From positions 1 to 64,000 of the forward strand of contig JANRLT010000042.1 in NCBI GenBank assembly GCA_033762255.1: DNA of 64,000 nt, read 5' to 3'. This DNA is from Pirellulales bacterium (GTDB lineage: Bacteria > Planctomycetota > Planctomycetia > Pirellulales > JALHPA01). A program made the position numbers and the translations under genes. The notes under the pieces were generated by a model. The model worked only from the letters and a program-made list of their open reading frames with translations, did not search any database and was not told the origin of the DNA. This document shows positions 1 to 64,000 of the stretch, piece after piece. The stretch's first letter is position 1. The number at the start of each line of letters is the position of its first letter.

Positions 1-529
<529 letters not shown>

Positions 530-696
530 ATGTATGCTTAAACTTAACTCCTTGCGGAGTAAGCTAAAAACAAAATTACCAGGAGTCTGATGTTGTATGC
601 GTGACTAAGAAAATGACCAAAATCACAAAAAGTGACCGTCATTTTCCAGCCACAACAGTCTTCTGTTGGCTAAAAAATAAAGAGATCAACAACCAA

Positions 697-710
697 ATTG
701 TCAAAGATCA
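697..710 (-). promoter_or_regulatory. boxA-like antitermination element in the 16S leader
   Basis: The complement reads TGATCTTTGACAAT. It resembles the rrn boxA consensus TGCTCTTTAACAAT, which binds NusB/S10 in known systems. It lies about 170 nt upstream of the mature 16S 5' end, a normal place for a leader boxA. Confidence 0.55.
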
Positions 711-937
711 AAATCAAGCGGGGTCTAAATCCCGCCACTCATTCCGGCATTAAAAAAACCACCTGCATCAGGCGATTAAATTTACCGGAGCTTCTCATTA
801 CGGCCATGCTCCGCAAGCGGTTCATGGGTTCCAAAATTTTTTGATTACAAAACCAAAATATTTTGCGTGCAGAGAATAAAAATCCCCAGACCGTTTGGTC
901 CTCTTTACAGAGCACCAATCGCTCCAGGGGAGAATGA

Positions 938-965
938 ATATTACAGATCGGCAGGCGAGTGTCAA
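938..965 (-). promoter_or_regulatory. candidate sigma-70-type promoter for the 16S rRNA
   Basis: On the minus strand a perfect -35 TTGACA (complement of 960-965) is followed after 16 nt by TAATAT (complement of 938-943), a 4/6 match to TATAAT. Transcription would start near 930 and run through the boxA-like site into 16S. The long leader (~400 nt) and the imperfect -10 keep this tentative. Confidence 0.4.
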
Positions 966-1394
966 CGCTTTGGGAAAAGATTTTTTAAAATTTCTTCCAA
1001 AGACGCTATTCAACTTCCTAAGTCGTTATTAAATAACCACTTAGACGCCTTCTGCAATTTTCCTTCCACCATCCCTCAATGGCTCGGTGGATACCGGAGG
1101 ACAGTTAGTTCCGTCTCCAACACCCAGCTCATAACCATGAATTCCATCTTCAACTTTCCCCGTCCGTTGTCAACGCACTCCACCTCTACAACATTTGCCA
1201 GTAATGCATAAGATATTATTTTCAAAGGACTTGCGTTCTTCATCAAATTCTTAAAATTCCCCGATCCGCTGGGGATTGTGTGTTAATTGTTAAGCCAACA
1301 CCCCCTGCCTGGAATGGAATTGCGTTGATTTCTCCGCCATTCTCCGCCATAACCATGCACTTTGGCTGTTGCCTTCTTTTATCGGGCATTTTTC

Positions 1395-2330
1395 ATGGTC
1401 TTGGCACTTGCGCGACTTTTGCGTTTACCTAATCTGTTTTCCGCTTGGGCGGACATTTTTTTAGGCTGGTTGGTAGCCAATCCTGATTGGTGGTGGCAAA
1501 ACTCATCCCTCGGCTCGCGTTTGCAATTTATCCTGCTATTGCTCTGCAGCAGCGGGATTTATTTGGCGGGAATGGTCTGGAACGACATTTTTGACGCAAA
1601 AATCGACGAGATCGAACGTCCCCAGCGGCCCATTCCCGCGGGAAAAATCTCCCTGGCCACAGCCCGCGGTTTGGGGTGGGGTCTGTTTGCGGCGGGACTG
1701 ATGGCCAGCGTGGCGGCTAGCGCCCTATCACAAAATTTCTTGCCCATGGCCACGGCGGCGGTCCTGGCATTGACCGCGCACAGCTACAACGCCGTGCTGA
1801 AGTTCACGCCCCTGGGACCTGTTTGCCTGGGCCTGTGCCGCGCGCTGAATGTGCTCTTGGGTATGTCCACCGCCGTGCCGATGTGGGAATTTTGGCAAGT
1901 TTGTATCGCCGCGGGACTAGGGATTTACATCATGGGAGTGACGGTGTTTGCCGCAGGTGAAGCTGGATACAGCGCGCGGACGCGGTTGATCGTCGGGTGG
2001 GTGGTCATGTTGCTGGGCATGGCTGTACTGTGGTTTAATCCGCATTGGTTGCGGGATTACCCGCCATTACCGACAAAGCTCGAAGCCAGTCCGCTTATTT
2101 GGAGTTACATGTGGCTGGCGCTGGCGGGGCTGATCTCCTTGCGGCCCTTGATCGCCATTGCCAATCCCCACCCGCAATTGGTGCAACTGGCGGTGGTGCA
2201 GTCTCTTCGTTCATTAATTATTTTAGACGCTGTCGTGTGCTATAGTGTGCGCGATGCGGCGGGGGCGGTTATGATTTTAGTCTTAATCATTCCCAGCTTG
2301 CTCTTGGGTCGCTGGGTCTATTCCACCTGA
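1395..2330 (+). CDS. UbiA-family prenyltransferase (membrane)
   Basis: A polytopic membrane protein of 311 aa with the first UbiA Asp-rich motif NDIFDAKID at residues 63-71, which in the family binds the Mg2+-diphosphate of the prenyl donor, followed by ERPQRPIPAG, typical of UbiA enzymes. The second canonical DxxxD motif is not obvious; FAAGEAGYSAR occupies that place. I chose ATG 1395 (MVLALARLLRLPN, a typical UbiA N-terminus). A TTG at 1362 would add 11 residues with no better ribosome-binding site. The acceptor substrate (quinone, heme, sugar or other) cannot be told. It is divergent from the 16S leader and convergent with the ATPase gene on its right. Confidence 0.85.
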   Translation: MVLALARLLRLPNLFSAWADIFLGWLVANPDWWWQNSSLGSRLQFILLLLCSSGIYLAGMVWNDIFDAKIDEIERPQRPIPAGKISLATARGLGWGLFAAGLMASVAASALSQNFLPMATAAVLALTAHSYNAVLKFTPLGPVCLGLCRALNVLLGMSTAVPMWEFWQVCIAAGLGIYIMGVTVFAAGEAGYSARTRLIVGWVVMLLGMAVLWFNPHWLRDYPPLPTKLEASPLIWSYMWLALAGLISLRPLIAIANPHPQLVQLAVVQSLRSLIILDAVVCYSVRDAAGAVMILVLIIPSLLLGRWVYST

Positions 2331-2346
2331 CAACCTCGTTTTCCCC

Positions 2347-5151
2347 TTATCCACTCGCTTGTGCGGTGCGGATGGCGTTGGAGTTATCCTCGGCAATTGG
2401 CGCTTGCTGGGAAATTTCAGAATTGCTCCTCTCGCGGATGCTTTGGCCAAAAAGCTTTGTCATTTCCACGATAGCTGCGGGAAATATTGACAGGCAAGCA
2501 ATCAGCAGCCATTCATATCCAGCGGGGTAGGCCTCGATTCCAAATAACGGATGCAAGGCGGGAATCAGCACAATCGCCAGTTGCAGACCGGCGGAGATCG
2601 CTACGGCGGTTAAAAGCGGCAGGTTGGTCTGCCAGCCCAAATTCCAAAATGTCAACGTACGGCTACGGCACGTCAGAGAATAAGCCAGTTGCGAAAATGC
2701 CAGGATGCAAAATGCCACGACTTGCGCGGCAGATAACGAGGCGGTGTCTCCCTGGTACACCCACGCAAAGCCCGCCAGGGCCGCCATCGCGGTCAACAAT
2801 CCATGCGCGGCAATCCATAATGCCTGGTAGCAACTAATGAGGTTGGCCCGGGGATCGCGCGGCATGCGGCGCATCACTCCGGCTTCGGGGGGTTCCATCC
2901 CCAGGCCCAGCGCTGGAAGTCCATCCGTAACCAGGTTTAACCACAGCAATTGCACGGCCAACAGGGGATTCGGCCAGGCCCACAGCGTGGCAAATAACAT
3001 AAAGAGAATTTTTCCGGCGTTACCGGCTAACAGATAATGGATAAATTTTTGAATATTGTCAAAGATGCCGCGGCCTTCCTCGACGGCTTTGATAATGGTG
3101 GCGAAATTATCATCGGCCAGGACCATGGTGGCCGCTTGTTTGGTAACGTCCGTTCCCGTCCGACCCATGGCAATGCCAATATCGGCGGCCTTTACCGCCG
3201 GGGCGTCATTGACACCGTCGCCGGTCATGGCGACAACTTTGCCATGGTGACGCAGCAAGCGCACCAGCCGTAGCTTGTGCTCGGCGGTGACCCGGGCAAA
3301 GACCGCGGTTTGGTCCAGCTTAGTTAAAAGTTGGGCATCATTGGCGGCGTCCAGGTCCGCGCCACTCAGGGCAATATCCCGCTCGCCGGCAATCCCCAGT
3401 TCGCGGGCAATTGCCAAGGCAGTCACGGGATGATCGCCGGTAATCATCACGGGGCGAATGCCCGCCGCGCGGCATTGCGCGACGGCTTGTTTAACTTCGA
3501 CGCGGGGGGGATCGATCATCCCCACCAGACCGGCAAAAATCAGGTTTTTCTCCGAAAATTCGGGGTTTTCCGTGTTTGACCAGGGCCGATAAGCCAGACC
3601 CAGCACGCGCAGCGCCTGTCCCCCTAGCTCGGTGGCGGCAGCTAAGATGCGATCCTTGGCCGAGTCAGTCAGGGGGATCACGGCATCCCCATCCAGAATC
3701 GCCTGGCACTTTTGTAAAAGTGGTTCCGGCGCGCCCTTAGCGCACAAAAGAGCTTGACCGGAATTCGGCTGCACCACCACCGACATCATCTTTCTTTCGG
3801 AATCAAAAGGAATCTCAAAAATGAGTTCGCCGCGCGAAGCGGATTCCACGTTTCCCTTTCGCGCCAGGACCACCAACGCCGCCTCCGTGGGGTCTCCCAC
3901 GGCGATCCATTGACCCGGTTGTTCGGCGCTGGGGACCACTTGCGTATTGTTGCACCAGGCGGAAATTTCGAGGATCCGCCGTAACGCGCTCGGCATAGCG
4001 CCATCCAGGCCGAGTTGGGTTTCCTTGCAAATCAATTCCCCCTGCGGAGCATATCCCGCTCCCGTGACGGAGAGGCTTTGCCGTAGCGTGCGAACCTCGC
4101 GCACGGTCATTTCATTCTGGGTCAAGGTCCCGGTCTTGTCCGTGCAGATGGTGGTGATAGAGCCTAATGTCTCCACGCCCGCTAGTTTACGAATAATGGC
4201 GTTGCGGCGGACCAGGCGTTCCAAGCCGACGGCCAGGGTGATGGTGACGGCGGCGGGCAACCCTTCGGGGATAGCGGCCACAGCCAGGCTGACCGCCAAG
4301 TGCAAAGTTTCCAACCATGCCGCGCCTCGGATTAATTGCAAAATCCCGATCCCCGCCGTCAGACCCAGGCAAATCACGGCCAACACGCGCCCCAGTCGCG
4401 TCAAACGTTGCTGCAGGGGAGTCGATTCCCACGAATGGCCCTCAAGCAGCTTGGCAATCTTGCCCAACTCCGTTTCCATACCCGTGGCATAGACCACCGC
4501 GGTCCCTTTTCCCGCGGCGATCACCGTTCCCTGGTACACGATGTTGCGGCGCTCGGCCAAGGGGGTTTCTTCCGGCAGGATGACAGCGGCCGTTTTATCC
4601 ACCGGGACCGATTCTCCCGTTAAGGTCGCTTCGGCGGCGCGTAAACTGAACGAACTAACCAGCCGGGCGTCGGCGGGAACCTGATCTCCGGCCTCAAGTT
4701 CGATTAAATCCCCGGGCACAATTTCGGCGGCGGGTAGCTTTTGCAAAATGCCATCCCGCAGCACTTTGGCCGTCGGGGCGGAAAGCTGTCGCAAGGCCGC
4801 CAGCGCCCGCTCGGCCTTGCGTTGTTGAAAAATCCCCAAGGCGGCATTGAGCACCACAATCCCCAAGATCGCCAGCGTGTCAATCCACTCCCCCAAGATC
4901 GCCGCGATGACCGCCGCGCTTAGTAACAGCCAGACCACCACTTCATGCACCTGCGCCAGGCATTGCAGCCACCAGGACGGGGCCGGGGGGGCCGCCAGTT
5001 GATTCAGGCCCGCCTGGGCCAGCCTGGCAGTCGCCGCCGACTGGCTTAAGCCAGTGTCAAGCAATACGCCGGCATGGGCGATCACATCTTCCGTTGAGAG
5101 GTGATGCGCCGCCACTGAATAATCTGGCTCCGGTAAAGTAACCTGGGGCAT
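2347..5151 (-). CDS. P2A-type cation-transporting ATPase, probably Ca2+ efflux
   Basis: At 934 aa this is full length for P2-type ATPases. Visible motifs: an N-terminal cation-ATPase domain, TLTGES near residue 180 (actuator), PEGLP in M4, the phosphorylated Asp338 in DKTGTLT, MTGDGVNDAP (hinge), and NLVTDGLP in M6, the SERCA/PacL calcium signature. In M5 the sequence is GNAGK: Asn711 is kept, but Lys714 stands where SERCA has Glu771, a site I ligand. Known bacterial Ca2+ pumps such as LMCA1 carry a basic residue there and move one Ca2+ per ATP, so a single-site pump is inferred. It would act in the inner membrane. It is a single gene, tail to tail with the UbiA gene. Confidence 0.88.
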   Translation of the reverse strand: MPQVTLPEPDYSVAAHHLSTEDVIAHAGVLLDTGLSQSAATARLAQAGLNQLAAPPAPSWWLQCLAQVHEVVVWLLLSAAVIAAILGEWIDTLAILGIVVLNAALGIFQQRKAERALAALRQLSAPTAKVLRDGILQKLPAAEIVPGDLIELEAGDQVPADARLVSSFSLRAAEATLTGESVPVDKTAAVILPEETPLAERRNIVYQGTVIAAGKGTAVVYATGMETELGKIAKLLEGHSWESTPLQQRLTRLGRVLAVICLGLTAGIGILQLIRGAAWLETLHLAVSLAVAAIPEGLPAAVTITLAVGLERLVRRNAIIRKLAGVETLGSITTICTDKTGTLTQNEMTVREVRTLRQSLSVTGAGYAPQGELICKETQLGLDGAMPSALRRILEISAWCNNTQVVPSAEQPGQWIAVGDPTEAALVVLARKGNVESASRGELIFEIPFDSERKMMSVVVQPNSGQALLCAKGAPEPLLQKCQAILDGDAVIPLTDSAKDRILAAATELGGQALRVLGLAYRPWSNTENPEFSEKNLIFAGLVGMIDPPRVEVKQAVAQCRAAGIRPVMITGDHPVTALAIARELGIAGERDIALSGADLDAANDAQLLTKLDQTAVFARVTAEHKLRLVRLLRHHGKVVAMTGDGVNDAPAVKAADIGIAMGRTGTDVTKQAATMVLADDNFATIIKAVEEGRGIFDNIQKFIHYLLAGNAGKILFMLFATLWAWPNPLLAVQLLWLNLVTDGLPALGLGMEPPEAGVMRRMPRDPRANLISCYQALWIAAHGLLTAMAALAGFAWVYQGDTASLSAAQVVAFCILAFSQLAYSLTCRSRTLTFWNLGWQTNLPLLTAVAISAGLQLAIVLIPALHPLFGIEAYPAGYEWLLIACLSIFPAAIVEMTKLFGQSIRERSNSEISQQAPIAEDNSNAIRTAQASG

Positions 5152-5196
5152 CCTGCGTTCCGTAAAAAAGGAGAGAAAACAGATAAACCAACGTGA

Positions 5197-5496
5197 CTAG
5201 CCAAAGTCAAAAAACTCGCTCCAAAACGACTCCCGCTTTTTCCGGGGATGATGCGAATCAAATTGTTCAGAGCCACGCCGACCGCCGCGCATATTATCAT
5301 CATCAAAGTCATCGTCGTCATCATCAACCCTTCGACGGCTTCCCTCCCCCGGACCCGCGGGTCGGTTGGACCGCTCGATCAATTTGTCCAACTCGCCACG
5401 GTCCAGCCAGACTCCCCGGCACGTGGGACAATAATCAATTTCAATACCTTCGCGCGTCGACATCTGTAATTGATTTTCACACGCGGGACATTTCAT
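5197..5496 (-). CDS. TFIIB-type zinc-ribbon protein
   Basis: A 99-aa protein beginning MKCPACENQL, with a zinc ribbon formed by Cys3, Cys6, Cys23 and Cys26, followed by GVWLDRGELDKLIER. That is the signature of the zf-TFIIB (PF13453) family. The C-terminal half is acidic and Arg-rich (a DDDDDDFDDD run, then GGRRG) and probably disordered. The start is supported by a strong AGGAGGT 7 nt upstream of the ATG. It sits 45 bp upstream of the Ca2+-ATPase in the same orientation, so the two may be cotranscribed. The biological role of the family is unknown. Confidence 0.85.
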   Translation of the reverse strand: MKCPACENQLQMSTREGIEIDYCPTCRGVWLDRGELDKLIERSNRPAGPGEGSRRRVDDDDDDFDDDNMRGGRRGSEQFDSHHPRKKRESFWSEFFDFG

Positions 5497-5591
5497 GTTG
5501 GGTACCTCCTGGAAAAAAATGCAATATGCCCCCCCTCGCGGGCCCAGGATAACGATTTACCTGGGCCGAAAATGGGGGAAAACCGACGCGG

Positions 5592-5942
5592 TTAATTCCG
5601 CCGCCACGATTCCCCCGACATGCTGGTGGCGGAAGAAGGGGCCCGGCGGCGTTCAACCTTGCGACCCAGCACCTGCCCCGCCCGCTCAGCGGCCAAGTCA
5701 ATCACCGGCAGGATATCGCAGGCCCGTTCCTCAATGACTAACGAAGGCTGCCTGCGCAAGTGCAGGACGATCCGGCACAGTTTGTCCTCTCCCCCCTTGG
5801 CCCCGTTCACGTCCGACAGAAACACATTTACCCGCTGAAAATGCCGCGCAAAATTACTAAGCGCAAATTGCAGCTTTCGCTCCGCCAGGGTTTGCTCCGC
5901 TGAAGAAAACTCCACCCCGCTCGTCCTGAACAAAATTTTCAT
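5592..5942 (-). CDS. HPF/RaiA-like ribosome-associated protein
   Basis: A 116-aa protein starting MKILFRTSGVEFSSAEQTLAERKLQFAL. The pattern, including CRIVLHLRRQPSLVIEERACDILPVIDLAAERAGQVLGR split by loops, matches the S30AE fold (hibernation promoting factor, sigma-54 modulation protein). Short members of this family bind the small ribosomal subunit and slow or protect ribosomes in stress. ATG 5942 was chosen over an upstream start at 5981 because GGGAGA lies 5 nt before it and the homology begins there. The tail is basic (KVERRRAP). It is divergent from the NhaR-like regulator. It lacks the long C-terminal dimerization domain of long HPF. Confidence 0.78.
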   Translation of the reverse strand: MKILFRTSGVEFSSAEQTLAERKLQFALSNFARHFQRVNVFLSDVNGAKGGEDKLCRIVLHLRRQPSLVIEERACDILPVIDLAAERAGQVLGRKVERRRAPSSATSMSGESWRRN

Positions 5943-6027
5943 GACTGTCTCCCAAATAGAGTTGGAATTCTTTACAACCACACTATACTTATACGGCAGA
6001 AATTGTTTTGAAATACTAAATTATCAG

Positions 6028-6051
6028 TTCAACATGCGTTGAATTATTCAA
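6028..6051. promoter_or_regulatory. LysR-type operator: two overlapping inverted repeats
   Basis: TTGAA-TTA-TTCAA at 6039-6051 is a perfect 13-bp palindrome of the T-N11-A form bound by LysR regulators. It ends 14 bp before the GTG of the NhaR-like gene. It overlaps a second inverted repeat, TTCAAC-ATGC-GTTGAA, at 6028-6043. Placement between two divergent genes suggests autoregulation, and possibly control of the HPF-like gene. Confidence 0.55.
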
Positions 6052-6065
6052 ACAATAGGTGAACC

Positions 6066-6968
6066 GTGGATTGGCTGAACTACCATCATTTGCAGTACTT
6101 TTGGCTTACCGCCCAAGAAGGCAGCATCAGCCGCGCTAGCGAACTCCTGCACGTGACCCCCGCCACGGTCAGCATCCAGATCCGCGAACTGGAAAAATCC
6201 CTCGGCGTCAAGCTTTTTCGCAAAGCCGGACGCGGACTGGCCGTCACCGACGTCGGCGAGACCGTCTTTCGCTATGCCCGCGATATCTTTGCCCAGGGGC
6301 GCGAACTGCAAGAGGTCCTGCGGGGCGAACCCAGCGGCCACCCCCGCTTGTTGCGCGTGGGGATCAAGGATGTCATGCCCAAGCTAGTCGCGTATCAGCT
6401 ATTAGAGCCAGCCCTGCAGCAGCCGGAACGGTTGCGGCTGATCTGCCAAGAAGGAAGCCTGACGCGGCTAGCGGCCGATCTGGGCGTGCACCAGTTGGAT
6501 GTGGTATTGTCGGACACGCCGCTGGATCCCGCGTTCAAGATTCGCGCGTATTCGCATCTGTTGGGGGAGTCCGCGGCGATCGTGGTGGGGACCCGCAAGC
6601 TGGCCGAAAAGTATCGCGAGGGTTACCCCGGCTCGCTGGACCACGCGCCGTTTTTATTGCCGACGGAACAATCGGTATTGCGGCGGTCGCTCGAGGGCTG
6701 GTTTGGGGATCATTCCCTGCGGCCGGACATCCGGGCCGAATTTGACGACAGCGCCATGCTCAAGATCGCGGGACGGGCGGGGGCGGGCCTGTTTGTCATT
6801 CCGGAGGTTATCCAGGCCGAGGTGCAAACCATGTACGGCGTCGAGTTCGTGGGCCGGGTCTCGGGCGTGTCGGAACGGTTCTACGCCCTGTCCGCCGAAC
6901 GCAAACTGAAACACCCCGCCGTCGTGGCCATCTCCGCCCAAGCCAAGAGGCGCCTGAGCGGGGGGTAG
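6066..6968 (+). CDS. nhaR: LysR-family transcriptional regulator, NhaR-like
   Basis: A 300-aa protein. The N-terminal winged helix-turn-helix (about residues 1-62) reads WLNYHHLQYFWLTAQEGSI, then ASELLHVTPATVSIQIRELE and KLFRKAGRGLAVTD, close to E. coli NhaR (NYNHLYYFW, KGRGLEPSE). NhaR activates the nhaA Na+/H+ antiporter in response to Na+. The rest is a LysR co-inducer-binding domain. GTG 6066 is used, with AGGTGA just before it. No antiporter gene is visible here, so its target could be elsewhere. The family call is firm; sodium sensing is inferred from similarity. Confidence 0.82.
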   Translation: MDWLNYHHLQYFWLTAQEGSISRASELLHVTPATVSIQIRELEKSLGVKLFRKAGRGLAVTDVGETVFRYARDIFAQGRELQEVLRGEPSGHPRLLRVGIKDVMPKLVAYQLLEPALQQPERLRLICQEGSLTRLAADLGVHQLDVVLSDTPLDPAFKIRAYSHLLGESAAIVVGTRKLAEKYREGYPGSLDHAPFLLPTEQSVLRRSLEGWFGDHSLRPDIRAEFDDSAMLKIAGRAGAGLFVIPEVIQAEVQTMYGVEFVGRVSGVSERFYALSAERKLKHPAVVAISAQAKRRLSGG

Positions 6969-7074
6969 GGGGAACAATTCCTTACCAGTATCCAAATAGG
7001 ATGGCTTCTACGTCAGGTTCAGTCCAGCCGTATTCCCTGGAGTAGCCGCTGGGCAGCAAGCCTGGATTTCGCGG

Positions 7075-9171
7075 TTATTTCCGCCCAAGTGTGGGAATGG
7101 ACAACAAGCGCAGTAGGCTCAGGCCGATCGTGGCCAAGCCGCCCAGGAACCAAACGCTGGGCTCCGGAACCACGCTGATGCTGCCGGTCGTGGCGAAGGT
7201 GTTGGTGTCCCACGTCAACCCGGCCGTTAGCGGGGCCTGCGTGAAGTCGAAGCTCCACGACCCGCCGATTGTGCCTGCAAAGTCGAACAGGTCGAAACTG
7301 TCGTCGAGCACAGGTGTGTAGCCGCCAAGGTCGATACGGATGATCGAGTCGTTGAAGCTCAGCGCGCCGGTAAGATTGATCTGGTCGAAGCTCGACAGCG
7401 ATTCGATCTCCATCAGGTAATCCCCGCTGCCCAAGAGGTTACCGGTGATGCTCATGACGCCCGGCGAGTTGCCGGGGGAGAACAGGCCAGCGTTGACGAC
7501 ATTGCCGACGATAAAGCCCGCGCCGGCGAGCGTCGCGTTACTGGCGACCGTTACCGTGCCGCCGCCGTTGAGCGTGCCGTTGACGAGCAGCATGTTGCCG
7601 GTGTTCCCCGCGGTGCCGACGTTGACCTGGCTGGCGGTCAGCGTGCCGGCGATGACTAGCGTGTTGTCGTTCGACCCGGCGTTCTGCCCCACATAAACGG
7701 CCTTGCCTGCGGCGGTGACGTCGCCTGTGTTACCGGCGAGCAGGGTCACTTGGTTGTCGCTGGTGGTCTGGCCAATGATCCAGTCGTCCCGCGAGATAAA
7801 GCTGATGCCGTCGATCGTCCGGCTAGCGTTGCCTTCGTCCAGTGTGGTAACGGAGCTGACCGTCCCGGTGTAAGCGCGGCCTGTACCCAAGTTTTTGCCA
7901 AAGGCACCGATGGTGAACGCGTCACCCGCCAGGCTCACAGAGCTGCCGAAGCTATCACTCCCAGCGCCGTCGGAGGCGACCAATTTGACGTGCTGCGTGA
8001 CAGTAAGGCTGGCGGTGTCGAGGTTGCGGAAGACGTAGGCCGAGCCTTGATTGAAGCTCGCCCCGATGTCGTCCGAGTAAGCCCCGATCAGCCCGGTCGT
8101 GCCCGACAGGCTCACGGAATAGCCGAAATCATCATCCCGCGCACCATCGGAAGCAACCAGCTTGACGTTCTGGTTGACTGTGCCGCTGGCGGTGTGGAGG
8201 TTGCGGAAGACGTAGGCCGAGCCTTGATCGCTGTTCGGCCCGATGTCGTCCTGGTAAGCTCCGACTAGGCCAATCGTGCCCGACAAGCTTACGGAATGGC
8301 CGAAGTAGTCATCCTCCGCCGTGTCGAAGGCGGTGAGTTTGACGTGCTGCGTGACCGTGCCGCTGGCGGTGTGGAGGTTGCGAAAGACGTAGGCCGAGCC
8401 TTGATTGAAGCTCGCCCCGGTGCCATCCGCGTAAGCCCCGACCAGGCCGATCGTCCCCGACAGGCTCACAGAAGAGCCGAACGAGTCATCCGCTGCGCCG
8501 TCGGAGGCGACCAGCTTGACGTGCTGCGTGACCGTGCCGGTGGCGGTGTCGAGGTTGCGGAAGACGTAGGCCGAGCCTTGAGCTCTGTTCGCCCCGATGT
8601 CGTCCGAGTAAGCCCCGATCAGCCCGATCGTGCCCGACAGACTCACGGATCTGCCGAATTGGTCTGATCTCGCGCCGTCGGAGGCGGTGAGCTTGGCATT
8701 CTCGTTGACTGTACCGGTGGCGGTGCCCAAGTTGCGGAAGACGTAGGCCGAGCCTTGAGCAGTGTTCGACCCGATCGTGTCCCTCACAGCCCCGACCAGG
8801 CCGGTTGTGCCTGACAGACTTACGGACCAGCCGAAACTGTCACCCCCCGCGCCGTCGGAGGCGACCAGCTTGACCTGCTCGTTGACCGTGCCGTTGGCGG
8901 TGCCGAGGTTGCGGAAAACGTAAGCCGAGCCTTGATCGACAGTCGACCCGATGTCGTCCCAGTAAGCCCCGACCAGCCCGGTCGTGCCTGACAAGCTCAC
9001 GGAATGTCCGAACCGATCAACCCCTGCGCCATCGGAGGCGGTGAGGACGGCCGCATGGACAGGTTGCCACGCCAGGCTTAGCACACCCGCCGCCACGACA
9101 ATTGCCGCGAGTAGGCGCATAGCGCAGGTGTGGCGTGACATTGTCGTTGAACGATTTTTCTGCATGATCAT
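7075..9171 (-). CDS. Secreted FG-GAP-type repeat protein with PEP-CTERM sorting signal
   Basis: A 698-aa protein. A signal peptide ends at about residue 40 (PVHA). Residues 43-396 are six 59-aa repeats containing FGxSVSLSGTxGLVGAY and QGSAYVFRNL, of the FG-GAP/beta-propeller type, plus a partial seventh. Then come an autotransporter-like beta-helix stretch (GTLTASQVNVGTAGN) and a C-terminal VVPEPSVWFLGGLATIGLSL followed by a basic end (LGRK), the PEP-CTERM tripartite signal recognised by exosortase/archaeosortase systems. The protein is probably exported and surface-processed. The start is supported by GAGGGG 7 nt upstream; ATGs at codons 3 and 11 are alternatives. Function beyond being an exoprotein is unknown. 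Confidence 0.88.
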   Translation of the reverse strand: MIMQKNRSTTMSRHTCAMRLLAAIVVAAGVLSLAWQPVHAAVLTASDGAGVDRFGHSVSLSGTTGLVGAYWDDIGSTVDQGSAYVFRNLGTANGTVNEQVKLVASDGAGGDSFGWSVSLSGTTGLVGAVRDTIGSNTAQGSAYVFRNLGTATGTVNENAKLTASDGARSDQFGRSVSLSGTIGLIGAYSDDIGANRAQGSAYVFRNLDTATGTVTQHVKLVASDGAADDSFGSSVSLSGTIGLVGAYADGTGASFNQGSAYVFRNLHTASGTVTQHVKLTAFDTAEDDYFGHSVSLSGTIGLVGAYQDDIGPNSDQGSAYVFRNLHTASGTVNQNVKLVASDGARDDDFGYSVSLSGTTGLIGAYSDDIGASFNQGSAYVFRNLDTASLTVTQHVKLVASDGAGSDSFGSSVSLAGDAFTIGAFGKNLGTGRAYTGTVSSVTTLDEGNASRTIDGISFISRDDWIIGQTTSDNQVTLLAGNTGDVTAAGKAVYVGQNAGSNDNTLVIAGTLTASQVNVGTAGNTGNMLLVNGTLNGGGTVTVASNATLAGAGFIVGNVVNAGLFSPGNSPGVMSITGNLLGSGDYLMEIESLSSFDQINLTGALSFNDSIIRIDLGGYTPVLDDSFDLFDFAGTIGGSWSFDFTQAPLTAGLTWDTNTFATTGSISVVPEPSVWFLGGLATIGLSLLRLLSIPTLGRK
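7984..9045 (-). repeat. Six tandem 177-bp coding repeats
   Basis: Six in-frame units of 177 bp (59 codons) inside the PEP-CTERM gene, with a shorter seventh to about 7897. Neighbouring units share long identical blocks (for example around GGTTGCGGAAGACGTAGGCC on the plus strand), indicating recent duplication or gene conversion. Unit number could vary between strains. Confidence 0.85.
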
Positions 9172-9211
9172 TTTCTTGCCCCTCTAGCGTAATTTGAGTG
9201 ACTCTGGTGGA

Positions 9212-9271
9212 TGTCTCTTCGGTTAATGTCTCTTCCCTGGCTATCTCTTCTGTGGGTGTCTCTTATCTGGC
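9212..9271. repeat. Period-15 tandem repeat, four units
   Basis: Four 15-bp units starting TGTCTCTT, TGTCTCTT, TATCTCTT and TGTCTCTT follow without gaps just upstream of the PEP-CTERM gene start. The other half of each unit is variable. The repeat lies in the 5' non-coding region of that minus-strand gene. Confidence 0.65.
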
Positions 9272-9314
9272 CCGCAGCACTCGCGCGTCTCCGGGACCAA
9301 GTCAACTGCTCGAT

Positions 9315-9497
9315 ATACATTATACTAACCGCAAGTAATCATAGCGCGGTTTTTACCCAGCTTACCAAAGGATTCCGCAACTCCGTTGGAGTAGGAGATC
9401 ATTGGTTTTGTCCTTTTTCCCAGGGTTGTTCGCTGCGCTCCAACCCGTGGGCTTTGATACACTGTATTACCAATGATCAGGGCGCGTTGCGGTAGAG
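9315..9497 (+). repeat. Dispersed ~180-bp repeat, copy 1 (inverted copy at 34343-34515)
   Basis: By eye this stretch matches the reverse complement of 34343-34515 at close to 90% over its core, including CGCAAGTAATCATAGCGCG, GGATTCCGCAACTCCGTT and GTTCGCTGCGCTCCAACCC. The intergenic region 9172-9847 otherwise holds three NCCGC-N3-GCGGN hairpins (9502-9514, 9536-9548, 9580-9592) and no convincing gene. Confidence 0.75.
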
Positions 9498-9847
9498 TAG
9501 TACCGCGAAGCGGTTACGGAACTCAGCCCTGAATTGCCGCGCAGCGGCTATCCAGGGAAAACGGTAAGCAAAAAATTCTACCGCAACGCGGTTGCGTCAG
9601 CCGGAAATAACCCATGAATGCTAGGTGCCTTAACAAATTGCTAGTCGCTCTACGTTTAACTAGAAAGCGAATTAGGCGGCTGTTCACTGGGTGCCGGGTA
9701 AGTGAACCATTCTCTCTGAGTATAGTTGAAAACTCCACCCGCTCCAACGATTTATGCTTCGGGGAACGATTCAATTTGCGGTGCTAGAGCGCGCGAAAAA
9801 TTTTTGGCGAAATGTTAGTATTCTGTCATAATCTTGCTAAGTACCCA

Positions 9848-11140
9848 TTACCACCCACCCAGGCCCGGCCAGCCGGTGCACAGGTAGTACGCCCGTGGGG
9901 GGCCGGGTTGCAGGATCTCGGCGGCGGTCTGGATGGCCAGGGACGCGGTGGCGCCAGTCTGGCTGCCGCTGGAGGTCATTGTTGTCCCCATGTCCCCCGT
10001 GAAATGTCCTGGGGCCGGGCCATTGCCACTCTGGCCCAAGAGTCCGCCGAACATATCATCAAACAGACCGCGCGGGGCGGTGTAGCGGACGGCGCGGTAC
10101 TGCTTGGGATCGGTCAGATTGGCCAGGGCCGCGGCTTGTTTGACGGCGTCCTCCAGGTAGCCCAGCTTATCGACCAATCCGTTGGCCAGGGCTTGTTTGG
10201 CGGTAAAGACCTGCCCGGTGGCCACGGCGTTCAGGGCTTCCTCGTCGGTCATGAACTTTGGTCGGCCCCCTTTGACAATGTCCTTAAAGTCTTGAAATGA
10301 GGAATTGACCAGTTCCTGAAAAATTTTGCGTTCTTCAGGGGTAAATTCCTTGGTCATGCTGCCGGCGTTTTTGAGCGGGTGGCTGACAATGCTGTCATCT
10401 TTGATCCGCCAGTCGTCCAGCAGCCGCGACACGTCATAATGGGGAATCATCACGCCGATCGAGCCGGTCCAGGTGGTCGGCTCGGCATAGATGACTTCCT
10501 TGGACGGGGGATTGGCCGCCATGGCGATGTAGTAACCTCCGCTGGCGCACATGCCGCCCATGCTGACCACGACCGGCAGGTTGCGTTGTTCCTTTAGCTG
10601 GTTGACGCGGTGCCACAGGTAATGGCTGGCGTTGACGGTGCCGCCGGGGGAGTCGATCCGCAGGACGATCGCCTTAACCGCGGGGTCGTTGCGGACCTGA
10701 TCGATTTGCCAGCGGGCAAAGCCGTCGGTCTGTAGAATGGTCCCTTCAATTGTGATGATGGCGATTTTGTCCGTGGCCAAAAGCTGACTGGCCCGCAGCG
10801 CGGGATCAATTTCAAAAAAATGTTCGGTGATTTGCGGGTTGGGGTTGAGGTAGCGCTGGTATTGCCAAAAGACGCCCAGCATGGACAACAGGCAAAAACC
10901 GGCGATCACCCAGGCGATTCGCGTGCCAAAGCGCCCCCACCAGGTCCCCTGTACCAGTTCCACGCGCATGGTCGAGGCGGCCCCCTCGGGCACGATAGTC
11001 ACCGGCTCGAGGGCCGGTCCGGACGCCGGGCGGGAAGGGCTGGGGGGGGTGCCGGCGGCACCCGCCGTGGGGGTGGAAGTAGCCGCAGGAGGAGGCGTCG
11101 GGGTGTTTTCTGGTTGGGGCGCGTTCGCGGGAGTATCCAT
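9848..11140 (-). CDS. sppA: Signal peptide peptidase SppA (S49 serine protease)
   Basis: A 430-aa protein. A Pro/Ala-rich cytoplasmic N-terminus (1-60) leads to one membrane segment (about 70-92) and an S49 peptidase domain with RIDSPGGTVN, catalytic Ser200 in GGMCASGGYYIA and the general-base Lys257 in SHPLKNAGS, the Ser/Lys dyad of the 36K-type SppA. These enzymes degrade leftover signal peptides in the membrane. ATG 11140 (MDTPANAPQ) is preferred to a start 22 codons upstream that adds an atypical sequence. The gene stands alone; the next plus-strand gene is divergent. Confidence 0.9.
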   Translation of the reverse strand: MDTPANAPQPENTPTPPPAATSTPTAGAAGTPPSPSRPASGPALEPVTIVPEGAASTMRVELVQGTWWGRFGTRIAWVIAGFCLLSMLGVFWQYQRYLNPNPQITEHFFEIDPALRASQLLATDKIAIITIEGTILQTDGFARWQIDQVRNDPAVKAIVLRIDSPGGTVNASHYLWHRVNQLKEQRNLPVVVSMGGMCASGGYYIAMAANPPSKEVIYAEPTTWTGSIGVMIPHYDVSRLLDDWRIKDDSIVSHPLKNAGSMTKEFTPEERKIFQELVNSSFQDFKDIVKGGRPKFMTDEEALNAVATGQVFTAKQALANGLVDKLGYLEDAVKQAAALANLTDPKQYRAVRYTAPRGLFDDMFGGLLGQSGNGPAPGHFTGDMGTTMTSSGSQTGATASLAIQTAAEILQPGPPRAYYLCTGWPGLGGW

Positions 11141-11494
11141 GCGCGAGGACTTTCGCAAAAAGGGAATGCCAGTTGGTAAACAGCGGTGAGGCCCAACCAG
11201 GCGCAAAAAACGCCGCTTGCGACGGGGCCTAGGGACAGTTTATTCTTTTAGCCTGCTGAATTCTTGGGTATTTTGGATGTTTTTGCCCGACTCGACAAGA
11301 TTTTTTGATAAAAGACGGGAATGGCGGGTCCTTCCCGCGAGAGAGGTCATCAGGGGGACGGACAGCGACGATGCCCCGCTGCGGCCAACCGCGACGCGTT
11401 AATCCGAGAAGTGTCAGGGGATGGTGCTGCTCCGCAACTCCGCTGATTTGGCGCGCTAGCACGTCGCTAGGAGGATGCGGACAAGTTGGGCCTG

Positions 11495-11523
11495 TTGTCA
11501 GAAGAGTCCCGCGGGGGTATGCT
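11495..11523 (+). promoter_or_regulatory. candidate promoter of the isomerase-like gene
   Basis: TTGTCA (11495-11500), a 17-nt spacer and TATGCT (11518-11523) match sigma-70 elements at 5/6 and 4/6. The likely start of transcription is 30 nt upstream of the AAGGAG ribosome-binding site. The rest of 11141-11573 shows nothing recognisable. Confidence 0.4.
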
Positions 11524-11573
11524 ACTGGCTAGTAAATGTGGGTAGATTATGGGCGTTTCAAAGGAGTGTGCGC

Positions 11574-12419
11574 GTGTTTGTCGCGGCCAGTACGGAGTGT
11601 TTGCCAGAATTGGGAATTGTCGAAGCGATCGAGCGCTTTGCCGACCTGGAATATACCAGTGTCGAAATTGCCCTGCATGAGCCTCGTCCCGCGCCAGCCC
11701 CCGCCGCGGAAGGCCAGGGAGGGATGTCGTCTTGGTCGGGATCAATTCCCTGGACGGCCACCAGCACTTGGGCTACGGCTGGCGGCAAATATCTTACGCC
11801 GGCGTTAGTCGCCGCCGATACCGAGCGGTCCATCAAGCTGTGCCGGGACACCCATCGACTGACGCTGGCTTCTTATTCACTGGATTGGCCCCAAGACGAG
11901 AATTACTACGCGCATTTTGCCGCGGTCTGCAAATTGGCCAAAGCCACCAAGGTGGTCACGCTAACGGTCCCCGCCGCGGAACTGGGGACGCCGTTTAATC
12001 AAGAGATTGAACGACTCAAGCAACTAGTGCAGATCGCCTCGGTCGATGGCATCTTGGTCGGGCTAAAGACCGAAGTGGGCACCCTGACCGAGAATCCCGA
12101 CACCGCGGTCGCTCTGTGCGACAATGTCAAAGGATTGGGGATCACGCTGGACCCCAGTCATTATGTTTGTGGTCCCTGGAACGGCCGGTCTTATGACCAA
12201 TTGCTAAAGTACGTTGTCCATGTTCATTTGCGCGACACCAAAAAGGACCGCTTTCAGGTCAAGGTGGGCCAGGGAGAGATCGAATACGGCAAGATTATCG
12301 CTTCGTTGGAATTGCAGAAGTACAATCACGCCCTCTCGGTGCATATCACGCCCCAAGAAGACATCGATCATCACGGGGAATTGCGTAAACTGCGCCTGCT
12401 GCTTGAGAGTATGCTGTAG
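11574..12419 (+). CDS. Sugar phosphate isomerase/epimerase-like TIM-barrel protein
   Basis: A 281-aa protein of the AP-endonuclease-2/xylose-isomerase-like barrel superfamily. Visible are GLKTEVGTL with the metal-ligand Glu, LDPSHYVCGP, VHLRDTKKDRFQVKVGQGEIEYGKI (His, Asp and Glu of the metal site) and a C-terminal HITPQEDIDHH. The start GTG 11574 gives MFVAASTECLPELG and lies 7 nt after AAGGAG; longer starts to 11475 read through this ribosome-binding site. The family has many substrates (keto sugars, hydroxypyruvate, inositols), and nothing nearby identifies one. The protein is cytosolic. Confidence 0.82.
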   Translation: MFVAASTECLPELGIVEAIERFADLEYTSVEIALHEPRPAPAPAAEGQGGMSSWSGSIPWTATSTWATAGGKYLTPALVAADTERSIKLCRDTHRLTLASYSLDWPQDENYYAHFAAVCKLAKATKVVTLTVPAAELGTPFNQEIERLKQLVQIASVDGILVGLKTEVGTLTENPDTAVALCDNVKGLGITLDPSHYVCGPWNGRSYDQLLKYVVHVHLRDTKKDRFQVKVGQGEIEYGKIIASLELQKYNHALSVHITPQEDIDHHGELRKLRLLLESML

Positions 12420-12500
12420 GGAGGAGGGAGGGCAGGGGATAGGGGTTCGTGGGAACGCGGAATACAGACCCCTGATTGACCACCATTCATTCTTCTGACT

Positions 12501-13646
12501 TCACTCTAGCCCCGCCAGCAAGACCTGGCTGGCGGCGGCGACGCCGCTTCCCAGCGTGACTGGCTGGCCCAGTTCGGCCATGACAAGTTCCATGCCTGCC
12601 AGCGCGCTCAGGATATCCAACTCGTCAATGAGGCCCATGTGCGCCAGACGGACAATTTGCCCTTTGAGGGATAACTGTCCCGCAGCCAGTTTTACACCGT
12701 AACGCCGTTCTAAAATGGCCAAAAACTGGGTTGCGTCCACGCCGGGTGGCACGGCAAAGGCCGTCATGCCGTCCGCGGGCCGAAGGGCAAAGGTTCGCCA
12801 GCCAATGGCCGCTCCCCCCGCGCGCGCCGCCGCGCCCAGCCGTCGGGCATGCCGCCAGACGGCCTCCATGCCCGGTTCGGTCAATACGGGCAATGTCTGC
12901 GCTAACGCCCCGATGAGCGTATGCGCCGGGGTCCAGGGAGTGCTCCCCGCCGAGCGAAGCTTTTCGCGATGTAGCCGCAAATCCAAATAAAACGCCTGGG
13001 GGCGGATTTGTTCCATCGCCTGCCAGGCCTTTTGGCTAGCCGCGACGATCGCCAAACCGGGTGGAAGCATCAGCGCTTTTTGTCCCCCCACCACCAGCAC
13101 ATCAACCCCCCACTCATCCATCCGGCACTCTTGCACGCCGACACCGCTAATGCCATCCACGATCCAGAGGGCGTTGCTGTGGCTTACAATTTCGCCAATT
13201 GCCCGGACATCATGCGCGACGCCAGTGCTGCTTTCCATGAGGGTGCCGCAGACGGCATGCAGGCCGGGATGCTGAACAAGCAACCGCCGGACGTCCGCGG
13301 GATCCACAGCCTGCCCCCAGGGGACCGTGTGTTCCAGCACCTCAATGTCAAAGGCCGCCGCCAATTTGGCCCAGCGTTGGGCAAAGACGCCGGCATTGAG
13401 AACCAGGACTTTTCCGCCGCGAGGGACGCTGTTGACCAGGGCGGCCTCCATGCCCGCGGTCCCCGACCCTGCCAGCACAATGACATCTTCGGCGGTCCGC
13501 AGCACCGCTTGCAAACCGCGCTGAACCGCGGCAAACGTGCCGACAAACTCCGGAGTGCGATGATGCGTGACCTGCCGCGCCAGGGACAGAAGCGCGGCTT
13601 CGGGAACTTGGGTGGGACCGGGAGTGAGTAACCGTTTCTTGGGCAT
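12501..13646 (-). CDS. Class V aminotransferase, alanine/serine-glyoxylate type
   Basis: A 381-aa protein beginning MPKKRLLTPGPTQVP, the hallmark N-terminus of alanine-glyoxylate/serine-pyruvate aminotransferases. It has LAGSGTAGMEAA in the cofactor pocket, WIVDGISGVG, and the PLP Lys190 in VVGGQKALMLPPG. It would move an amino group from Ala or Ser to glyoxylate or pyruvate. ATG 13646 was chosen because the homology starts there; a GTG at 13664 adds six residues. No ribosome-binding site is clear. The sulfite-oxidase-like gene upstream has the same orientation, but 107 bp separate them and no pathway link is evident. An aspartate aminotransferase-like substrate range is possible. Confidence 0.85.
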   Translation of the reverse strand: MPKKRLLTPGPTQVPEAALLSLARQVTHHRTPEFVGTFAAVQRGLQAVLRTAEDVIVLAGSGTAGMEAALVNSVPRGGKVLVLNAGVFAQRWAKLAAAFDIEVLEHTVPWGQAVDPADVRRLLVQHPGLHAVCGTLMESSTGVAHDVRAIGEIVSHSNALWIVDGISGVGVQECRMDEWGVDVLVVGGQKALMLPPGLAIVAASQKAWQAMEQIRPQAFYLDLRLHREKLRSAGSTPWTPAHTLIGALAQTLPVLTEPGMEAVWRHARRLGAAARAGGAAIGWRTFALRPADGMTAFAVPPGVDATQFLAILERRYGVKLAAGQLSLKGQIVRLAHMGLIDELDILSALAGMELVMAELGQPVTLGSGVAAASQVLLAGLE

Positions 13647-13753
13647 CGAGTGAAGGGAAATCACAAAAACAAAAAATTGAGAACGGGACCGGCAGAACGA
13701 TCATGCGGCATGACACAAGGCGCATTAAGCGATGAGCACCCCGGTTGTGCGGC

Positions 13754-15046
13754 TTAGCCCACGGTAAAAGTGACTGTATCCACGCCGTTCCAGGCGTAAC
13801 CCGCGGGATTCCAGGCGGCGGTCGCGCCATCCCGCGGCTGTGTCCGGCCCAGGGCGTCGATCGCGCGAGCGAGGAGCGTATGCTTTCCCGGCAATAATTT
13901 GACGGCCAAGCGCCAGGGATGCCAGGCATAGGGACTGGCGGGAGAAGCCAGTTCGGTGGTTAGCCAGGTGCGCCCTTCATCCAAGGAGAGTTGCACTGTT
14001 TCCAGCGGGCTGCGGCCATCGTTCCAGGCGACTCCGCGAAGTTCGACTTGTCCCCGCTGATCAGGACGCAACTGTTCCCCCGGCAGCGGGGCAAAGATCA
14101 CACTTTTGATTTTCATCCGCCAGTTCGGTTCGCTGTTAGCTAGGGTGGAGGTAAACTTTTGGCCCGGCGCAATCGGTTCGAGCGGCGTGCGATAACGGCC
14201 AACATGGTGGTGGTTAGTGGACTCTTGATCGGCCAGCAAGAGATTATTTAGCCATTTAACATGCATCGTGGCATAGTACCCCGGCATGACCAGCCGCAGC
14301 GGTCCCCCATGCACCCGGGGAAGCGGCCCGCCATTAAGCGTCAGGGCCAGCAGTCCCCGCGCAAGCGCGTCGGCCAGGGGGACGCTATGTTCAAAATCGT
14401 CGCTGCCGGGTTTATAGATCGGATCGGCGCCGGCGGCGGTTAGAAATCGCGCGTCCGGGGGGGGAGTTATTTTTAAGTGCCGAAAAAGATCCTGCAAGCG
14501 CACGCCCCCAAACACCACATTAGCCATGGCTCCCTGTTGCCAAGGAACTCCCTCCACGGGGGCGGCGGAATGAAACAGGGAGCGGCTATTGCCAGAGCAT
14601 TGCAGCACCACTTCCAACTCTGTCTGGGGAAGTTCCCGCAACTGCTCCACGGTGGTGGCCACCACGGGGGTGGGCATTCCGCCGATGGACAGCGACCAAG
14701 CGGCGGCATTGGGGTCTGGCTCAAGCGTCAGGGCGTCCGCCGGAAATTGGTTGTTGCGGACAAACATTAGTTCCTGTGGCGTTACTGAGTGTGCGCGCAA
14801 GAGTTCCAGCGGGGTCTCGATCTCGCCTGGACGAGGGCTGTGCACGATTAGGCGCGCATCCTTGCCAGGGATAATTTTGTCGGCCGTGTCCCGCGGCGGT
14901 CCTGGTGCGGCGGTCGCCGGGACCGGGGGCTGGTCCGCGCCGCTGGCTCTATCCGCCGATAAATGCAATGCCAGGGCGCTGCTGGAAAGTCCCCAAGCGG
15001 TCGTGGACCTCAGGAATTGACGTCGTGTGGAAAAATTCTGCGTCAT
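13754..15046 (-). CDS. Sulfite-oxidase-like molybdopterin oxidoreductase, Tat-exported
   Basis: A 430-aa protein with a Tat-type leader (STRRQFLRS, residues 6-14, then a hydrophobic stretch to about 36). The oxidoreductase-molybdopterin domain contains the Mo-ligand Cys150 in VVLQCSGNSR and GGPLRLVMPGYYA. A C-terminal Mo-co dimerisation domain (about 310-430) has VELRGVAWNDGRSPLETVQLS. Known relatives oxidise sulfite to sulfate in the periplasm. ATG 15046 puts the twin-arginine motif at residues 8-9; the longer ORF to 15145 would bury it. No dedicated cytochrome subunit is adjacent. A MoaD gene occurs 26 kb away. Other substrates than sulfite are possible. Confidence 0.85.
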   Translation of the reverse strand: MTQNFSTRRQFLRSTTAWGLSSSALALHLSADRASGADQPPVPATAAPGPPRDTADKIIPGKDARLIVHSPRPGEIETPLELLRAHSVTPQELMFVRNNQFPADALTLEPDPNAAAWSLSIGGMPTPVVATTVEQLRELPQTELEVVLQCSGNSRSLFHSAAPVEGVPWQQGAMANVVFGGVRLQDLFRHLKITPPPDARFLTAAGADPIYKPGSDDFEHSVPLADALARGLLALTLNGGPLPRVHGGPLRLVMPGYYATMHVKWLNNLLLADQESTNHHHVGRYRTPLEPIAPGQKFTSTLANSEPNWRMKIKSVIFAPLPGEQLRPDQRGQVELRGVAWNDGRSPLETVQLSLDEGRTWLTTELASPASPYAWHPWRLAVKLLPGKHTLLARAIDALGRTQPRDGATAAWNPAGYAWNGVDTVTFTVG

Positions 15047-15169
15047 GGGGGGAAGAAGAAGTAAAGTAACTTTTGCGAGCCCACTGGAGTGATAGCGCCG
15101 GGACAAAATTGATCGAATGGCAAATTTCTTGGTGGCTGGTCCCACCCATTAGTTTTTTCGCAGCCTTGA

Positions 15170-15230
15170 ACATCCAGTGCCCATCCGTGGCTAAAAAATC
15201 TTATTTGCCACGGATACACGCGAATGAAAC
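15170..15230 (-). repeat. CACGGATG-type dispersed repeat, copy 1
   Basis: The reverse complement contains GTATCCGTGGCAAATAAG and TTTTTTAGCCACGGATGGGC and matches 22140-22200 closely. It belongs to the ATCCGTGG/CCACGGAT repeat type seen between genes in many environmental bacteria. It lies in the gene-free region 15047-15617, which also holds the composite hairpin repeat below and a weaker TCTCCGTG/ACTCCGTGATAA element near 15535-15585. Confidence 0.65.
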
Positions 15231-15286
15231 GTAGTTCGGGCTTCAGCCCCAAACCCAGGGGAACTGATAGCTATATTCGCTTGTCG

Positions 15287-15393
15287 AACTGAATGAATCG
15301 GGCCGTTGGCCCTTCCATTTATTTCTTTCCCTTTACCTAGGGGGACGCTGCGCTTGCCCTAGGCTGGGATCGGTCAGGCCTTTGGCCCGCAAA
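15287..15393 (-). repeat. Three-hairpin composite repeat, copy 1
   Basis: Three hairpins stand in fixed order: GGGCC-GTT-GGCCC, then CCTAGGG (15336-15342) with a 14-nt loop and CCCTAGG (15357-15363), then AGGCCTTTGGCCCG. The reverse complement matches 24997-25102 at roughly 85% by eye. No open reading frame is involved. Confidence 0.75.
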
Positions 15394-15617
15394 TGTTTAG
15401 TCAACGAATAATCTTTGCACCTTGCGAAGGTTTGAAAGTTTAGTAGTACGGATTATAAGGGAACAGTGATCAATCAAACTATCTGTGGTAATCCATTCAA
15501 ATCCGCGTCATCAGTGTTCCATGTCTTTGGGATTCTCCGTGCAACTCGGTGTGTGCTCTCGTTACTCCGTGATAAAAGTATTATCTAAATTCGCGAATGT
15601 AGCACTCCGCGGCTGAC

Positions 15618-16976
15618 CTATTTGGCGATGGAATCTCCTCCCGCGGTTTCACTCAGCATATTCTGTATCTGGGTTTCTAATTCTCCTGGCGCGGTCAAAG
15701 AGGCCGTTACACTTTCGCCACTTTGCAACTGCTTAATTTGCACCGTCCCCGCGGCAAATTCCTGCTCTCCGGCGATCACCGCCAGCGTAAAACCCCGCCG
15801 GTCGGCATATTTAAGTTGCTGGCCCAGCTTTTTGGGGTCGGGAAAGACCTCCACGCCGATTCCCGCCCCCCTGATTCTGGCCGCCAACTGCAAATAATCG
15901 GCCAACCGCCCCGTGTCAAAATAGGCAATTAACACCGGCGCGGGCGTGGCAACCCGGGGCAATAGGCCCAGTTCCTCGAGCGCGGCCAACAGGCGATCCA
16001 GACCAAGGGACGCGCCGATGCCAGGGAGTTGCTGGTTGGTGTACAATTCGGCCAGATTATCGTACCGCCCGCCGCTGCAGACGCTGCCGATCCCGGGCAG
16101 ATCATTGAGAATCGTTTCGTAAATCGTTCCCGTGTAATAATCCAGCCCCCGCGCGATTGAGACATCCAGTTGAATCCGTTCCGCCGGAACTCCCCCCGCC
16201 GCCACGCCGGCAAGCACTTCCCGCAGTTGGGCGACTCCCGATTCACCGAGGGGGTTGCCCGCTACCAGGGATTGCAGCTCAGCCAGGATTTGCTCGTTGG
16301 TCCCGGAAAGTTCGGCCAGCCGCAGGACGTTATCAGCCTGCGAGGTGGTGCACTGAGCGGTGGAAGCAAGCTCCGCCAGGACGCCGGCCGGGCCAATTTT
16401 GCCCAGTTTGTCGATGGCCCGCAGGACGGGAACGGATTTTTCCAGCAGGCCCTGTTTCTCCAACAGACCATTGAGGACGCGGCGATTGTTGAGGCGGATC
16501 GTGAACCGCTGGATGCCGATGGCCGTGAGCAACTCGTGAATGACGAGCGCGGCCTCGATATCGGCGGCAATTGACAAGGTGCCGATCGTGTCAAAGTCGC
16601 ACTGCAAAAATTCGCGGTATCGCCCTTTTTGGGTGTTTTCGCCCCGCCAGACCGGGGCGATGTGGTATCGCTTGAACGGTAGGGGAAGCTGCGCCTGGTA
16701 CTGCGCGGTAAAACGGGCTAGCGGCACGGTTAGGTCAAACCGCAGGCCGACATCGCGATCGCCATGATCCTTAAACCGATACAATTGCTTATCAGTCTCG
16801 TCACTTCCCTTGCCTAGCAAGATCTCGAGGTATTCGAGGGCGGGGGTGTCGATGGGACTAAAGCCAAAAGAGCGATAGACGCGGCGCGCGGTCTCCATGA
16901 GCCACTCGCGGGGGATCATCGCTTCGGGCAAATAATCGCGAAAACCTTTAAGCGTACGCGGTTCAATCTTGGGCAA
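15618..16976 (-). CDS. hisS: Histidine--tRNA ligase
   Basis: A 452-aa class II aminoacyl-tRNA synthetase that charges tRNA-His. It begins IEPRTLKGFRDYLP, with motif 2 RGENTQKGRYREFLQCDFDTIG, the histidine-A motifs LDYYTGTIYE and SGGRYDNL, and a C-terminal anticodon-binding domain (about 340-440). No ATG lies at the right place. TTG 16976 is chosen: it starts MPKIEPRTLKGF and has GGAG 6 nt upstream, better than the TTG at 17000. The gene is single and essential in the cytosol, between two repeat-bearing spacers. Confidence 0.93.
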   Translation of the reverse strand: MPKIEPRTLKGFRDYLPEAMIPREWLMETARRVYRSFGFSPIDTPALEYLEILLGKGSDETDKQLYRFKDHGDRDVGLRFDLTVPLARFTAQYQAQLPLPFKRYHIAPVWRGENTQKGRYREFLQCDFDTIGTLSIAADIEAALVIHELLTAIGIQRFTIRLNNRRVLNGLLEKQGLLEKSVPVLRAIDKLGKIGPAGVLAELASTAQCTTSQADNVLRLAELSGTNEQILAELQSLVAGNPLGESGVAQLREVLAGVAAGGVPAERIQLDVSIARGLDYYTGTIYETILNDLPGIGSVCSGGRYDNLAELYTNQQLPGIGASLGLDRLLAALEELGLLPRVATPAPVLIAYFDTGRLADYLQLAARIRGAGIGVEVFPDPKKLGQQLKYADRRGFTLAVIAGEQEFAAGTVQIKQLQSGESVTASLTAPGELETQIQNMLSETAGGDSIAK

Positions 16977-17004
16977 GAAAAACTCCGGGGGTCGTGGCAA
17001 TTAA

Positions 17005-17190
17005 GAATGAAAATTTAAGAATTAAGAATTGAAGAGGCAGTCACAAGGGGATGGGGTTGGGTGGCAGATGGAAATCTCAAATCTGAGATTTCAAATCTCA
17101 GATTTGGTACGGCGACTCCTACAATCTTCTCTAAAAAAATCTTCTCCGTGTACTTCGGTATTTTACTCCGTGGCTCCGTGATGAGTGTAT
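17005..17190. repeat. Intergenic repeats upstream of hisS: heptamer run, 13-bp inverted repeat, CGGAG element
   Basis: The spacer 16977-17302 has no gene. TTAAGAA repeats with a 7-bp period near 17013-17033. AAATCTGAGATTT (17079-17091) and its exact complement AAATCTCAGATTT (17093-17105) make a perfect inverted repeat with a 1-nt centre. 17140-17190 carries CTTCTCCGTGTACTTCGGT and ACTCCGTGGCTCCGTGATGA, matching the reverse complement of 27433-27480. Confidence 0.65.
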
Positions 17191-17302
17191 TTTACTCCTT
17201 CTCAAACCAATCCAGCGCTAATCACCCAAATACCGCCGATACCATCGGCGGCTTTGGAAACGCTTCACTCCATTCCTCCAAACTCTACTTCTCCAGCATT
17301 CC

Positions 17303-18655
17303 CTACTTTAATTCGTAGCAATACAACGCTCCCTGGTCGCGGATGTACAATTTATCCCCTGCGATGGCAGGGTGGGGCCAACTGGGTTTGTCACTGGTGG
17401 GGAGTTGAAACGTCGCGGTGACCTCGTACTTTTGGGGATTGGCGGGGATCAGGGCAAGCAGGCCATTCTGGTACCGCCAAATGATGTAACCATCGGCGGC
17501 AATGATCGCTGCCGAGCCTTCTCCCGGTCCCCGAATTTTCTTTTCGCCCCAGGCGCGCTTGCCGGTCAAAAATTCCAGGCAGGTGGGAAAGCCCTTGTTT
17601 TGGCCATCTCCCCCGTAAATATAATCCCCAATCAGGATCATCCCCCCATGATGATTGCGGAATTCCTCGGCACTCAGGTAATAGACCTCTTCGGCGGCCA
17701 GTTGTTCGCCATTTTTGACGATTTTTACCAGCGCCGCCCCACCATCCCCATAACCGGTGCTGCCAAAGACATAATCCCCACGCACCACCGGCGTGGGGAT
17801 ATTGGCCACCTTACCCGCGACCCGGTTATACGTCCACAACAGCTTGCCAGTGGCGGCATCAATACCGACCAGCCCCCGGCCCAGCAGTTGCACATACTGC
17901 TTGACTCCGCCGCAATTGGCGATCACACAACTACTGTAGCCAGCCCCTGCTTTGCCGGCGTCCCCTTCGTCCGGGACGGCGCAGCTCCACAGGGTTTCGC
18001 CAGTAAGTTTATTCAAGGCTACGACCGTGTGCTCTTTGCCGCCGGGTGTGCAGATGAGCGCATCCCCATCGACCAGGGGGCATTCGGTATAGCCCCAGCC
18101 GCTCATCATCTTGCCTTTAAAGTCCCGCGATAGCGATTTACGCCAAATTTCCGATCCATCCACGGCATTCACGCAAACCAAATCTCCCCGCGAGCCTAGG
18201 GCATAAACCCGCTCGCCGTCCGCCGTCGGCGTGCAGCGGGGGCCGGGGTATCCTCCATTGTCCGAATGCCCACCGACAGAGGTTTCCCACAGTTTTGCCC
18301 CTCCTTCGCGGTTCAAAGCCATCAAAAATTCTGTGTTCTGCTGTTCGCCCATGGTGTAAATGCGGTCCCCCTGGATCGCCAGGCTGGCGTAACCATCCCC
18401 GAGGTTGTTAACCTGCCAAGCGACATTCAGACCGCCGGTCCAATCGGTTTTTAGCCCCTGAAGGGGGGAAATGCCGTCCCGGTTGGGGCCCCTCCATTGG
18501 GGCCAGTCGGTGGAGTTATTTTGTGCATCGGCGGCTGGGAGGCCACGCGGGGTCCAGCTCTCTAGAATGGCTCCTCCCGCCAAAAACAGCGCGACCAGGA
18601 TCGGGGCCAACCGCCAGCGGCGGTCAAAAGGAAGAAGTGTTGTCAACAGGGGCAT
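17303..18655 (-). CDS. PQQ-type beta-propeller repeat protein, exported
   Basis: A 450-aa protein with an N-terminal hydrophobic segment (about residues 15-32), then DWPQWRGPNRDGIS, the standard opening of planctomycete PQQ-like (BamB-type) propellers. Repeated blades follow with motifs such as LVCVNAVDGSEIWR, TVVALNKLTGETLW and LVGIDAATGKLLWTY. No catalytic PQQ-dehydrogenase residues or heme site are evident, so a binding or scaffolding role is possible. It is probably periplasmic. It is a paralogue in type of the protein at 48883-50220. It is divergent from lpdA across about 180 bp. Confidence 0.82.
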   Translation of the reverse strand: MPLLTTLLPFDRRWRLAPILVALFLAGGAILESWTPRGLPAADAQNNSTDWPQWRGPNRDGISPLQGLKTDWTGGLNVAWQVNNLGDGYASLAIQGDRIYTMGEQQNTEFLMALNREGGAKLWETSVGGHSDNGGYPGPRCTPTADGERVYALGSRGDLVCVNAVDGSEIWRKSLSRDFKGKMMSGWGYTECPLVDGDALICTPGGKEHTVVALNKLTGETLWSCAVPDEGDAGKAGAGYSSCVIANCGGVKQYVQLLGRGLVGIDAATGKLLWTYNRVAGKVANIPTPVVRGDYVFGSTGYGDGGAALVKIVKNGEQLAAEEVYYLSAEEFRNHHGGMILIGDYIYGGDGQNKGFPTCLEFLTGKRAWGEKKIRGPGEGSAAIIAADGYIIWRYQNGLLALIPANPQKYEVTATFQLPTSDKPSWPHPAIAGDKLYIRDQGALYCYELK

Positions 18656-18838
18656 GACGGGGTTCCAGGGAAAGCGTCGGGGAGGGATGTTCGTTAATAC
18701 CGCAAAATCGCCCTTTATCGTACTCCCGCCACGCTCCTTTTGGCAAGCGTGTGCCGTGCCTTGACGCGCGTCCCCCCCTCGCTCAGACTACAGACTACTC
18801 TTGAGTGATCCAAATACGTCAGAAGGAATGTGCGCTAC

Positions 18839-20269
18839 ATGACTCATGCCCCGCTTGTTGTTTTAGGTGGCGGTCCCGGCGGATACGCGGCCGCGTTCTT
18901 AGCCGCCGACTTGGGCCTGCAGGTTACTCTCGTCGAGGCCGATGCCCGCCTGGGGGGAACTTGCCTGTTGCGCGGCTGCATCCCCAGCAAGGCGCTCCTG
19001 CATGTGGCAAAAATTCTTAACGAGGCAAAGCATTTGGGCGAATGGGGGATCGATTTTACGGCTCCCCGCATCAATGTGGACGCCCTCCGCGCGCGAAAAG
19101 AAAAAGTCATTAGCACGCTCAGCGGGGGACTGGCGGGATTGGCCAAGCGGCGCAACGTGCGAATTATCAGCGCCAAGGGGAGCTTTTTGGCCAGTAACAA
19201 GCTGCGGTTGGAACGAACCGACACTCCCGGCGTGGTCGAGGAACTGACGTTTGATCATTGCATCCTCGCCACCGGGTCCCGTCCGGCTAAGATTCCCGCG
19301 TTTGAGATCGGCAGTCCGCGGGTGCTGGATTCGACCACAGCGCTGGATTTGGTGGATATTCCTGAATCGCTGCTGGTGGTTGGCGGGGGCTATATCGGGT
19401 TGGAAATGGGGACGGTCTATGCCGAGCTAGGGAGTCGCGTCAGCGTGGTGGAGTTAACCACAGGCCTGCTACCTGGCGCGGATCGGGATTTGGTGCGTCC
19501 GCTACACAAGCGCCTGGAGGGAATCTTTAGCAAAATTTATCTGGGGACCAAAGTCGCGGGCCTGCGCGATACCGGCTCGGCGATCGAGGTGAATTTTCAA
19601 GATGCCGACGGCGCGAACGAAAGAAAAGAGACGTTCTCCCGCGTGTTGGTCAGTATTGGCCGCAAGCCCAACAGCAACGACCTGGGCCTGGAAAACACTA
19701 AATGCCGCCTGGACCAGCGGGGCTTTGTGGTGACCAATGACCGACAGAGGACGGATGATCCACACATTTTGGCCATCGGCGATGTCGCGGGAGAACCGAT
19801 GCTGGCTCACAAGGCCAGCCATCAAGGTCGCGTGGCCGTTGAGGGGTTGCACGACGGCACGGCCAAATTTGAGCCGCTGGCCATTCCCGCCGTCGTCTTT
19901 ACCGATCCCGAAATCGCCTGGGCGGGCCTGACCGAAGAACAGGCCAAACAGCAGGGACGCTCGGTGGAAATCGCCACCTATCCCTGGGCGGCCAGCGGCC
20001 GGGCACAATCCCTGGCCCGAACCGAGGGGTTTACCAAAATGTTGATCGATCCCGAAACCGACCGCATCCTGGGGGTGGGAATTGTCGGTCCCGGTGCGGG
20101 AGAACTCATCAGCGAAGGTGTGTTGGCAATCGAAATGGGGTGCACAGCGAGGGATATCGCCGATAGCATCCATCCGCACCCAACGCTGAGCGAGACAATG
20201 GCCTTTGCCAATGAAAGTTATTTTGGCACCGCGACGGAAATCTACAAACCTCGCGTGAATAAGTCATAA
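18839..20269 (+). CDS. lpdA: Dihydrolipoyl dehydrogenase (E3)
   Basis: A 476-aa FAD-dependent disulfide oxidoreductase. It has the FAD motif GGGPGGYAAA (residues 10-19), the redox pair Cys42 and Cys47 in GGTCLLRGCIPSK, NAD-binding VVGGGYIGLEMG, LAIGDVAGEPMLAHKA and the C-terminal catalytic IHPHPTLSE. It reoxidises dihydrolipoamide in 2-oxo-acid dehydrogenase and glycine-cleavage complexes. ATG 18839 lies 10 nt after AGAAGGAA; the in-frame GTG at 18830 is too close to it. No E1/E2 genes are nearby. A weak hairpin (CCGCC-CTTT-GGCGG, 20329-20342) downstream may terminate transcription. Confidence 0.93.
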   Translation: MTHAPLVVLGGGPGGYAAAFLAADLGLQVTLVEADARLGGTCLLRGCIPSKALLHVAKILNEAKHLGEWGIDFTAPRINVDALRARKEKVISTLSGGLAGLAKRRNVRIISAKGSFLASNKLRLERTDTPGVVEELTFDHCILATGSRPAKIPAFEIGSPRVLDSTTALDLVDIPESLLVVGGGYIGLEMGTVYAELGSRVSVVELTTGLLPGADRDLVRPLHKRLEGIFSKIYLGTKVAGLRDTGSAIEVNFQDADGANERKETFSRVLVSIGRKPNSNDLGLENTKCRLDQRGFVVTNDRQRTDDPHILAIGDVAGEPMLAHKASHQGRVAVEGLHDGTAKFEPLAIPAVVFTDPEIAWAGLTEEQAKQQGRSVEIATYPWAASGRAQSLARTEGFTKMLIDPETDRILGVGIVGPGAGELISEGVLAIEMGCTARDIADSIHPHPTLSETMAFANESYFGTATEIYKPRVNKS

Positions 20270-20487
20270 AGCTCTTTACGTGACCCAAGCGGGCGGGTGG
20301 GTAAAAATGCCATTCCGCCCGCACATTGCCGCCCTTTGGCGGAATCTTGCTTGCTTTTACGCTTTATTCGGCGATAGAATTTGAATCGTGGGGAAGATGG
20401 TCCAGTTTTTTCCGGATCCATATCGCCCTGGCGTTTCCGCGCCGGGTTATTCCGGGCTGGTTCTCAATTTTTTAAGGGAGTCTTTTC

Positions 20488-21960
20488 ATGGCCACGGTTG
20501 CAGCAGCGCCCCGGCGTCCGCAAATTCAACAAACACAATGTTTTATCGGGGGAAATTGGGTCCCCGCGGCCAGTGGTAAGACCTTTGGCACGTACAATCC
20601 GGCCACCGAGGAACTGATCGCCGATGTGGCCGAAGGGGATGCCGCGGATGTGGACCGGGCCGTGGCCGCCGCCCGCAACGCCCTGGAAAATGGTCCCTGG
20701 TCAAAAATGGACGCCCGCGACCGTGGGCGGCTGATGCACAAGCTGTGCGATTTGATCGAGGCTGAAGCTGACAATTTGGCCGCGCTGGAATCCCTAGATA
20801 ATGGTAAACCCGTCCGCGACGCCAAAGCCGCCGATCTCCCCCTAGCGCTCGACTGTCTGCGCTACTATGCCGGTTACGCCGACAAATACCACGGCCAAAC
20901 CATCCCCATTCGCGGCAATTACTTTTGCTACACCCGCCGCGAACCGGTCGGCGTGGTGGGCCAGATCATTCCTTGGAACTTTCCCATTTTGATGGCCGCC
21001 TGGAAGTGGGGTCCCGCGCTGGCCACCGGCTGCACCATCGTCATGAAGCCTGCCGAGCAAACGCCCTTGACCTGCCTGCGGCTAGCGCGGCTGGCACAAA
21101 AGGCGGGGATACCCGATGGCGTGATCAATGTCGTCCCCGGCTATGGACCGACCGCCGGCGCGGCGCTGGTAAAACATCCCGGCGTGGACAAGATCGCCTT
21201 TACCGGCGAACACCGGACCGCGCAAATCATTATGCAGGACGCCGCGGCCACGCTCAAACGCCTCACCTTTGAATTGGGGGGCAAAAGCCCCAACATCGTC
21301 TTTGCCGATAGCGATCTGGATGCCGCCGCCGCCGGCGCGCACTTTGGGCTCTACTTTAATCAGGGACAGTGCTGCACCGCGGGGAGCCGCCTGTTTGTGG
21401 AGGATAAAGTTTACGACAAAATGGTCGACAAAATCGCCGCGATGAACACTAACCGCAAGATTGGCGACCCCCTCGATCCAGAAACCGAGCAAGGCCCTCA
21501 AGTCGATCAGGCCCAATTTGACAAGATCATGCACTTTGTCGGCCTAGGTAAACAGGAAGGAGCCAAACTGGTCACCGGGGGACAGCGCCACGGCGAGAAG
21601 GGCTTTTTTGTGCAGCCCACGCTCTTTACCGAGGTCAAAGACGAAATGGCCATCGCCCGGGATGAAATTTTTGGCCCGGTGCTCTCCGTGCTACGATTTA
21701 AGGACGTCGATGACATTATCAAGCGGGCCAATAACACCTGCTTTGGCTTGGCGGCGGGGGTCTGGACGCGCGACGTGGCCAAGGCGCATCTGCTATCGCA
21801 CAAAATCCGCGCTGGCACGGTTTGGGTGAATTGCTACGAAGTCTTTGACACCGCCGCGCCGTTTGGCGGATTCAAAATGTCGGGTATCGGCCGCGAACTG
21901 GGCGAGCGGGGCCTGGACGCGTACACCGAGACCAAAACGGTCATTGTGAATCTGGGGTAG
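20488..21960 (+). CDS. Aldehyde dehydrogenase (NAD(P)+), ALDH superfamily
   Basis: A 490-aa protein, full length for the family. It has [20 protein letters not shown], the catalytic base Glu262 in FELGGKSPN, and the nucleophile Cys296 in [13 protein letters not shown], with the standard 34-residue spacing of ALDH2. It oxidises an aldehyde to the acid; the best resemblance is to betaine/retinal-type ALDHs, but the substrate is unknown. The usual FTGSTxxG nucleotide loop reads FTGEHRTAQ instead. AAGGGAG 7 nt before ATG 20488 supports the start. It follows lpdA in the same direction after a 218-bp gap, with probably its own promoter. Confidence 0.92.
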
Positions 21961-22075
21961 AGGGTGGCAACGGCTCGCGGGGGGCCGAGCGCAGCGAACT
22001 CCCCGTACCAATGCAAAAGTATGAATGATGAAGGTGAATGCAGCCTTTTTTCCGCGATGCGGTTACATCCATTAG

Positions 22076-22232
22076 CCCAGGGTCGCGCAGCGCACCCTGG
22101 GTACACTGATTGTCATTTCCCGATCATCCGTGTTTCATCCGCGCGTATCCGTGGCAAACTATTTTTTTTAGCCACGGATGGGCACGGATTTTCACGGATG
22201 GAATTGCTGAAATTTGAGATATGAAATTTCAG
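22076..22232. repeat. Repeat cluster downstream of the aldehyde dehydrogenase
   Basis: The gene-free spacer 21961-22343 holds a hairpin CCCAGGGT (22076-22083) / ACCCTGGG (22094-22101) with a 10-nt loop. 22125-22202 is a CACGGATG-type repeat (GTATCCGTGGCAAAC, AGCCACGGATGGGCACGG) matching the inverse of 15170-15230. CTGAAATTT / AAATTTCAG (22207-22215, 22224-22232) is a 9-bp inverted repeat. An AGCGCAGCGAACT block near 21988 resembles the ~180-bp element. Confidence 0.65.
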
Positions 22233-22343
22233 ATCAGATTTATGGGGATGAAATTCTTTCGCAAGCAGTGCCTTTTAACCTGCATCCCGTACAGTACCCT
22301 GTGCGAATAAGCTCCTACCGTTCATTTCCACACCGATAAAACC

Positions 22344-23816
22344 ATGAGTCTCTGGACAATCGCCTGGCGCAGCTTACAGCAACGCGGAGTCTCTTCGCTT
22401 CTCACTGGCCTGTCGATGGCGCTGGGCGTCACGCTCATGGTGGCCATCTTGTCCGCCGGGCGCACCGTCCAAGATGCCTACGAGTCCGGTCCGCGACTCA
22501 ACCATGATGTGATTGTCGGCCCCAAAGGAAGCAGCACCCAACTGGTCCTCAACACCGAATTTCACATCGATAAGACGCTCCCCTCCACGCTCCCCTGGAC
22601 CTATTATCAAGAGTTTTTACCCGCCAAGGACCGCCCGGATAAGGTGGACGGCCGCTTTGCCAAATATGTGGACCTGGCCATACCCATTTGCAAAGGGGAC
22701 TCTTATAAGGACGCGCACGTCATCGGCACCACGCCGGAATATTTTTGGTCGCCGCCTGACGAAGAGCCGCTCTTTAGCCTGGCCGAGGGGGAAATCTTTG
22801 GCTGGACAGATTATAACTCCGCCGTCGTGGGGTCGCGCGTCGCCGCCGAAAATGGCTTTTCCGTCGGAAGCACCTTTCGCCCCACCCACGGCATTGAACC
22901 AACCGGCGACGCCCACGAACATGAACCGGTAAAAATCGTGGGCGTGCTGGCCACGACCGGCACGCCAGCGGATCGGGCGATATTTATGAATTTGGATGGA
23001 TTCTTGATGATTCATCATGAGGAAAATGAAGCCAAAGAGCGGGCATCCACGGTTATTGCCGCGCCAGCCGCCACTGCTGCAACCCCCAGCGAACCCCACA
23101 ACCACGCGGCTGAAACCGCCGCGAAAGAAAGTACAACCAAAGACCATACGGAACATGATCACGCGGGCCATGACCATGAGGGACATGATCACGCCCACGG
23201 TCCCTTGCCCGATAGCAAAAAGGCAGTGACGGCGATTCTGGTTCGTACCAAGCAGTTGCAACGCTTAGATCGTGTAACCGGGCAATACCAAAGCGTGGGA
23301 GTGGGCAGCGGGCTATACTTAATTCCTTTGGTCAATCAGGATGTGATTGCCCAAGCGGTAAATCCGATCAAGGTGACGGCGGAGTTCTCGCAACAATTTG
23401 TGCAGCCCCTGGTGACGATCTTGGCCGTGATGACGGGGTTGATTGTGCTGGCCAGCGCGGTGAGTATTCTGGTGGGAATCTATAACTCGATGCACGAACG
23501 GCGGCAAGAGATCGGCATCCTCCGCGCGCTCGGGGCGGGCCGTCAGACCGTGATGCTGCTCATGTTTTTAGAGACAATTCTGTTAGCACTCTTGGGTGGG
23601 TTAGCGGGGTGGTTCTTGGGCCATTTGCTCATGGCGGGGGCGGGACCGATATTGACGCCGCGCACGGGGATCGTCTTTGCTCCGTGGGATGTTTCGCCCT
23701 GGGAGCTGATTTTGGTCCCGGGGCTGATTCTGCTCGCGGGCATTGTCGGATTTTTACCCGCGGTCACGGCCTACCGAACGGATGTCTCGCAGGCCCTGTC
23801 CGGGGCAACGGCGTAA
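22344..23816 (+). CDS. FtsX/MacB-type ABC transporter permease with a His-rich loop
   Basis: A 490-aa protein with an N-terminal membrane helix (about 15-38), a large periplasmic MacB-PCD-like domain, and three C-terminal helices of the FtsX family (about 350-375, 400-430, 450-480) including SMHERRQEIGILRALGAGR. Residues 250-290 are inserted and very rich in His, Asp and Glu (TKDHTEHDHAGHDHEGHDH), a typical metal-binding loop. Relatives move lipoproteins or other envelope substrates, or act as mechanotransmitters. No ATPase gene is adjacent; a matching LolD/MacB-type ATPase lies at 52891-53601. A metal-related role is inferred from the loop only. Confidence 0.85.
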   Translation: MSLWTIAWRSLQQRGVSSLLTGLSMALGVTLMVAILSAGRTVQDAYESGPRLNHDVIVGPKGSSTQLVLNTEFHIDKTLPSTLPWTYYQEFLPAKDRPDKVDGRFAKYVDLAIPICKGDSYKDAHVIGTTPEYFWSPPDEEPLFSLAEGEIFGWTDYNSAVVGSRVAAENGFSVGSTFRPTHGIEPTGDAHEHEPVKIVGVLATTGTPADRAIFMNLDGFLMIHHEENEAKERASTVIAAPAATAATPSEPHNHAAETAAKESTTKDHTEHDHAGHDHEGHDHAHGPLPDSKKAVTAILVRTKQLQRLDRVTGQYQSVGVGSGLYLIPLVNQDVIAQAVNPIKVTAEFSQQFVQPLVTILAVMTGLIVLASAVSILVGIYNSMHERRQEIGILRALGAGRQTVMLLMFLETILLALLGGLAGWFLGHLLMAGAGPILTPRTGIVFAPWDVSPWELILVPGLILLAGIVGFLPAVTAYRTDVSQALSGATA

Positions 23817-24031
23817 GTGGGGGATTCTGGGTTTTAATTCTCTCTGGCGCCATGCTAGCTACCATGACGCACATGCTCCGTAGCCCTTTTACCGCGACTT
23901 GACCCGCAAACCGGCAACCGCTCTGGCAAAAAACCGGCTGCCAGCGTTACAATCCCCCGTCGCGTTCGGCCGATTTTTCACTGCCGGGCGCGTCTGCCAA
24001 CTATTTTGCCCTGTGCCAGGAGGATTTCGCC

Positions 24032-24865
24032 ATGCGCGCGCTTGCCGTCTTGAACCAAAAAGGGGGCGTGGGCAAGACCACCACCGCCGTTAATCTCTCC
24101 GCCGCGCTCGCCCAGGCTGGCCAGCGGGTCTGCCTGATTGACCTGGACCCCCAGGCCCACGCGACGCTGCACGTCGGCCTGACGCCGGGCGAGGCCGGCC
24201 CCAGCATGTACGATGTGCTGACCGGGGATCTACCCCTGGCGGCGGTGCGCAAACAACTCTCCGACAACCTTTGGGTGTTGGGATCGCATATCGATCTGGC
24301 GGCGGCGGAAGTGGAACTAGTCGGCGTGGTGGGGCGGGAAGTAATTTTGCGGGACAAACTGGCCGAGGACGCCCAGCGGCCGGATGCGCCCGAATTTGAT
24401 TATGTGATCATTGACTGCCCCCCCTCCCTGGGGATTCTCACGCTGAACGCGCTGGCCGCGGTGGACGAGGTGCTGCTCCCCCTGCAGCCGCACTTTTTGG
24501 CCTTGCATGGATTAAGCAAATTGATGCAAACAATCGAGCTGGTGAACAAGCGCATCAATGACCGCTTACACCTGGCGGGGGTGGTGCTGTGTCTGTTTGA
24601 AAGCGGCACACGGCTGGCCAGCGAAGTGAGCGCGGACGTGGCGGATTTTTTTGCCCAGCAACGGCCGCAACGCAGCTTGCGCGGGGCAACCATGTTTCAC
24701 ACGCGGATTCGCCGCAATATCCGCCTGGCCGAGGCACCCAGCTTTGGGCAGACTATTTTTCAGTACGCGGCCGACAGCCACGGCGCGGCGGATTATGCCG
24801 CGTTGGCGGCGGAACTACACGAAATTCTGGCCGCGACTGAAATGTATTCCTCCCCCTCGGTGTGA
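24032..24865 (+). CDS. ParA/Soj-type ATPase
   Basis: A 277-aa protein with the deviant Walker A KGGVGKTT (residues 10-17), LIDLDPQAHAT, and DYVIIDCPPSLG (Walker B), as in ParA/MinD/Soj proteins that form ATP-dependent DNA- or membrane-bound gradients. ATG 24032 lies 8 nt after AGGAGG. No parB or parS-like site is seen in the flanks, so it may be an orphan positioning ATPase rather than the chromosomal segregation protein. Confidence 0.87.
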   Translation: MRALAVLNQKGGVGKTTTAVNLSAALAQAGQRVCLIDLDPQAHATLHVGLTPGEAGPSMYDVLTGDLPLAAVRKQLSDNLWVLGSHIDLAAAEVELVGVVGREVILRDKLAEDAQRPDAPEFDYVIIDCPPSLGILTLNALAAVDEVLLPLQPHFLALHGLSKLMQTIELVNKRINDRLHLAGVVLCLFESGTRLASEVSADVADFFAQQRPQRSLRGATMFHTRIRRNIRLAEAPSFGQTIFQYAADSHGAADYAALAAELHEILAATEMYSSPSV

Positions 24866-24876
24866 GAGAGGAGAGG

Positions 24877-24967
24877 CGGGAGACGGGAGACGGGAGACGG
24901 GAGGCGAGAGACGCGGGTCGTGAGACGCGGGAGACGGGAGGAGGGAGACGGGAGGCGGGAGGCGGGG
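24877..24967. repeat. Heptamer tandem array (CGGGAGA type), 13 units
   Basis: Starting 12 nt after the ParA stop codon, 13 consecutive 7-bp units can be read without a gap: CGGGAGA three times, then CGGGAGG, CGAGAGA, CGCGGGT and drifting variants. The inverse family (CGTCTCC) occurs at 52761-52844. Confidence 0.85.
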
Positions 24968-24996
24968 ATCGTTTTTATTGGCCATAGGCGTTTGAT

Positions 24997-25102
24997 CCTT
25001 TGCGGGCCACAGGCCCGACCTATTCCAGCCTAGGGCAAGCGCAGCGTCGCCCTAGGTTCATGGAAATTAATATTGGAAGGGCCAATGGCCCGATTCATCC
25101 AC
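24997..25102 (+). repeat. Three-hairpin composite repeat, copy 2
   Basis: Reading rightward: a GGGCC-ACA-GGCCC hairpin; CCTAGGG (25029-25035), a 14-nt loop and CCCTAGG (25050-25056); then GGGCC-AAT-GGCCC near 25079-25091. Order and loops match the reverse complement of 15287-15393. It lies between the convergent ParA and DUF1801 genes. Confidence 0.75.
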
Positions 25103-25220
25103 TTCGACCAATAGTAGCAAAACCGCCAGTCCTGTGGGTTGCGGGCTAAAACCCGCTCCACATCTAGAAGTTAAATTACTAAACTGTATGGCCAAAATTA
25201 TAATTAAGATGAATGTCAGC

Positions 25221-25694
25221 TTACTTGCTCTTACCACCCTGACGGTCACGCAGCGCGGCCTCGTAATTCTTGATAAATTTCTTGGCGGATAGCCCCTTAA
25301 TCGTTTTGGCGATCAGCGGCAGCGATAAATCAGCCAGCTTTTTAAAGCGTAGGCACGATTTGCCCAGGTCCAGCTTTAAACCGGTTTTTTGCCAGGCGGC
25401 GGTAAACTTTTCGACCGCTGCGGCGTCGGTATATAGTCCAAACAGATACAGCGAGTAATAATTTTTTTGCGCCGCCAAATGTAAAAATGGCAGGGGCTGC
25501 GCGGGGTCGCAGTGATACCCCGCCGGGTACGCGCGATGCGGCACATAATAGCCGATCATCCCATACTGCATCCCCTCGACAAAGGCGGGATCCAGGTTGG
25601 CCAGCACGACTTCCCGCACCGCCGCCACTACTTCCCGCCGCTCCAGGGGAAGTTCCGCCAAATAAGCCTCCACGGATTGCGCTTTACTCTGCAT
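25221..25694 (-). CDS. DUF1801-family protein
   Basis: A 157-aa protein with the features of the DUF1801/YdhG-like fold: VEAYLAELPLERREVVAAVR at the N-terminus, then FVEGMQYGMIGYYVPHRAYP, YYSLYLFGLY and GKSCLRFKKLADLSL. Family members are small cytosolic proteins of uncertain function, some described as frataxin-like iron chaperones. It ends in Lys-rich RQGGKSK. No operon partners; it is convergent with ParA across repeats. The family call is good; no function can be assigned. Confidence 0.8.
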   Translation of the reverse strand: MQSKAQSVEAYLAELPLERREVVAAVREVVLANLDPAFVEGMQYGMIGYYVPHRAYPAGYHCDPAQPLPFLHLAAQKNYYSLYLFGLYTDAAAVEKFTAAWQKTGLKLDLGKSCLRFKKLADLSLPLIAKTIKGLSAKKFIKNYEAALRDRQGGKSK

Positions 25695-25873
25695 GGGGAT
25701 TGGGGTAAGTATGGGTAATGCAGCGCGAGAATAGGGCCATGCCGGGCATCAGACCAAAACCATTTTTATAGCACGCGTAACAGACCGTGCTAGCGGTTAA
25801 GGCGGAGTCCTGGGCAATTTATTTATGTTATGTTAGGGGAACCGCGCACCTCGTTGGAAAAGGAATTCCCGTT

Positions 25874-26524
25874 ATGAATCCCGTCCTGCATCTACCGCGG
25901 ATCACCGCCGCGCAGCTTTCCGCCCATTCGTTTGAGGTCGTGCGCGAATTTTTGCCCCCTTCCGCCGCCCCCTTGGTCCAGCAGATCCTGGCCGAGGTCC
26001 CCTGCCTGGTCGTGCCGGTCAAAACCCGCAAAAGCAAGCATGGCGACCACCGCCCCGGCCATTACGACCGCTTTAGCCAGATTACCGTGAATGTCTGCGG
26101 AAATTCCTACCAATTTCTGATCACCCTCTTGCACGAACTGGCCCACGCCGCCATCCACGCCCAACATGGACTTCGGGTGCAGCCGCATGGGCGGGAATGG
26201 AAGCGCTGTTTTGCCGATTATTTGCGGCGGGCGTGGGACTTGTTTCCCGCGGACTTGCAAATACCGCTGCGGAGGCAGTTTCCCCTGCCCAGTAGTTCCA
26301 GTTTTCGCGATGTGGCGTTGCAACAGGCGTTGCGCAAGTACGACACGCTGGACGAACGGCCGATGGTGGCGGAGCTGCCGACGGGGACGCTGTTTTCGCT
26401 GGATGGCAAGCGGATTTTTCGGCTAGGCCCACAACTGCGGTCCTGTTTTCGCTGCAACACGCTGGAAGGTAAAGTCTACCGCGTGGCGGGAAGCGCCCGC
26501 GTGCAGACCATTTACACCGAATAA
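25874..26524 (+). CDS. SprT-like zinc metalloprotein
   Basis: A 216-aa protein with the SprT zinc site HELAHAAIH (His87, Glu88, His91) and the third ligand His105 in QPHGREWKRCFADYL. The C-terminal part keeps one CxxC (SCFRCNTL), a partial zinc ribbon. SprT/Spartan relatives include DNA-protein crosslink proteases, but bacterial members are little studied. ATG 25874 has AAGGA about 9 nt upstream; longer starts to 25787 lack a ribosome-binding site. A terminator-like hairpin overlaps the stop codon. Confidence 0.85.
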   Translation: MNPVLHLPRITAAQLSAHSFEVVREFLPPSAAPLVQQILAEVPCLVVPVKTRKSKHGDHRPGHYDRFSQITVNVCGNSYQFLITLLHELAHAAIHAQHGLRVQPHGREWKRCFADYLRRAWDLFPADLQIPLRRQFPLPSSSSFRDVALQQALRKYDTLDERPMVAELPTGTLFSLDGKRIFRLGPQLRSCFRCNTLEGKVYRVAGSARVQTIYTE

Positions 26525-26550
26525 CCCCGCAGATTCGAGGGGTGTTTTTT
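26524..26550 (+). terminator. candidate Rho-independent terminator after the SprT-like gene
   Basis: ACCCC (26524-26528) pairs with GGGGT (26539-26543) across a 10-nt loop and is followed by G and six T (26545-26550). The stem is short, but position and T-run fit. Confidence 0.5.
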
Positions 26551-26657
26551 AGATCGCGGGGGCATTTGACGCCGCGCGGGGAATGGGCTACAACGCCCCT
26601 ACCGGCGCGCTAATGCGGTGGGCGAATTTTTCTTTTTAAATTTTTGGTGGAATTGTT

Positions 26658-27275
26658 ATGTTTTTGTGGACGGCACTGCGGGCGTTTTTTGCCACGTTAT
26701 TTAACCGCGCTTTGGCGGAACAAGTTCGCGCGGTCCTGGACGGAAAACCCTTCGACGGGGAACTGCTGGGGGTAGAAGGGGCGGGCACGGCGTCTACAAC
26801 CGCCAAGCGTCCCGCGGGAACGGCAACTTCGACCACGCCGCCCCGGCCAGCCGCTGGCGCTAGCTCCCCGCCCCCTCGACCAGCGGCTTCCGCCCGTAGC
26901 GACGCTTTGACGTTGTTGGCCGCCTTGCAGCGTGAGGGGCGACTGCTGGACTTTTTAATGGAGGACCTTGGCTCTTATGCCGACGCGCAGGTGGGGGCCG
27001 TCGCGCGGGATCTGCACCGCGACTGCCGCGGCGTGGTGCAGCGGATGTTTGGGCTGGCTCCCCTGGCCACGGAGCCGGAAGGGAGCCGCATTGAGCTAAC
27101 CGCGCCATATGACGCCGCGCGGTATCGGGTGTTGGGGTCCGCGCCCGAGTCGGGCCGAATCACGGGCACCATCCTCCATCCCGGTTGGCAGGCCACCCGT
27201 AGCGAACTTCCCGTCTGGTCCGGCAGCCCCAGCGGACAAAATATCCTCGCCCCGACCGAGGTGGAGGTGCGGTAA
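26658..27275 (+). CDS. DUF2760-family protein
   Basis: A 205-aa protein. A short hydrophobic N-terminus (FLWTALRAFFATLF) and a Pro/Ala/Thr-rich linker (about 50-85) precede the conserved DUF2760 domain with LTLLAALQREGRLLDFLMED, then YADAQVGAVARDLHRDCRGV and the C-terminal TGTILHPGWQATRSELP. In other bacteria this domain is found beside Hsp70-type chaperone genes; none is nearby here. The start is ATG 26658 after a TTTTTGGTGGAAT leader with weak GGTGG. Function unknown. Confidence 0.82.
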   Translation: MFLWTALRAFFATLFNRALAEQVRAVLDGKPFDGELLGVEGAGTASTTAKRPAGTATSTTPPRPAAGASSPPPRPAASARSDALTLLAALQREGRLLDFLMEDLGSYADAQVGAVARDLHRDCRGVVQRMFGLAPLATEPEGSRIELTAPYDAARYRVLGSAPESGRITGTILHPGWQATRSELPVWSGSPSGQNILAPTEVEVR

Positions 27276-27432
27276 GGGGGCATGTTTTGCTGGTATGATC
27301 GACCATGGTCGGACGCCGAGAAGGGTGACTAATCGGCGCTTGCCACCATTGATTTTAGAGGCAGGACTTGTGAAATGTGGGCTGGATTTGAGGAGACGCG
27401 CGGCGGAGCGCGATAGGTGGAGAACTAGAGCA

Positions 27433-28123
27433 TAGATTTATCACGGAGCCACGGAGGAGACACCGCGGTGTACGGAGAATGCAATTGTAGGAGGCAACTC
27501 TGTTGCCGAAATTTATGCCGGAACAGCGCTTAGCGGTAGAGTGTGTTAACCGCGCAGTAACGATCAGCTGCGCATCGACGGAATGTATTTGCCGCGCAGC
27601 GGCGACGGACCGTAGCCGTGGGTGCAAGCCCACGGAAGGAAGTACGCCAAAAGGAACTAGCCGCACAGCGGCGACGTAACCTGAAAATCCCGCATGGCCG
27701 GCACTAATTCCAATCTGCTCTATCACCTGGTCTTTGCACCAAGCTGCGATTACCAATCATAAATTCCACTTTGCTAGACAAGTTGCATTGTTACCCGGAC
27801 GGGATTGTCAAAGTGGAAGGGGGCTGCATTCCAAATTGGTGGAATCGCCGACCACGTCCATCTGTTATTGAAACTGTAGCCCACCATCGCAATTTCCGAT
27901 TTCCTACGACAACTTAAGACAAACTTCTCTTAGTGGATTATTGAGACGCGTGAGGCTGCTTGTGAAGTAGGAGGTGGCATTTAAAAGCGTTACGTGTGGG
28001 ATTGACGTCGCCGCTGCGCGGCTGGGATTCGGTCCCTTGCTGACGCTGCGGGCTTAATCATTAGGAAATTACACATACCGTGGGCTTGCGCCGCACGGCT
28101 ACAATACTTTACCGCTTGGCGGT
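27433..28123. repeat. Repeat-rich spacer around the transposase remnant
   Basis: Within the 1.2-kb spacer 27276-28492: a CGGAGCCACGGAGGA element (about 27433-27480); hairpins GCCGC-GCA-GCGGC (27591-27603), CCGTGGG-TGCAAG-CCCACGG (27616-27635), GCCGC-ACA-GCGGC (27660-27672), GCCGC-TGC-GCGGC (28010-28022) and ACCGC-TTG-GCGGT (28111-28123). GCCGCGCAGCGGCGACG at 27591-27607 is repeated inverted at 28006-28022. The rest, 28124-28492, shows only a weak 86-codon ORF (28139-28399) that I do not call as a gene. Confidence 0.7.
27694..27983 (+). pseudogene. Decayed IS200-like transposase (RAYT/TnpA-REP type)
   Basis: ATG 27694 opens MAGTNSNLLYHLVFAP, the typical start of REP-associated Y1 transposases, but TAA follows at codon 23. 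After apparent deletions and frameshifts, the frame reading GCTGCATTCC from about 27816 gives FQIGGIADHVHLLLKL, stop, PTIAISDFLRQLKTNFS, stop, WIIETREAACEVGGG. This contains the HVH metal-binding motif (HUH family) and the TIAISD...LK block of the family. The catalytic Tyr region is lost. It is flanked by the 17-bp inverted repeats and hairpins described in the surrounding spacer. It is clearly non-functional. Confidence 0.8.
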
Positions 28124-28492
28124 ACGAATCAATTACGAATGACAATTGTTAAATGGGGTTTTTTGTGGGTCGTTTCTGGCTATAAAGATTTCGCTGCTCT
28201 GGAGCGGCTCGCTGGACACCCCCAGGAAATACATAGCGCCCCCGGGTTCTGGCATCTGCCGCGAATTTGCACTACCGCTAAAAGCGATTTCGCCGGGGTT
28301 AGCCACCAACCGCAGGAATTTTTACTGCTTTTTAACGAAAATTACTTTCAAAATGCGAATTGGCCTCAATTTCTAGACGCGGGCCATTGCTTATATTAAA
28401 TTAAAGGCTCCGAAGCTTGAAAGTTTGGCCTGCTTTAGGCAAGCTGAGCTTTCTTTGATTCTCCCCACCTCACCACGCAAGGCCCCCTCCTT

Positions 28493-31400
28493 ATGCCGCG
28501 TTCCGCCCCACCTGTCCTCCGCGCTTCCGCCTTATTTGCGCTCAGCCTGGGCGTGTTAGCTTTTCTCCCCCTGCCCGCCGCGGCGCTCGACCTGCAACCC
28601 GGCGACCATATCTGCATCATTGGCAACACCACGGCCGAACGGATGCAGCACCACGGCTGGTTAGAAACGCTCATCCATGACCGCTTTCCCACCCATCAAC
28701 TGGTTTTTCGCAACCTGGGCTACAGCGCCGACGAGATCGGCGGCTACACGGCCAATCCCAACTTTAACCAGCGGCTCCGGTCGATGGACTTTGGCACGGC
28801 GGATCAATGGCTCTTTGGACAGGCCCCCATCCCCCAACCCAAAAAGCTCAACGCCAACGCCCCCGTGCGGGAAAATCGGTTCGAGTTGGTCAACACCCGC
28901 CCGGACGTGATCTTTGCCTTTTTCGGCTATAACGAATCCTTCGCGGGGGAAGCGGGCTTGCCGAATTTTAAGCAAACCCTGGCCGAGATGATCAAGCACC
29001 TCACCTCGCAAAAGTATAATGGAAAAGCGCCGCCGCGGTTGGTCATCTTTTCACCCATCGCCCATGAAAACCTGAATGATCCCAACCTGCCCGACGGTAA
29101 CGAAAACAACGTTCGCCTGAAAATGTACACTCAGGCGATGGGCGAGGTCTGCCGCGAGCACCGGATCGAGTTTGTCGATCTGTTTGGCCCGACGCTCGAG
29201 GCGTTTAATCGCTTGGACGCGCCCCAGACAATCAACGGTATTCACCTGAACGAAACCGGCGATAAGCTGGTCGCCGAAATTTGCGACCGGGTTCTCTTTG
29301 GCCAGGCTCCCGCGCGGGACGCCGGAAAGCTGGGTTCGTTGCGGCTGGCCGTCAATGACAAAAACGCGATCTTTCATGAACATTACCGCGCGACGGACGG
29401 CTACAGCACGTTTGGCGATCGGGCGTTCTTGCGCTTTACCGATGGCCAGACCAACTATGAAGTCCTGCAGCGCGAGTTGGAAATCATCGACATCATGACC
29501 AGCAACCGGGATGCCGCCGTGTGGGCGGTCGCGCAGGGCAAACCGGTTAAAATTGACGACAGCAACGTTCCGCCATTTATTCCGGTAATTACCAATAAAC
29601 CAGGGCCAAACCCCGATAAATCGCATGTGTTTCTCGGCGGAGAAGAAGCAATTGGCAAAATGACCATCGGCCAAGGGCTAAAGGTCGAACTGTTTGCCAG
29701 CGAGGAACAGTTCAAAAACCTGATCAACCCCGTGCAGATGGCGTTTGACACCCGTGGGCGGCTGTGGGTGGCCACCTGGCCCATGTATCCCCACTGGAAG
29801 CCGGGCGAGCCGATGCATGACGCGTTGTTGATTTTGGAAGATACCAACAAAGATGGCAGGGCGGACAAATGCACGCCGTTTGCCGAGGATCTGCATAATC
29901 CGACCGGTTTTGAATTTTGGGGGGGCGGCGTGTTTGTGGCTTGCGGCCCCAGCGTTTATTTCCTCAAGGATACCAACGGCGACGACCGCTATGACATTAA
30001 GGAACGCGTGCTGCATGGCCTGGATACGGCGGACACGCACCACACGGCGAATAGCTTTACCTTTGATCCGGGGGGGGCTTTATACTTTCAAGAAGGGACG
30101 TTCCACCACACCCAGATCGAGTCTCCCTGGGGTCCGCCGCGGCGCGTGGCCAATGGGGCGGTTTTTCGGTATGAGCCGCGCACCCAAAAGATCGACGTGC
30201 ATGTGTCGTATGGGTTTGCCAATCCCCACGGCAACGCCTGGGACCGCTGGGGGCAAAATATCGTGGTTGATGGGACCGGGGCGGTCCCCTATCACGGGAC
30301 GCTCTTTTCCGGCCATGTGAATTTCCCGAATAAGCACGGCGGCACGCCCAGCGTGTATCAACAACGCACGCGTCCCTGTCCGGCGATAGAGTTTCTCTCT
30401 AGCAGCCATTTTACCGAGGATTTTCGCGATAATTTGCTGGTGCAAAACGTGATCGGTTTTCAGGGAATTTTGCGTTACAAGTCGCAGGAAAACCAATCCA
30501 CCATCGGTGCCAGCGAGCTGGAACCGATGTTGTCCTCCAGCGATCCCAACTTTCGCCCCGCCGATTTAGAGACCGCGCCCGACGGCGCGCTGTATTTCAT
30601 TGATTGGCAAAATCCAATCATCGGCCACATGCAGCATAATCTGCGCGATCCCAGTCGCGATAAGCTGCATGGCCGTGTCTATCGCGTGACGCAGGTTGAT
30701 CGTCCGTTGATGGAGCCGGTCCCCGTGGCCGGTCGATCGGCCCGCGAATTGGTCAACTTGCTCACCCATTCCGATGACCGCGTTCGGTACCGCGCGCGGA
30801 TTGAGCTTTCCGACCGGCCCACGCCCGAGGTCATCGCCGCCCTAGAAGACTGGTTCCCCACGCTAAACAAATCCGCTGCCAACTATGAACGGCATCGGAT
30901 GGAGGCACTCTGGGCGTATCAGCAACACAATGTGGTTAACGCCGCGCTGTTGGAACAGGTGCTGGCCTCTCCAGAATCGCACGCCCGCGCAGCGGCGGTC
31001 AAGGTGCTGTGCGCCTGGCGGGACCGCGTGACCAATCTGCTGCCGCTATTACACCGGGCGGCGGCCGATCCTGAGGGACGCGTTCGGCTGGAGGCGATCC
31101 GCGCGGCCAGCTTTATCCCTTTGCCAGAGGCGGTCGAAGTGGTCCTGATCGCCGGTGAACTTCCCAGCGATCCCTACCTCGAACATATCACGCGGGAAAC
31201 GATGCGCACGCTGCAGCCGCTGGTGGAACTGGCCAACAAATCCGGCAAGCGGATCCCCTTTACCACCGAAGTCGGCGCGCGGTACTACCTAAAAAACATG
31301 TCCAATGAGCAACTGCTGGCCGAGGATCGCGACCGGTTGGTGCTGCTGGAATTGCTCAACCGGCCGGGAATTCAAGACCCGGACCGGGCCGCCGCGATTC

Positions 31401-33556
31401 GCGACCTGGCTCAACTGACCAAACAACCGGCATGGCGGGTCGTCATGCAGACCATTCAGTCCCTCGATGCCAAGGCGGCCAATGCCGACCCCACGGTGAT
31501 CTTTGACCTGGTGCGTCAATTGTCCGGCCTGGCCCCCGCGGAACTAGCCGCCGCTCGCGGCGAGCTAGAGGCCCTGGCCGCCGACGCCAAGCAACCCATC
31601 TTTCGCCAAATGGCCTATGTCTCGTTGATGAATATCGACGGCAACGAGGAACGCGCTTGGCGGGCCGCCAACCAATCCCCCGCCAGCCTGATCGACTTTG
31701 TCAACGCGCTGCCGCTTATTTCCGACCTGGGCCTGCGGGCCAAAGTTTACGAAAAAGTCCTGCCGCTTCTGACCGAACTTCCCGCGCACTTGGGTGTGTC
31801 CAATAAACCCGGCACCGAGGGGCGTTATGTGCGAATATCCTTGCCGGGACGGGGAACACTGACCCTGGCCGAGGTCGAGGTTTACGCCAATGGCCAAAAT
31901 GTGGCCCGCCAGGGACGCGCCAGCCAAAAGAACACCTCCCACGGTGGCGAGGCGGCCCGCGGAATCGACGGGAATAAAGCCGAAAATTACGGCGCGGGGG
32001 GGCAAACCCATAGCGAGGAAAACACCAATCAACCCTATTGGGAAGTTGACCTGGGCCAGGACTATCCGCTGGAAAAAATCGTCATTTATAACCGCAAGGA
32101 TGGCGATTTGGGGGATCGGCTAAATAACCACACGCTGGAAGTGTTAAATAGCGCGCGCGAGGTCATCTTTAAGCTGGAAAACCAGCCCGCGCCGCAAAGC
32201 CAGGCACAAGTGGACCTCCCCGCGGGAGGGCTGGCGTCGCGGATTCGCCGGGCGGCCATGCTGGCGATTACCGCGGTGCGCGGCAAGGAAGAAGCCGCCG
32301 CGCAGGCCCTGACGAAATTTGTGCTGGACGATGTGGACCGCCCCGCCGCGATCCAGGCGCTGCAGCGCCTGCCGCGCGACGCTTGGCCAAAGGCCGCGGC
32401 GCCCGACCTAATCGCGCGGTTGCTTCCCGCGATCAAAAATATTCCCGCGGCGGAGCGGACTTCTCCCGCCGCACTCGACCTGCTGGAATACGTGGACGCA
32501 CTGGCCACGCTTTTGCCAGCGGACGCCGCCAAGGGAGTCCGCAACCAACTGGAAGAGTTGGGCGTGCGGGTGATCAAGCTCAACACCGTGTTCGAGAAAA
32601 TGGCCTATGACAAAGAAGTGCTGGTGGTCAAGGCGGGCAAACCGGTGGAGTTTGTCCTGGAAAACACCGACCTAATGCCGCATAACTTTGTCATTGTGCG
32701 GCCGGGCTCGCTGGAAGAGATTGGCATGCTGTCGGAGGAAAACGCCCAAAAGCCGGGCTTTGCCGAAAAACAGTTTGTCCCCGACAGCGACAAGGTCCTG
32801 GCGAAAAGCGCGCTGTTGCAACCGCGCAGCGTGACCCGCGTGAGCTTTAACGCACCGGACCAGCCGGGCGTATACCCGTATGTCTGTACGTATCCCGGGC
32901 ACTGGCGGCGGATGTACGGCGCGCTGTATGTCGTGCCGGATCTCAACGACTATCAGACCGATCCCGAAGGATACCTGGCCGCGAACAAGATTGAGCCGGT
33001 CGATCCCCTGCTCAAGGACCGCCGCCCCCGCACCGAATGGAAACTGGCGGAACTAGCCGAAGAGGTTAACGCCCTGGCCAAGACCGGCGGCCGCAACCTC
33101 TCGGCGGGACGGGAATTGTTTAAGGTCGCCAACTGCGCGTCCTGCCATAAATTCGCCGGTCAAGGGGCCGAATTTGGCCCAGACCTGACCAAACTCGATC
33201 CCAAATGGAAACCCGCCGACATCCTCGACCATCTGCTGGAACCGTCCAAGAAAATCGACGACAAGTACGTCACCTGGGCGATGGAACTAAAGTCCGGCCA
33301 AACGCTCACCGGCATGATCCTGGACGAAACGATCGACCGCGTGCGGGTCATCGAAAATCCCCTGGCCAAGGCGGACACGCGGGATATTCGCCCGCGCGAG
33401 ATCGCAGAACGCCAAAAGCTGCCGACTTCGATGATGCCCAAGGGTCTGTTGGATAAACTTTCCCGGGACGAGATTTTGGACCTGATGGCGTACATTCTGT
33501 CCCAGGGAGACGCCAAGCACCCCGTCTACCATGGCGAAGGACACCACCATCACTAG
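28493..33556 (+). CDS. Giant PVC-type heme-binding CxxCH protein: SGNH hydrolase, dehydrogenase propeller, cupredoxin, cytochrome c
   Basis: A 1687-aa exported protein with a signal peptide (about 1-31). Domains by eye: SGNH/GDSL-like hydrolase (about 35-270, ending NGIHLNETGDKLV); PVC-type membrane-bound dehydrogenase propeller (about 390-740); HEAT-like helices (750-960); F5/8-type-C-like carbohydrate-binding domain (1110-1235); azurin-like domain (1375-1485) with type-1 copper ligands His1397, Cys1465, His1470 and Met1474; and cytochrome c (1540-1680) with CASCH at 1548-1552. The end is GEGHHHH. It probably oxidises a sugar or polyol in the periplasm and passes electrons through copper and heme. 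It is a single gene. The ribosome-binding site is weak. Confidence 0.88.
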   Translation: MPRSAPPVLRASALFALSLGVLAFLPLPAAALDLQPGDHICIIGNTTAERMQHHGWLETLIHDRFPTHQLVFRNLGYSADEIGGYTANPNFNQRLRSMDFGTADQWLFGQAPIPQPKKLNANAPVRENRFELVNTRPDVIFAFFGYNESFAGEAGLPNFKQTLAEMIKHLTSQKYNGKAPPRLVIFSPIAHENLNDPNLPDGNENNVRLKMYTQAMGEVCREHRIEFVDLFGPTLEAFNRLDAPQTINGIHLNETGDKLVAEICDRVLFGQAPARDAGKLGSLRLAVNDKNAIFHEHYRATDGYSTFGDRAFLRFTDGQTNYEVLQRELEIIDIMTSNRDAAVWAVAQGKPVKIDDSNVPPFIPVITNKPGPNPDKSHVFLGGEEAIGKMTIGQGLKVELFASEEQFKNLINPVQMAFDTRGRLWVATWPMYPHWKPGEPMHDALLILEDTNKDGRADKCTPFAEDLHNPTGFEFWGGGVFVACGPSVYFLKDTNGDDRYDIKERVLHGLDTADTHHTANSFTFDPGGALYFQEGTFHHTQIESPWGPPRRVANGAVFRYEPRTQKIDVHVSYGFANPHGNAWDRWGQNIVVDGTGAVPYHGTLFSGHVNFPNKHGGTPSVYQQRTRPCPAIEFLSSSHFTEDFRDNLLVQNVIGFQGILRYKSQENQSTIGASELEPMLSSSDPNFRPADLETAPDGALYFIDWQNPIIGHMQHNLRDPSRDKLHGRVYRVTQVDRPLMEPVPVAGRSARELVNLLTHSDDRVRYRARIELSDRPTPEVIAALEDWFPTLNKSAANYERHRMEALWAYQQHNVVNAALLEQVLASPESHARAAAVKVLCAWRDRVTNLLPLLHRAAADPEGRVRLEAIRAASFIPLPEAVEVVLIAGELPSDPYLEHITRETMRTLQPLVELANKSGKRIPFTTEVGARYYLKNMSNEQLLAEDRDRLVLLELLNRPGIQDPDRAAAIRDLAQLTKQPAWRVVMQTIQSLDAKAANADPTVIFDLVRQLSGLAPAELAAARGELEALAADAKQPIFRQMAYVSLMNIDGNEERAWRAANQSPASLIDFVNALPLISDLGLRAKVYEKVLPLLTELPAHLGVSNKPGTEGRYVRISLPGRGTLTLAEVEVYANGQNVARQGRASQKNTSHGGEAARGIDGNKAENYGAGGQTHSEENTNQPYWEVDLGQDYPLEKIVIYNRKDGDLGDRLNNHTLEVLNSAREVIFKLENQPAPQSQAQVDLPAGGLASRIRRAAMLAITAVRGKEEAAAQALTKFVLDDVDRPAAIQALQRLPRDAWPKAAAPDLIARLLPAIKNIPAAERTSPAALDLLEYVDALATLLPADAAKGVRNQLEELGVRVIKLNTVFEKMAYDKEVLVVKAGKPVEFVLENTDLMPHNFVIVRPGSLEEIGMLSEENAQKPGFAEKQFVPDSDKVLAKSALLQPRSVTRVSFNAPDQPGVYPYVCTYPGHWRRMYGALYVVPDLNDYQTDPEGYLAANKIEPVDPLLKDRRPRTEWKLAELAEEVNALAKTGGRNLSAGRELFKVANCASCHKFAGQGAEFGPDLTKLDPKWKPADILDHLLEPSKKIDDKYVTWAMELKSGQTLTGMILDETIDRVRVIENPLAKADTRDIRPREIAERQKLPTSMMPKGLLDKLSRDEILDLMAYILSQGDAKHPVYHGEGHHHH

Positions 33557-33860
33557 GGGGCAGGGGATAGGGGGCAGGTGAAAGCTATATAGCAATGGAG
33601 GGCGGAACGTGTTCCGCCGCTGCATTTCTAAGATTTGTTTAGCCGCGACACGCAGTGGAGCGCGTGCCTGCTGGTTTCTGGTCGCTGGCATTTGGTATTT
33701 GACTGAATCCCTTCCTACCGCGCAGCGGTTACAGCACTTAGCCCCGGGGTTGGAGCGCAGCGGCCGCTCAGGGAACATAAGCCTGTAGCGGCGAGTTGTA
33801 CTCGCCGTACTGGTTTTTGGTTGCTAGTATTTGGTGTTGGGTTTTTGGTTTATTGCCGTT
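33557..33860. repeat. Period-7 runs and REP-like hairpin after the giant gene
   Basis: Overlapping the stop codon, GGGGCAG/GGGATAG units repeat with a 7-bp period (33557-33580). Two more period-7 stretches are TGGTTTC-type at about 33671-33702 and TGGTTTT-type at about 33810-33855. Between them are ACCGC-GCA-GCGGT (33717-33729) and GGTTGGAGCGCAGCGG. The spacer 33557-34554 has no gene I can support. Confidence 0.65.
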
Positions 33861-33947
33861 CTACTGCGCAGAATGCATCAAAACGCCCCTCGGGGTCGAG
33901 AATCGTTGGCGCGGGTGGGCCTGTCAATTGCACAGGTTCGCCACCAC

Positions 33948-33995
33948 GGATTCCCGTCCCCTCCGGCCTGACAACCATGAAGGGGACGGGAATCC
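33948..33995. repeat. Perfect 15-bp inverted repeat
   Basis: GGATTCCCGTCCCCT (33948-33962) and its exact complement AGGGGACGGGAATCC (33981-33995) are separated by 18 nt. No T-run follows on either strand, so it does not look like a standard terminator. It sits in a gene-free region. Confidence 0.7.
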
Positions 33996-34342
33996 TGGGG
34001 GAATCAGGTTGTCTTGCCAAACGCGCGGTCCCCCCCACGACTCCCGACCCCGCGGGATCAGGTCAAGACCCGCTCACCATTCCCGCTGGTCAATGTGACA
34101 TGGAAATCCACATCAGACAGGCGATGCCGGGATTTAACAGAAAACTCTTGACTGCGAAAATGGTTTAGGCAGAATATGGTTAACTTGGTAATAGACAGAT
34201 ATCTGGGTACTAATACACCTTCTAGTTAAAGTTAGCGCGGCTAGCAATTTCTGAAGGTACCCTGCATTCATGAGTTATTGCCGGCTGACGCAACCGCTTT
34301 GCGGTAGATTCCCTCACCCCGACCCTCTCCCAGAGGGAGAGG

Positions 34343-34515
34343 GAGTACCGCAACGCGACCTGTTCAATGGTAATACTGGGGAACAAAGCCCACGGGTTGG
34401 AGCGCAGCGAACAACCCTGGAAAAATGGGCAAAACCAATGAACTCCTACTTTAACGGAGTTGCGGAATCCCTTGGTAAATTGGGGAAAAATCGCGCTATG
34501 ATTACTTGCGATTAG
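34343..34515 (-). repeat. Dispersed ~180-bp repeat, copy 2
   Basis: The inverted copy of 9315-9497. Shared blocks (complement) include GGGATTCCGCAACTCCGTT, GTTCGCTGCGCTCCAACCC and CGCGTTGCGGTA. An ACCGC-TTT-GCGGT hairpin (34293-34305) lies beside it, as hairpins lie beside copy 1. The end of the repeat is 40 bp before the AAA ATPase start. Confidence 0.75.
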
Positions 34516-34554
34516 TGTAATTGTTCGCCACCCGTAAGTCCGTTTACATATTTC

Positions 34555-35322
34555 ATGAATGCTCCCTACATCGCGTCCGCCAGACTTAAGGACGAGCATC
34601 CGCTGGACCCGACTTCGTTTCCGGGCAATCTCCCATTTCTCCATGGCTTGAATCTTACTATTGATGCTCCCGTGACATTCTTTGTGGGTGAAAATGGGTC
34701 TGGAAAATCAACATTACTCGAAGCGCTAGCAGTCGTTGCAAATCTTCCCATCGCGGGAGGTGGAACGAATGAATTGGGTGCGAATCATGCGTTTCACGAA
34801 GAGAGCTTGCTCGCTAGTTCCATCCGTGTCGCATTTGCCCGTCAACCCAAGGAACGCTATTTTTTCAGGGCAGAAACCCAGGGCCACCTGGCTTCGCTGC
34901 TGGAACATCGCAAAGATGATCCCCACTTTTTATCGTACGGCGGTGGACGAGCCAATCCGTACACCCGCTATGGCGGACGATCCCTGCACAAGATGTCCCA
35001 CGGAGAAGCATTTTTGTCGATCATGGATAATCGCTTCGACAGCGGTCTGTTCTTAATGGACGAACCTGAATCTGCGCTGTCTCCCCAACGCCAGTTGACT
35101 CTACTCGCTTTAATGCATCGACTTGTATCGACTGGGAACTCGCAGTTCATCGCTGCGACACATTCCCCAATCTTGCTCACGTACCCAGGAGCTGCGATAA
35201 TCTCCTTTGATGGTGGGACATTAAGTCGAATCAATCTGGAAGAGACATCACATTTTCAGATTACCAAAAACGTGTTGAATAACCCCGGAATGTATTGGCG
35301 ACACTTGGCAACGCCTGAATAG
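34555..35322 (+). CDS. AAA-type (ABC-like) ATPase, single-domain
   Basis: A 255-aa protein with Walker A GENGSGKST (Lys51 in the P-loop), SHGEAFLSI in place of an ABC signature, Walker B GLFLMDEPESALSP, and a switch His in FIAATHSP. It resembles the small stand-alone predicted ATPases of the COG3910 type, related to SMC/OLD ATPases but lacking coiled coil or nuclease domains. Partner and role are unknown; relatives occur in defence or DNA-repair settings, which nothing here proves. It looks less GC-rich than neighbouring genes and is flanked on both sides by dispersed repeats, so it may be acquired. Confidence 0.82.
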   Translation: MNAPYIASARLKDEHPLDPTSFPGNLPFLHGLNLTIDAPVTFFVGENGSGKSTLLEALAVVANLPIAGGGTNELGANHAFHEESLLASSIRVAFARQPKERYFFRAETQGHLASLLEHRKDDPHFLSYGGGRANPYTRYGGRSLHKMSHGEAFLSIMDNRFDSGLFLMDEPESALSPQRQLTLLALMHRLVSTGNSQFIAATHSPILLTYPGAAIISFDGGTLSRINLEETSHFQITKNVLNNPGMYWRHLATPE

Positions 35323-35346
35323 TAGGCGAACAAAAAGACGCAGCAT

Positions 35347-35498
35347 GTAGCCCAGCTCATTCACCGGATACCCAAGGAACTTGTTCCTTGGCCGCGGAGC
35401 GGCAAGAAGCAAGCTTTAATTGATTTCCGCCCCAAGCAGCTACCATATCGCCGCGCGGCAACCCAGGACTGTATTCCGTAATCGCGTTGCGGTAAAAT
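35347..35498 (+). repeat. ~150-bp direct repeat, left copy
   Basis: It matches 38375-38528 in the same orientation: GTAGCCCA, TTCACCGGATACCC, the hairpin CCAAGGAAC-TT-GTTCCTTGG (35372-35391), TTGATTTCCGCCCCAA and CTGTATTCCGTAATCGCG. A GCCGC-GGA-GCGGC hairpin (35391-35403) is inside. It lies between the AAA ATPase and the DUF6288 gene. Confidence 0.8.
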
Positions 35499-35632
35499 AC
35501 CTTTACCCCAGCCCTGTGCCCCAGGGAGAGGAGTGCCGCGAACACCCCTGTGAATTAGCAACACGGTGAATCTTCGCCCAGGATGGAACCCGTGTTCGGC
35601 GACCAACGACAACCCTTGATGAGGATCAAACG

Positions 35633-38335
35633 ATGACCGCGCGAATTCGTCTGCTGCAGCTGTTTAGCCTGTTGGTTGTTTGCCTGCCGTCCACGTTGCC
35701 GGCGCAAGTTGACTACGGCCAGGACAGCCCCTGGAACCAGCGGGCGGAATCGGGACCGGACGCGAAAGTGCCCGGCTGGTTCTATAATCTTGGCATCACC
35801 GGGCTGCGGGCTCAATTGGTGGCCGCTGAACCAAAAGCCCTACTGATCAAGTACGTCTTTCCCCGGTCCCCGGCGGACGGCCACGTCCAGGTGGGCGACC
35901 TTGTCATCGGCGCGGGGGGTAAAATGTTTCAGGAGCAGCACCGTAACGGGTACGGCGAGGAAGTGTTCGGGGCCCATGGGCCGATCTCGGAACTCGCCCA
36001 GGTTCTTGAAGAGTGCCAGAGCGCGGATCACGAGGGGAAGCTCCCGCTCACACTTAGGCGTGGCATGGACGTCGTCGAAGTCGAACTCGAGGTCGGGCGC
36101 AAGTACGGAACCTACGCTCCGACCTTTCCCGACAAGTGTAAAAAATCGGACCTGCTTCTCGCCGAGTTGCTCCAATACCTCGCGGATCATCAGCGCAAGA
36201 ACGGTTCTTTCGGCGACCCCGTGAACGACACGTTCGCGCCGCTGGCCTTGCTGGCCAGTGGTGAAGCAAAGTACCTGCCCGCCGTCCAGCGAAATGTAAA
36301 GTACCACTGCGGCGTGACCCGGGCGGAAGACCTATCGCTGATCAATTGGAGCTACATGAGCGCGGCGATCGTGCTCAGCGAATACTACCTGGCGACGGGC
36401 GAAAAATGGGTCCTGCCGGAGTTGCAAAAAGTCCACGATCTCATGGCAAAGAGCCAATACCTTCGCATGTCCCAGATCAATCCCAAGGCGAAGCAATCCC
36501 ATCCCGATGATTATCCCAAGGGGCCAAAAGACGCACACGGCGGCTGGGGGCATAATCCCGGCTTTGAGGGATACGGCCCTATCGCCATGCTGACCGGACA
36601 GGGGGCGATGGCGTACTCTTTGATGCACCGCTGCGGGATCACGATCGATCGCCAGAATCACGACGCCGCTTACGATTTCCTCCAAAGGGGAACCGGAAAA
36701 AACGGCTACGTCTGGTACGGCGATAAGCAAGGGGGCGGCCCGAACAACTGGGCCGACATGGGTCGAACCGGCGCTGCCGGCATCGCCAACTTCCTCAGCC
36801 CGTACGAGGACGGCGCCTATCAGGAACGAGCGTTGTCACACGCCAAAGTGATCGGCGCGCACCCGCAAAGCTTTCCCGACACCCACGGCTCGCCCATGAT
36901 GGGCATGGCCTACGCGGCGCTCGCCGCGAGCGTCGATGCCGACAGCTTTCGCAAGCTCATGGACGCAAACCGCTGGTGGTTCACCATGGCCCAGTGCGCC
37001 GACGGCACGTTCCACTATCAGCCGAACCGTGACAACTCTTACTACGGCTCCGACTCCCGCATGATCGCCTCGTCCGTGACGGCGTTCATCTTCACGATTC
37101 CCAAACGTAGTCTGGTGATGACCGGCAAGGAAACCGCGGCAACGCCTCCACGGGGCGAAAAGCCCGCTGCCCGTAAACCGCTCAAGGTGTTCATCCTGGC
37201 CGGGCAATCGAATATGCAGGGACATGCCAGCGTTTCGACGTTCGATTCAATGGCCGACGACCCGCGGACCGCCCCCCTGCTTATGGAGATGCGCGACAAG
37301 GAGGGTAAGCCAAAGGTGTGCGAGAAAGTGTGGATTTCGTCGGTCGGCTGCCAGGGGGACGCCTACACCGACTTGACGGAAAGAATGGGAAAGCTGACAG
37401 CCGGGTATGGCGCGCCGGAGGACAAGATCGGACCGGAGTTCACGTTCGGCATTACCATGGAGAAGTTGCTGGATGAGCCGATCTTGATCATCAAGACCTC
37501 CTGGGGAGGGCGAAGTTTGCATACCGACTTCCGCCCGCCCAGCGGGGGACCTTTTGTCCTGGCAAAGGAAACTCAGGAACTTTGGGACATGAATCCCATG
37601 GGTGCCCACGGCATTCCGAAAGCCGAGGAGCGGCCCAAGTTTTGGGCTGAAAAAGCCGCCGCCACCGGCGTATACTACCGCGAGATGATCGCCCACGTGC
37701 GGAAGGTGCTCCAGGACATCAAACGCGTCGTGCCCGACTATGACGAGACGCAGGGGTACGAGTTGGCCGGATTCATTTGGTTCCAAGGGTTCAACGACCT
37801 CGTTGACGGCGGGGTTTACCCCAATCAAAACAAGGCGGGCGGGTACGACTTGTATGCCGACCTGCTCGGCCACTTCATCCGCGATGTGCGAAAAGACCTG
37901 TCGGCCCCAAAGTTGCCGTTCGTGATCGGCGTGATGGGGATCGACGGTCTGAAGGGCGATAAGAAGGAGGGGGAGATGAAGCAATTCCGCGACGCCCAGC
38001 GGAAGGTGGCCGCGATCGAGGAGTTCCAGGGGAATGTCGTGGCGGTCGAGACAGCTCCGTTTTGGGACGACGAGTTGGAAGCACTGCAGGTGCGGATGGA
38101 GCAATCCTGGCCGAAAGTTGACGCAAAGGTCGCCGAGCAGATAAAGCAGGATCCGAATGCGGAATCGTGGGAGAACAAGATGAAGCTCATGGCTGAGAAT
38201 TTCTCGCCGGAAGAGTGGCAACGTCTAAAAGGCGTCTCCAACGGTGGCTACCACTACCTGGGAGCCGCCAAGATCCTGGCCCCCATCGGCAAGGCGTTCG
38301 CCGAAGCTCTTCTCGAAATCAAAGCGGTCAAATAG
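35633..38335 (+). CDS. Exported DUF6288 / sialate-O-acetylesterase-like (SASA) fusion
   Basis: A 900-aa protein with a signal peptide (about 1-24, ending LPAQ). A PDZ-like segment (about 55-150, SPADGHVQVGDLVIGAGGK) precedes a DUF6288 domain of all-helical barrel type (about 175-500, with GGWGHNPGFEGYG and NWADMGRTGAAG). The C-terminal carbohydrate-esterase domain (520-900) has the GQSN block ILAGQSNMQGHA, SWGGRSLHTDFRPP and WFQGFND. The esterase part is of the SASA/DUF303 family that removes acetyl groups from sugars. It probably acts in the periplasm on an acetylated polysaccharide. Direct repeats bracket the gene. ATG 35633 has GATGAGG about 10 nt upstream. Confidence 0.83.
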   Translation: MTARIRLLQLFSLLVVCLPSTLPAQVDYGQDSPWNQRAESGPDAKVPGWFYNLGITGLRAQLVAAEPKALLIKYVFPRSPADGHVQVGDLVIGAGGKMFQEQHRNGYGEEVFGAHGPISELAQVLEECQSADHEGKLPLTLRRGMDVVEVELEVGRKYGTYAPTFPDKCKKSDLLLAELLQYLADHQRKNGSFGDPVNDTFAPLALLASGEAKYLPAVQRNVKYHCGVTRAEDLSLINWSYMSAAIVLSEYYLATGEKWVLPELQKVHDLMAKSQYLRMSQINPKAKQSHPDDYPKGPKDAHGGWGHNPGFEGYGPIAMLTGQGAMAYSLMHRCGITIDRQNHDAAYDFLQRGTGKNGYVWYGDKQGGGPNNWADMGRTGAAGIANFLSPYEDGAYQERALSHAKVIGAHPQSFPDTHGSPMMGMAYAALAASVDADSFRKLMDANRWWFTMAQCADGTFHYQPNRDNSYYGSDSRMIASSVTAFIFTIPKRSLVMTGKETAATPPRGEKPAARKPLKVFILAGQSNMQGHASVSTFDSMADDPRTAPLLMEMRDKEGKPKVCEKVWISSVGCQGDAYTDLTERMGKLTAGYGAPEDKIGPEFTFGITMEKLLDEPILIIKTSWGGRSLHTDFRPPSGGPFVLAKETQELWDMNPMGAHGIPKAEERPKFWAEKAAATGVYYREMIAHVRKVLQDIKRVVPDYDETQGYELAGFIWFQGFNDLVDGGVYPNQNKAGGYDLYADLLGHFIRDVRKDLSAPKLPFVIGVMGIDGLKGDKKEGEMKQFRDAQRKVAAIEEFQGNVVAVETAPFWDDELEALQVRMEQSWPKVDAKVAEQIKQDPNAESWENKMKLMAENFSPEEWQRLKGVSNGGYHYLGAAKILAPIGKAFAEALLEIKAVK

Positions 38336-38374
38336 CGTCCAACCCGGGCGACAAATGGCGGAGAGGCCGTAGCG

Positions 38375-38528
38375 GGTAGCCCAACTGTTTCACCGGATAC
38401 CCAAGGAACTAGTTCCTTGGTCACGTGGTGGCAAGAAGCAACCTATCATTGATTTCCGCCCCAATCCGCAATCATATTACCGCGCGGCAAACCAGGGCTG
38501 TATTCCGTAATCGCGTTGCGGTAGAATT
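38375..38528 (+). repeat. ~150-bp direct repeat, right copy
   Basis: The partner of 35347-35498, with the same hairpin (CCAAGGAAC-TA-GTTCCTTGG, 38401-38420) and the same end block CTGTATTCCGTAATCGCG. It begins about 40 bp after the DUF6288 stop. The rest of 38336-38691 has only repeat fragments (ACCACAGCGAATTATCCTGG near 38624). Confidence 0.8.
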
Positions 38529-38691
38529 CCACCTGACACCGTTCGTCTCCCTTAGGAAGAAACAATACCGGCACATCCCCTATTAGTTGGCCACACGTTG
38601 GATCATGACCCACGGGCGGGACCACAGCGAATTATCCTGGGTACACTTTTGTGATAGGTGGAGCGGCGGGGATTCATCCAGCCTCGGGAAA

Positions 38692-41058
38692 CTATTTTTC
38701 TTCATTCGCATTTTCGCCGGCCGCTTGTTCCTGGACAATCACAATCCACCCGGTGTCGAGCGCCCCTTTATTTTGCTCTTCGGCGTCTTGCCCCCTGCCG
38801 CTAATGAGCACCTCGCTAAAGGCCGCCAAGCGCTGGCCGGCCCGCGTGTCAAAAATCGGATCGCGATAATTCTCAAAAAGCTGGTTGACGGTTTGCGGAC
38901 CTTTGCCTGGGCTAGTGGTCGCTGATCCCCCGGTGTCGTTGGGTATCTCCGCGCCGCGGGCTTTTTGCTGTTCTTGCCATACCTTGGCCGAACCCGCCCG
39001 CAGCAATTGCCCAATCATATCCGCCGCCAAACGGGGCAAATCCCCCGGTTGACGGTCGGGCTTGTCCCCCGCGGAATGATCCAGCACCAGCCCCCGCCGT
39101 GGTGCGCCGTCCAAATAATCGTACCGCATATCGGCCAGCACCACGGATTGCCCGGGTAATTTGCTGGCCAACAATCCTCCAAATTCGTTTAGCTCAAGTG
39201 ACACGCCCAGCACGGCCAGGACCTGGCGATCGGGCGTGCCGGGGTTATCGCTCCAAACGGGGACGGAGAGGGCGATTTTCAGCTTGCCATCGCTTCCCAG
39301 GTAGGCCGCGCTATGATGGGGAGTCTCAATAGGGCGAAGCGCCGCCGTCGAGGCGCGCATTTCGGCAAAGTCGCGCCCCTTGCCATGAAAATAATCCCGA
39401 TGCTCAAAGTTTTTGCCGATGGTTTTGCCATTACCCAGGGGCTGCCGGGCGAGTTGCGTGCCCGTGGCGCTGACCAGGAACAGGGTTTCAAATTTGAGTT
39501 GCTTGTCGGTAAATTCACTGGCTAATGATCTTAGCCACCCTTGCAGTTCGGCCACGGTTTCCTTATCGGCGGGTTGGTTGGGATTTGGCTTTTTGCGCAG
39601 CAGTTCGATAATCTTGGGCTTGCTGGCTTCCCGTTCCAGCAGTTCCCAGCGGCGGTCAATTTCGCGTCCGACGGTTTCCGCCGCCAGCAGGGCGGACGTC
39701 TTTAACCCCGCCCGCCGCGCGGTATCGGCCTTGGCGCGTAGCTCACTTTCAGACTGGGCCAGCGTCCCCAGGCTGATCGCCGACACCGAGGCTAATATCG
39801 CCAAACCGGCGAGCGCCGCCCCCAGTGTAATCGCGGCAAATCGGTGCTTGCGCAGCCAGCGCATGACCCGCACGGACCAGGCCTCGCGGTAGACGCTGAC
39901 CGGCTCATCCGCCAGCCAATGTTCCAGATCCTCGGCCATTTGCAGCGCGGTTTCGTACCGGGCGGCCGGGTCAAATGACATCGCTTTATGGCAAATCGCC
40001 TCTAACCCCGGCGGCACATCCGCCGCCACCGAGCGGGCCGGGGGATAATCTCCCCGTTGCACTTTTTCTAAAACGGCAATGGCGTTGGCCCCGGTAAAGG
40101 GAACTTTGCCGCACAGCATTTTGTAAAGTAGCACGCCCAGGCTGTAAATATCGGCCCGGCGGTCGACATGGTCGCAGTCGCGGGCTTGTTCGGGGGCCAT
40201 GTAGGCCGGAGTCCCCGCCGGCCCCCCCGAACTGGCCCCCAGTTGGCTGCCCGAGCTAGGAAGCAAGGTTTGTTCGCCGCTTTGGCGGGCGGTCTCGTCC
40301 CGGTCCACGGACATCGCCAATCCCCAGTCCACCACCAGGGTCTCGGCGTATTTGCCCAGCAAGATATTCTCGGGCTTGATATCGCGGTGGACGATGCCGC
40401 AGTTATGCGCGTAGGCTAGGGTGTTGCAGATGGAAATAAATCTGCCAAGGAGCGAGCGAAACTCTAGCCCGGTGTGGCGGGACTTTTCCCCCGGCCGCTG
40501 CAGGTTATGAAAGCGCAAAATGGCGGCGTCCAGGGTCTCGCCCCGAATAAACCGCATTGCATAAAACGGACGTCCCCCTTCGGACAGGCCCACGCCATGT
40601 ACCGGCACGATCCCCGGATGGTCCAGCCGGCCGGTGATCTCGGCCTCCAGTAAAAATCGCTCGCGGGCGTAGCTGTTTTGCGCCAAATGCTGATGCATAA
40701 ACTTAAGCGCCACCTGCCGGTGCAGCCGCAAATCCGTCCCCGAAAAAACCAGGCCCAAGCCCCCTTGCGCGTGAAATTTTAGTCCGCCAAAATCGGTCTG
40801 GACGGAGGCCCGCTCGTTGGGGATATGTTCGCGATCCTGGAGGGGTTTGATCGTTTTTTGCGACGAGGGGTGGAGTTCGGTGGAATGATGGTCGCGCAGG
40901 CGGCGGTCCATTTTGACCAGAACGGCGATCCGCTCGCGAAGCTGCGGCAGCAATTCCGGCGTGCCAGCGCACAATTCCTCGGCCGAAAGGGTATCGCCGC
41001 TTTCGCGGGCAGATTCCCAGCGGTCGAGCAGATCGTCAAGTTGCGATTCCAAATTCAT
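38692..41058 (-). CDS. Membrane Ser/Thr protein kinase with extracytoplasmic cache-like sensor
   Basis: A 788-aa protein. A helical N-terminus of planctomycete type (1-85) precedes the kinase domain (about 92-385) with AQGGLGLVFSG (P-loop), Lys119, Glu140, HRDIKPEN (Asp226), DWGLA in place of DFG (Asp244) and AGTPAYMAPEQ. One membrane helix (407-430) is followed by an outside domain (about 440-690) with FLVSATGTQLARQ and KNFEHRDYFHGKGRD, as in dCache sensors, and a short region that may approach the membrane again. It probably senses a small ligand and phosphorylates cytosolic proteins. It stands alone and ends in Glu/Asn-rich NANEEK. The ligand is unknown. Confidence 0.87.
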   Translation of the reverse strand: MNLESQLDDLLDRWESARESGDTLSAEELCAGTPELLPQLRERIAVLVKMDRRLRDHHSTELHPSSQKTIKPLQDREHIPNERASVQTDFGGLKFHAQGGLGLVFSGTDLRLHRQVALKFMHQHLAQNSYARERFLLEAEITGRLDHPGIVPVHGVGLSEGGRPFYAMRFIRGETLDAAILRFHNLQRPGEKSRHTGLEFRSLLGRFISICNTLAYAHNCGIVHRDIKPENILLGKYAETLVVDWGLAMSVDRDETARQSGEQTLLPSSGSQLGASSGGPAGTPAYMAPEQARDCDHVDRRADIYSLGVLLYKMLCGKVPFTGANAIAVLEKVQRGDYPPARSVAADVPPGLEAICHKAMSFDPAARYETALQMAEDLEHWLADEPVSVYREAWSVRVMRWLRKHRFAAITLGAALAGLAILASVSAISLGTLAQSESELRAKADTARRAGLKTSALLAAETVGREIDRRWELLEREASKPKIIELLRKKPNPNQPADKETVAELQGWLRSLASEFTDKQLKFETLFLVSATGTQLARQPLGNGKTIGKNFEHRDYFHGKGRDFAEMRASTAALRPIETPHHSAAYLGSDGKLKIALSVPVWSDNPGTPDRQVLAVLGVSLELNEFGGLLASKLPGQSVVLADMRYDYLDGAPRRGLVLDHSAGDKPDRQPGDLPRLAADMIGQLLRAGSAKVWQEQQKARGAEIPNDTGGSATTSPGKGPQTVNQLFENYRDPIFDTRAGQRLAAFSEVLISGRGQDAEEQNKGALDTGWIVIVQEQAAGENANEEK

Positions 41059-41240
41059 GCCAGCAACAGGGATTGTGCCAAGGCGGGAGGATGTCCCGCA
41101 AAAGAAATTCTCTTTGTGAATATAACCAGAAATGACAGATAAATCCCAGGGGATGCGTGCACGAGCAAACCAAGGTTGACCTGCTGGCCCAAGGGTGAGC
41201 AGGAAAACTCCGAATATTTTTTCTTAACAAAATAGATAAA

Positions 41241-41486
41241 CTACCCCCCGCTGACCGGCGGGATCAGGGCGACTTCGGCCCGTGGGGGGATGATCTGATC
41301 CGGCAAGGCATAGGCCTGATTGACGCTCCAGCGACAATGGGGCAAAGGCTTGGCCAGTTGCGGCATTTGATGGGACAGCCAAACAGCAAAGTCCGCCACC
41401 GTGCTCTCCGCTGGTATCTCCAACTGGAACGTGTCATTCCCAGCTAATTCCCGCGCCGCAGCAAATAATTTAAGTGTGATGGTCAT
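41241..41486 (-). CDS. moaD: MoaD-like sulfur-carrier protein
   Basis: An 81-aa ubiquitin-fold protein, MTITLKLFAAARELAGN at the start and IPPVSGG at the end. The C-terminal Gly-Gly is thiocarboxylated in MoaD and supplies sulfur for molybdopterin. VALIPPVSGG is the standard MoaD ending. No moaE is adjacent; it is followed by a spacer and the kinase. The sulfite-oxidase-like enzyme at 13754-15046 would need this cofactor. ThiS-like identity is less likely because of the LFAAARELAG start. Confidence 0.85.
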   Translation of the reverse strand: MTITLKLFAAARELAGNDTFQLEIPAESTVADFAVWLSHQMPQLAKPLPHCRWSVNQAYALPDQIIPPRAEVALIPPVSGG

Positions 41487-41505
41487 GGCTGGCGGCGGAA
41501 CGCGG

Positions 41506-41550
41506 AATGCAGGGGGCGGGACGTGGGTCGCGAGTGGCGGGAGACTCTAA
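41506..41550. repeat. Short period-7 run between lptF/G and moaD
   Basis: Units GGGACGT, GGGTCGC, GAGTGGC and GGGAGAC follow at 7-bp spacing near 41519-41546. They resemble the array after ParA (24877-24967). The run lies in the 86-bp gap between two minus-strand genes. Confidence 0.5.
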
Positions 41551-41572
41551 ATTCCACTTCTCCAAACTCCCC

Positions 41573-42757
41573 TCAGTATCGCCGTACTCGTTTATACAGC
41601 CACCAACCGATGGCTAGCAAGATGCCGTTTCCCAGCCAGACCGCGACACTGGGGATGCTGCCCGATTTGGCCGAATCCACCGCCACGATCAGCAGGGGAT
41701 AATAGACCACGATCACAGGCAGAAAGCAGATAAAAAAATTAGTGATAAAATCCGCCCGGCGAAACATGACCGACAGCGGCGCTCCCACCGCGACAAAGCA
41801 GAGGCAGCTAAAACCATTGGCCCAGCGGCGTTGCGATTCCATTTGCAGGCGGGCGATCTTGCCGCGGGCCTCGGCCAGTTGCTGGCGTTTGGGTTGCCAG
41901 GCGGATTCGGCCAAACTGCCAAAATCACCCGTGACCAGGGCCAGGCTGGCGACGGCGGCCAGTTGTGATTCGGTCTCGGCGACCTTTGTCTGTTGTAATT
42001 CGATTTCGGCGGGAATTTTGGACATTGGCAGATCGCTGGGGCTGCCTCCCCCGCCCCCCTTGCGGGTCGATTCGTCCAAGGGGACCACCCGTTCAATCAG
42101 GCCGGGGATTCGCCCTTTGGTCGAGCCAAATTCATAATCCGAATCCCGGCAAATCAGTGTCAGCGTGTTTTCCGCCGGATTGGCGCGGATCTCCGCTTCG
42201 GTGGCGTTCAGCGTGTAGGCCGGGCTATCCAAATTGGCCTGGAATGTCAGCGTGGGGTTGATCAGGCGTTTTCCCTCCACCCGTTGCACATTGATCGAAA
42301 AGCCTTTGGTGGTGAACGAGCGCTGTTGGGTGAGTTTGGCATAGGCGATTTCCTCAACCGATTCCATGACCACCCGCCGAATTCCTTCCCGTCCCCAGGA
42401 TACCGCCAGATCATTCAGCCAGACCGTCCAAAAGCTCAACAGCACCGCGCACATGAGCGCCGGGGCAAAGAACACCCAGGGCGTGATACCCGCGGCCTTG
42501 ACGGCGATAACCTCGTTACTGGCCGCCAGACGACCATACACCACGCACGCGGCAAAGAGGACCGTTGCCGGGACGGCAAAGCGCAGCGCCTCGGGCAGGA
42601 TGTACGGCACCAAGAGCAAGATTTGTTTCAAACCCAGTCCCTGCAATTGGGCCTCGCGTAGCAGACCCACCACGATCATAAAGAGGGTCATCGCCAGCAG
42701 ACTAACCGCTAGCGTTTGCAAGAACTCGCTCAGGATATAGCGGGTGAGGATTTTCAT
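41573..42757 (-). CDS. LptF/LptG-family permease
   Basis: A 394-aa membrane protein with the family layout: three helices in the N-terminal 110 residues (ILSEFLQTLAVSLLAMTLF, then VPYILPEALRFAVPATVLFA and the SNEVIAVKAAGI coupling loop), a periplasmic beta-jellyroll (about 125-260), a coiled insertion rich in Gln/Glu (about 255-300), and three C-terminal helices. LptF/G with LptB lift LPS from the inner membrane to the outer-membrane bridge. One copy only is visible, so its partner is elsewhere. The internal insertion is longer than in E. coli proteins. It shares orientation with moaD. 42758-43154 upstream shows no gene or clear promoter. Confidence 0.85.
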   Translation of the reverse strand: MKILTRYILSEFLQTLAVSLLAMTLFMIVVGLLREAQLQGLGLKQILLLVPYILPEALRFAVPATVLFAACVVYGRLAASNEVIAVKAAGITPWVFFAPALMCAVLLSFWTVWLNDLAVSWGREGIRRVVMESVEEIAYAKLTQQRSFTTKGFSINVQRVEGKRLINPTLTFQANLDSPAYTLNATEAEIRANPAENTLTLICRDSDYEFGSTKGRIPGLIERVVPLDESTRKGGGGGSPSDLPMSKIPAEIELQQTKVAETESQLAAVASLALVTGDFGSLAESAWQPKRQQLAEARGKIARLQMESQRRWANGFSCLCFVAVGAPLSVMFRRADFITNFFICFLPVIVVYYPLLIVAVDSAKSGSIPSVAVWLGNGILLAIGWWLYKRVRRY

Positions 42758-43154
42758 CGCGGCGGCAGTGTAACGTATTCCGCCGGACGGGAAAAGCGCG
42801 CTTCGGTGGTGACGCCGGGAGGCGGCGCCCTATCCACAGGGGAAAGGAACGCCATATGGCCAAAAAAGTCCTGGCTTAGGAGATTCGGGCCGTCTGGAGG
42901 TCTCTTTTTAACGTGAAAACACCAGAATTCCGTGGATGTGCCGTGTTTTTCATGCTTTTGGCATATTTCGCCATGCGACGCCTATTGGGCCGAATCCCTT
43001 CAGATAGCGCCATGGGATCAATTGCCATAACCGCTAGAGTCGCTGCCTGTGGTAATCTTTTTTGCGCAGTGTATTCATTTGCTAGCAATTGCCGATGGAT
43101 TAGGCGAATCGCCGAATCGCGCCTCCTCCCCGTTTATTTGCCAGCAGGTGTTCT

Positions 43155-43808
43155 GTGTCGCGTTCCCTGAGTCTGATTTTGCCGGTTCACAATGCCCAAG
43201 CCACCCTGGCCCGCGATTTAGAGCAAATTTTGGAATTTTTGCCCGATGTCCTGCGGGACTTTGAGATTTTGGTGATTGACGAAGGTTCCCGGGATCAAAC
43301 ACGGGAAATAGCAGCGGACTTTGCCGCGGTTTATCCGCAAATTCGCGTGGCCACGGCGGGAAGTTCCGCCAGCGCCCTGCACCACGGCATTCAACTAGCC
43401 CGGGGAGAAATGGTCATGGCTCATGACGGACACAGCCCGATGCGCGCCGACCAGATTGTACGCCTCTGGCAGGCGGAGCAGGATCGCCCCGGGCAAATGG
43501 GAGGGATATCCCCCTCGGCCGAGGTCTACACCCGGACCACGCCCACGGCCACGATCAGTCTACCCGCGCAAAGCGCGTTGCGGGGGGGCTTTCAGATTTT
43601 AGATCCCCGCTTTACAAATCGGTTGCGTGAATCCGTCGCGCGGGTGAGTTCGCTCAAGTGGCTGGATGCGCCAGCCCGCATCACCCGGCAAGATAGCGTC
43701 GCCGAAGAAAAAGGTCCGGCCGGGCAGTCTTCCCCGGCTCCGGCCAAGAAACCCAATTATCTGACGATGCTGCGGGAACGGCTGGAGCAACTGAGCTGGA
43801 GTGAATAG
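43155..43808 (+). CDS. Short GT2-type glycosyltransferase-like protein
   Basis: A 217-aa protein with the GT-A opening SLILPVHNAQATLARDLEQI, FEILVIDEGSRDQT and LARGEMVMAHDGHSP. The last stands where active enzymes have a DxD metal motif; here only one Asp of the AHDGH segment remains. It lacks the usual acceptor domain and membrane tail and ends in a basic, Pro/Ala-rich linker. Activity is therefore doubtful; it may be a regulatory or degenerate homologue. GTG 43155 follows CAGGTG. It is convergent with the protease gene on its right. Confidence 0.7.
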   Translation: MSRSLSLILPVHNAQATLARDLEQILEFLPDVLRDFEILVIDEGSRDQTREIAADFAAVYPQIRVATAGSSASALHHGIQLARGEMVMAHDGHSPMRADQIVRLWQAEQDRPGQMGGISPSAEVYTRTTPTATISLPAQSALRGGFQILDPRFTNRLRESVARVSSLKWLDAPARITRQDSVAEEKGPAGQSSPAPAKKPNYLTMLRERLEQLSWSE

Positions 43809-43864
43809 CCCAGCACCCTGGCGAGGATGGGGGCTATTGGATTAGCCGCTTGACACACATCGAT

Positions 43865-45523
43865 TCAACGTTGTTGCGGCCAACTCATGCTGGCCGGAGG
43901 GGAAGCCTGGCGGTTAATCCCACCAGCGGAAGGAAGCATGTTCCGCCCCGCGCTGTTTGCCGCAAAGCCTCCGGCGTTTGCCAAATTTTGCGGCGGGGTT
44001 GAGAGTCCGCCGGGGGACTGTTTTTCCGCCGCCAAGCGAGCCAGAAATTCGCGCGAAGCGTGCGGCAGCACGATCACCTGGCCCTGTGCCTCTAGCGAAT
44101 CATGGGGGCGCACGATCACAATCACCTCCGCCGCGCCGGGTGCCTCAGAGCCCGTTGGAAGCTGATTTTCAGCCAGGGGGACACTCCGCACTGTCGCGGG
44201 ATCAAGGGGGCGCGCGGGGAAATCAGCAGGAAATAGGGGATTTTGCGCAATCGCGGCGCTATTTGGCAACTCGTCGTCGGTTGGCTGCCAATTGGTGGGG
44301 ATCGCGGCATTACTAGCAAAGCGGGCTTCCCGATCCGCCAGCGGCATCGCCGCCGGCATGGCGGGGGGCGTTTGCAAAGCCAGACGGTCCAATTGCTGGT
44401 GCGGGGCCGGGGCCGGAACATCCGGACGATAAACAAAGCCCAATCTGGCACGATCCAGCAATTGATGCACGGCCGCCACGCCCGCGTACAGGCCTTCATT
44501 GTCTTCCTTGTCGGCGGCATTGCAGACGCCAATAAGTTCTCCCCGCAGATTAAACAGTCCCCCGCCGCTGCGCCCTTGCGCCGGTTGTCCCGCCACTTGT
44601 AAATTGTGCGGACCCAGGTATTTATCGATCGAGCGCAATTCCGTGGGAAATGCGGCGACATCCTCGCCATGTTCGCAGCCGGTGGCCAAGACAGCGTCCC
44701 CCGCGCGAATCGCATCCTTGCTGGCGGCGACTTTGGCCACGGTCACCGACTGCGCCACCGGGACTGTTAATATCCCCACATCGCTTTTCAAGTTATACAG
44801 CAGCAACTTGGCGGGGACTTGTTGTTCGGCGCCGGGACCGAAAAAGTCAACTAACACACGGGATTCAGGGGTCCATTCTCGAAAGACATGCCCACAGGTC
44901 AGAACCAGGGCTTCTCCTTCGCGACAGTCGACCACGGTGCCGGACCCGTACGCGCGTCCTTTGGCATCATGCAGGGTCAGGCGAACGCTGGCCGACATCA
45001 GTCGTGGCCGCCATTCTTGCCAGGGATCGCCCTGTGGCCCCCCGGAAAGTGACGTCAGCACGGTCAGCCGCGGCGCGATGTTTTCACTCCCTAAGGCGGG
45101 TTGGGTGAATTGTAATTGCACATCGGCGGAGGACTGGACTGGTGGGGGAGATGCGGCTGGTGGGTGCTCTTGTTGAACTAAAAGCCGTCGGGCCTGTTGT
45201 TGACGTGTTTGCAGCGCTACCCCTTGTTGATACAACGCGGTTAATTCCGCGGTTGTCGCGCGACCAACTTGGCGGGCAACCTCTTGCCCGTTGACGGTCA
45301 TAATAAAACAGGGGATTGGACCAACCCGCCGTCCCCGCGCCAAGTCGGGCTGCTGGTCCACATTAATCACTTGGATAGGATAGCCCTGCGACTGAAGATC
45401 CCGCACGATGGGGTCCATTTCGCGGCAAGGGCGGCAGCGGTCCGACCGAAAATCGTACAGCACCAGTTCTTCACCCGCGGCGGCAACCGTGGCAAATAAT
45501 AGCAGCAACGGCCAAAATCTCAT
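43865..45523 (-). CDS. Exported thioredoxin-trypsin fusion protein
   Basis: A 552-aa protein. After a signal peptide (about 1-16) comes a thioredoxin fold with Cys30-Arg-Pro-Cys33 and the cis-Pro region GPIPCF (residues 68-73). A Gln/Pro-rich linker (95-135) leads to a trypsin-like serine protease domain (about 170-365) with His212 in TCGHVF, Asp248 in LKSDVGILTV and Ser319 in GRSGGGLFN, so the triad looks complete. The last 180 residues are Pro/Ala-rich and low-complexity. It would act in the periplasm, perhaps coupling disulfide state to proteolysis; that link is inference. It is a single gene. The region upstream (45524-46012) has no gene. Confidence 0.82.
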   Translation of the reverse strand: MRFWPLLLLFATVAAAGEELVLYDFRSDRCRPCREMDPIVRDLQSQGYPIQVINVDQQPDLARGRRVGPIPCFIMTVNGQEVARQVGRATTAELTALYQQGVALQTRQQQARRLLVQQEHPPAASPPPVQSSADVQLQFTQPALGSENIAPRLTVLTSLSGGPQGDPWQEWRPRLMSASVRLTLHDAKGRAYGSGTVVDCREGEALVLTCGHVFREWTPESRVLVDFFGPGAEQQVPAKLLLYNLKSDVGILTVPVAQSVTVAKVAASKDAIRAGDAVLATGCEHGEDVAAFPTELRSIDKYLGPHNLQVAGQPAQGRSGGGLFNLRGELIGVCNAADKEDNEGLYAGVAAVHQLLDRARLGFVYRPDVPAPAPHQQLDRLALQTPPAMPAAMPLADREARFASNAAIPTNWQPTDDELPNSAAIAQNPLFPADFPARPLDPATVRSVPLAENQLPTGSEAPGAAEVIVIVRPHDSLEAQGQVIVLPHASREFLARLAAEKQSPGGLSTPPQNLANAGGFAANSAGRNMLPSAGGINRQASPPASMSWPQQR

Positions 45524-46012
45524 GGTCCCTCCCTGGACGCGAAAACCCGCGCTAAGTCACGTCTCCGCTTGTACCCCGACATCCCGGCGGGGCCTCTGAT
45601 TTTTAATTTGGAAAAGTTGCGCAAGATTTGCAGTTTGCGGTAACTTTGGCGGCAAATTGTGTCGTGAAAAGCGTCTCCCCGCAAGATCAATCCCGCGCTT
45701 GTGGCTGCGTTGTCGCAACGAGGACTCGGATGCTAGCAAATAAAACGCGCACCCGTAAAAAGTCGGGTTTTACAGCGTTTTTCAGGCACTTTGGGACCAG
45801 TTATCCAAGTTTTTACTAATTATTACGTATAGGTAATTCTGAAAAAACTTGCCGATTGCGCCGGTAGTAGCGGATTTTTGGATTTTTCCTTCCGATGAAT
45901 GAAATAGCGGTCCATACCTTAGCCGCCCGTCTACGACTAGGGAAATGACTGCAAAGACACCGCTCTGGTGCTTGCCGAGGACTATTGCTTGTAGGATAGG
46001 AAAGGCCCAGCT

Positions 46013-47326
46013 ATGCCCGTGATTTTTCCCGGATGTGTCATCAATTGTTCACTGTGGCGCCGCATGGCCCTCTGTGTGGGTTTAGCGGTTGTGCTGTGCC
46101 ATTCTCCCCCGCCAGGAGGGGCCGGCGAAGTGCTCGGCCCCGGGCATGCGGGACCGGTCAGTTATCCTGTGCATTTGGTGCAACCATCTATTAATCCCAA
46201 TCAACTAACGCCGCCGGGGCTGCGGCCCGTACCGGATACCAAATTTCCAGAAATCACCAGTGGTCCCGCGGGATCCGCCAATTCCTCTTCCTCCGCCACG
46301 AACGGGAATTTGTCAACGACGGAAGGGCAGACCCCTCCGCTTCCTGGAACATCGGTGCTAAGTGGCACTAGTTTAGAAAATCAACAGCAGGCCTTTGCCC
46401 TAAATACGGCCGCTAATAGCGCGCGGGCGACAAACTGGCTTAATGAAGCGGAGGCAGCGCACCAATTGGCCCCCCCCCGGGTCGATACGGTGTGGATGCC
46501 CGCCAACTGCCAATGCGCCGACCCGGATTTTTGTCCCAAGCCGCCACCCCATTGCCTGCCATTTAGCGTAGAGGCAGGGGGCATCGTGCTAGAGCGTAAC
46601 CGCACAACCATCCCCGAGAATTTTCCCACAATCTTTGGAGCGACGCTGGCCAGCGTGGATCGCCTGGACGAGGAATTGGTGCCGCGCTTTCGCCTGGTGA
46701 CCTATGGTCCTAACGGTTACGATGTCGAAGGGATTTACTTTGGCACGCGGGCCTGGCACGAGCAAGCCCTGGTGACCTGGAATGGCGTGACCGCGCCCCT
46801 TCTCTTTGACGCACAATTTCACAATGGAGAACTAAATCTTTTGCGCCACGCCAATGACTGGCTAACATGGTTGGTGGGAGCGCGATACATGGAATTTGGC
46901 GAAGAATTGGGCTTTCGCACCGCGGTCGCGGGCGCGCCCATCGTGTTTCAGTGGGAATCTTATAATTACCTTATCGGTGCCCAGGTTGGGGCCAAAGCTC
47001 TTTTGTTCAATTGGCAAGATCGATTGGAATTAGAGGCAATGGGAAAAATCGGGCTGTTTCACAATGACTCGCATACCGAACAGGTTGTGGTCACGACAGG
47101 CACCATCACCAGCCGCTTTCGCAATGAACTACAACAAGAAGTCGGCATGGGGGAGGTCAGCCTGATTGGTACCTGGCGGATTTATCCGCAATTCGCTATT
47201 CGCGGCGGGTATCAGTACATTTGGATTGATGATATCTCCCAGGCGTTCGAAGGGGGCCTGGATGGCCAGGGCCTGACCAATATGCGCATCTTTGGCGGCA
47301 TGCTGGGGGCCGAGGTCCGCTGGTAA
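46013..47326 (+). CDS. BBP7-like outer-membrane beta-barrel protein
   Basis: A 437-aa exported protein. A signal segment (about 10-40) is followed by a Pro/Ser/Thr-rich linker with NPNQLTPPGLRPVPD and a Cys-containing hinge (PANCQCADPDFCPKPPPHC). The barrel domain (about 180-437) has SVEAGGIVLERNRT and alternating strands ending WRIYPQFAIRGGYQYIWIDD. This is the layout of planctomycete BBP7-type outer-membrane proteins. AGGAAAGG upstream of ATG 46013 supports the start. A terminator-like hairpin follows. Transport specificity is unknown. Confidence 0.75.
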   Translation: MPVIFPGCVINCSLWRRMALCVGLAVVLCHSPPPGGAGEVLGPGHAGPVSYPVHLVQPSINPNQLTPPGLRPVPDTKFPEITSGPAGSANSSSSATNGNLSTTEGQTPPLPGTSVLSGTSLENQQQAFALNTAANSARATNWLNEAEAAHQLAPPRVDTVWMPANCQCADPDFCPKPPPHCLPFSVEAGGIVLERNRTTIPENFPTIFGATLASVDRLDEELVPRFRLVTYGPNGYDVEGIYFGTRAWHEQALVTWNGVTAPLLFDAQFHNGELNLLRHANDWLTWLVGARYMEFGEELGFRTAVAGAPIVFQWESYNYLIGAQVGAKALLFNWQDRLELEAMGKIGLFHNDSHTEQVVVTTGTITSRFRNELQQEVGMGEVSLIGTWRIYPQFAIRGGYQYIWIDDISQAFEGGLDGQGLTNMRIFGGMLGAEVRW

Positions 47327-47379
47327 CTCCTGCTCCCCGAGTTTTTCACCGCCGGGGGTCTATCCCCATCCCTTCTCAA

Positions 47380-47410
47380 AAATTCCCCCTGATTTTTCGG
47401 CGGGGAATTT
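47380..47410 (+). terminator. candidate terminator after the BBP7-like gene
   Basis: AAATTCCCC (47380-47388) pairs perfectly with GGGGAATTT (47402-47410) across a 13-nt loop, followed by CCGTTTTCC. The 9-bp stem is good; the T-run is short. Since the stem is symmetric it could also act on the minus strand. Confidence 0.5.
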
Positions 47411-47488
47411 CCGTTTTCCTGCTTTAGGCGTTAAAATGGGCCAGCGTCCAGGTTGGCCCAATATTATTGCCTTTCAGGAATCTTGTTT

Positions 47489-48331
47489 ATGCCCATGCGT
47501 TTGATGCTTCCCCTGCTGGTGCGGTTGGGCCGTCTGTTTTTTTGTGGCGCGCTGCTCGGTCAGGCGCTTGGTTTGATTGCCGCGGAACCACAGGCCACCT
47601 CTCCCTCCGCCGAACTTAAAAAAGGGGAATGGCATTCGCTGTTTAACGGCCAGGACCTGACCGGCTGGACCCCCAAGATCCGGGGGGAAAAGCTGGGCGA
47701 GAACTGGGGAGACACCTTTCGCGTGGCGGATGGCCTGTTGCAGGTGCGGTACGACAAGTACGACCAGTACAATGAAAAATTTGGCCATCTGTTTTACAAG
47801 GACAAATTTTCCCACTATCGCTTTCGGGTGGAGTACCGCTTTGTGGGGGATCAATGCCCCGGCGGTCCCGGCTGGGCGATTCGCAACAGCGGCATCATGC
47901 TGCATGGGCAGGACCCCGCCACGATGACGCTCGATCAGGATTTTCCCGCTTCATTAGAGGCCCAACTGCTGGGGGGAGACGGCAAAAACGACCGCACCAC
48001 GGGAAACCTGTGTACGCCGGGAACAAATGTGGTTTTAAACGGCAAGCTCTTTTTGCCGCACTGTGTCAACGCCAAGTCCAAAACTTATCATGGGGACCAA
48101 TGGGTCACCGCCGAAGTCGAAGTCCACGGCAATAAGCTGATCAAGCATCTTATCAACGGTGAAACCGTGATCGAGTACACCGAGCCGCAGTTGGATGATC
48201 GAGATGGATCGGCGCAAGCCTTGCTCAAGGCCGGTCAGCCAAAAATGCTCAGCGAGGGGACGATCAGCCTGCAATCGGAAAGCCACCCGATCGACTTTCG
48301 CAAGATTGAAATCATGATTCTCGACGAGTAA
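47489..48331 (+). CDS. DUF1080 (3-keto-disaccharide hydrolase-type) exported protein
   Basis: A 280-aa protein with a signal peptide (about 1-30, ending LIAAEP). The DUF1080 jelly-roll follows: WHSLFNGQDLTGWTP, HYRFRVEYRFVGDQ, RNSGIMLHGQDP, LEAQLLGGDG and the C-terminal PIDFRKIEIMILDE. Such proteins are abundant in planctomycetes. A few relatives cleave 3-keto-glycosides, others may only bind glycans. ATG 47489 follows CAGGAA; the longer start at 47453 would break the signal peptide. It probably acts in the periplasm. A small coiled-coil gene follows in the same direction. Confidence 0.85.
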   Translation: MPMRLMLPLLVRLGRLFFCGALLGQALGLIAAEPQATSPSAELKKGEWHSLFNGQDLTGWTPKIRGEKLGENWGDTFRVADGLLQVRYDKYDQYNEKFGHLFYKDKFSHYRFRVEYRFVGDQCPGGPGWAIRNSGIMLHGQDPATMTLDQDFPASLEAQLLGGDGKNDRTTGNLCTPGTNVVLNGKLFLPHCVNAKSKTYHGDQWVTAEVEVHGNKLIKHLINGETVIEYTEPQLDDRDGSAQALLKAGQPKMLSEGTISLQSESHPIDFRKIEIMILDE

Positions 48332-48409
48332 CTAGGTCGGGATTTGAGGAGGGATAATCCTTGCGGGCCGAGTCTTGAGTTTTCCAATTTCTTCCAGTTA
48401 ACATCCGCC

Positions 48410-48772
48410 ATGTCCTACGAATTTCACGAATTTGAACGGCTAAAATGCGATTTTGAAGTGCTGCGCGACAGCCTGAGCAGTTCTCCCGCCAGCGATGAAA
48501 TAAAAGTCTTGCAGCATGAAGTCGCCGAATTGCGTTTATATCTGGCGGGACTGATCAAGGTCTTGCAGCAAAAAAATACGGTTACCCTACCGGAACTGCA
48601 AGAATGGCTGGGCTTTTTGGACCAATCCGACGGCGCAAAGGATCACGAGTTTCGCGGTAATCCCCTGACAGGCCAACCGGCGAAACCCGCCCAAGAGCAA
48701 AAAACGCCGGAAGCGTTTTTGAATTGGCTTTCCACGGTGGACCTGCCCAAGCCAAAATCAGAAACACCGTGA
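48410..48772 (+). CDS. Small coiled-coil protein, unknown function
   Basis: A 120-aa protein that I do not recognise. Residues about 5-60 (FHEFERLKCDFEVLRDSL, then IKVLQHEVAELRLYLAGLIK) have heptad spacing of a coiled coil. The C-terminal half is polar with Pro/Lys/Glu and a conserved-looking PEAFLNWLSTVDL end. ATG 48410 begins MSYEFHEFERL; no clear ribosome-binding site. It lies 78 bp after the DUF1080 gene in the same orientation, so they may be cotranscribed. Codon usage looks like a real gene, but no family evidence supports it. Confidence 0.6.
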   Translation: MSYEFHEFERLKCDFEVLRDSLSSSPASDEIKVLQHEVAELRLYLAGLIKVLQQKNTVTLPELQEWLGFLDQSDGAKDHEFRGNPLTGQPAKPAQEQKTPEAFLNWLSTVDLPKPKSETP

Positions 48773-48882
48773 CAGGCAATCACGGCCTGAGATCTTGATT
48801 CCGGCTCGTTGAAATTTGAAATGTCAGCATTGCGCTACGTACCCTTTGTAAATATCTAGCCTCACTAAATTTCCATACTCCC

Positions 48883-50220
48883 ATGCCACGCGCTCTCCTC
48901 GGCGGACTGGTTTTATTGCTGTTTTTACCTGAGTTGATACAGGCCGATAACTGGCCCACGTGGCGCGGCCCGCGGGGCAATAGCGTCAGCACCGAACAAA
49001 ATCTGCCGCTGGTGTGGAACTCCGCCCGGGGCGTGGCCTGGAAAACCGAAATTCCCGGCTGGGGGACCAGCACTCCCGCCATCTGGGATAAATGGTTGTT
49101 TGTCACTTCCCAGCATGAGCGGGATTTATTGCTGCACAAACTGGACAAAGTGACGGGGCAAATCGTCTGGTCAAAAACCGTCGGTCAGGGAGATGTGGCC
49201 CGCGCTCCCCTGCAAAAAAAATCCGACACGGAACGCCAATCCCAAAAATTCCATGAATTGCACAATCTGGCTAGCCCTTCTCCCGTAACGAACGGCCAGG
49301 TGGTGGTCACGCACTTTGGCAATGGCGACCTGGCGGCGTATGACTTTGACGGCAATCAATTGTGGCATCGCAACCTGCAGGCCGATCACGGACCTTATAC
49401 CATCTGGTGGGGCCACGCCAACAGTCCGGTGATTTTTGAAGACATGGTCATTAGTGTCTGCATGCAGGACAACCTGGTCGGAACGGGCGCTCCCCCGGCC
49501 GCCAGTTATCTCGTCGCGCATGATGTGCGCACGGGGGATGTTCGCTGGCACACGCCCCGCGCCACCCAGGCCACCGCCGAAGAATGCGACTCCTACACCA
49601 CGCCGTTGTTACGCCAGATAGGCGACCGCGTGGAATTACTCCTTATGGGAGGAAACCAGCTCGACGCCTACGATCCCCGCACCGGGAGGCAGCTTTGGGC
49701 CATTCCCGGATTGACCGGCGGACGGACCGTGACTGGGCCGACCTTGCATGGCGATGCCTTTGGACAATATGTGACGACCACTATCGGGATGAAAGGCCCC
49801 ATGTTGACGTTTAAACTGCCAGCCGCCGATAAGCCCCTTGCCGGTGAACAAAACAAAGGCAAAATGACCGCCTGGCGCCACGACAAGGGGACCCCCGATA
49901 GCGCTTCTCCCGTGGTGTGGGAAAACCTGCTGTTTTATGTGACGGACGATGGCATTGTGCGGGCTTTTGATAGTCAAACCGGCCAGCCCAAATGGCAGGA
50001 ACGCCTACCCGGCCAGTATAAGGCCAGTCCGCTTGCGGCCGATGGGCGAGTTTACTTTGTCAATCAATCCGGTTTGACCACGGTTCTGGCGGCGGGAACG
50101 CGCTATGAAAAACTGGTGGAAAACCAGCTTGACGACCAGTTTATTGCCTCGCCAGCGGTCAGTGAGGGGCGGATCTATCTGCGGGGCAAGCAAGCTCTGT
50201 GGTGCGTGGGCAAAGAATAA
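48883..50220 (+). CDS. PQQ-type beta-propeller repeat protein, exported
   Basis: A 445-aa protein with a signal peptide (about 1-21, ending LIQA), then NWPTWRGPRGNSVS and propeller blades with LAAYDFDGNQLWHR, LDAYDPRTGRQLWAI and VRAFDSQTGQPKWQ. It is the same type as the protein at 17303-18655, but the order of blades and loops differs (GTGAPPAASYLVAHDV, CDSYTTPLL), so it is not a recent duplicate. No heme or PQQ-catalytic residues are apparent. It is probably periplasmic or membrane-associated. Its neighbours give no pathway. Confidence 0.85.
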   Translation: MPRALLGGLVLLLFLPELIQADNWPTWRGPRGNSVSTEQNLPLVWNSARGVAWKTEIPGWGTSTPAIWDKWLFVTSQHERDLLLHKLDKVTGQIVWSKTVGQGDVARAPLQKKSDTERQSQKFHELHNLASPSPVTNGQVVVTHFGNGDLAAYDFDGNQLWHRNLQADHGPYTIWWGHANSPVIFEDMVISVCMQDNLVGTGAPPAASYLVAHDVRTGDVRWHTPRATQATAEECDSYTTPLLRQIGDRVELLLMGGNQLDAYDPRTGRQLWAIPGLTGGRTVTGPTLHGDAFGQYVTTTIGMKGPMLTFKLPAADKPLAGEQNKGKMTAWRHDKGTPDSASPVVWENLLFYVTDDGIVRAFDSQTGQPKWQERLPGQYKASPLAADGRVYFVNQSGLTTVLAAGTRYEKLVENQLDDQFIASPAVSEGRIYLRGKQALWCVGKE

Positions 50221-50459
50221 GCCGCGCGCCGTTGTGGCGGCAATCTTATCTTTTAATGAAGACATACCGGGCCTTGCCATCCTTACAACCGGCAAAGTCC
50301 CCCCGGGCGCTTACTTTTTGCATCATGCGCGTCGTAAATTCTCCCCATGTTGCCAAAATTCATGCTACGTTTCGATAGCGTTGGAAATACTGCGCGCCGC
50401 GCGCTCCTTGCGCGTGGGCTGGACCGTAAACTTTGGGAGTTGGCCGGAAGCCGGCTCGC

Positions 50460-52719
50460 ATGTCCCCTCTTGCCTCTTTTTATCGCTGGTGGATCGGCAC
50501 GGCCTGCCTGCTATGGTTGGCGGGGTGCGCTATGCCTTCCCGCGCGCCTGTCGCGACGGGAACGCCGGCGGTAACCGGGGCTCCCACGGCCAACCTCCCC
50601 GCCCCCACGCTGGTAACCGCCGTGGCCCAACCGGGCGTCACCCTCGTCCCGGGAAGGCTTGTGGCTCCGGTGGGCAACGAAGTTCTCTTGGTCAGCGCAG
50701 TGCATCAAACAGGCCGTCCCCAGGCCCCCTACCAGCGGGTGGAGTGGCTGCTCAGTCCCAATAGCGTCGGGACGTTCTTATCTGTGGCTAGTAGCGATAA
50801 ACCGTATGTGGTGCAACTGTTTGGCGGGGCAAATCCCCGTAAACTGGATAACAACTACGCGGTAAGCGAAACAGCCGCCGTGGCCCGTGTGCTTAATCGG
50901 GGGACCGCTATCACGACCGATGACGTGTCAATTCTGCCCGGACAAGCCTGGCTTACGTTGACTTCTCCCGTGGAAGGGGTCAGCTTTGTCACCGCGTATG
51001 CCCCAGAAATCACCGGCACCCTGACCAATCGCCAAACCGCCGCCATCTATTGGGTGGATGCCCGCTGGGTGTTATCGCCCACGCAGACCGCCGCTGTCGG
51101 CGGGCCGGCGGTGGTGACCGCGACGGTTTTTCGCCAATCGACCGGCCAACCGGTGCCCAACTGGCGGGTGCGGTTTACGGTAGGGGGTGGTCCGCCGGTC
51201 AATCTATCCGCCGCGGGCGCCCAATCCGCCGAGGTTACGACGAACGCGCAAGGCCAAGCGAGTGTTGAACTGACGCAGGTCACTCCCGCCGCCGCCACAA
51301 ACGTCTTGACCGTGGAACTCATTCGTCCCGCCGAGGCGACCCCCGGCGCGGTGGAGCCACTGACCGTGGGGACCGCGCAAACGCAGGTTGTATGGACCGA
51401 GGGGGCAATTTCCCCGCCTGCGCAAACCCCGGCGGTGCCGGTGCCCCCCACCACCCCCCCGGTTACAACGCCCACCGTTCCCCCCGCCGTCAGCCCGATT
51501 CGTTTGACGCTGGTTGGGCCTCGTTCGGGGCCTGTTAATACGCCCGTGCGGTTTCAATTGGATATTACAAATGTGGGATCGACGGCATTAGAGAATGTGG
51601 CATTAACAAATCGCTTGGATCCCGGTTGGCGGCATAGCACGGGGTTAAGTACGATCAAACGAACGCTTCCCGCGATCCAGGCGGGACAAACCGTGACGGT
51701 GCCGATCGAGATCTTGCCCACGCAGGCGGGGCGTTTGTGCCAGTCCATCACCGCCGAAACCGCCAGCGGTCAACCGGCGACGGTCCGCGAGTGTTTTGAC
51801 GCGTTGCCCGCGGCGGGCACGGGAACGGTCACCCCCGCGCCAGTAAATCCCGGCGCGCCGACCAATCCCAACGTCAATCCGGCCAATCCCAATCCTCAAT
51901 CTGGCCAATCCCAATCCTCAATCTGGCCAGACGCCCGAAAATACCGGATTACGGATCGCGCTCAATAGTCCCGTCCGCGAAATGGCGGTCGGCGAAGAAC
52001 AGACATTCAGCGTGGAAATCGCCAATACCGGCGATGTGGCCATCCCGGAACTTCGCGTGGTTTTGCGCATTGATGAACAGTTCCAGCTCACTCAGACACG
52101 TTACCAGGAAGAGCGATATGGTTTTCAGCGCGATCCGGTCAATCGCACCTTTAATTATGTCTTTAAAAACCTACAGCCCAAGGAATCCCTGAATAAGCCA
52201 CTGGATTTTGTCTTGCGGGCGGTGCGACAAACAGCCCCCAATCAACAGGCCCGGATCGATGTGACGGTTACCGCGGGGGGTGTGCCGCTGGCGGACCAAA
52301 AATTACTGGCGATCACGCCCCCGCGGGCGGCGTCAGCTACGGCGGGGAGCCGGACGGACTTGGCCCTCACGCGGGATAATCCGCCGCAAATCCAATTGGG
52401 CACCCGGCAAAAAATCTCCATTGTTCTAAGCAACAGCGGCAGCGTCGCCGACAAAAATGTGCAACTGCTGGTCTCCCTACCCGATTTGGTAACGTTTCAA
52501 GAAACCGACATCACGTCCAAGGTGCGGATGAGCATTGAGGGGAATGTGGTACGGTTCGATCCGTTGCCGGAATTGCCCGCGGGGCAGAGCGTGCTGGTCA
52601 CGATCGGCTATCAAGCGGCCAAGGTGGGAACCGGCCAATTTACGGCCAGATTTGTCAGCCAGGAACAACCCCAGGGCCAAACCCGCACGGAAAATCTACA
52701 GGTGTTTGATAATCCGTAG
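50460..52719 (+). pseudogene. Lipoprotein with DUF11/CARDB-like repeats, frame broken by a 22-bp tandem duplication
   Basis: The first frame (50460-51968) encodes a lipoprotein: MSPLASFYRW leader and lipobox LAGC with Cys23, Ig-like domains, a Pro-rich linker, then one DUF11-type domain. The second frame (51982-52719) continues with another such domain (VREMAVGEEQTFSVEIANTG) and has no start site of its own. The break lies at a 22-bp direct duplication (51883-51926). Removing one copy joins SGQ in one frame to TPENTGLRIAL in the other and restores a single ~745-residue protein. It could be a real frameshift, a phase-variable switch or a sequencing error. The function is probably cell-surface. 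Confidence 0.82.
51883..51926 (+). repeat. 22-bp tandem duplication causing the frameshift
   Basis: Two identical, adjacent 22-bp units (51883-51904 and 51905-51926), each starting CCAATCCCAATCCTC and ending AATCTGG. Since 22 is not a multiple of 3, the second unit shifts the reading frame by one. The surrounding codons encode a repetitive Asn-Pro linker, a good substrate for slippage. Confidence 0.95.
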
Positions 52720-52721
52720 GG

Positions 52722-52844
52722 TAGTGGATAGTGGATAGTGGATAGTGGAGAACGCCACCCCGTCTCTCGTCTCCCGTCTCCCGTCTCTCGTCTCCCGTCT
52801 CTCGTCTCCCGTCTCTCGTCTCCCGTCCCTCGTCTCCCGTTCCG
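52722..52844. repeat. Two adjacent heptamer arrays (GTGGATA and CGTCTCC types)
   Basis: GTGGATA repeats about four times (52725-52750) just after the lipoprotein stop codon. From 52761, twelve exact 7-bp units alternate CGTCTCT and CGTCTCC, ending CGTTCCG. The second array is the reverse complement of the ParA-side family. It ends about 45 bp before the tail of the ABC ATPase gene. Confidence 0.9.
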
Positions 52845-52890
52845 CCGATATCATCGGCGGCTTTGTAAAGTCCCGGCCGGTGGACGGAAC

Positions 52891-53601
52891 CTACACCTCC
52901 ACCTTTTGCACGGTGACCGAATCGACCCGCCCATCTTCCATATGGGCGATGCGGTCCCCAAATTCAAAGATGCGATTATCGTGGGTGACCACCACGACCG
53001 CGCGGTTGGGTTGGACGGCGACTTGTCTGAGTAATTGAATGACCAGGCGGCCATTTTCGGCATCGAGGGCGGCGGTCGGTTCGTCGCAAATGATGATCGC
53101 CGGATCATGCACCAAGGCCCGCGAGATCGCCACGCGTTGTTGCTGTCCACCGGACAGTTCATTTGGCAAGGCATGCTGGCGATTTTCCAGGCCGACCATC
53201 GCCAGAATTTCCCGCGCGCGGCGCAGGGCCACGCCGCGGCGATAGCCCAAAATGATCAGCGGTATGGCCACATTCTCGCACGCGGTCAGCGAGGGGAGCA
53301 GATTGTACTGCTGAAAGACAAAGCCGATATTCTTGCCGCGAAACCGGACTTTTCGCCCCCCCCACAGCCGCGTGATATCGGTCCCCAGGACTTGCACCTC
53401 ACCCGACGTGGGATCCAGAATGCTGGCGATAATGGATAACAGCGTGGTCTTGCCGCAACCGCTTTCTCCGACCAGCAGCACCAATTCGCCAAAAGGAACA
53501 TCCAAGTCCACTCCGCGCAAAGCCCGCACTTTAGCGCCGCCGGAGCCAAATTCCTTAACCACATTGCGGCAGACGATGGCATTAGTCGGTTGAGTCACCA
53601 C
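52891..53601 (-). CDS. ABC transporter ATP-binding protein, LolD/MacB type
   Basis: A 236-aa ATPase with Walker A GESGCGKTT, FQQYNLLPSLTACENV (Q-loop region typical of LolD/MacB/FtsE), signature LSGGQQQRVAIS, Walker B AIIICDEPTAALD and switch His in VVVTHD. It would energise an FtsX-type permease for lipoprotein or other envelope export. None is adjacent; the permease at 22344-23816 is of the right type but far away. A HlyD-like adaptor is also absent. The gene is convergent with the broken lipoprotein gene. Start ATG 53601; no clear ribosome-binding site. Confidence 0.88.
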   Translation of the reverse strand: MVTQPTNAIVCRNVVKEFGSGGAKVRALRGVDLDVPFGELVLLVGESGCGKTTLLSIIASILDPTSGEVQVLGTDITRLWGGRKVRFRGKNIGFVFQQYNLLPSLTACENVAIPLIILGYRRGVALRRAREILAMVGLENRQHALPNELSGGQQQRVAISRALVHDPAIIICDEPTAALDAENGRLVIQLLRQVAVQPNRAVVVVTHDNRIFEFGDRIAHMEDGRVDSVTVQKVEV

Positions 53602-53792
53602 CGAAATCCCCGAATTGAATCGTGTTTTGTGATACGTCCGTGAGTGGTAGGCAAACCGAAATCATCTGAGTGCTGCTCTGTGACTTCTACACGAATCCAT
53701 GAATAAAATATTTCTGTCCCTTGCTAACGCGGCGGGCTAGGTTGTTCCCTGGCTGACGCGGCGGGCTGAATAATGACGCGGCTGGGTAAAAA

Positions 53793-56108
53793 TTACTTTG
53801 GCTCTTCCACGGTGGCGGGTAATGGCACGATCGCGTCTTTGCCATCGGGGGTAACTTTGATCGACGCGGTCCATTCGACGCTACCCGTTGTGCAGATCCC
53901 CTCGGGGCCTCCTTTGCAGATGTAATAATTCAGCGACACCTTCACGGTATCCTGGCCCATATCCGCCGCCAGTTTTAAGGGAATAACAAAGGTTTCCATT
54001 CCCTCGGTGTTTTTCCCCGCTTCGCCCAGGACCGTGCGATCAACGGGGCCGGTCTCTCCCTCTACTTCGACATAGTATATCGCCGGAGCCAGATTATTGA
54101 TTTTCCAATCCGTTGGCAGGGTAAGTTGAACTTTCAACTCTAATTGACCCTCCACGGGTTTAACCGTAACCGCTTCCAGCTTGATTTGTTGGGGATTGCG
54201 AAATTTGGGCTTCTTGGGCGGGTTGGCGGCCTCCATCACGGGAGCGGGAGGTTGCAGCCCCGCTATCGCCAGGGTTCCAGTGGTGCCGTCGGCCAGGTCA
54301 ATCACGCGGATCAGGTGATTATTTGTATCGGCCACGTAGACTTTTCCAGCGGCCACGGCCAAGCCCGCCGGTTCGTCAAATTCGGCCAATTTGCCGTCAG
54401 TTTTCCCCGGTTTGCCGGTCCCCGCCAACGTGGTAATCGATTTGGCGGTCAGATCGATTTGCTTAATTTTGTTGTTGTACGTATCGGCCACAAAGAGTTG
54501 ATTTTGATCCGCCGCCACGCCCAGGCAATGCTGCAGGCGGGCTTTTTCCACGGGACCATCGACATCTCCAAAGACAAACAAGGCGTCTGGCTGGTTGGCG
54601 GCCCCGACAATGGTGCGGACCTTCCCCTGCGGATTATCAGGAAGGGGAACACCGCGAATGGCGCTCCCCTCGGAATCGGCCACAAAGAGTTCTTGCCCCA
54701 GGATCGCCAAGCCACTGGGTTGGGCAAAGGCGGAGCTGCCGCGTTGAAAGGGGCGTTCAGGCAACAGCGCGCCATCGCTAAGGTGTTCGCGTCCGCTGCC
54801 GGCGTAGGGGCCGATTTCGGACTGGTCCAGGGGCATGCGCCAAATTTGGTGTGGTCCGGCCATGGCAATCAGCAAATCCGTCCCCACCAGTTTAACGTCC
54901 CAGGGACTATTCAGGCTGGTTTTTAACGGCGGCCCGACAAACCGCTCAGGGAGTTTGGCAAACGGGCTAAGGAGCATTTCCTCCGTCAAGCCCGGCCAGG
55001 GAAGGTGGCTCTGGCGCCCATCTCCGGCGATGGTCGTAACCGTTTGCTGGGCAAGGTCGATTTTGCGCAGCAGATGGTTGTCGGTATCGGCCACATAGAG
55101 GGTGTTATCCCGCAGATCCAACCCCTGCGGATTTTGAAACGTCGCCAGCGAAAAATTTCCATCATCCCGCCCGGCAACTCCCTTGCCAATGATTTGGAGC
55201 AGTTTGCCCGTCAAGTCGGTCACGATAATGCGGTGGTGGTTGCTATCGGCGATAAACAACCGGCCCCCGGGGGCGTCGGCCAGGATTTTGCCGGGAAAAC
55301 GCAGCGGGGTTTTGGCCGCTTTGCTCGCTTCCAGGGCAAAGTTTAACGGCTTTTTGTCAAGAAGTTTGTTTTGCTCATAATAAGGAAGGGCCGTTTTGAG
55401 AAATTGATCCAATGATTCAAAATCAACTTCGCCGCTGTGCACTCCCACCAAGTTTCCCTCTGGGTCGATAATTCGCAGACTGGGCCAGCTATTAACAAAA
55501 TACGTGTCCCATATCTTATGCTCGGCGTCGTTCACCACGGGGTGTTCAATGTTGTACCGCAGGATCGCCTCGCGGATGTTGGCCGTGTCTTGCTCGGTGT
55601 CAAATTTGGCCGAATGAACGCCGATCACCACCAATTCACCAGGATAAGCCTGCTCCAGCTTCTTTAGCTCCGGTAAAATATGCAGGCAATTAATGCAGCA
55701 GTAGGTCCAAAAGTCCAGCAATACAAACTTACCCCGTAAATCGCGAATATCCAGCGGCTCGGCCGTGTTCAGCCACTGAGCACCTATATTTAGCGATGGA
55801 GCCTTGATCCGCCGGGGAAAGGGATGCGGCAACGGCCCTGCCGCAACACCAGCCGGGGCGGGATTAGCCTGGGGCGCGGCGGGCTCCGCGGCGGGAGTGT
55901 TGCTGGCGGCGGGAGGCGTGTCCGCTGCCGCCGGAGTTTCGCTTTGTGCTGCGGCGGGCAATGCAGGCTCGGCGGCCCAGATAAGGCTACAAAGCAAGCA
56001 GGCCAGAGCCAGTCCCCAGCCCCCTGGAATGACGGTTTTTACCGAAATGGCGAAGGATGGATTAATCCCCACCCCCTGTTTTCCCCTCATCGATGTAAAA
56101 TTCCACAT
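53793..56108 (-). CDS. Thioredoxin-NHL repeat protein, NHLRC2-like, exported
   Basis: A 771-aa protein. A signal segment (about 25-46) and a long Ala/Pro-rich linker (47-95) precede a thioredoxin-like domain with FWTYCCINCLH (Cys138-Ile-Asn-Cys141), the active-site form seen in NHLRC2. An NHL beta-propeller (about 260-620) follows with repeated VADTDNHLLRKID, VADTYNNKIKQID and VADTNNHLIRVID, then a C-terminal beta domain (640-771) that resembles a DsbD N-terminal-like fold. ATG 56108 has AAGGA about 9 nt upstream; ATG 56126 has none. Probably a periplasmic redox protein; substrate unknown. Single gene. Confidence 0.82.
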   Translation of the reverse strand: MWNFTSMRGKQGVGINPSFAISVKTVIPGGWGLALACLLCSLIWAAEPALPAAAQSETPAAADTPPAASNTPAAEPAAPQANPAPAGVAAGPLPHPFPRRIKAPSLNIGAQWLNTAEPLDIRDLRGKFVLLDFWTYCCINCLHILPELKKLEQAYPGELVVIGVHSAKFDTEQDTANIREAILRYNIEHPVVNDAEHKIWDTYFVNSWPSLRIIDPEGNLVGVHSGEVDFESLDQFLKTALPYYEQNKLLDKKPLNFALEASKAAKTPLRFPGKILADAPGGRLFIADSNHHRIIVTDLTGKLLQIIGKGVAGRDDGNFSLATFQNPQGLDLRDNTLYVADTDNHLLRKIDLAQQTVTTIAGDGRQSHLPWPGLTEEMLLSPFAKLPERFVGPPLKTSLNSPWDVKLVGTDLLIAMAGPHQIWRMPLDQSEIGPYAGSGREHLSDGALLPERPFQRGSSAFAQPSGLAILGQELFVADSEGSAIRGVPLPDNPQGKVRTIVGAANQPDALFVFGDVDGPVEKARLQHCLGVAADQNQLFVADTYNNKIKQIDLTAKSITTLAGTGKPGKTDGKLAEFDEPAGLAVAAGKVYVADTNNHLIRVIDLADGTTGTLAIAGLQPPAPVMEAANPPKKPKFRNPQQIKLEAVTVKPVEGQLELKVQLTLPTDWKINNLAPAIYYVEVEGETGPVDRTVLGEAGKNTEGMETFVIPLKLAADMGQDTVKVSLNYYICKGGPEGICTTGSVEWTASIKVTPDGKDAIVPLPATVEEPK

Positions 56109-56517
56109 GCGGCTAATTCCTTGCATGTTGAGAGCTAAATGGCGGTAAAAATGACGTCTGTCCAGAGAAGGTCAAAATTTGGGTTCGAGGCTGTGGCTGC
56201 CAGGGGGCCTGAACACCCCCTTAATTTACTGGTTGGAATGGGACTTTCGCAAATCATTCCCGTCAAAAGAGAGCGAAAAACTCTCATTCTTCCCGGCGCG
56301 TCCGAAATAACGGACGGGAGAGTCCAGATCCGCTATTTTGCGCATATCCCCTAGGGTCCGATTTATACTTGTGATAGGCATGCCTGGCATGAATGTTACA
56401 AACGCTGTGCTAGCGAAGAATTCGTAGAACTTATCTAAGGAATAGGTAAAATTTTCCGGTTTCGGGAAGTTTTATTCCGAAATGGTAAGGGTAATTGTGA
56501 GAATGTGGCTATCGACG

Positions 56518-56546
56518 TTGACACCCGCCCCGAATCGCCCTAGATT
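56518..56546 (+). promoter_or_regulatory. promoter of the DUF1573 gene
   Basis: A perfect -35 TTGACA (56518-56523), a 17-nt spacer and TAGATT (56541-56546, 4/6 to TATAAT). The expected start lies about 110 nt before the GTG at 56665. The rest of the spacer 56109-56664 shows no gene. Confidence 0.55.
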
Positions 56547-56664
56547 GCGCTATAGAGGCAAATTGCAAAGTTATATCTTAAATCTTACTTCCTAACACAA
56601 TTTTTTGTTCATCCCATTGCGACGCATCGAGGGATGGAATTCGTCGCTGGCAGGAGATGTTTTT

Positions 56665-58083
56665 GTGCGTTTCTTCGCTTTGACTATCTTGGTGGTGTGC
56701 GGAATCTGCTCGGTTGGGACCGTTGAGTGCCAAGCCGAAGATTGGGCACGTAAAATGTTCTCCCAAACCAGCCACGAATTTGGCACGGTGGCGTTTGGCG
56801 CAAAGACCGAGTTTCGCTTTAAACTAAAAAATCTGTATGTCGAAGACCTGCACATCACCGGCGTGCGCAGCAGTTGCGGTTGCACCACCCCCGCGATTGT
56901 CCTTCCCGGTGAAAGCAAGCCGCTCAACGAACTTACCTTAAAGACCTACGAATCCGGCGAAATCCTCGCGACATTTAACACGCACAAAATGACGGGTTAT
57001 AAATCCGCGACCTTGACGGTGACGATTGACCGCCCGTTTCCCGCGGAAGTGCAATTGCAGGTAAAGGGTCAAATCTTGACCGAGATCGCGGTAAATCCGA
57101 ATTTTGTCGATCTTTCCACCGTCAACCAAGGGAGCGCCGCCGAAAAGGTGGTCACTGTCACCCGGACCGGCCGCCGCGACTGGAAGATTAACGATGTGCG
57201 CTGCGTTAACACGAACTTTGAAGTGGAAGTCGTGGAAAAAGCCCGTACGCTATCATCGGTAAATTACGACCTGAAAGTGCGTCTGAAAGAAAATGCGCCC
57301 GCCGGCGTCATTAATGATCAGTTGGTCCTGGTTACTAATGACGACCGCATGCCGCAATTTCCCATTCAGGTTCAAGGAGAGGTAAAACCCGAAATCAGCC
57401 TAACCCCCAATTTATGGATGGCTGGCTCGCTTAACCCCGGTGACGAAGTAAAACGGGTGTTGGTGGTCCGCAATAATCGCCAGCAACCCTTCAAGATTGT
57501 CAATTTGTCCTGTGAAGACACGGGCGTTCAATTTAAACCCTTAAACGTCGATTCTCCGGCAAAACCGACCCACATTATTCCCATCACGTTGGTGGCCCAA
57601 GCCACCCCTGGCAAACAGTCGGCCAAATTGCGGATTGAAACCGATTTGGGCGCTCTACCGCAAGAAATGACGATCACCTATTTGGTGCGCGGCACGCCGA
57701 CAACGAATCCCCCGCCAGCAGAGGGGGGAACCAATAACCAAGTAGGAAACCAAAATCAGAACAAACCCGCGGTCAAATCCGAGGCGACCACGGCCAAGCC
57801 GAACACGGGTGCGGCGGTCAGTGTTATGAAACAAATCACCCCCGCCGCCTCGGGCGCCGTGGCGACAGACACACAAGTGGCCGTAGTGGGTAATTTGGTC
57901 GCGGAAACGGCAAATTTGCTTCCTGACGCAACTGCCCCGATTACCGTGCAAAAACCGATCACCGACGCCGCGGTTCAACCCGCCACCCAACCCACCGCGG
58001 TTCAAGGCAGTTCCGCGGCAAATCGCAATCCTTCCCCCCCCCGCACTCCCACTCCCCCGAGGCGTCTCTTTCGCAATCGATAA
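56665..58083 (+). CDS. Exported DUF1573-family protein
   Basis: A 472-aa protein. GTG 56665 lies 8 nt after AGGAG and opens a signal peptide (FFALTILVVCGICSVGTVECQA, split by its basic start). The DUF1573 Ig-like domain follows with FSQTSHEFGTVAFGAKTEF, then SSCGCTTPAIVLPGES, where the double Cys is conserved in the family. Two or three more Ig-like domains run to about residue 360. The C-terminal 110 residues are Pro/Thr/Asn-rich and end basic (RRLFRNR), probably disordered. Secreted or periplasmic, function unknown. Its promoter is visible upstream. Confidence 0.83.
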   Translation: MRFFALTILVVCGICSVGTVECQAEDWARKMFSQTSHEFGTVAFGAKTEFRFKLKNLYVEDLHITGVRSSCGCTTPAIVLPGESKPLNELTLKTYESGEILATFNTHKMTGYKSATLTVTIDRPFPAEVQLQVKGQILTEIAVNPNFVDLSTVNQGSAAEKVVTVTRTGRRDWKINDVRCVNTNFEVEVVEKARTLSSVNYDLKVRLKENAPAGVINDQLVLVTNDDRMPQFPIQVQGEVKPEISLTPNLWMAGSLNPGDEVKRVLVVRNNRQQPFKIVNLSCEDTGVQFKPLNVDSPAKPTHIIPITLVAQATPGKQSAKLRIETDLGALPQEMTITYLVRGTPTTNPPPAEGGTNNQVGNQNQNKPAVKSEATTAKPNTGAAVSVMKQITPAASGAVATDTQVAVVGNLVAETANLLPDATAPITVQKPITDAAVQPATQPTAVQGSSAANRNPSPPRTPTPPRRLFRNR

Positions 58084-58175
58084 TGCGGACCAGGAGACTG
58101 CGTTGGCTGTTTATTATGGTTGGCTGTTCATTATGTGGTTGGCAGTAGCATAAGAATAAAGCCAAATTCAACGCG

Positions 58176-59672
58176 TTAATCCAATTGCCGCAATTGCTTT
58201 TGGGCGTTTGCCAACTCTTGGCGGGCTTTTTGTTCGGCGGCTACCGCGGACTCGTGTGATTTTTCAGCTTTGTCCAGGGAATCCCGCAGTTTCTCGCTAG
58301 GTTCGTCGGTTTTTTCCAATTCCGCGCGCAGCTTTTCGACTTCTTCGTTGGTGGCCGCCTGGGATTTTTCCGCGCTAGCCAGAGCTTCTTGTAGTTGTTG
58401 AATTTTTTCGCGCAGACGGTCGGCGTTTGTCCCTTGCAACTCGGGCCCGGCGGGATGTTTACCCGTTTGCAATTCGCGCAAAGCCTCTTGGACCACGTTG
58501 GCGGGGAGGGCATAACTGGCCACGCGATCCGCCCGTGCAATATTGATTCCCGCCACTTTGCCATCCAAATCCACCACCGGTCCCCCGCACTGATAAGGCC
58601 GTAGCACCGTGTCATGTTGCAAGGCCTGGGCAAAGCCGCCGCGCCGCTCGCTCAGGTCGCCCGCCAGGCGTTCATCTTCTGTCCTGCGAAATCCGCGGGC
58701 TGTTACCGGGCGGCCGGTTTCGGGTCGGCCTAGCGTCGCGCCAATCTCCAGCTTCGTCCCATTTCGTAGGATTTTTAGGCTTAGTTTTTCACCAGGACGA
58801 AAATTGCCAATCAACTCAATCATCGACTCGCGGGATTTTACCTCCCACTCGTTGACCTGCAAAATCACGTCATTCACCAGTAGTCCCGCCTGCTCCGCGG
58901 CGCTCCCTTCCAGGACTCGTTCGATTTTTGGACCGCGATCGGTCTGCCCCAGCAAAATACCCAAAATGCCGCTAGGGGCGGAAATTTTTCGCGGAGCGAC
59001 ACTGACCACGCCCAGGGCCACGACATCGCCGTTACCATCGGGCGTAATCAGGAAATTTCCCAAGGGGGGTGTTTCAGCCTTGCGCCAGTCCGCGGGAGCA
59101 AGGTTGGGGGCGTCGATTTTTCCCAGGGCCAGGTCATGTTCCCGCAGGACGCCTAGAACGGTGAGGGGGTATTTTTTGCCACCCGCCACCTGGCAAGTAA
59201 TGTGCCCCTTTAATTGGCTGGCTTTGGTCAAAATTTGCCCGTCGGCGTTGACGATCAGCCCCAGCGTCGCGGGCTCGTTATCACAATAAATCCGCACCAC
59301 GCTCTTAGAGGTTTGGGCCACGATGGGGCGAAAGGTGTCCTTGATGCGGGTATGGTTTTTACCCTCGTCGCCAGGATAGCGCACGGCATCTCGGCGGGTC
59401 AATTGATCCCAAAAACCGGGTCCCCAAGACCGTTCTGGCCCGTCGCGCCCCGGCGCGGGGCGTTCCGCGGGAGGAGCGGCCTCGTCCACAAAGTACCAAT
59501 CATCGGCAAAGCGGCTAGAAACCACACGGTCCACCGACCATAGATCCGGCCAATTTGTCGTCCCGACGGTCAAGCCTGTCAGTTCTCCGCCGGATTGCCA
59601 CAGCCAACCCAGGCCGCCAGCCAGGCCACAAACAATCATCCCCGTTTTTAACCAACCCGCGCAACATTTCAT
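58176..59672 (-). CDS. Pseudo-HtrA: inactive trypsin-like domain with inserted PDZ and coiled-coil tail
   Basis: A 498-aa exported protein (one hydrophobic N-terminal segment, about 10-26). Residues 110-230 look like the first half of an HtrA protease: ILTKASQLKG has Ser152 where His belongs, and EHDLALGKI keeps Asp180. A PDZ domain follows (235-312), and then the second half with YQCGGPVVDLDG, Cys362 replacing the catalytic Ser. The last 80 residues form a coiled coil rich in Glu, Lys and Ala. ATG 59672 avoids overlap with the upstream gene. It lies 55 bp after the active HtrA gene, same strand, so probably one operon. Confidence 0.82.
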   Translation of the reverse strand: MKCCAGWLKTGMIVCGLAGGLGWLWQSGGELTGLTVGTTNWPDLWSVDRVVSSRFADDWYFVDEAAPPAERPAPGRDGPERSWGPGFWDQLTRRDAVRYPGDEGKNHTRIKDTFRPIVAQTSKSVVRIYCDNEPATLGLIVNADGQILTKASQLKGHITCQVAGGKKYPLTVLGVLREHDLALGKIDAPNLAPADWRKAETPPLGNFLITPDGNGDVVALGVVSVAPRKISAPSGILGILLGQTDRGPKIERVLEGSAAEQAGLLVNDVILQVNEWEVKSRESMIELIGNFRPGEKLSLKILRNGTKLEIGATLGRPETGRPVTARGFRRTEDERLAGDLSERRGGFAQALQHDTVLRPYQCGGPVVDLDGKVAGINIARADRVASYALPANVVQEALRELQTGKHPAGPELQGTNADRLREKIQQLQEALASAEKSQAATNEEVEKLRAELEKTDEPSEKLRDSLDKAEKSHESAVAAEQKARQELANAQKQLRQLD

Positions 59673-59727
59673 GGAGATAAATCCGCTATTTATGAAAAAA
59701 ATTTGCTGGAAAAGAGGGGCCAAGGGA

Positions 59728-60825
59728 TCAATTGGCGGGACGTGTCCCAATTTTCACTTTGAGGTCCAAGGTTTCGGTCCCGCGCAGCACGCTTAACTTT
59801 GCCGTTTGCCCCGGCTTGAGCTGGCGGACGGCCGCCGCCAATTCGTCAAATGATTTGAGTTCCTGGTCGTTAATTTTGGTAATCACGTCCCCTCCCTTTA
59901 GCCCCGCCCGTTCCGCGGGAGAACCAGGATTAACCGCGGCCAGTTGGGCCTTGTCCGTCACTTCGGTATCGCCTATCACCCCTAAATACGGTCCCGTGGG
60001 GGTAATATCCCGTCCCCAGACTTCGCCTTTGACCAGACGGTCCCAATCATCTTGAAACAGGGAAATCGGCACATGCAAATTGGAGGTCAACGCTCCGGAA
60101 ATTCGACTATGAATTCCCACAACTTCGCCGTTCAGGTTAAATAATGGACCGCCGGAATCCCCGGGCATGATCGTGCAATCGGAGACCACGACCGAACGCC
60201 GCGCGGACAAGACCCGTCCAAAGCGAACGACCGGGGTGCGGTCTTTTTGAAAGCCGCCGGGATGTCCCGTGCTGATGACCCAGGTCCCCGTGCGCACTTG
60301 ATTATAGTCACCTAAGGGAATAAAGGGTAAATCGCGGGGGTTGTCAATTTTCATCAGGCCAGCGTCGGTATCATGGTTGGCCCCCAGCGTCTTCCCCGAC
60401 AGAACTTTGCCATCGGGCAAAATAAACGTCGCTTCCTGGCCGGCTGTTCCGGCCACATGCGCGGCGGTCAGCACATGCCCCTCTTTGTCGATAATGACAC
60501 CACTGCCGGCGGAATTGCCAATTTGCACCCCGACAGTGGCCGCATTAAGTTTTGGCAATAAGGTAGTGATCGCCTTTTCCAGGGTTTTTAAGTCTTCCAC
60601 CGACTTAGGGGCGCCCGCGCGCAAAAAATCGGGCTGCTGCTCGCGGCTTTCCGCCACGGGAGCTTCTTTAGAAACAGACGCAATTTTGTTCCCTGCGGGG
60701 GCGGCGGCGGGGGTAGCGGGCTTGTTCGCCGTCGCGGGCTGGGCTGTCAAATGGCTAGGCCCGCTGCCACACACAACGAGCAGCAAAACAGCCGTCATTA
60801 TCCGCCAACATTGCGGAGTGAACAT
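59728..60825 (-). CDS. HtrA/DegP-type serine protease with PDZ
   Basis: A 365-aa exported protease. Signal peptide about 1-28, Ala/Pro linker, trypsin-like domain with His123 (LTAAHVAG), Asp154 (TDAGLMKID) and Ser224 (MPGDSGGPLFN), all in place. One PDZ domain follows (about 265-360) with AERAGLKGGDVITKIND. DegP/S homologues degrade misfolded envelope proteins. ATG 60825 begins MFTPQCWRIMTAV. It is the upstream member of a two-gene unit with a catalytically dead relative. Whether the pair forms a complex is not known. Confidence 0.9.
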   Translation of the reverse strand: MFTPQCWRIMTAVLLLVVCGSGPSHLTAQPATANKPATPAAAPAGNKIASVSKEAPVAESREQQPDFLRAGAPKSVEDLKTLEKAITTLLPKLNAATVGVQIGNSAGSGVIIDKEGHVLTAAHVAGTAGQEATFILPDGKVLSGKTLGANHDTDAGLMKIDNPRDLPFIPLGDYNQVRTGTWVISTGHPGGFQKDRTPVVRFGRVLSARRSVVVSDCTIMPGDSGGPLFNLNGEVVGIHSRISGALTSNLHVPISLFQDDWDRLVKGEVWGRDITPTGPYLGVIGDTEVTDKAQLAAVNPGSPAERAGLKGGDVITKINDQELKSFDELAAAVRQLKPGQTAKLSVLRGTETLDLKVKIGTRPAN

Positions 60826-60998
60826 AAGAGGCCTTCAACAAAAAGCGGAAATTACCGGTAAATCAACAGTCCGCTGGCGGGAGATCTGCAAGTCGTCGCC
60901 TTCCCTACAAAGGGCCAAGTGCAAAATATGCACCTGGCGGCTGGTTGATGCGCGCTGGAACCAACACTGTATTTAACCCAAGGGATCGGGGTTTCGCC

Positions 60999-61030
60999 AG
61001 AAATTTTTTACCAGTCGGGTAAAAATTTCT
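60999..61030. terminator. AT-rich inverted repeat between TPR and htrA genes
   Basis: AGAAATTTTTTACC and GGTAAAAATTTCT pair with one bulge across a short AGTCG centre. In the gap 60826-61141 it lies downstream of the minus-strand TPR gene and upstream of htrA, so it may end the TPR transcript. The rest of the gap shows nothing. Confidence 0.4.
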
Positions 61031-61141
61031 ACGCACGGCGCGGAACTTTTGCTCGCCAAGGCAAAAAACGGGAATAAGATAATTTACCTAAAACAGATTT
61101 CAGTACTTTACAAATGCCCGCGGCTGGCGGCACCACTAGCT

Positions 61142-61459
61142 TTATCGTGTCTGCTGTAACATACGCGAGCGGGCCATGGCTTCCTCGGCCTCGGGTATTT
61201 TGCCAGCCCGCATAAACGTCACACTCATGGAGGTAAAGCTAAACGGGTCATTGGGTTCCAGCTCGCAAACGCGCAGGCCATGCTGGACCGCCTCGGCATG
61301 CTTCCCTTGGCGGGTGTACAGCACTGAAAGCGCCGTGTGGGTCAAGGCGTGGTTGGGGTCAACGCCCAGTGCTTCGTGCAGTTTATTGATCGCGGCATCA
61401 ATTTGGCCGGCTTCCTTTAATTCGTCGGCGGCGTTATACAGTTCGTCGGCGGTGGACAT
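61142..61459 (-). CDS. Small TPR protein
   Basis: A 105-aa protein made of about two and a half tetratricopeptide repeats: STADELYNAADELKEAGQID, then ALGVDPNHALTHTALSVLYTR and LEPNDPFSFTSMSVTFMRAGK. The A/G and Pro positions of TPR helices are present. ATG 61459 is chosen over a start at 61615 whose extra 52 residues lack TPR or other features. It is a cytosolic scaffold whose partner is unknown. 61460-61988 to its left, between it and lpxA, holds no gene. Confidence 0.8.
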   Translation of the reverse strand: MSTADELYNAADELKEAGQIDAAINKLHEALGVDPNHALTHTALSVLYTRQGKHAEAVQHGLRVCELEPNDPFSFTSMSVTFMRAGKIPEAEEAMARSRMLQQTR

Positions 61460-61988
61460 GGATGGCACGTGCTTGGCAAAAGGCAAAAAATTTGTTTGGA
61501 ATATAAGCTCCCCAGTCGGTATTTTACGCGGGATGATGCTAGCTGGGTAGCGGTCAGGGGGGAGAAGCGAACCACCCACCAGCGGTTTTGCTAGCGGAAC
61601 AGAAGACCGCACCAAAAAGCGACAAACTCAACTCCCGAGCAAGTGATGGGACAGGCTCCACCCAGCATTTCCCGCTGGACCGGGCTATTTTGCCCGGTCT
61701 ACCCACGATTGGCTATAGCGGGGTTGGCACAGATTGCCTGACCGTCAGTTCCTGACAATTGGCATAGGGAAATTTGGGGACGCTCGATATAGTCGTCACT
61801 TCCGCGTGAATTGTTGCGGTCGTTGCGGTCGATACAGTCCAAACAGCCCGCGGATGATAGCAGATTTATCAAGCGGAATGGCCGGTGCGGCGGAAGGATT
61901 TGCCCCCTGGCCAGAGATTCGCTTGATTCGCCAGCCCGGTTCCCGCGGACTTTTCATTGTCATGCATTAAAGTTGAAGGAACACCACG

Positions 61989-62867
61989 GTGAGCATCCAC
62001 CCGTTGGCCGCAGTTAGCCCCGCAGCCCGTTTGGCCGCAGATGTGACAATCGGCCCGTTTGCCGTCGTCGAGGACGATGTCGAAATCGGTCCCGGTTGCA
62101 AAATCGCCGCCCACGCCGTCATCAAAACCGGGACCAGGATGGGGGCCAATAACGAAGTTTGCGAGCAATCGGTGATCGGCGGACACCCCCAGCACCTGAA
62201 AAAAACCGACTCGCTGGGTCTGCTGCGGATCGGCGAAAATAACGTGTTTCGCGAATTCTGCACGGTGCATCGCGCGCTCAAGCCCGAAAATGCCACGCAA
62301 ATCGGCGACAACAATCTCTTTATGGCCTGTGCCCATATCGCACATGATTGCCGGATTGGCAATCAGATTGTCGTGGCCAACAATGTTTTGTTTGCCGGGC
62401 ATGTCACGGTCGAAGACCGGGCGTTTATCTCCGGTGCGGTTGGCGTGCATCAATTTTGCCGGATCGGCACGCTGGCCATGGTGGGGGGTCACGCCCGCGT
62501 GATCCAGGACATCCCCCCCTATACTCTGGTCGATGGTCAAACCGGTGACGTTTGCGGGTTGAATCTGGTCGGATTGCGGAGAGGCGGCTACACCACCGAC
62601 CAAATCGCCCAATTAAAGGCCGCTTATCGGGTGATTTACCGTCGTGGGCACAAGTGGACCGATATGTTAGAGACCTTGCGTCGGGATTTTGCCACGGGTC
62701 CCGCCGCAATTTACCACGTCTTTTTAAGCCAGGGGACCCGCGGCATCGCGCAAGAACGCCGCATGCCGCCCAATGCCACACTCAAACTGCGGGCGGACGG
62801 CGAAGGCCCCGCCATCGCGGCGGAAGCCACCGTCCCGGCGGCGGAACCCCGCAGCAAAGTTGGGTAA
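61989..62867 (+). CDS. lpxA: UDP-N-acetylglucosamine acyltransferase
   Basis: A 292-aa left-handed beta-helix (hexapeptide repeat) enzyme, the first step of lipid A synthesis: 3-hydroxyacyl transfer from ACP to UDP-GlcNAc. CAHIAHDCRIGN carries the catalytic His119 (His125 in E. coli), followed by GAVGVHQFCRIG and IPPYTLVDGQ. Length is slightly above the E. coli 262 because of an Ala/Pro-rich tail. GTG 61989 follows AAGGA. Only lpxA of the lipid A set is present here. It shows that the host can start lipid A synthesis. It is convergent with the sensor kinase. Confidence 0.92.
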   Translation: MSIHPLAAVSPAARLAADVTIGPFAVVEDDVEIGPGCKIAAHAVIKTGTRMGANNEVCEQSVIGGHPQHLKKTDSLGLLRIGENNVFREFCTVHRALKPENATQIGDNNLFMACAHIAHDCRIGNQIVVANNVLFAGHVTVEDRAFISGAVGVHQFCRIGTLAMVGGHARVIQDIPPYTLVDGQTGDVCGLNLVGLRRGGYTTDQIAQLKAAYRVIYRRGHKWTDMLETLRRDFATGPAAIYHVFLSQGTRGIAQERRMPPNATLKLRADGEGPAIAAEATVPAAEPRSKVG

Positions 62868-62879
62868 AGGGTCGGTGCG

Positions 62880-63803
62880 TTAGGGATTAGTCGCCATTTG
62901 CGGAAAATGTCCCGCGAATTCTACCTCAAACGCGGTGCCGGGCTGATTTCCCCGGCCCAGCACCTGCACCCGCCCCCCCAATCGCTGGACCAATTCGCGC
63001 ACGATGTAGAGGCCCAGGCCGGTCCCCGCCTGCTGCCGCTCTAGCTCGTTTCCCAGCCGGACAAAACGGCCAAAGATTTTGCGGCGCAAATGGCTGGGAA
63101 TACCGGGGCCGTTATCACTAATGCGAATTCCCACGCGCTGCGCGCGGGGAGCGTAGGTTTCAATTTCGACGGCGGGTTCCTTGCCGCCATATTTGAGCGC
63201 GTTGTCGATTAGATTGCGAAAGATAATTTCAAATTCCTTAGCCCGGCCGCGGGCTTCCACGGGGCGCAGACGCAGGCGGACGGTCTCGGGGGGCAGGCGG
63301 TAATCGCGGCAGGCGGACGCGGCGCAGCGTTCCAAAATCGCCGCCAGATCAACATCCTCGAGCGGCATCTCGATTTCTTTCTTTTCCAGCCGCGCGGCGT
63401 CCAGCAGATGATCGATCAAATGATCCAGACCCCGCAGCACCTCCATCATTGATTGATGAATCTCCGTCACTTGAGCCTCGGGCAATTTGCGCTTTTCCAG
63501 CGTCTGCAAATACAACTTGAGCGAGGCGATCGGGCTTTTCAGCTCGTGGGTGACGCTATCAATAAAATTTGATTGCCGCTGCGTCAGGCGCACGGCCTTG
63601 ATCGATAGCCAGAGATACATGCTGACCCCGACCAGCACCACCACAAAAAGCGTCGTTCCGACCGCCAACAACGTGTAAAAAAGACCCGCGGATTCCCCTT
63701 GCGCGGCCAGGGAGTTGACGACAATCCACCCCACGGTAAGCGTGACCAATAGCACGATCAACGTGACGCCCAGCGCAATCGGCCAAGAAATCGAGCGGCG
63801 CAT
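62880..63803 (-). CDS. Sensor histidine kinase
   Basis: A 307-aa membrane kinase. Two helices (about 7-30 and 43-68) enclose a very short outside loop. The HisKA H-box follows with the phosphoacceptor His86 in SVTHELKSPIASL, then the HATPase domain with N-box RNLIDNALKYGG, SDNGPGIP and GTGLGLYI. The response regulator is not in view; it may lie just beyond the right edge, upstream on this strand. Stimulus unknown; a small loop suggests membrane or intracellular sensing. No ribosome-binding site is clear at ATG 63803. Confidence 0.88.
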   Translation of the reverse strand: MRRSISWPIALGVTLIVLLVTLTVGWIVVNSLAAQGESAGLFYTLLAVGTTLFVVVLVGVSMYLWLSIKAVRLTQRQSNFIDSVTHELKSPIASLKLYLQTLEKRKLPEAQVTEIHQSMMEVLRGLDHLIDHLLDAARLEKKEIEMPLEDVDLAAILERCAASACRDYRLPPETVRLRLRPVEARGRAKEFEIIFRNLIDNALKYGGKEPAVEIETYAPRAQRVGIRISDNGPGIPSHLRRKIFGRFVRLGNELERQQAGTGLGLYIVRELVQRLGGRVQVLGRGNQPGTAFEVEFAGHFPQMATNP

Positions 63804-63810
63804 GGGAAAT

Positions 63811-63837
63811 TAATTACGAATTACGAATTACGAATTG
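63811..63837. repeat. AATTACG heptamer run
   Basis: AATTACG repeats three times at a 7-bp period just upstream of the kinase start, followed by AATTG. The remainder to 64000 is non-coding with no recognisable gene. Confidence 0.75.
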
Positions 63838-64000
63838 ATACCCCTGCTAGGGCAAGGCGACCAGTCCGCAATCCTAGGCTACTGTAGGAAAATGGCAGGG
63901 GATCGCAGTGGAGGAGGTACAAATTTTTCTAACCATATTCCAAACACCAAACACCACTCCTCCATTACTCCACTCCTCCAACCTCCAGCTCAAATCCACA

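Follow-up and report, generated by a model that had tools for sequence, protein, structure and literature searches.

Several kinds of tandem duplication have been described that bear on the locus reported here. In phase-variable contingency genes, slipped-strand mispairing acts on repeats inside the reading frame, as in the AGTC repeats of mod in H. influenzae (cited in PMC3711429). Variable tandem repeats with long units have been described in M. tuberculosis, for example the 57-bp duplication in the dop promoter (PMC12817950). Short duplications formed by slipped-strand events also give rise to frameshift alleles and pseudogenes, and it has been argued that frameshifts seen in one genome only and confirmed by homology often reflect errors of sequencing (PMC3711429). 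The DUF11/CARDB Ig-like repeat proteins of Pirellulales form the fourth point of comparison, since their domain order and N-terminal region match those of the gene studied here across the order.

The gene lies in a stretch of 64,000 nucleotides (the window) of a Pirellulales bacterium, whose genome is a 5.47-Mb draft in 72 contigs, and it is split by an exact 22-bp tandem duplication. It shares with the contingency genes a repeat inside the reading frame, a unit not divisible by three (22 bp in 2.23 copies) and a likely surface protein as the product, but it has two units only, the unit is long, and neither the repeat tract with its frame transition nor the split state recurs in relatives. With the M. 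tuberculosis repeats it has in common a long-unit tandem duplication of potentially changing copy number, whereas those repeats lie in promoters and their variation was measured by deep sequencing, while this one is coding and known from one assembly. An exact head-to-tail duplication, a short bounding word, a length that is not a multiple of three, a singleton disruption and intact relatives are all shared with the slipped-strand frameshift alleles and pseudogenes, from which the locus differs in nothing of note. We read it as a single, probably recent slipped-strand event that left a truncation or loss allele of a conserved Pirellulales envelope lipoprotein, with a probability of roughly two in three. 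Publications on phase variation in planctomycetes, on short duplications and on Pirellulales DUF11 proteins yielded nothing on the split gene. The coordinates of its features are collected in Table 1.

Table 1. Features of the split gene and of the duplication (positions in the window)
Feature	Coordinates	Strand	Remark
N-terminal ORF of the split gene	50460..51968	+	Terminated by an out-of-frame TAG
Overlap with both frames open, 122 bp	51847..51968	+	Coding signal changes frame at about 51896
Diverged 21-bp copy of the unit, older and in frame	51862..51882	+	Encodes NPNVNPA; just 5' of the exact units
First exact 22-bp unit	51881..51902	+	Sequence GGCCAATCCCAATCCTCAATCT
Second exact 22-bp unit	51903..51924	+	Sequence identical to GGCCAATCCCAATCCTCAATCT
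Third GGCCA word	51925..51929	+	With GGCCA at 51881, the 5-bp microhomology bounding the duplication
C-terminal half, in the other frame	51940..52719	+	Ig-like domains of CARDB and DUF11 type; intact coding signal

The exact array extends from 51881 to 51929 with 27 consecutive period-22 matches, and GGCCA occurs three times at a spacing of 22 bp, so that the array consists of two whole units plus five bases. The count of 3.1 copies given by Tandem Repeats Finder (51862-51929, period 22, 93% matches) is higher because the diverged 21-bp copy adjoins the array upstream. The sequence-only reading had placed two identical units at 51883-51926, which is a register as valid as 51881-51924, and had located them in an Asn-Pro repeat linker; the duplication indeed sits in a linker rich in Asn and Pro. 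With up to three mismatches allowed, the 22-mer is found nowhere else in the 5.47-Mb assembly, and thus chance is no explanation for its duplication. It was also absent from the viral contigs searched.

Since 22 leaves a remainder of one when divided by three, the first frame meets a TAG at 51966-51968, and the open stretch of the second frame spans 51847-52719. If one of the two units is disregarded, the covering stop-to-stop frame grows from 512 to 755 codons. A three-periodic Markov coding-frame Viterbi scan of 1.62 Mb, to which the position was not supplied, located a switch of frame within the repeat, at 51896. The earlier propositions that the duplication shifts the frame by one and that the two ORFs join when one unit is removed are borne out by these results, and it is arithmetically right that the frame would be kept with 1, 4 or 7 units.

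Read from the ATG at 50460, the N-terminus is MSPLASFYRWWIGTACLLWLAGC, in which LLWLAGC (residues 17-23) was picked out by eye as a putative lipoprotein-type signal peptide and lipobox motif, and similar lipobox-like motifs are present in several relatives; by this motif the N-terminus fits a lipoprotein. The first half comprises a conserved Pirellulales N-terminal region followed by weak Big_1-like and DUF11/CARDB-like Ig matches, and in the second half CARDB (6.1e-8) and DUF11 (1.1e-6) both score above the curated cut-offs. In two intact relatives DUF11 is matched at 2.8e-19 and 9.7e-21, with the same domain order as here. The second half is predicted by AlphaFold2 to form two beta-sandwich domains, with a mean pLDDT of 84.8, and a profile search against solved structures gave one marginal match only (E 0.009). 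Judged from its domains, the split gene belongs with the DUF11/CARDB Ig-like envelope proteins of Pirellulales and is classed there as a disrupted allele; it does not have the continuous frame of these proteins, the frame being broken at the linker that precedes the last two domains. A relative of the C-terminal half is encoded elsewhere in the same genome, on contig C16, and loss therefore need not give a phenotype.

Relatives found by name belong to Pirellulales and to other planctomycetes. Of the 396 genomes sampled from the order, 327 have a relative of the first half (227 of 252 when good-quality genomes are counted), and no internal stops occur among the matches listed. Relatives of the second half were found in 48 of 57 genomes. 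Both halves are encoded in one frame at 38 loci, a set that includes a few genes fetched twice, and the linker between them is of very variable length and often rich in Pro and Ala. An alignment search provided 80 named distant relatives, six of which run off their contig; in all 74 uncut relatives the frame extends at least 245 amino acids beyond the point where the first-half match ends; the corresponding figure here is about 50. At no locus of the named relatives does the second half stand in another frame, and none is split at the linker. The sequence-only reading had advised comparing the locus in close relatives; the comparison with the relatives described here supports a frame break in a gene that is normally read in a single frame.

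The relatives also contain 14 short tandem arrays of at least 18 bp, and 13 of them have a period divisible by three (9, 12, 15 or 21 bp), the sole exception being a 10-bp word repeated twice; as these arrays indicate, the gene family tolerates repeat growth mainly when the frame is kept. No tandem repeat comparable to the 22-bp one is present at the linker in the relatives, whose repeats are elsewhere or in frame. A single-protein scan of the contig collection recovered no relative of the split gene. Among the whole genomes searched there is no other from the same genus, and the family is represented by a single further draft, which has no match to the gene and carries the PQQ neighbour gene in a different context.

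Misalignment of two GGCCA words spaced by 22 bp would duplicate 22 bp within the linker between Ig-like domains. These words are read in different phases, as G-GCC-A and as GGC-CA, which would explain why the duplication measures 22 and not 21 bp and moves the frame by one. The expected product would be a truncated lipoprotein with its N-terminal domains complete and the last two Ig-like domains gone. The orphaned C-terminal half, with no signal peptide, would at best be re-initiated at its first ATG, at 51982, and would then not be exported, so that truncated lipoprotein and unexported C half together would amount to a loss or truncation allele. The truncated protein retains whole domains, and its function may persist. 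Along its whole length the second half matches its neighbours in codon usage and in GC by codon position, and it has accumulated no stops. Together with the identical units and the lack of any further gene broken in this way within 1.62 Mb, this undecayed state argues for a single recent event; identical units and undecayed coding fit recency but do not date the event. The locus thus combines intact relatives, a singleton disruption and an undecayed downstream half, as a recent frameshift allele or pseudogene does. As the repeat is exact, a reverse slip could remove one unit, and no sign was found that switching had been selected.

It is unlikely, yet to be taken seriously, that the organism carries one unit and that the second is an assembly error or the minor allele of a mixed population that was chosen in the assembly. 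The genome is a draft, and no relative shares the disruption, the gene being intact in all of them, which places the disruption among the homology-confirmed singleton frameshifts, a class argued to be often erroneous (PMC3711429). The survey of 1.62 of the 5.47 Mb of the same genome points the other way. In it, exact tandem duplications with periods of at least 15 bp numbered 17, and the 51881-51929 array was the only one in which disregarding a unit unites two long frames, no other exact tandem duplication splitting a long frame. The survey also gave 43 candidate frame switches, most of which are ordinary gene overlaps; about eight switch at least 40 nt before the upstream stop and so have a comparable geometry, ordinary overlaps included. 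Gene-breaking duplications and frame switches are therefore few, and the assembly is not generally frame-broken. The 49-bp array is, moreover, shorter than usual reads, which also speaks against a misassembly.

Other repeats were observed near the gene and across the genome. Arrays of the heptamer CCCGTCT, its reverse complement or variants are dispersed in the genome, apparently mostly between genes, and 13 arrays of at least four units were counted in 1.62 Mb. Examples lie in the window at 52759-52840, which is 40 bp past the stop of the split gene, and at 24866-24966, and also at L059:7607-7676, L063:1455-1510, L067:873-935, L070:1901-1963 and L112:8541-8673. These arrays recall the heptamer short tandem repeats of cyanobacteria. 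Four exact copies of TAGTGGA (52722-52749 of the window) stand directly after the split gene's stop codon, ahead of the CCCGTCT array. At 7964-9045 of the window there are about six tandem repeats of 177 bp, a period divisible by three, which are 78% alike and probably encode a repeat-domain protein. On contig C21 of the same genome (L078:19599-19765), a 16-bp unit CTACCCTGACACTGTC and a variant of it make up a tandem array of about ten copies that lies in no open frame.

That the truncated lipoprotein is itself the working product, or that coupled translation or ribosomal frameshifting yields the C-terminal half, appears very unlikely. The truncation does fall between domains, and the ATG at 51982 is 13 nt past the stop, but the arrangement occurs in no relative, the C-terminal half would be without a signal peptide, and no obvious ribosome-binding site was seen by eye before this ATG. 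A programmed ribosomal frameshift was considered as a candidate and rejected, because the frame transition is not conserved and no relative has the two halves in different frames.

Least probable of all is an evolved switch in which slippage alters the number of 22-bp copies and thereby decides whether the full-length surface protein is made (1, 4 or 7 units) or not: exact units of a length not divisible by three, a probable surface lipoprotein as the usual kind of target (PMC3711429) and the precedent of M. tuberculosis promoters, where long tandem units are known to switch by changes in copy number (PMC12817950), speak for it, but there are two units only, and the relatives have no comparable repeat at the linker, no split frame and other repeats that nearly all keep the frame. 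The reversible switch put forward in the sequence-only reading is accordingly not supported, and the recent knock-out that it had offered beside the switch and an assembly error stands as the likeliest of its three readings, as a frame-breaking duplication that is probably recent.

The locus looks like an ordinary one-off frameshift allele in a protein family found across the order. As a single frameshift allele it has little importance beyond annotation, in which both ORFs should be treated as one gene and not as two proteins. If mixtures of copy number were to prove true, the gene would represent a rare instance of contingency switching in a free-living planctomycete.
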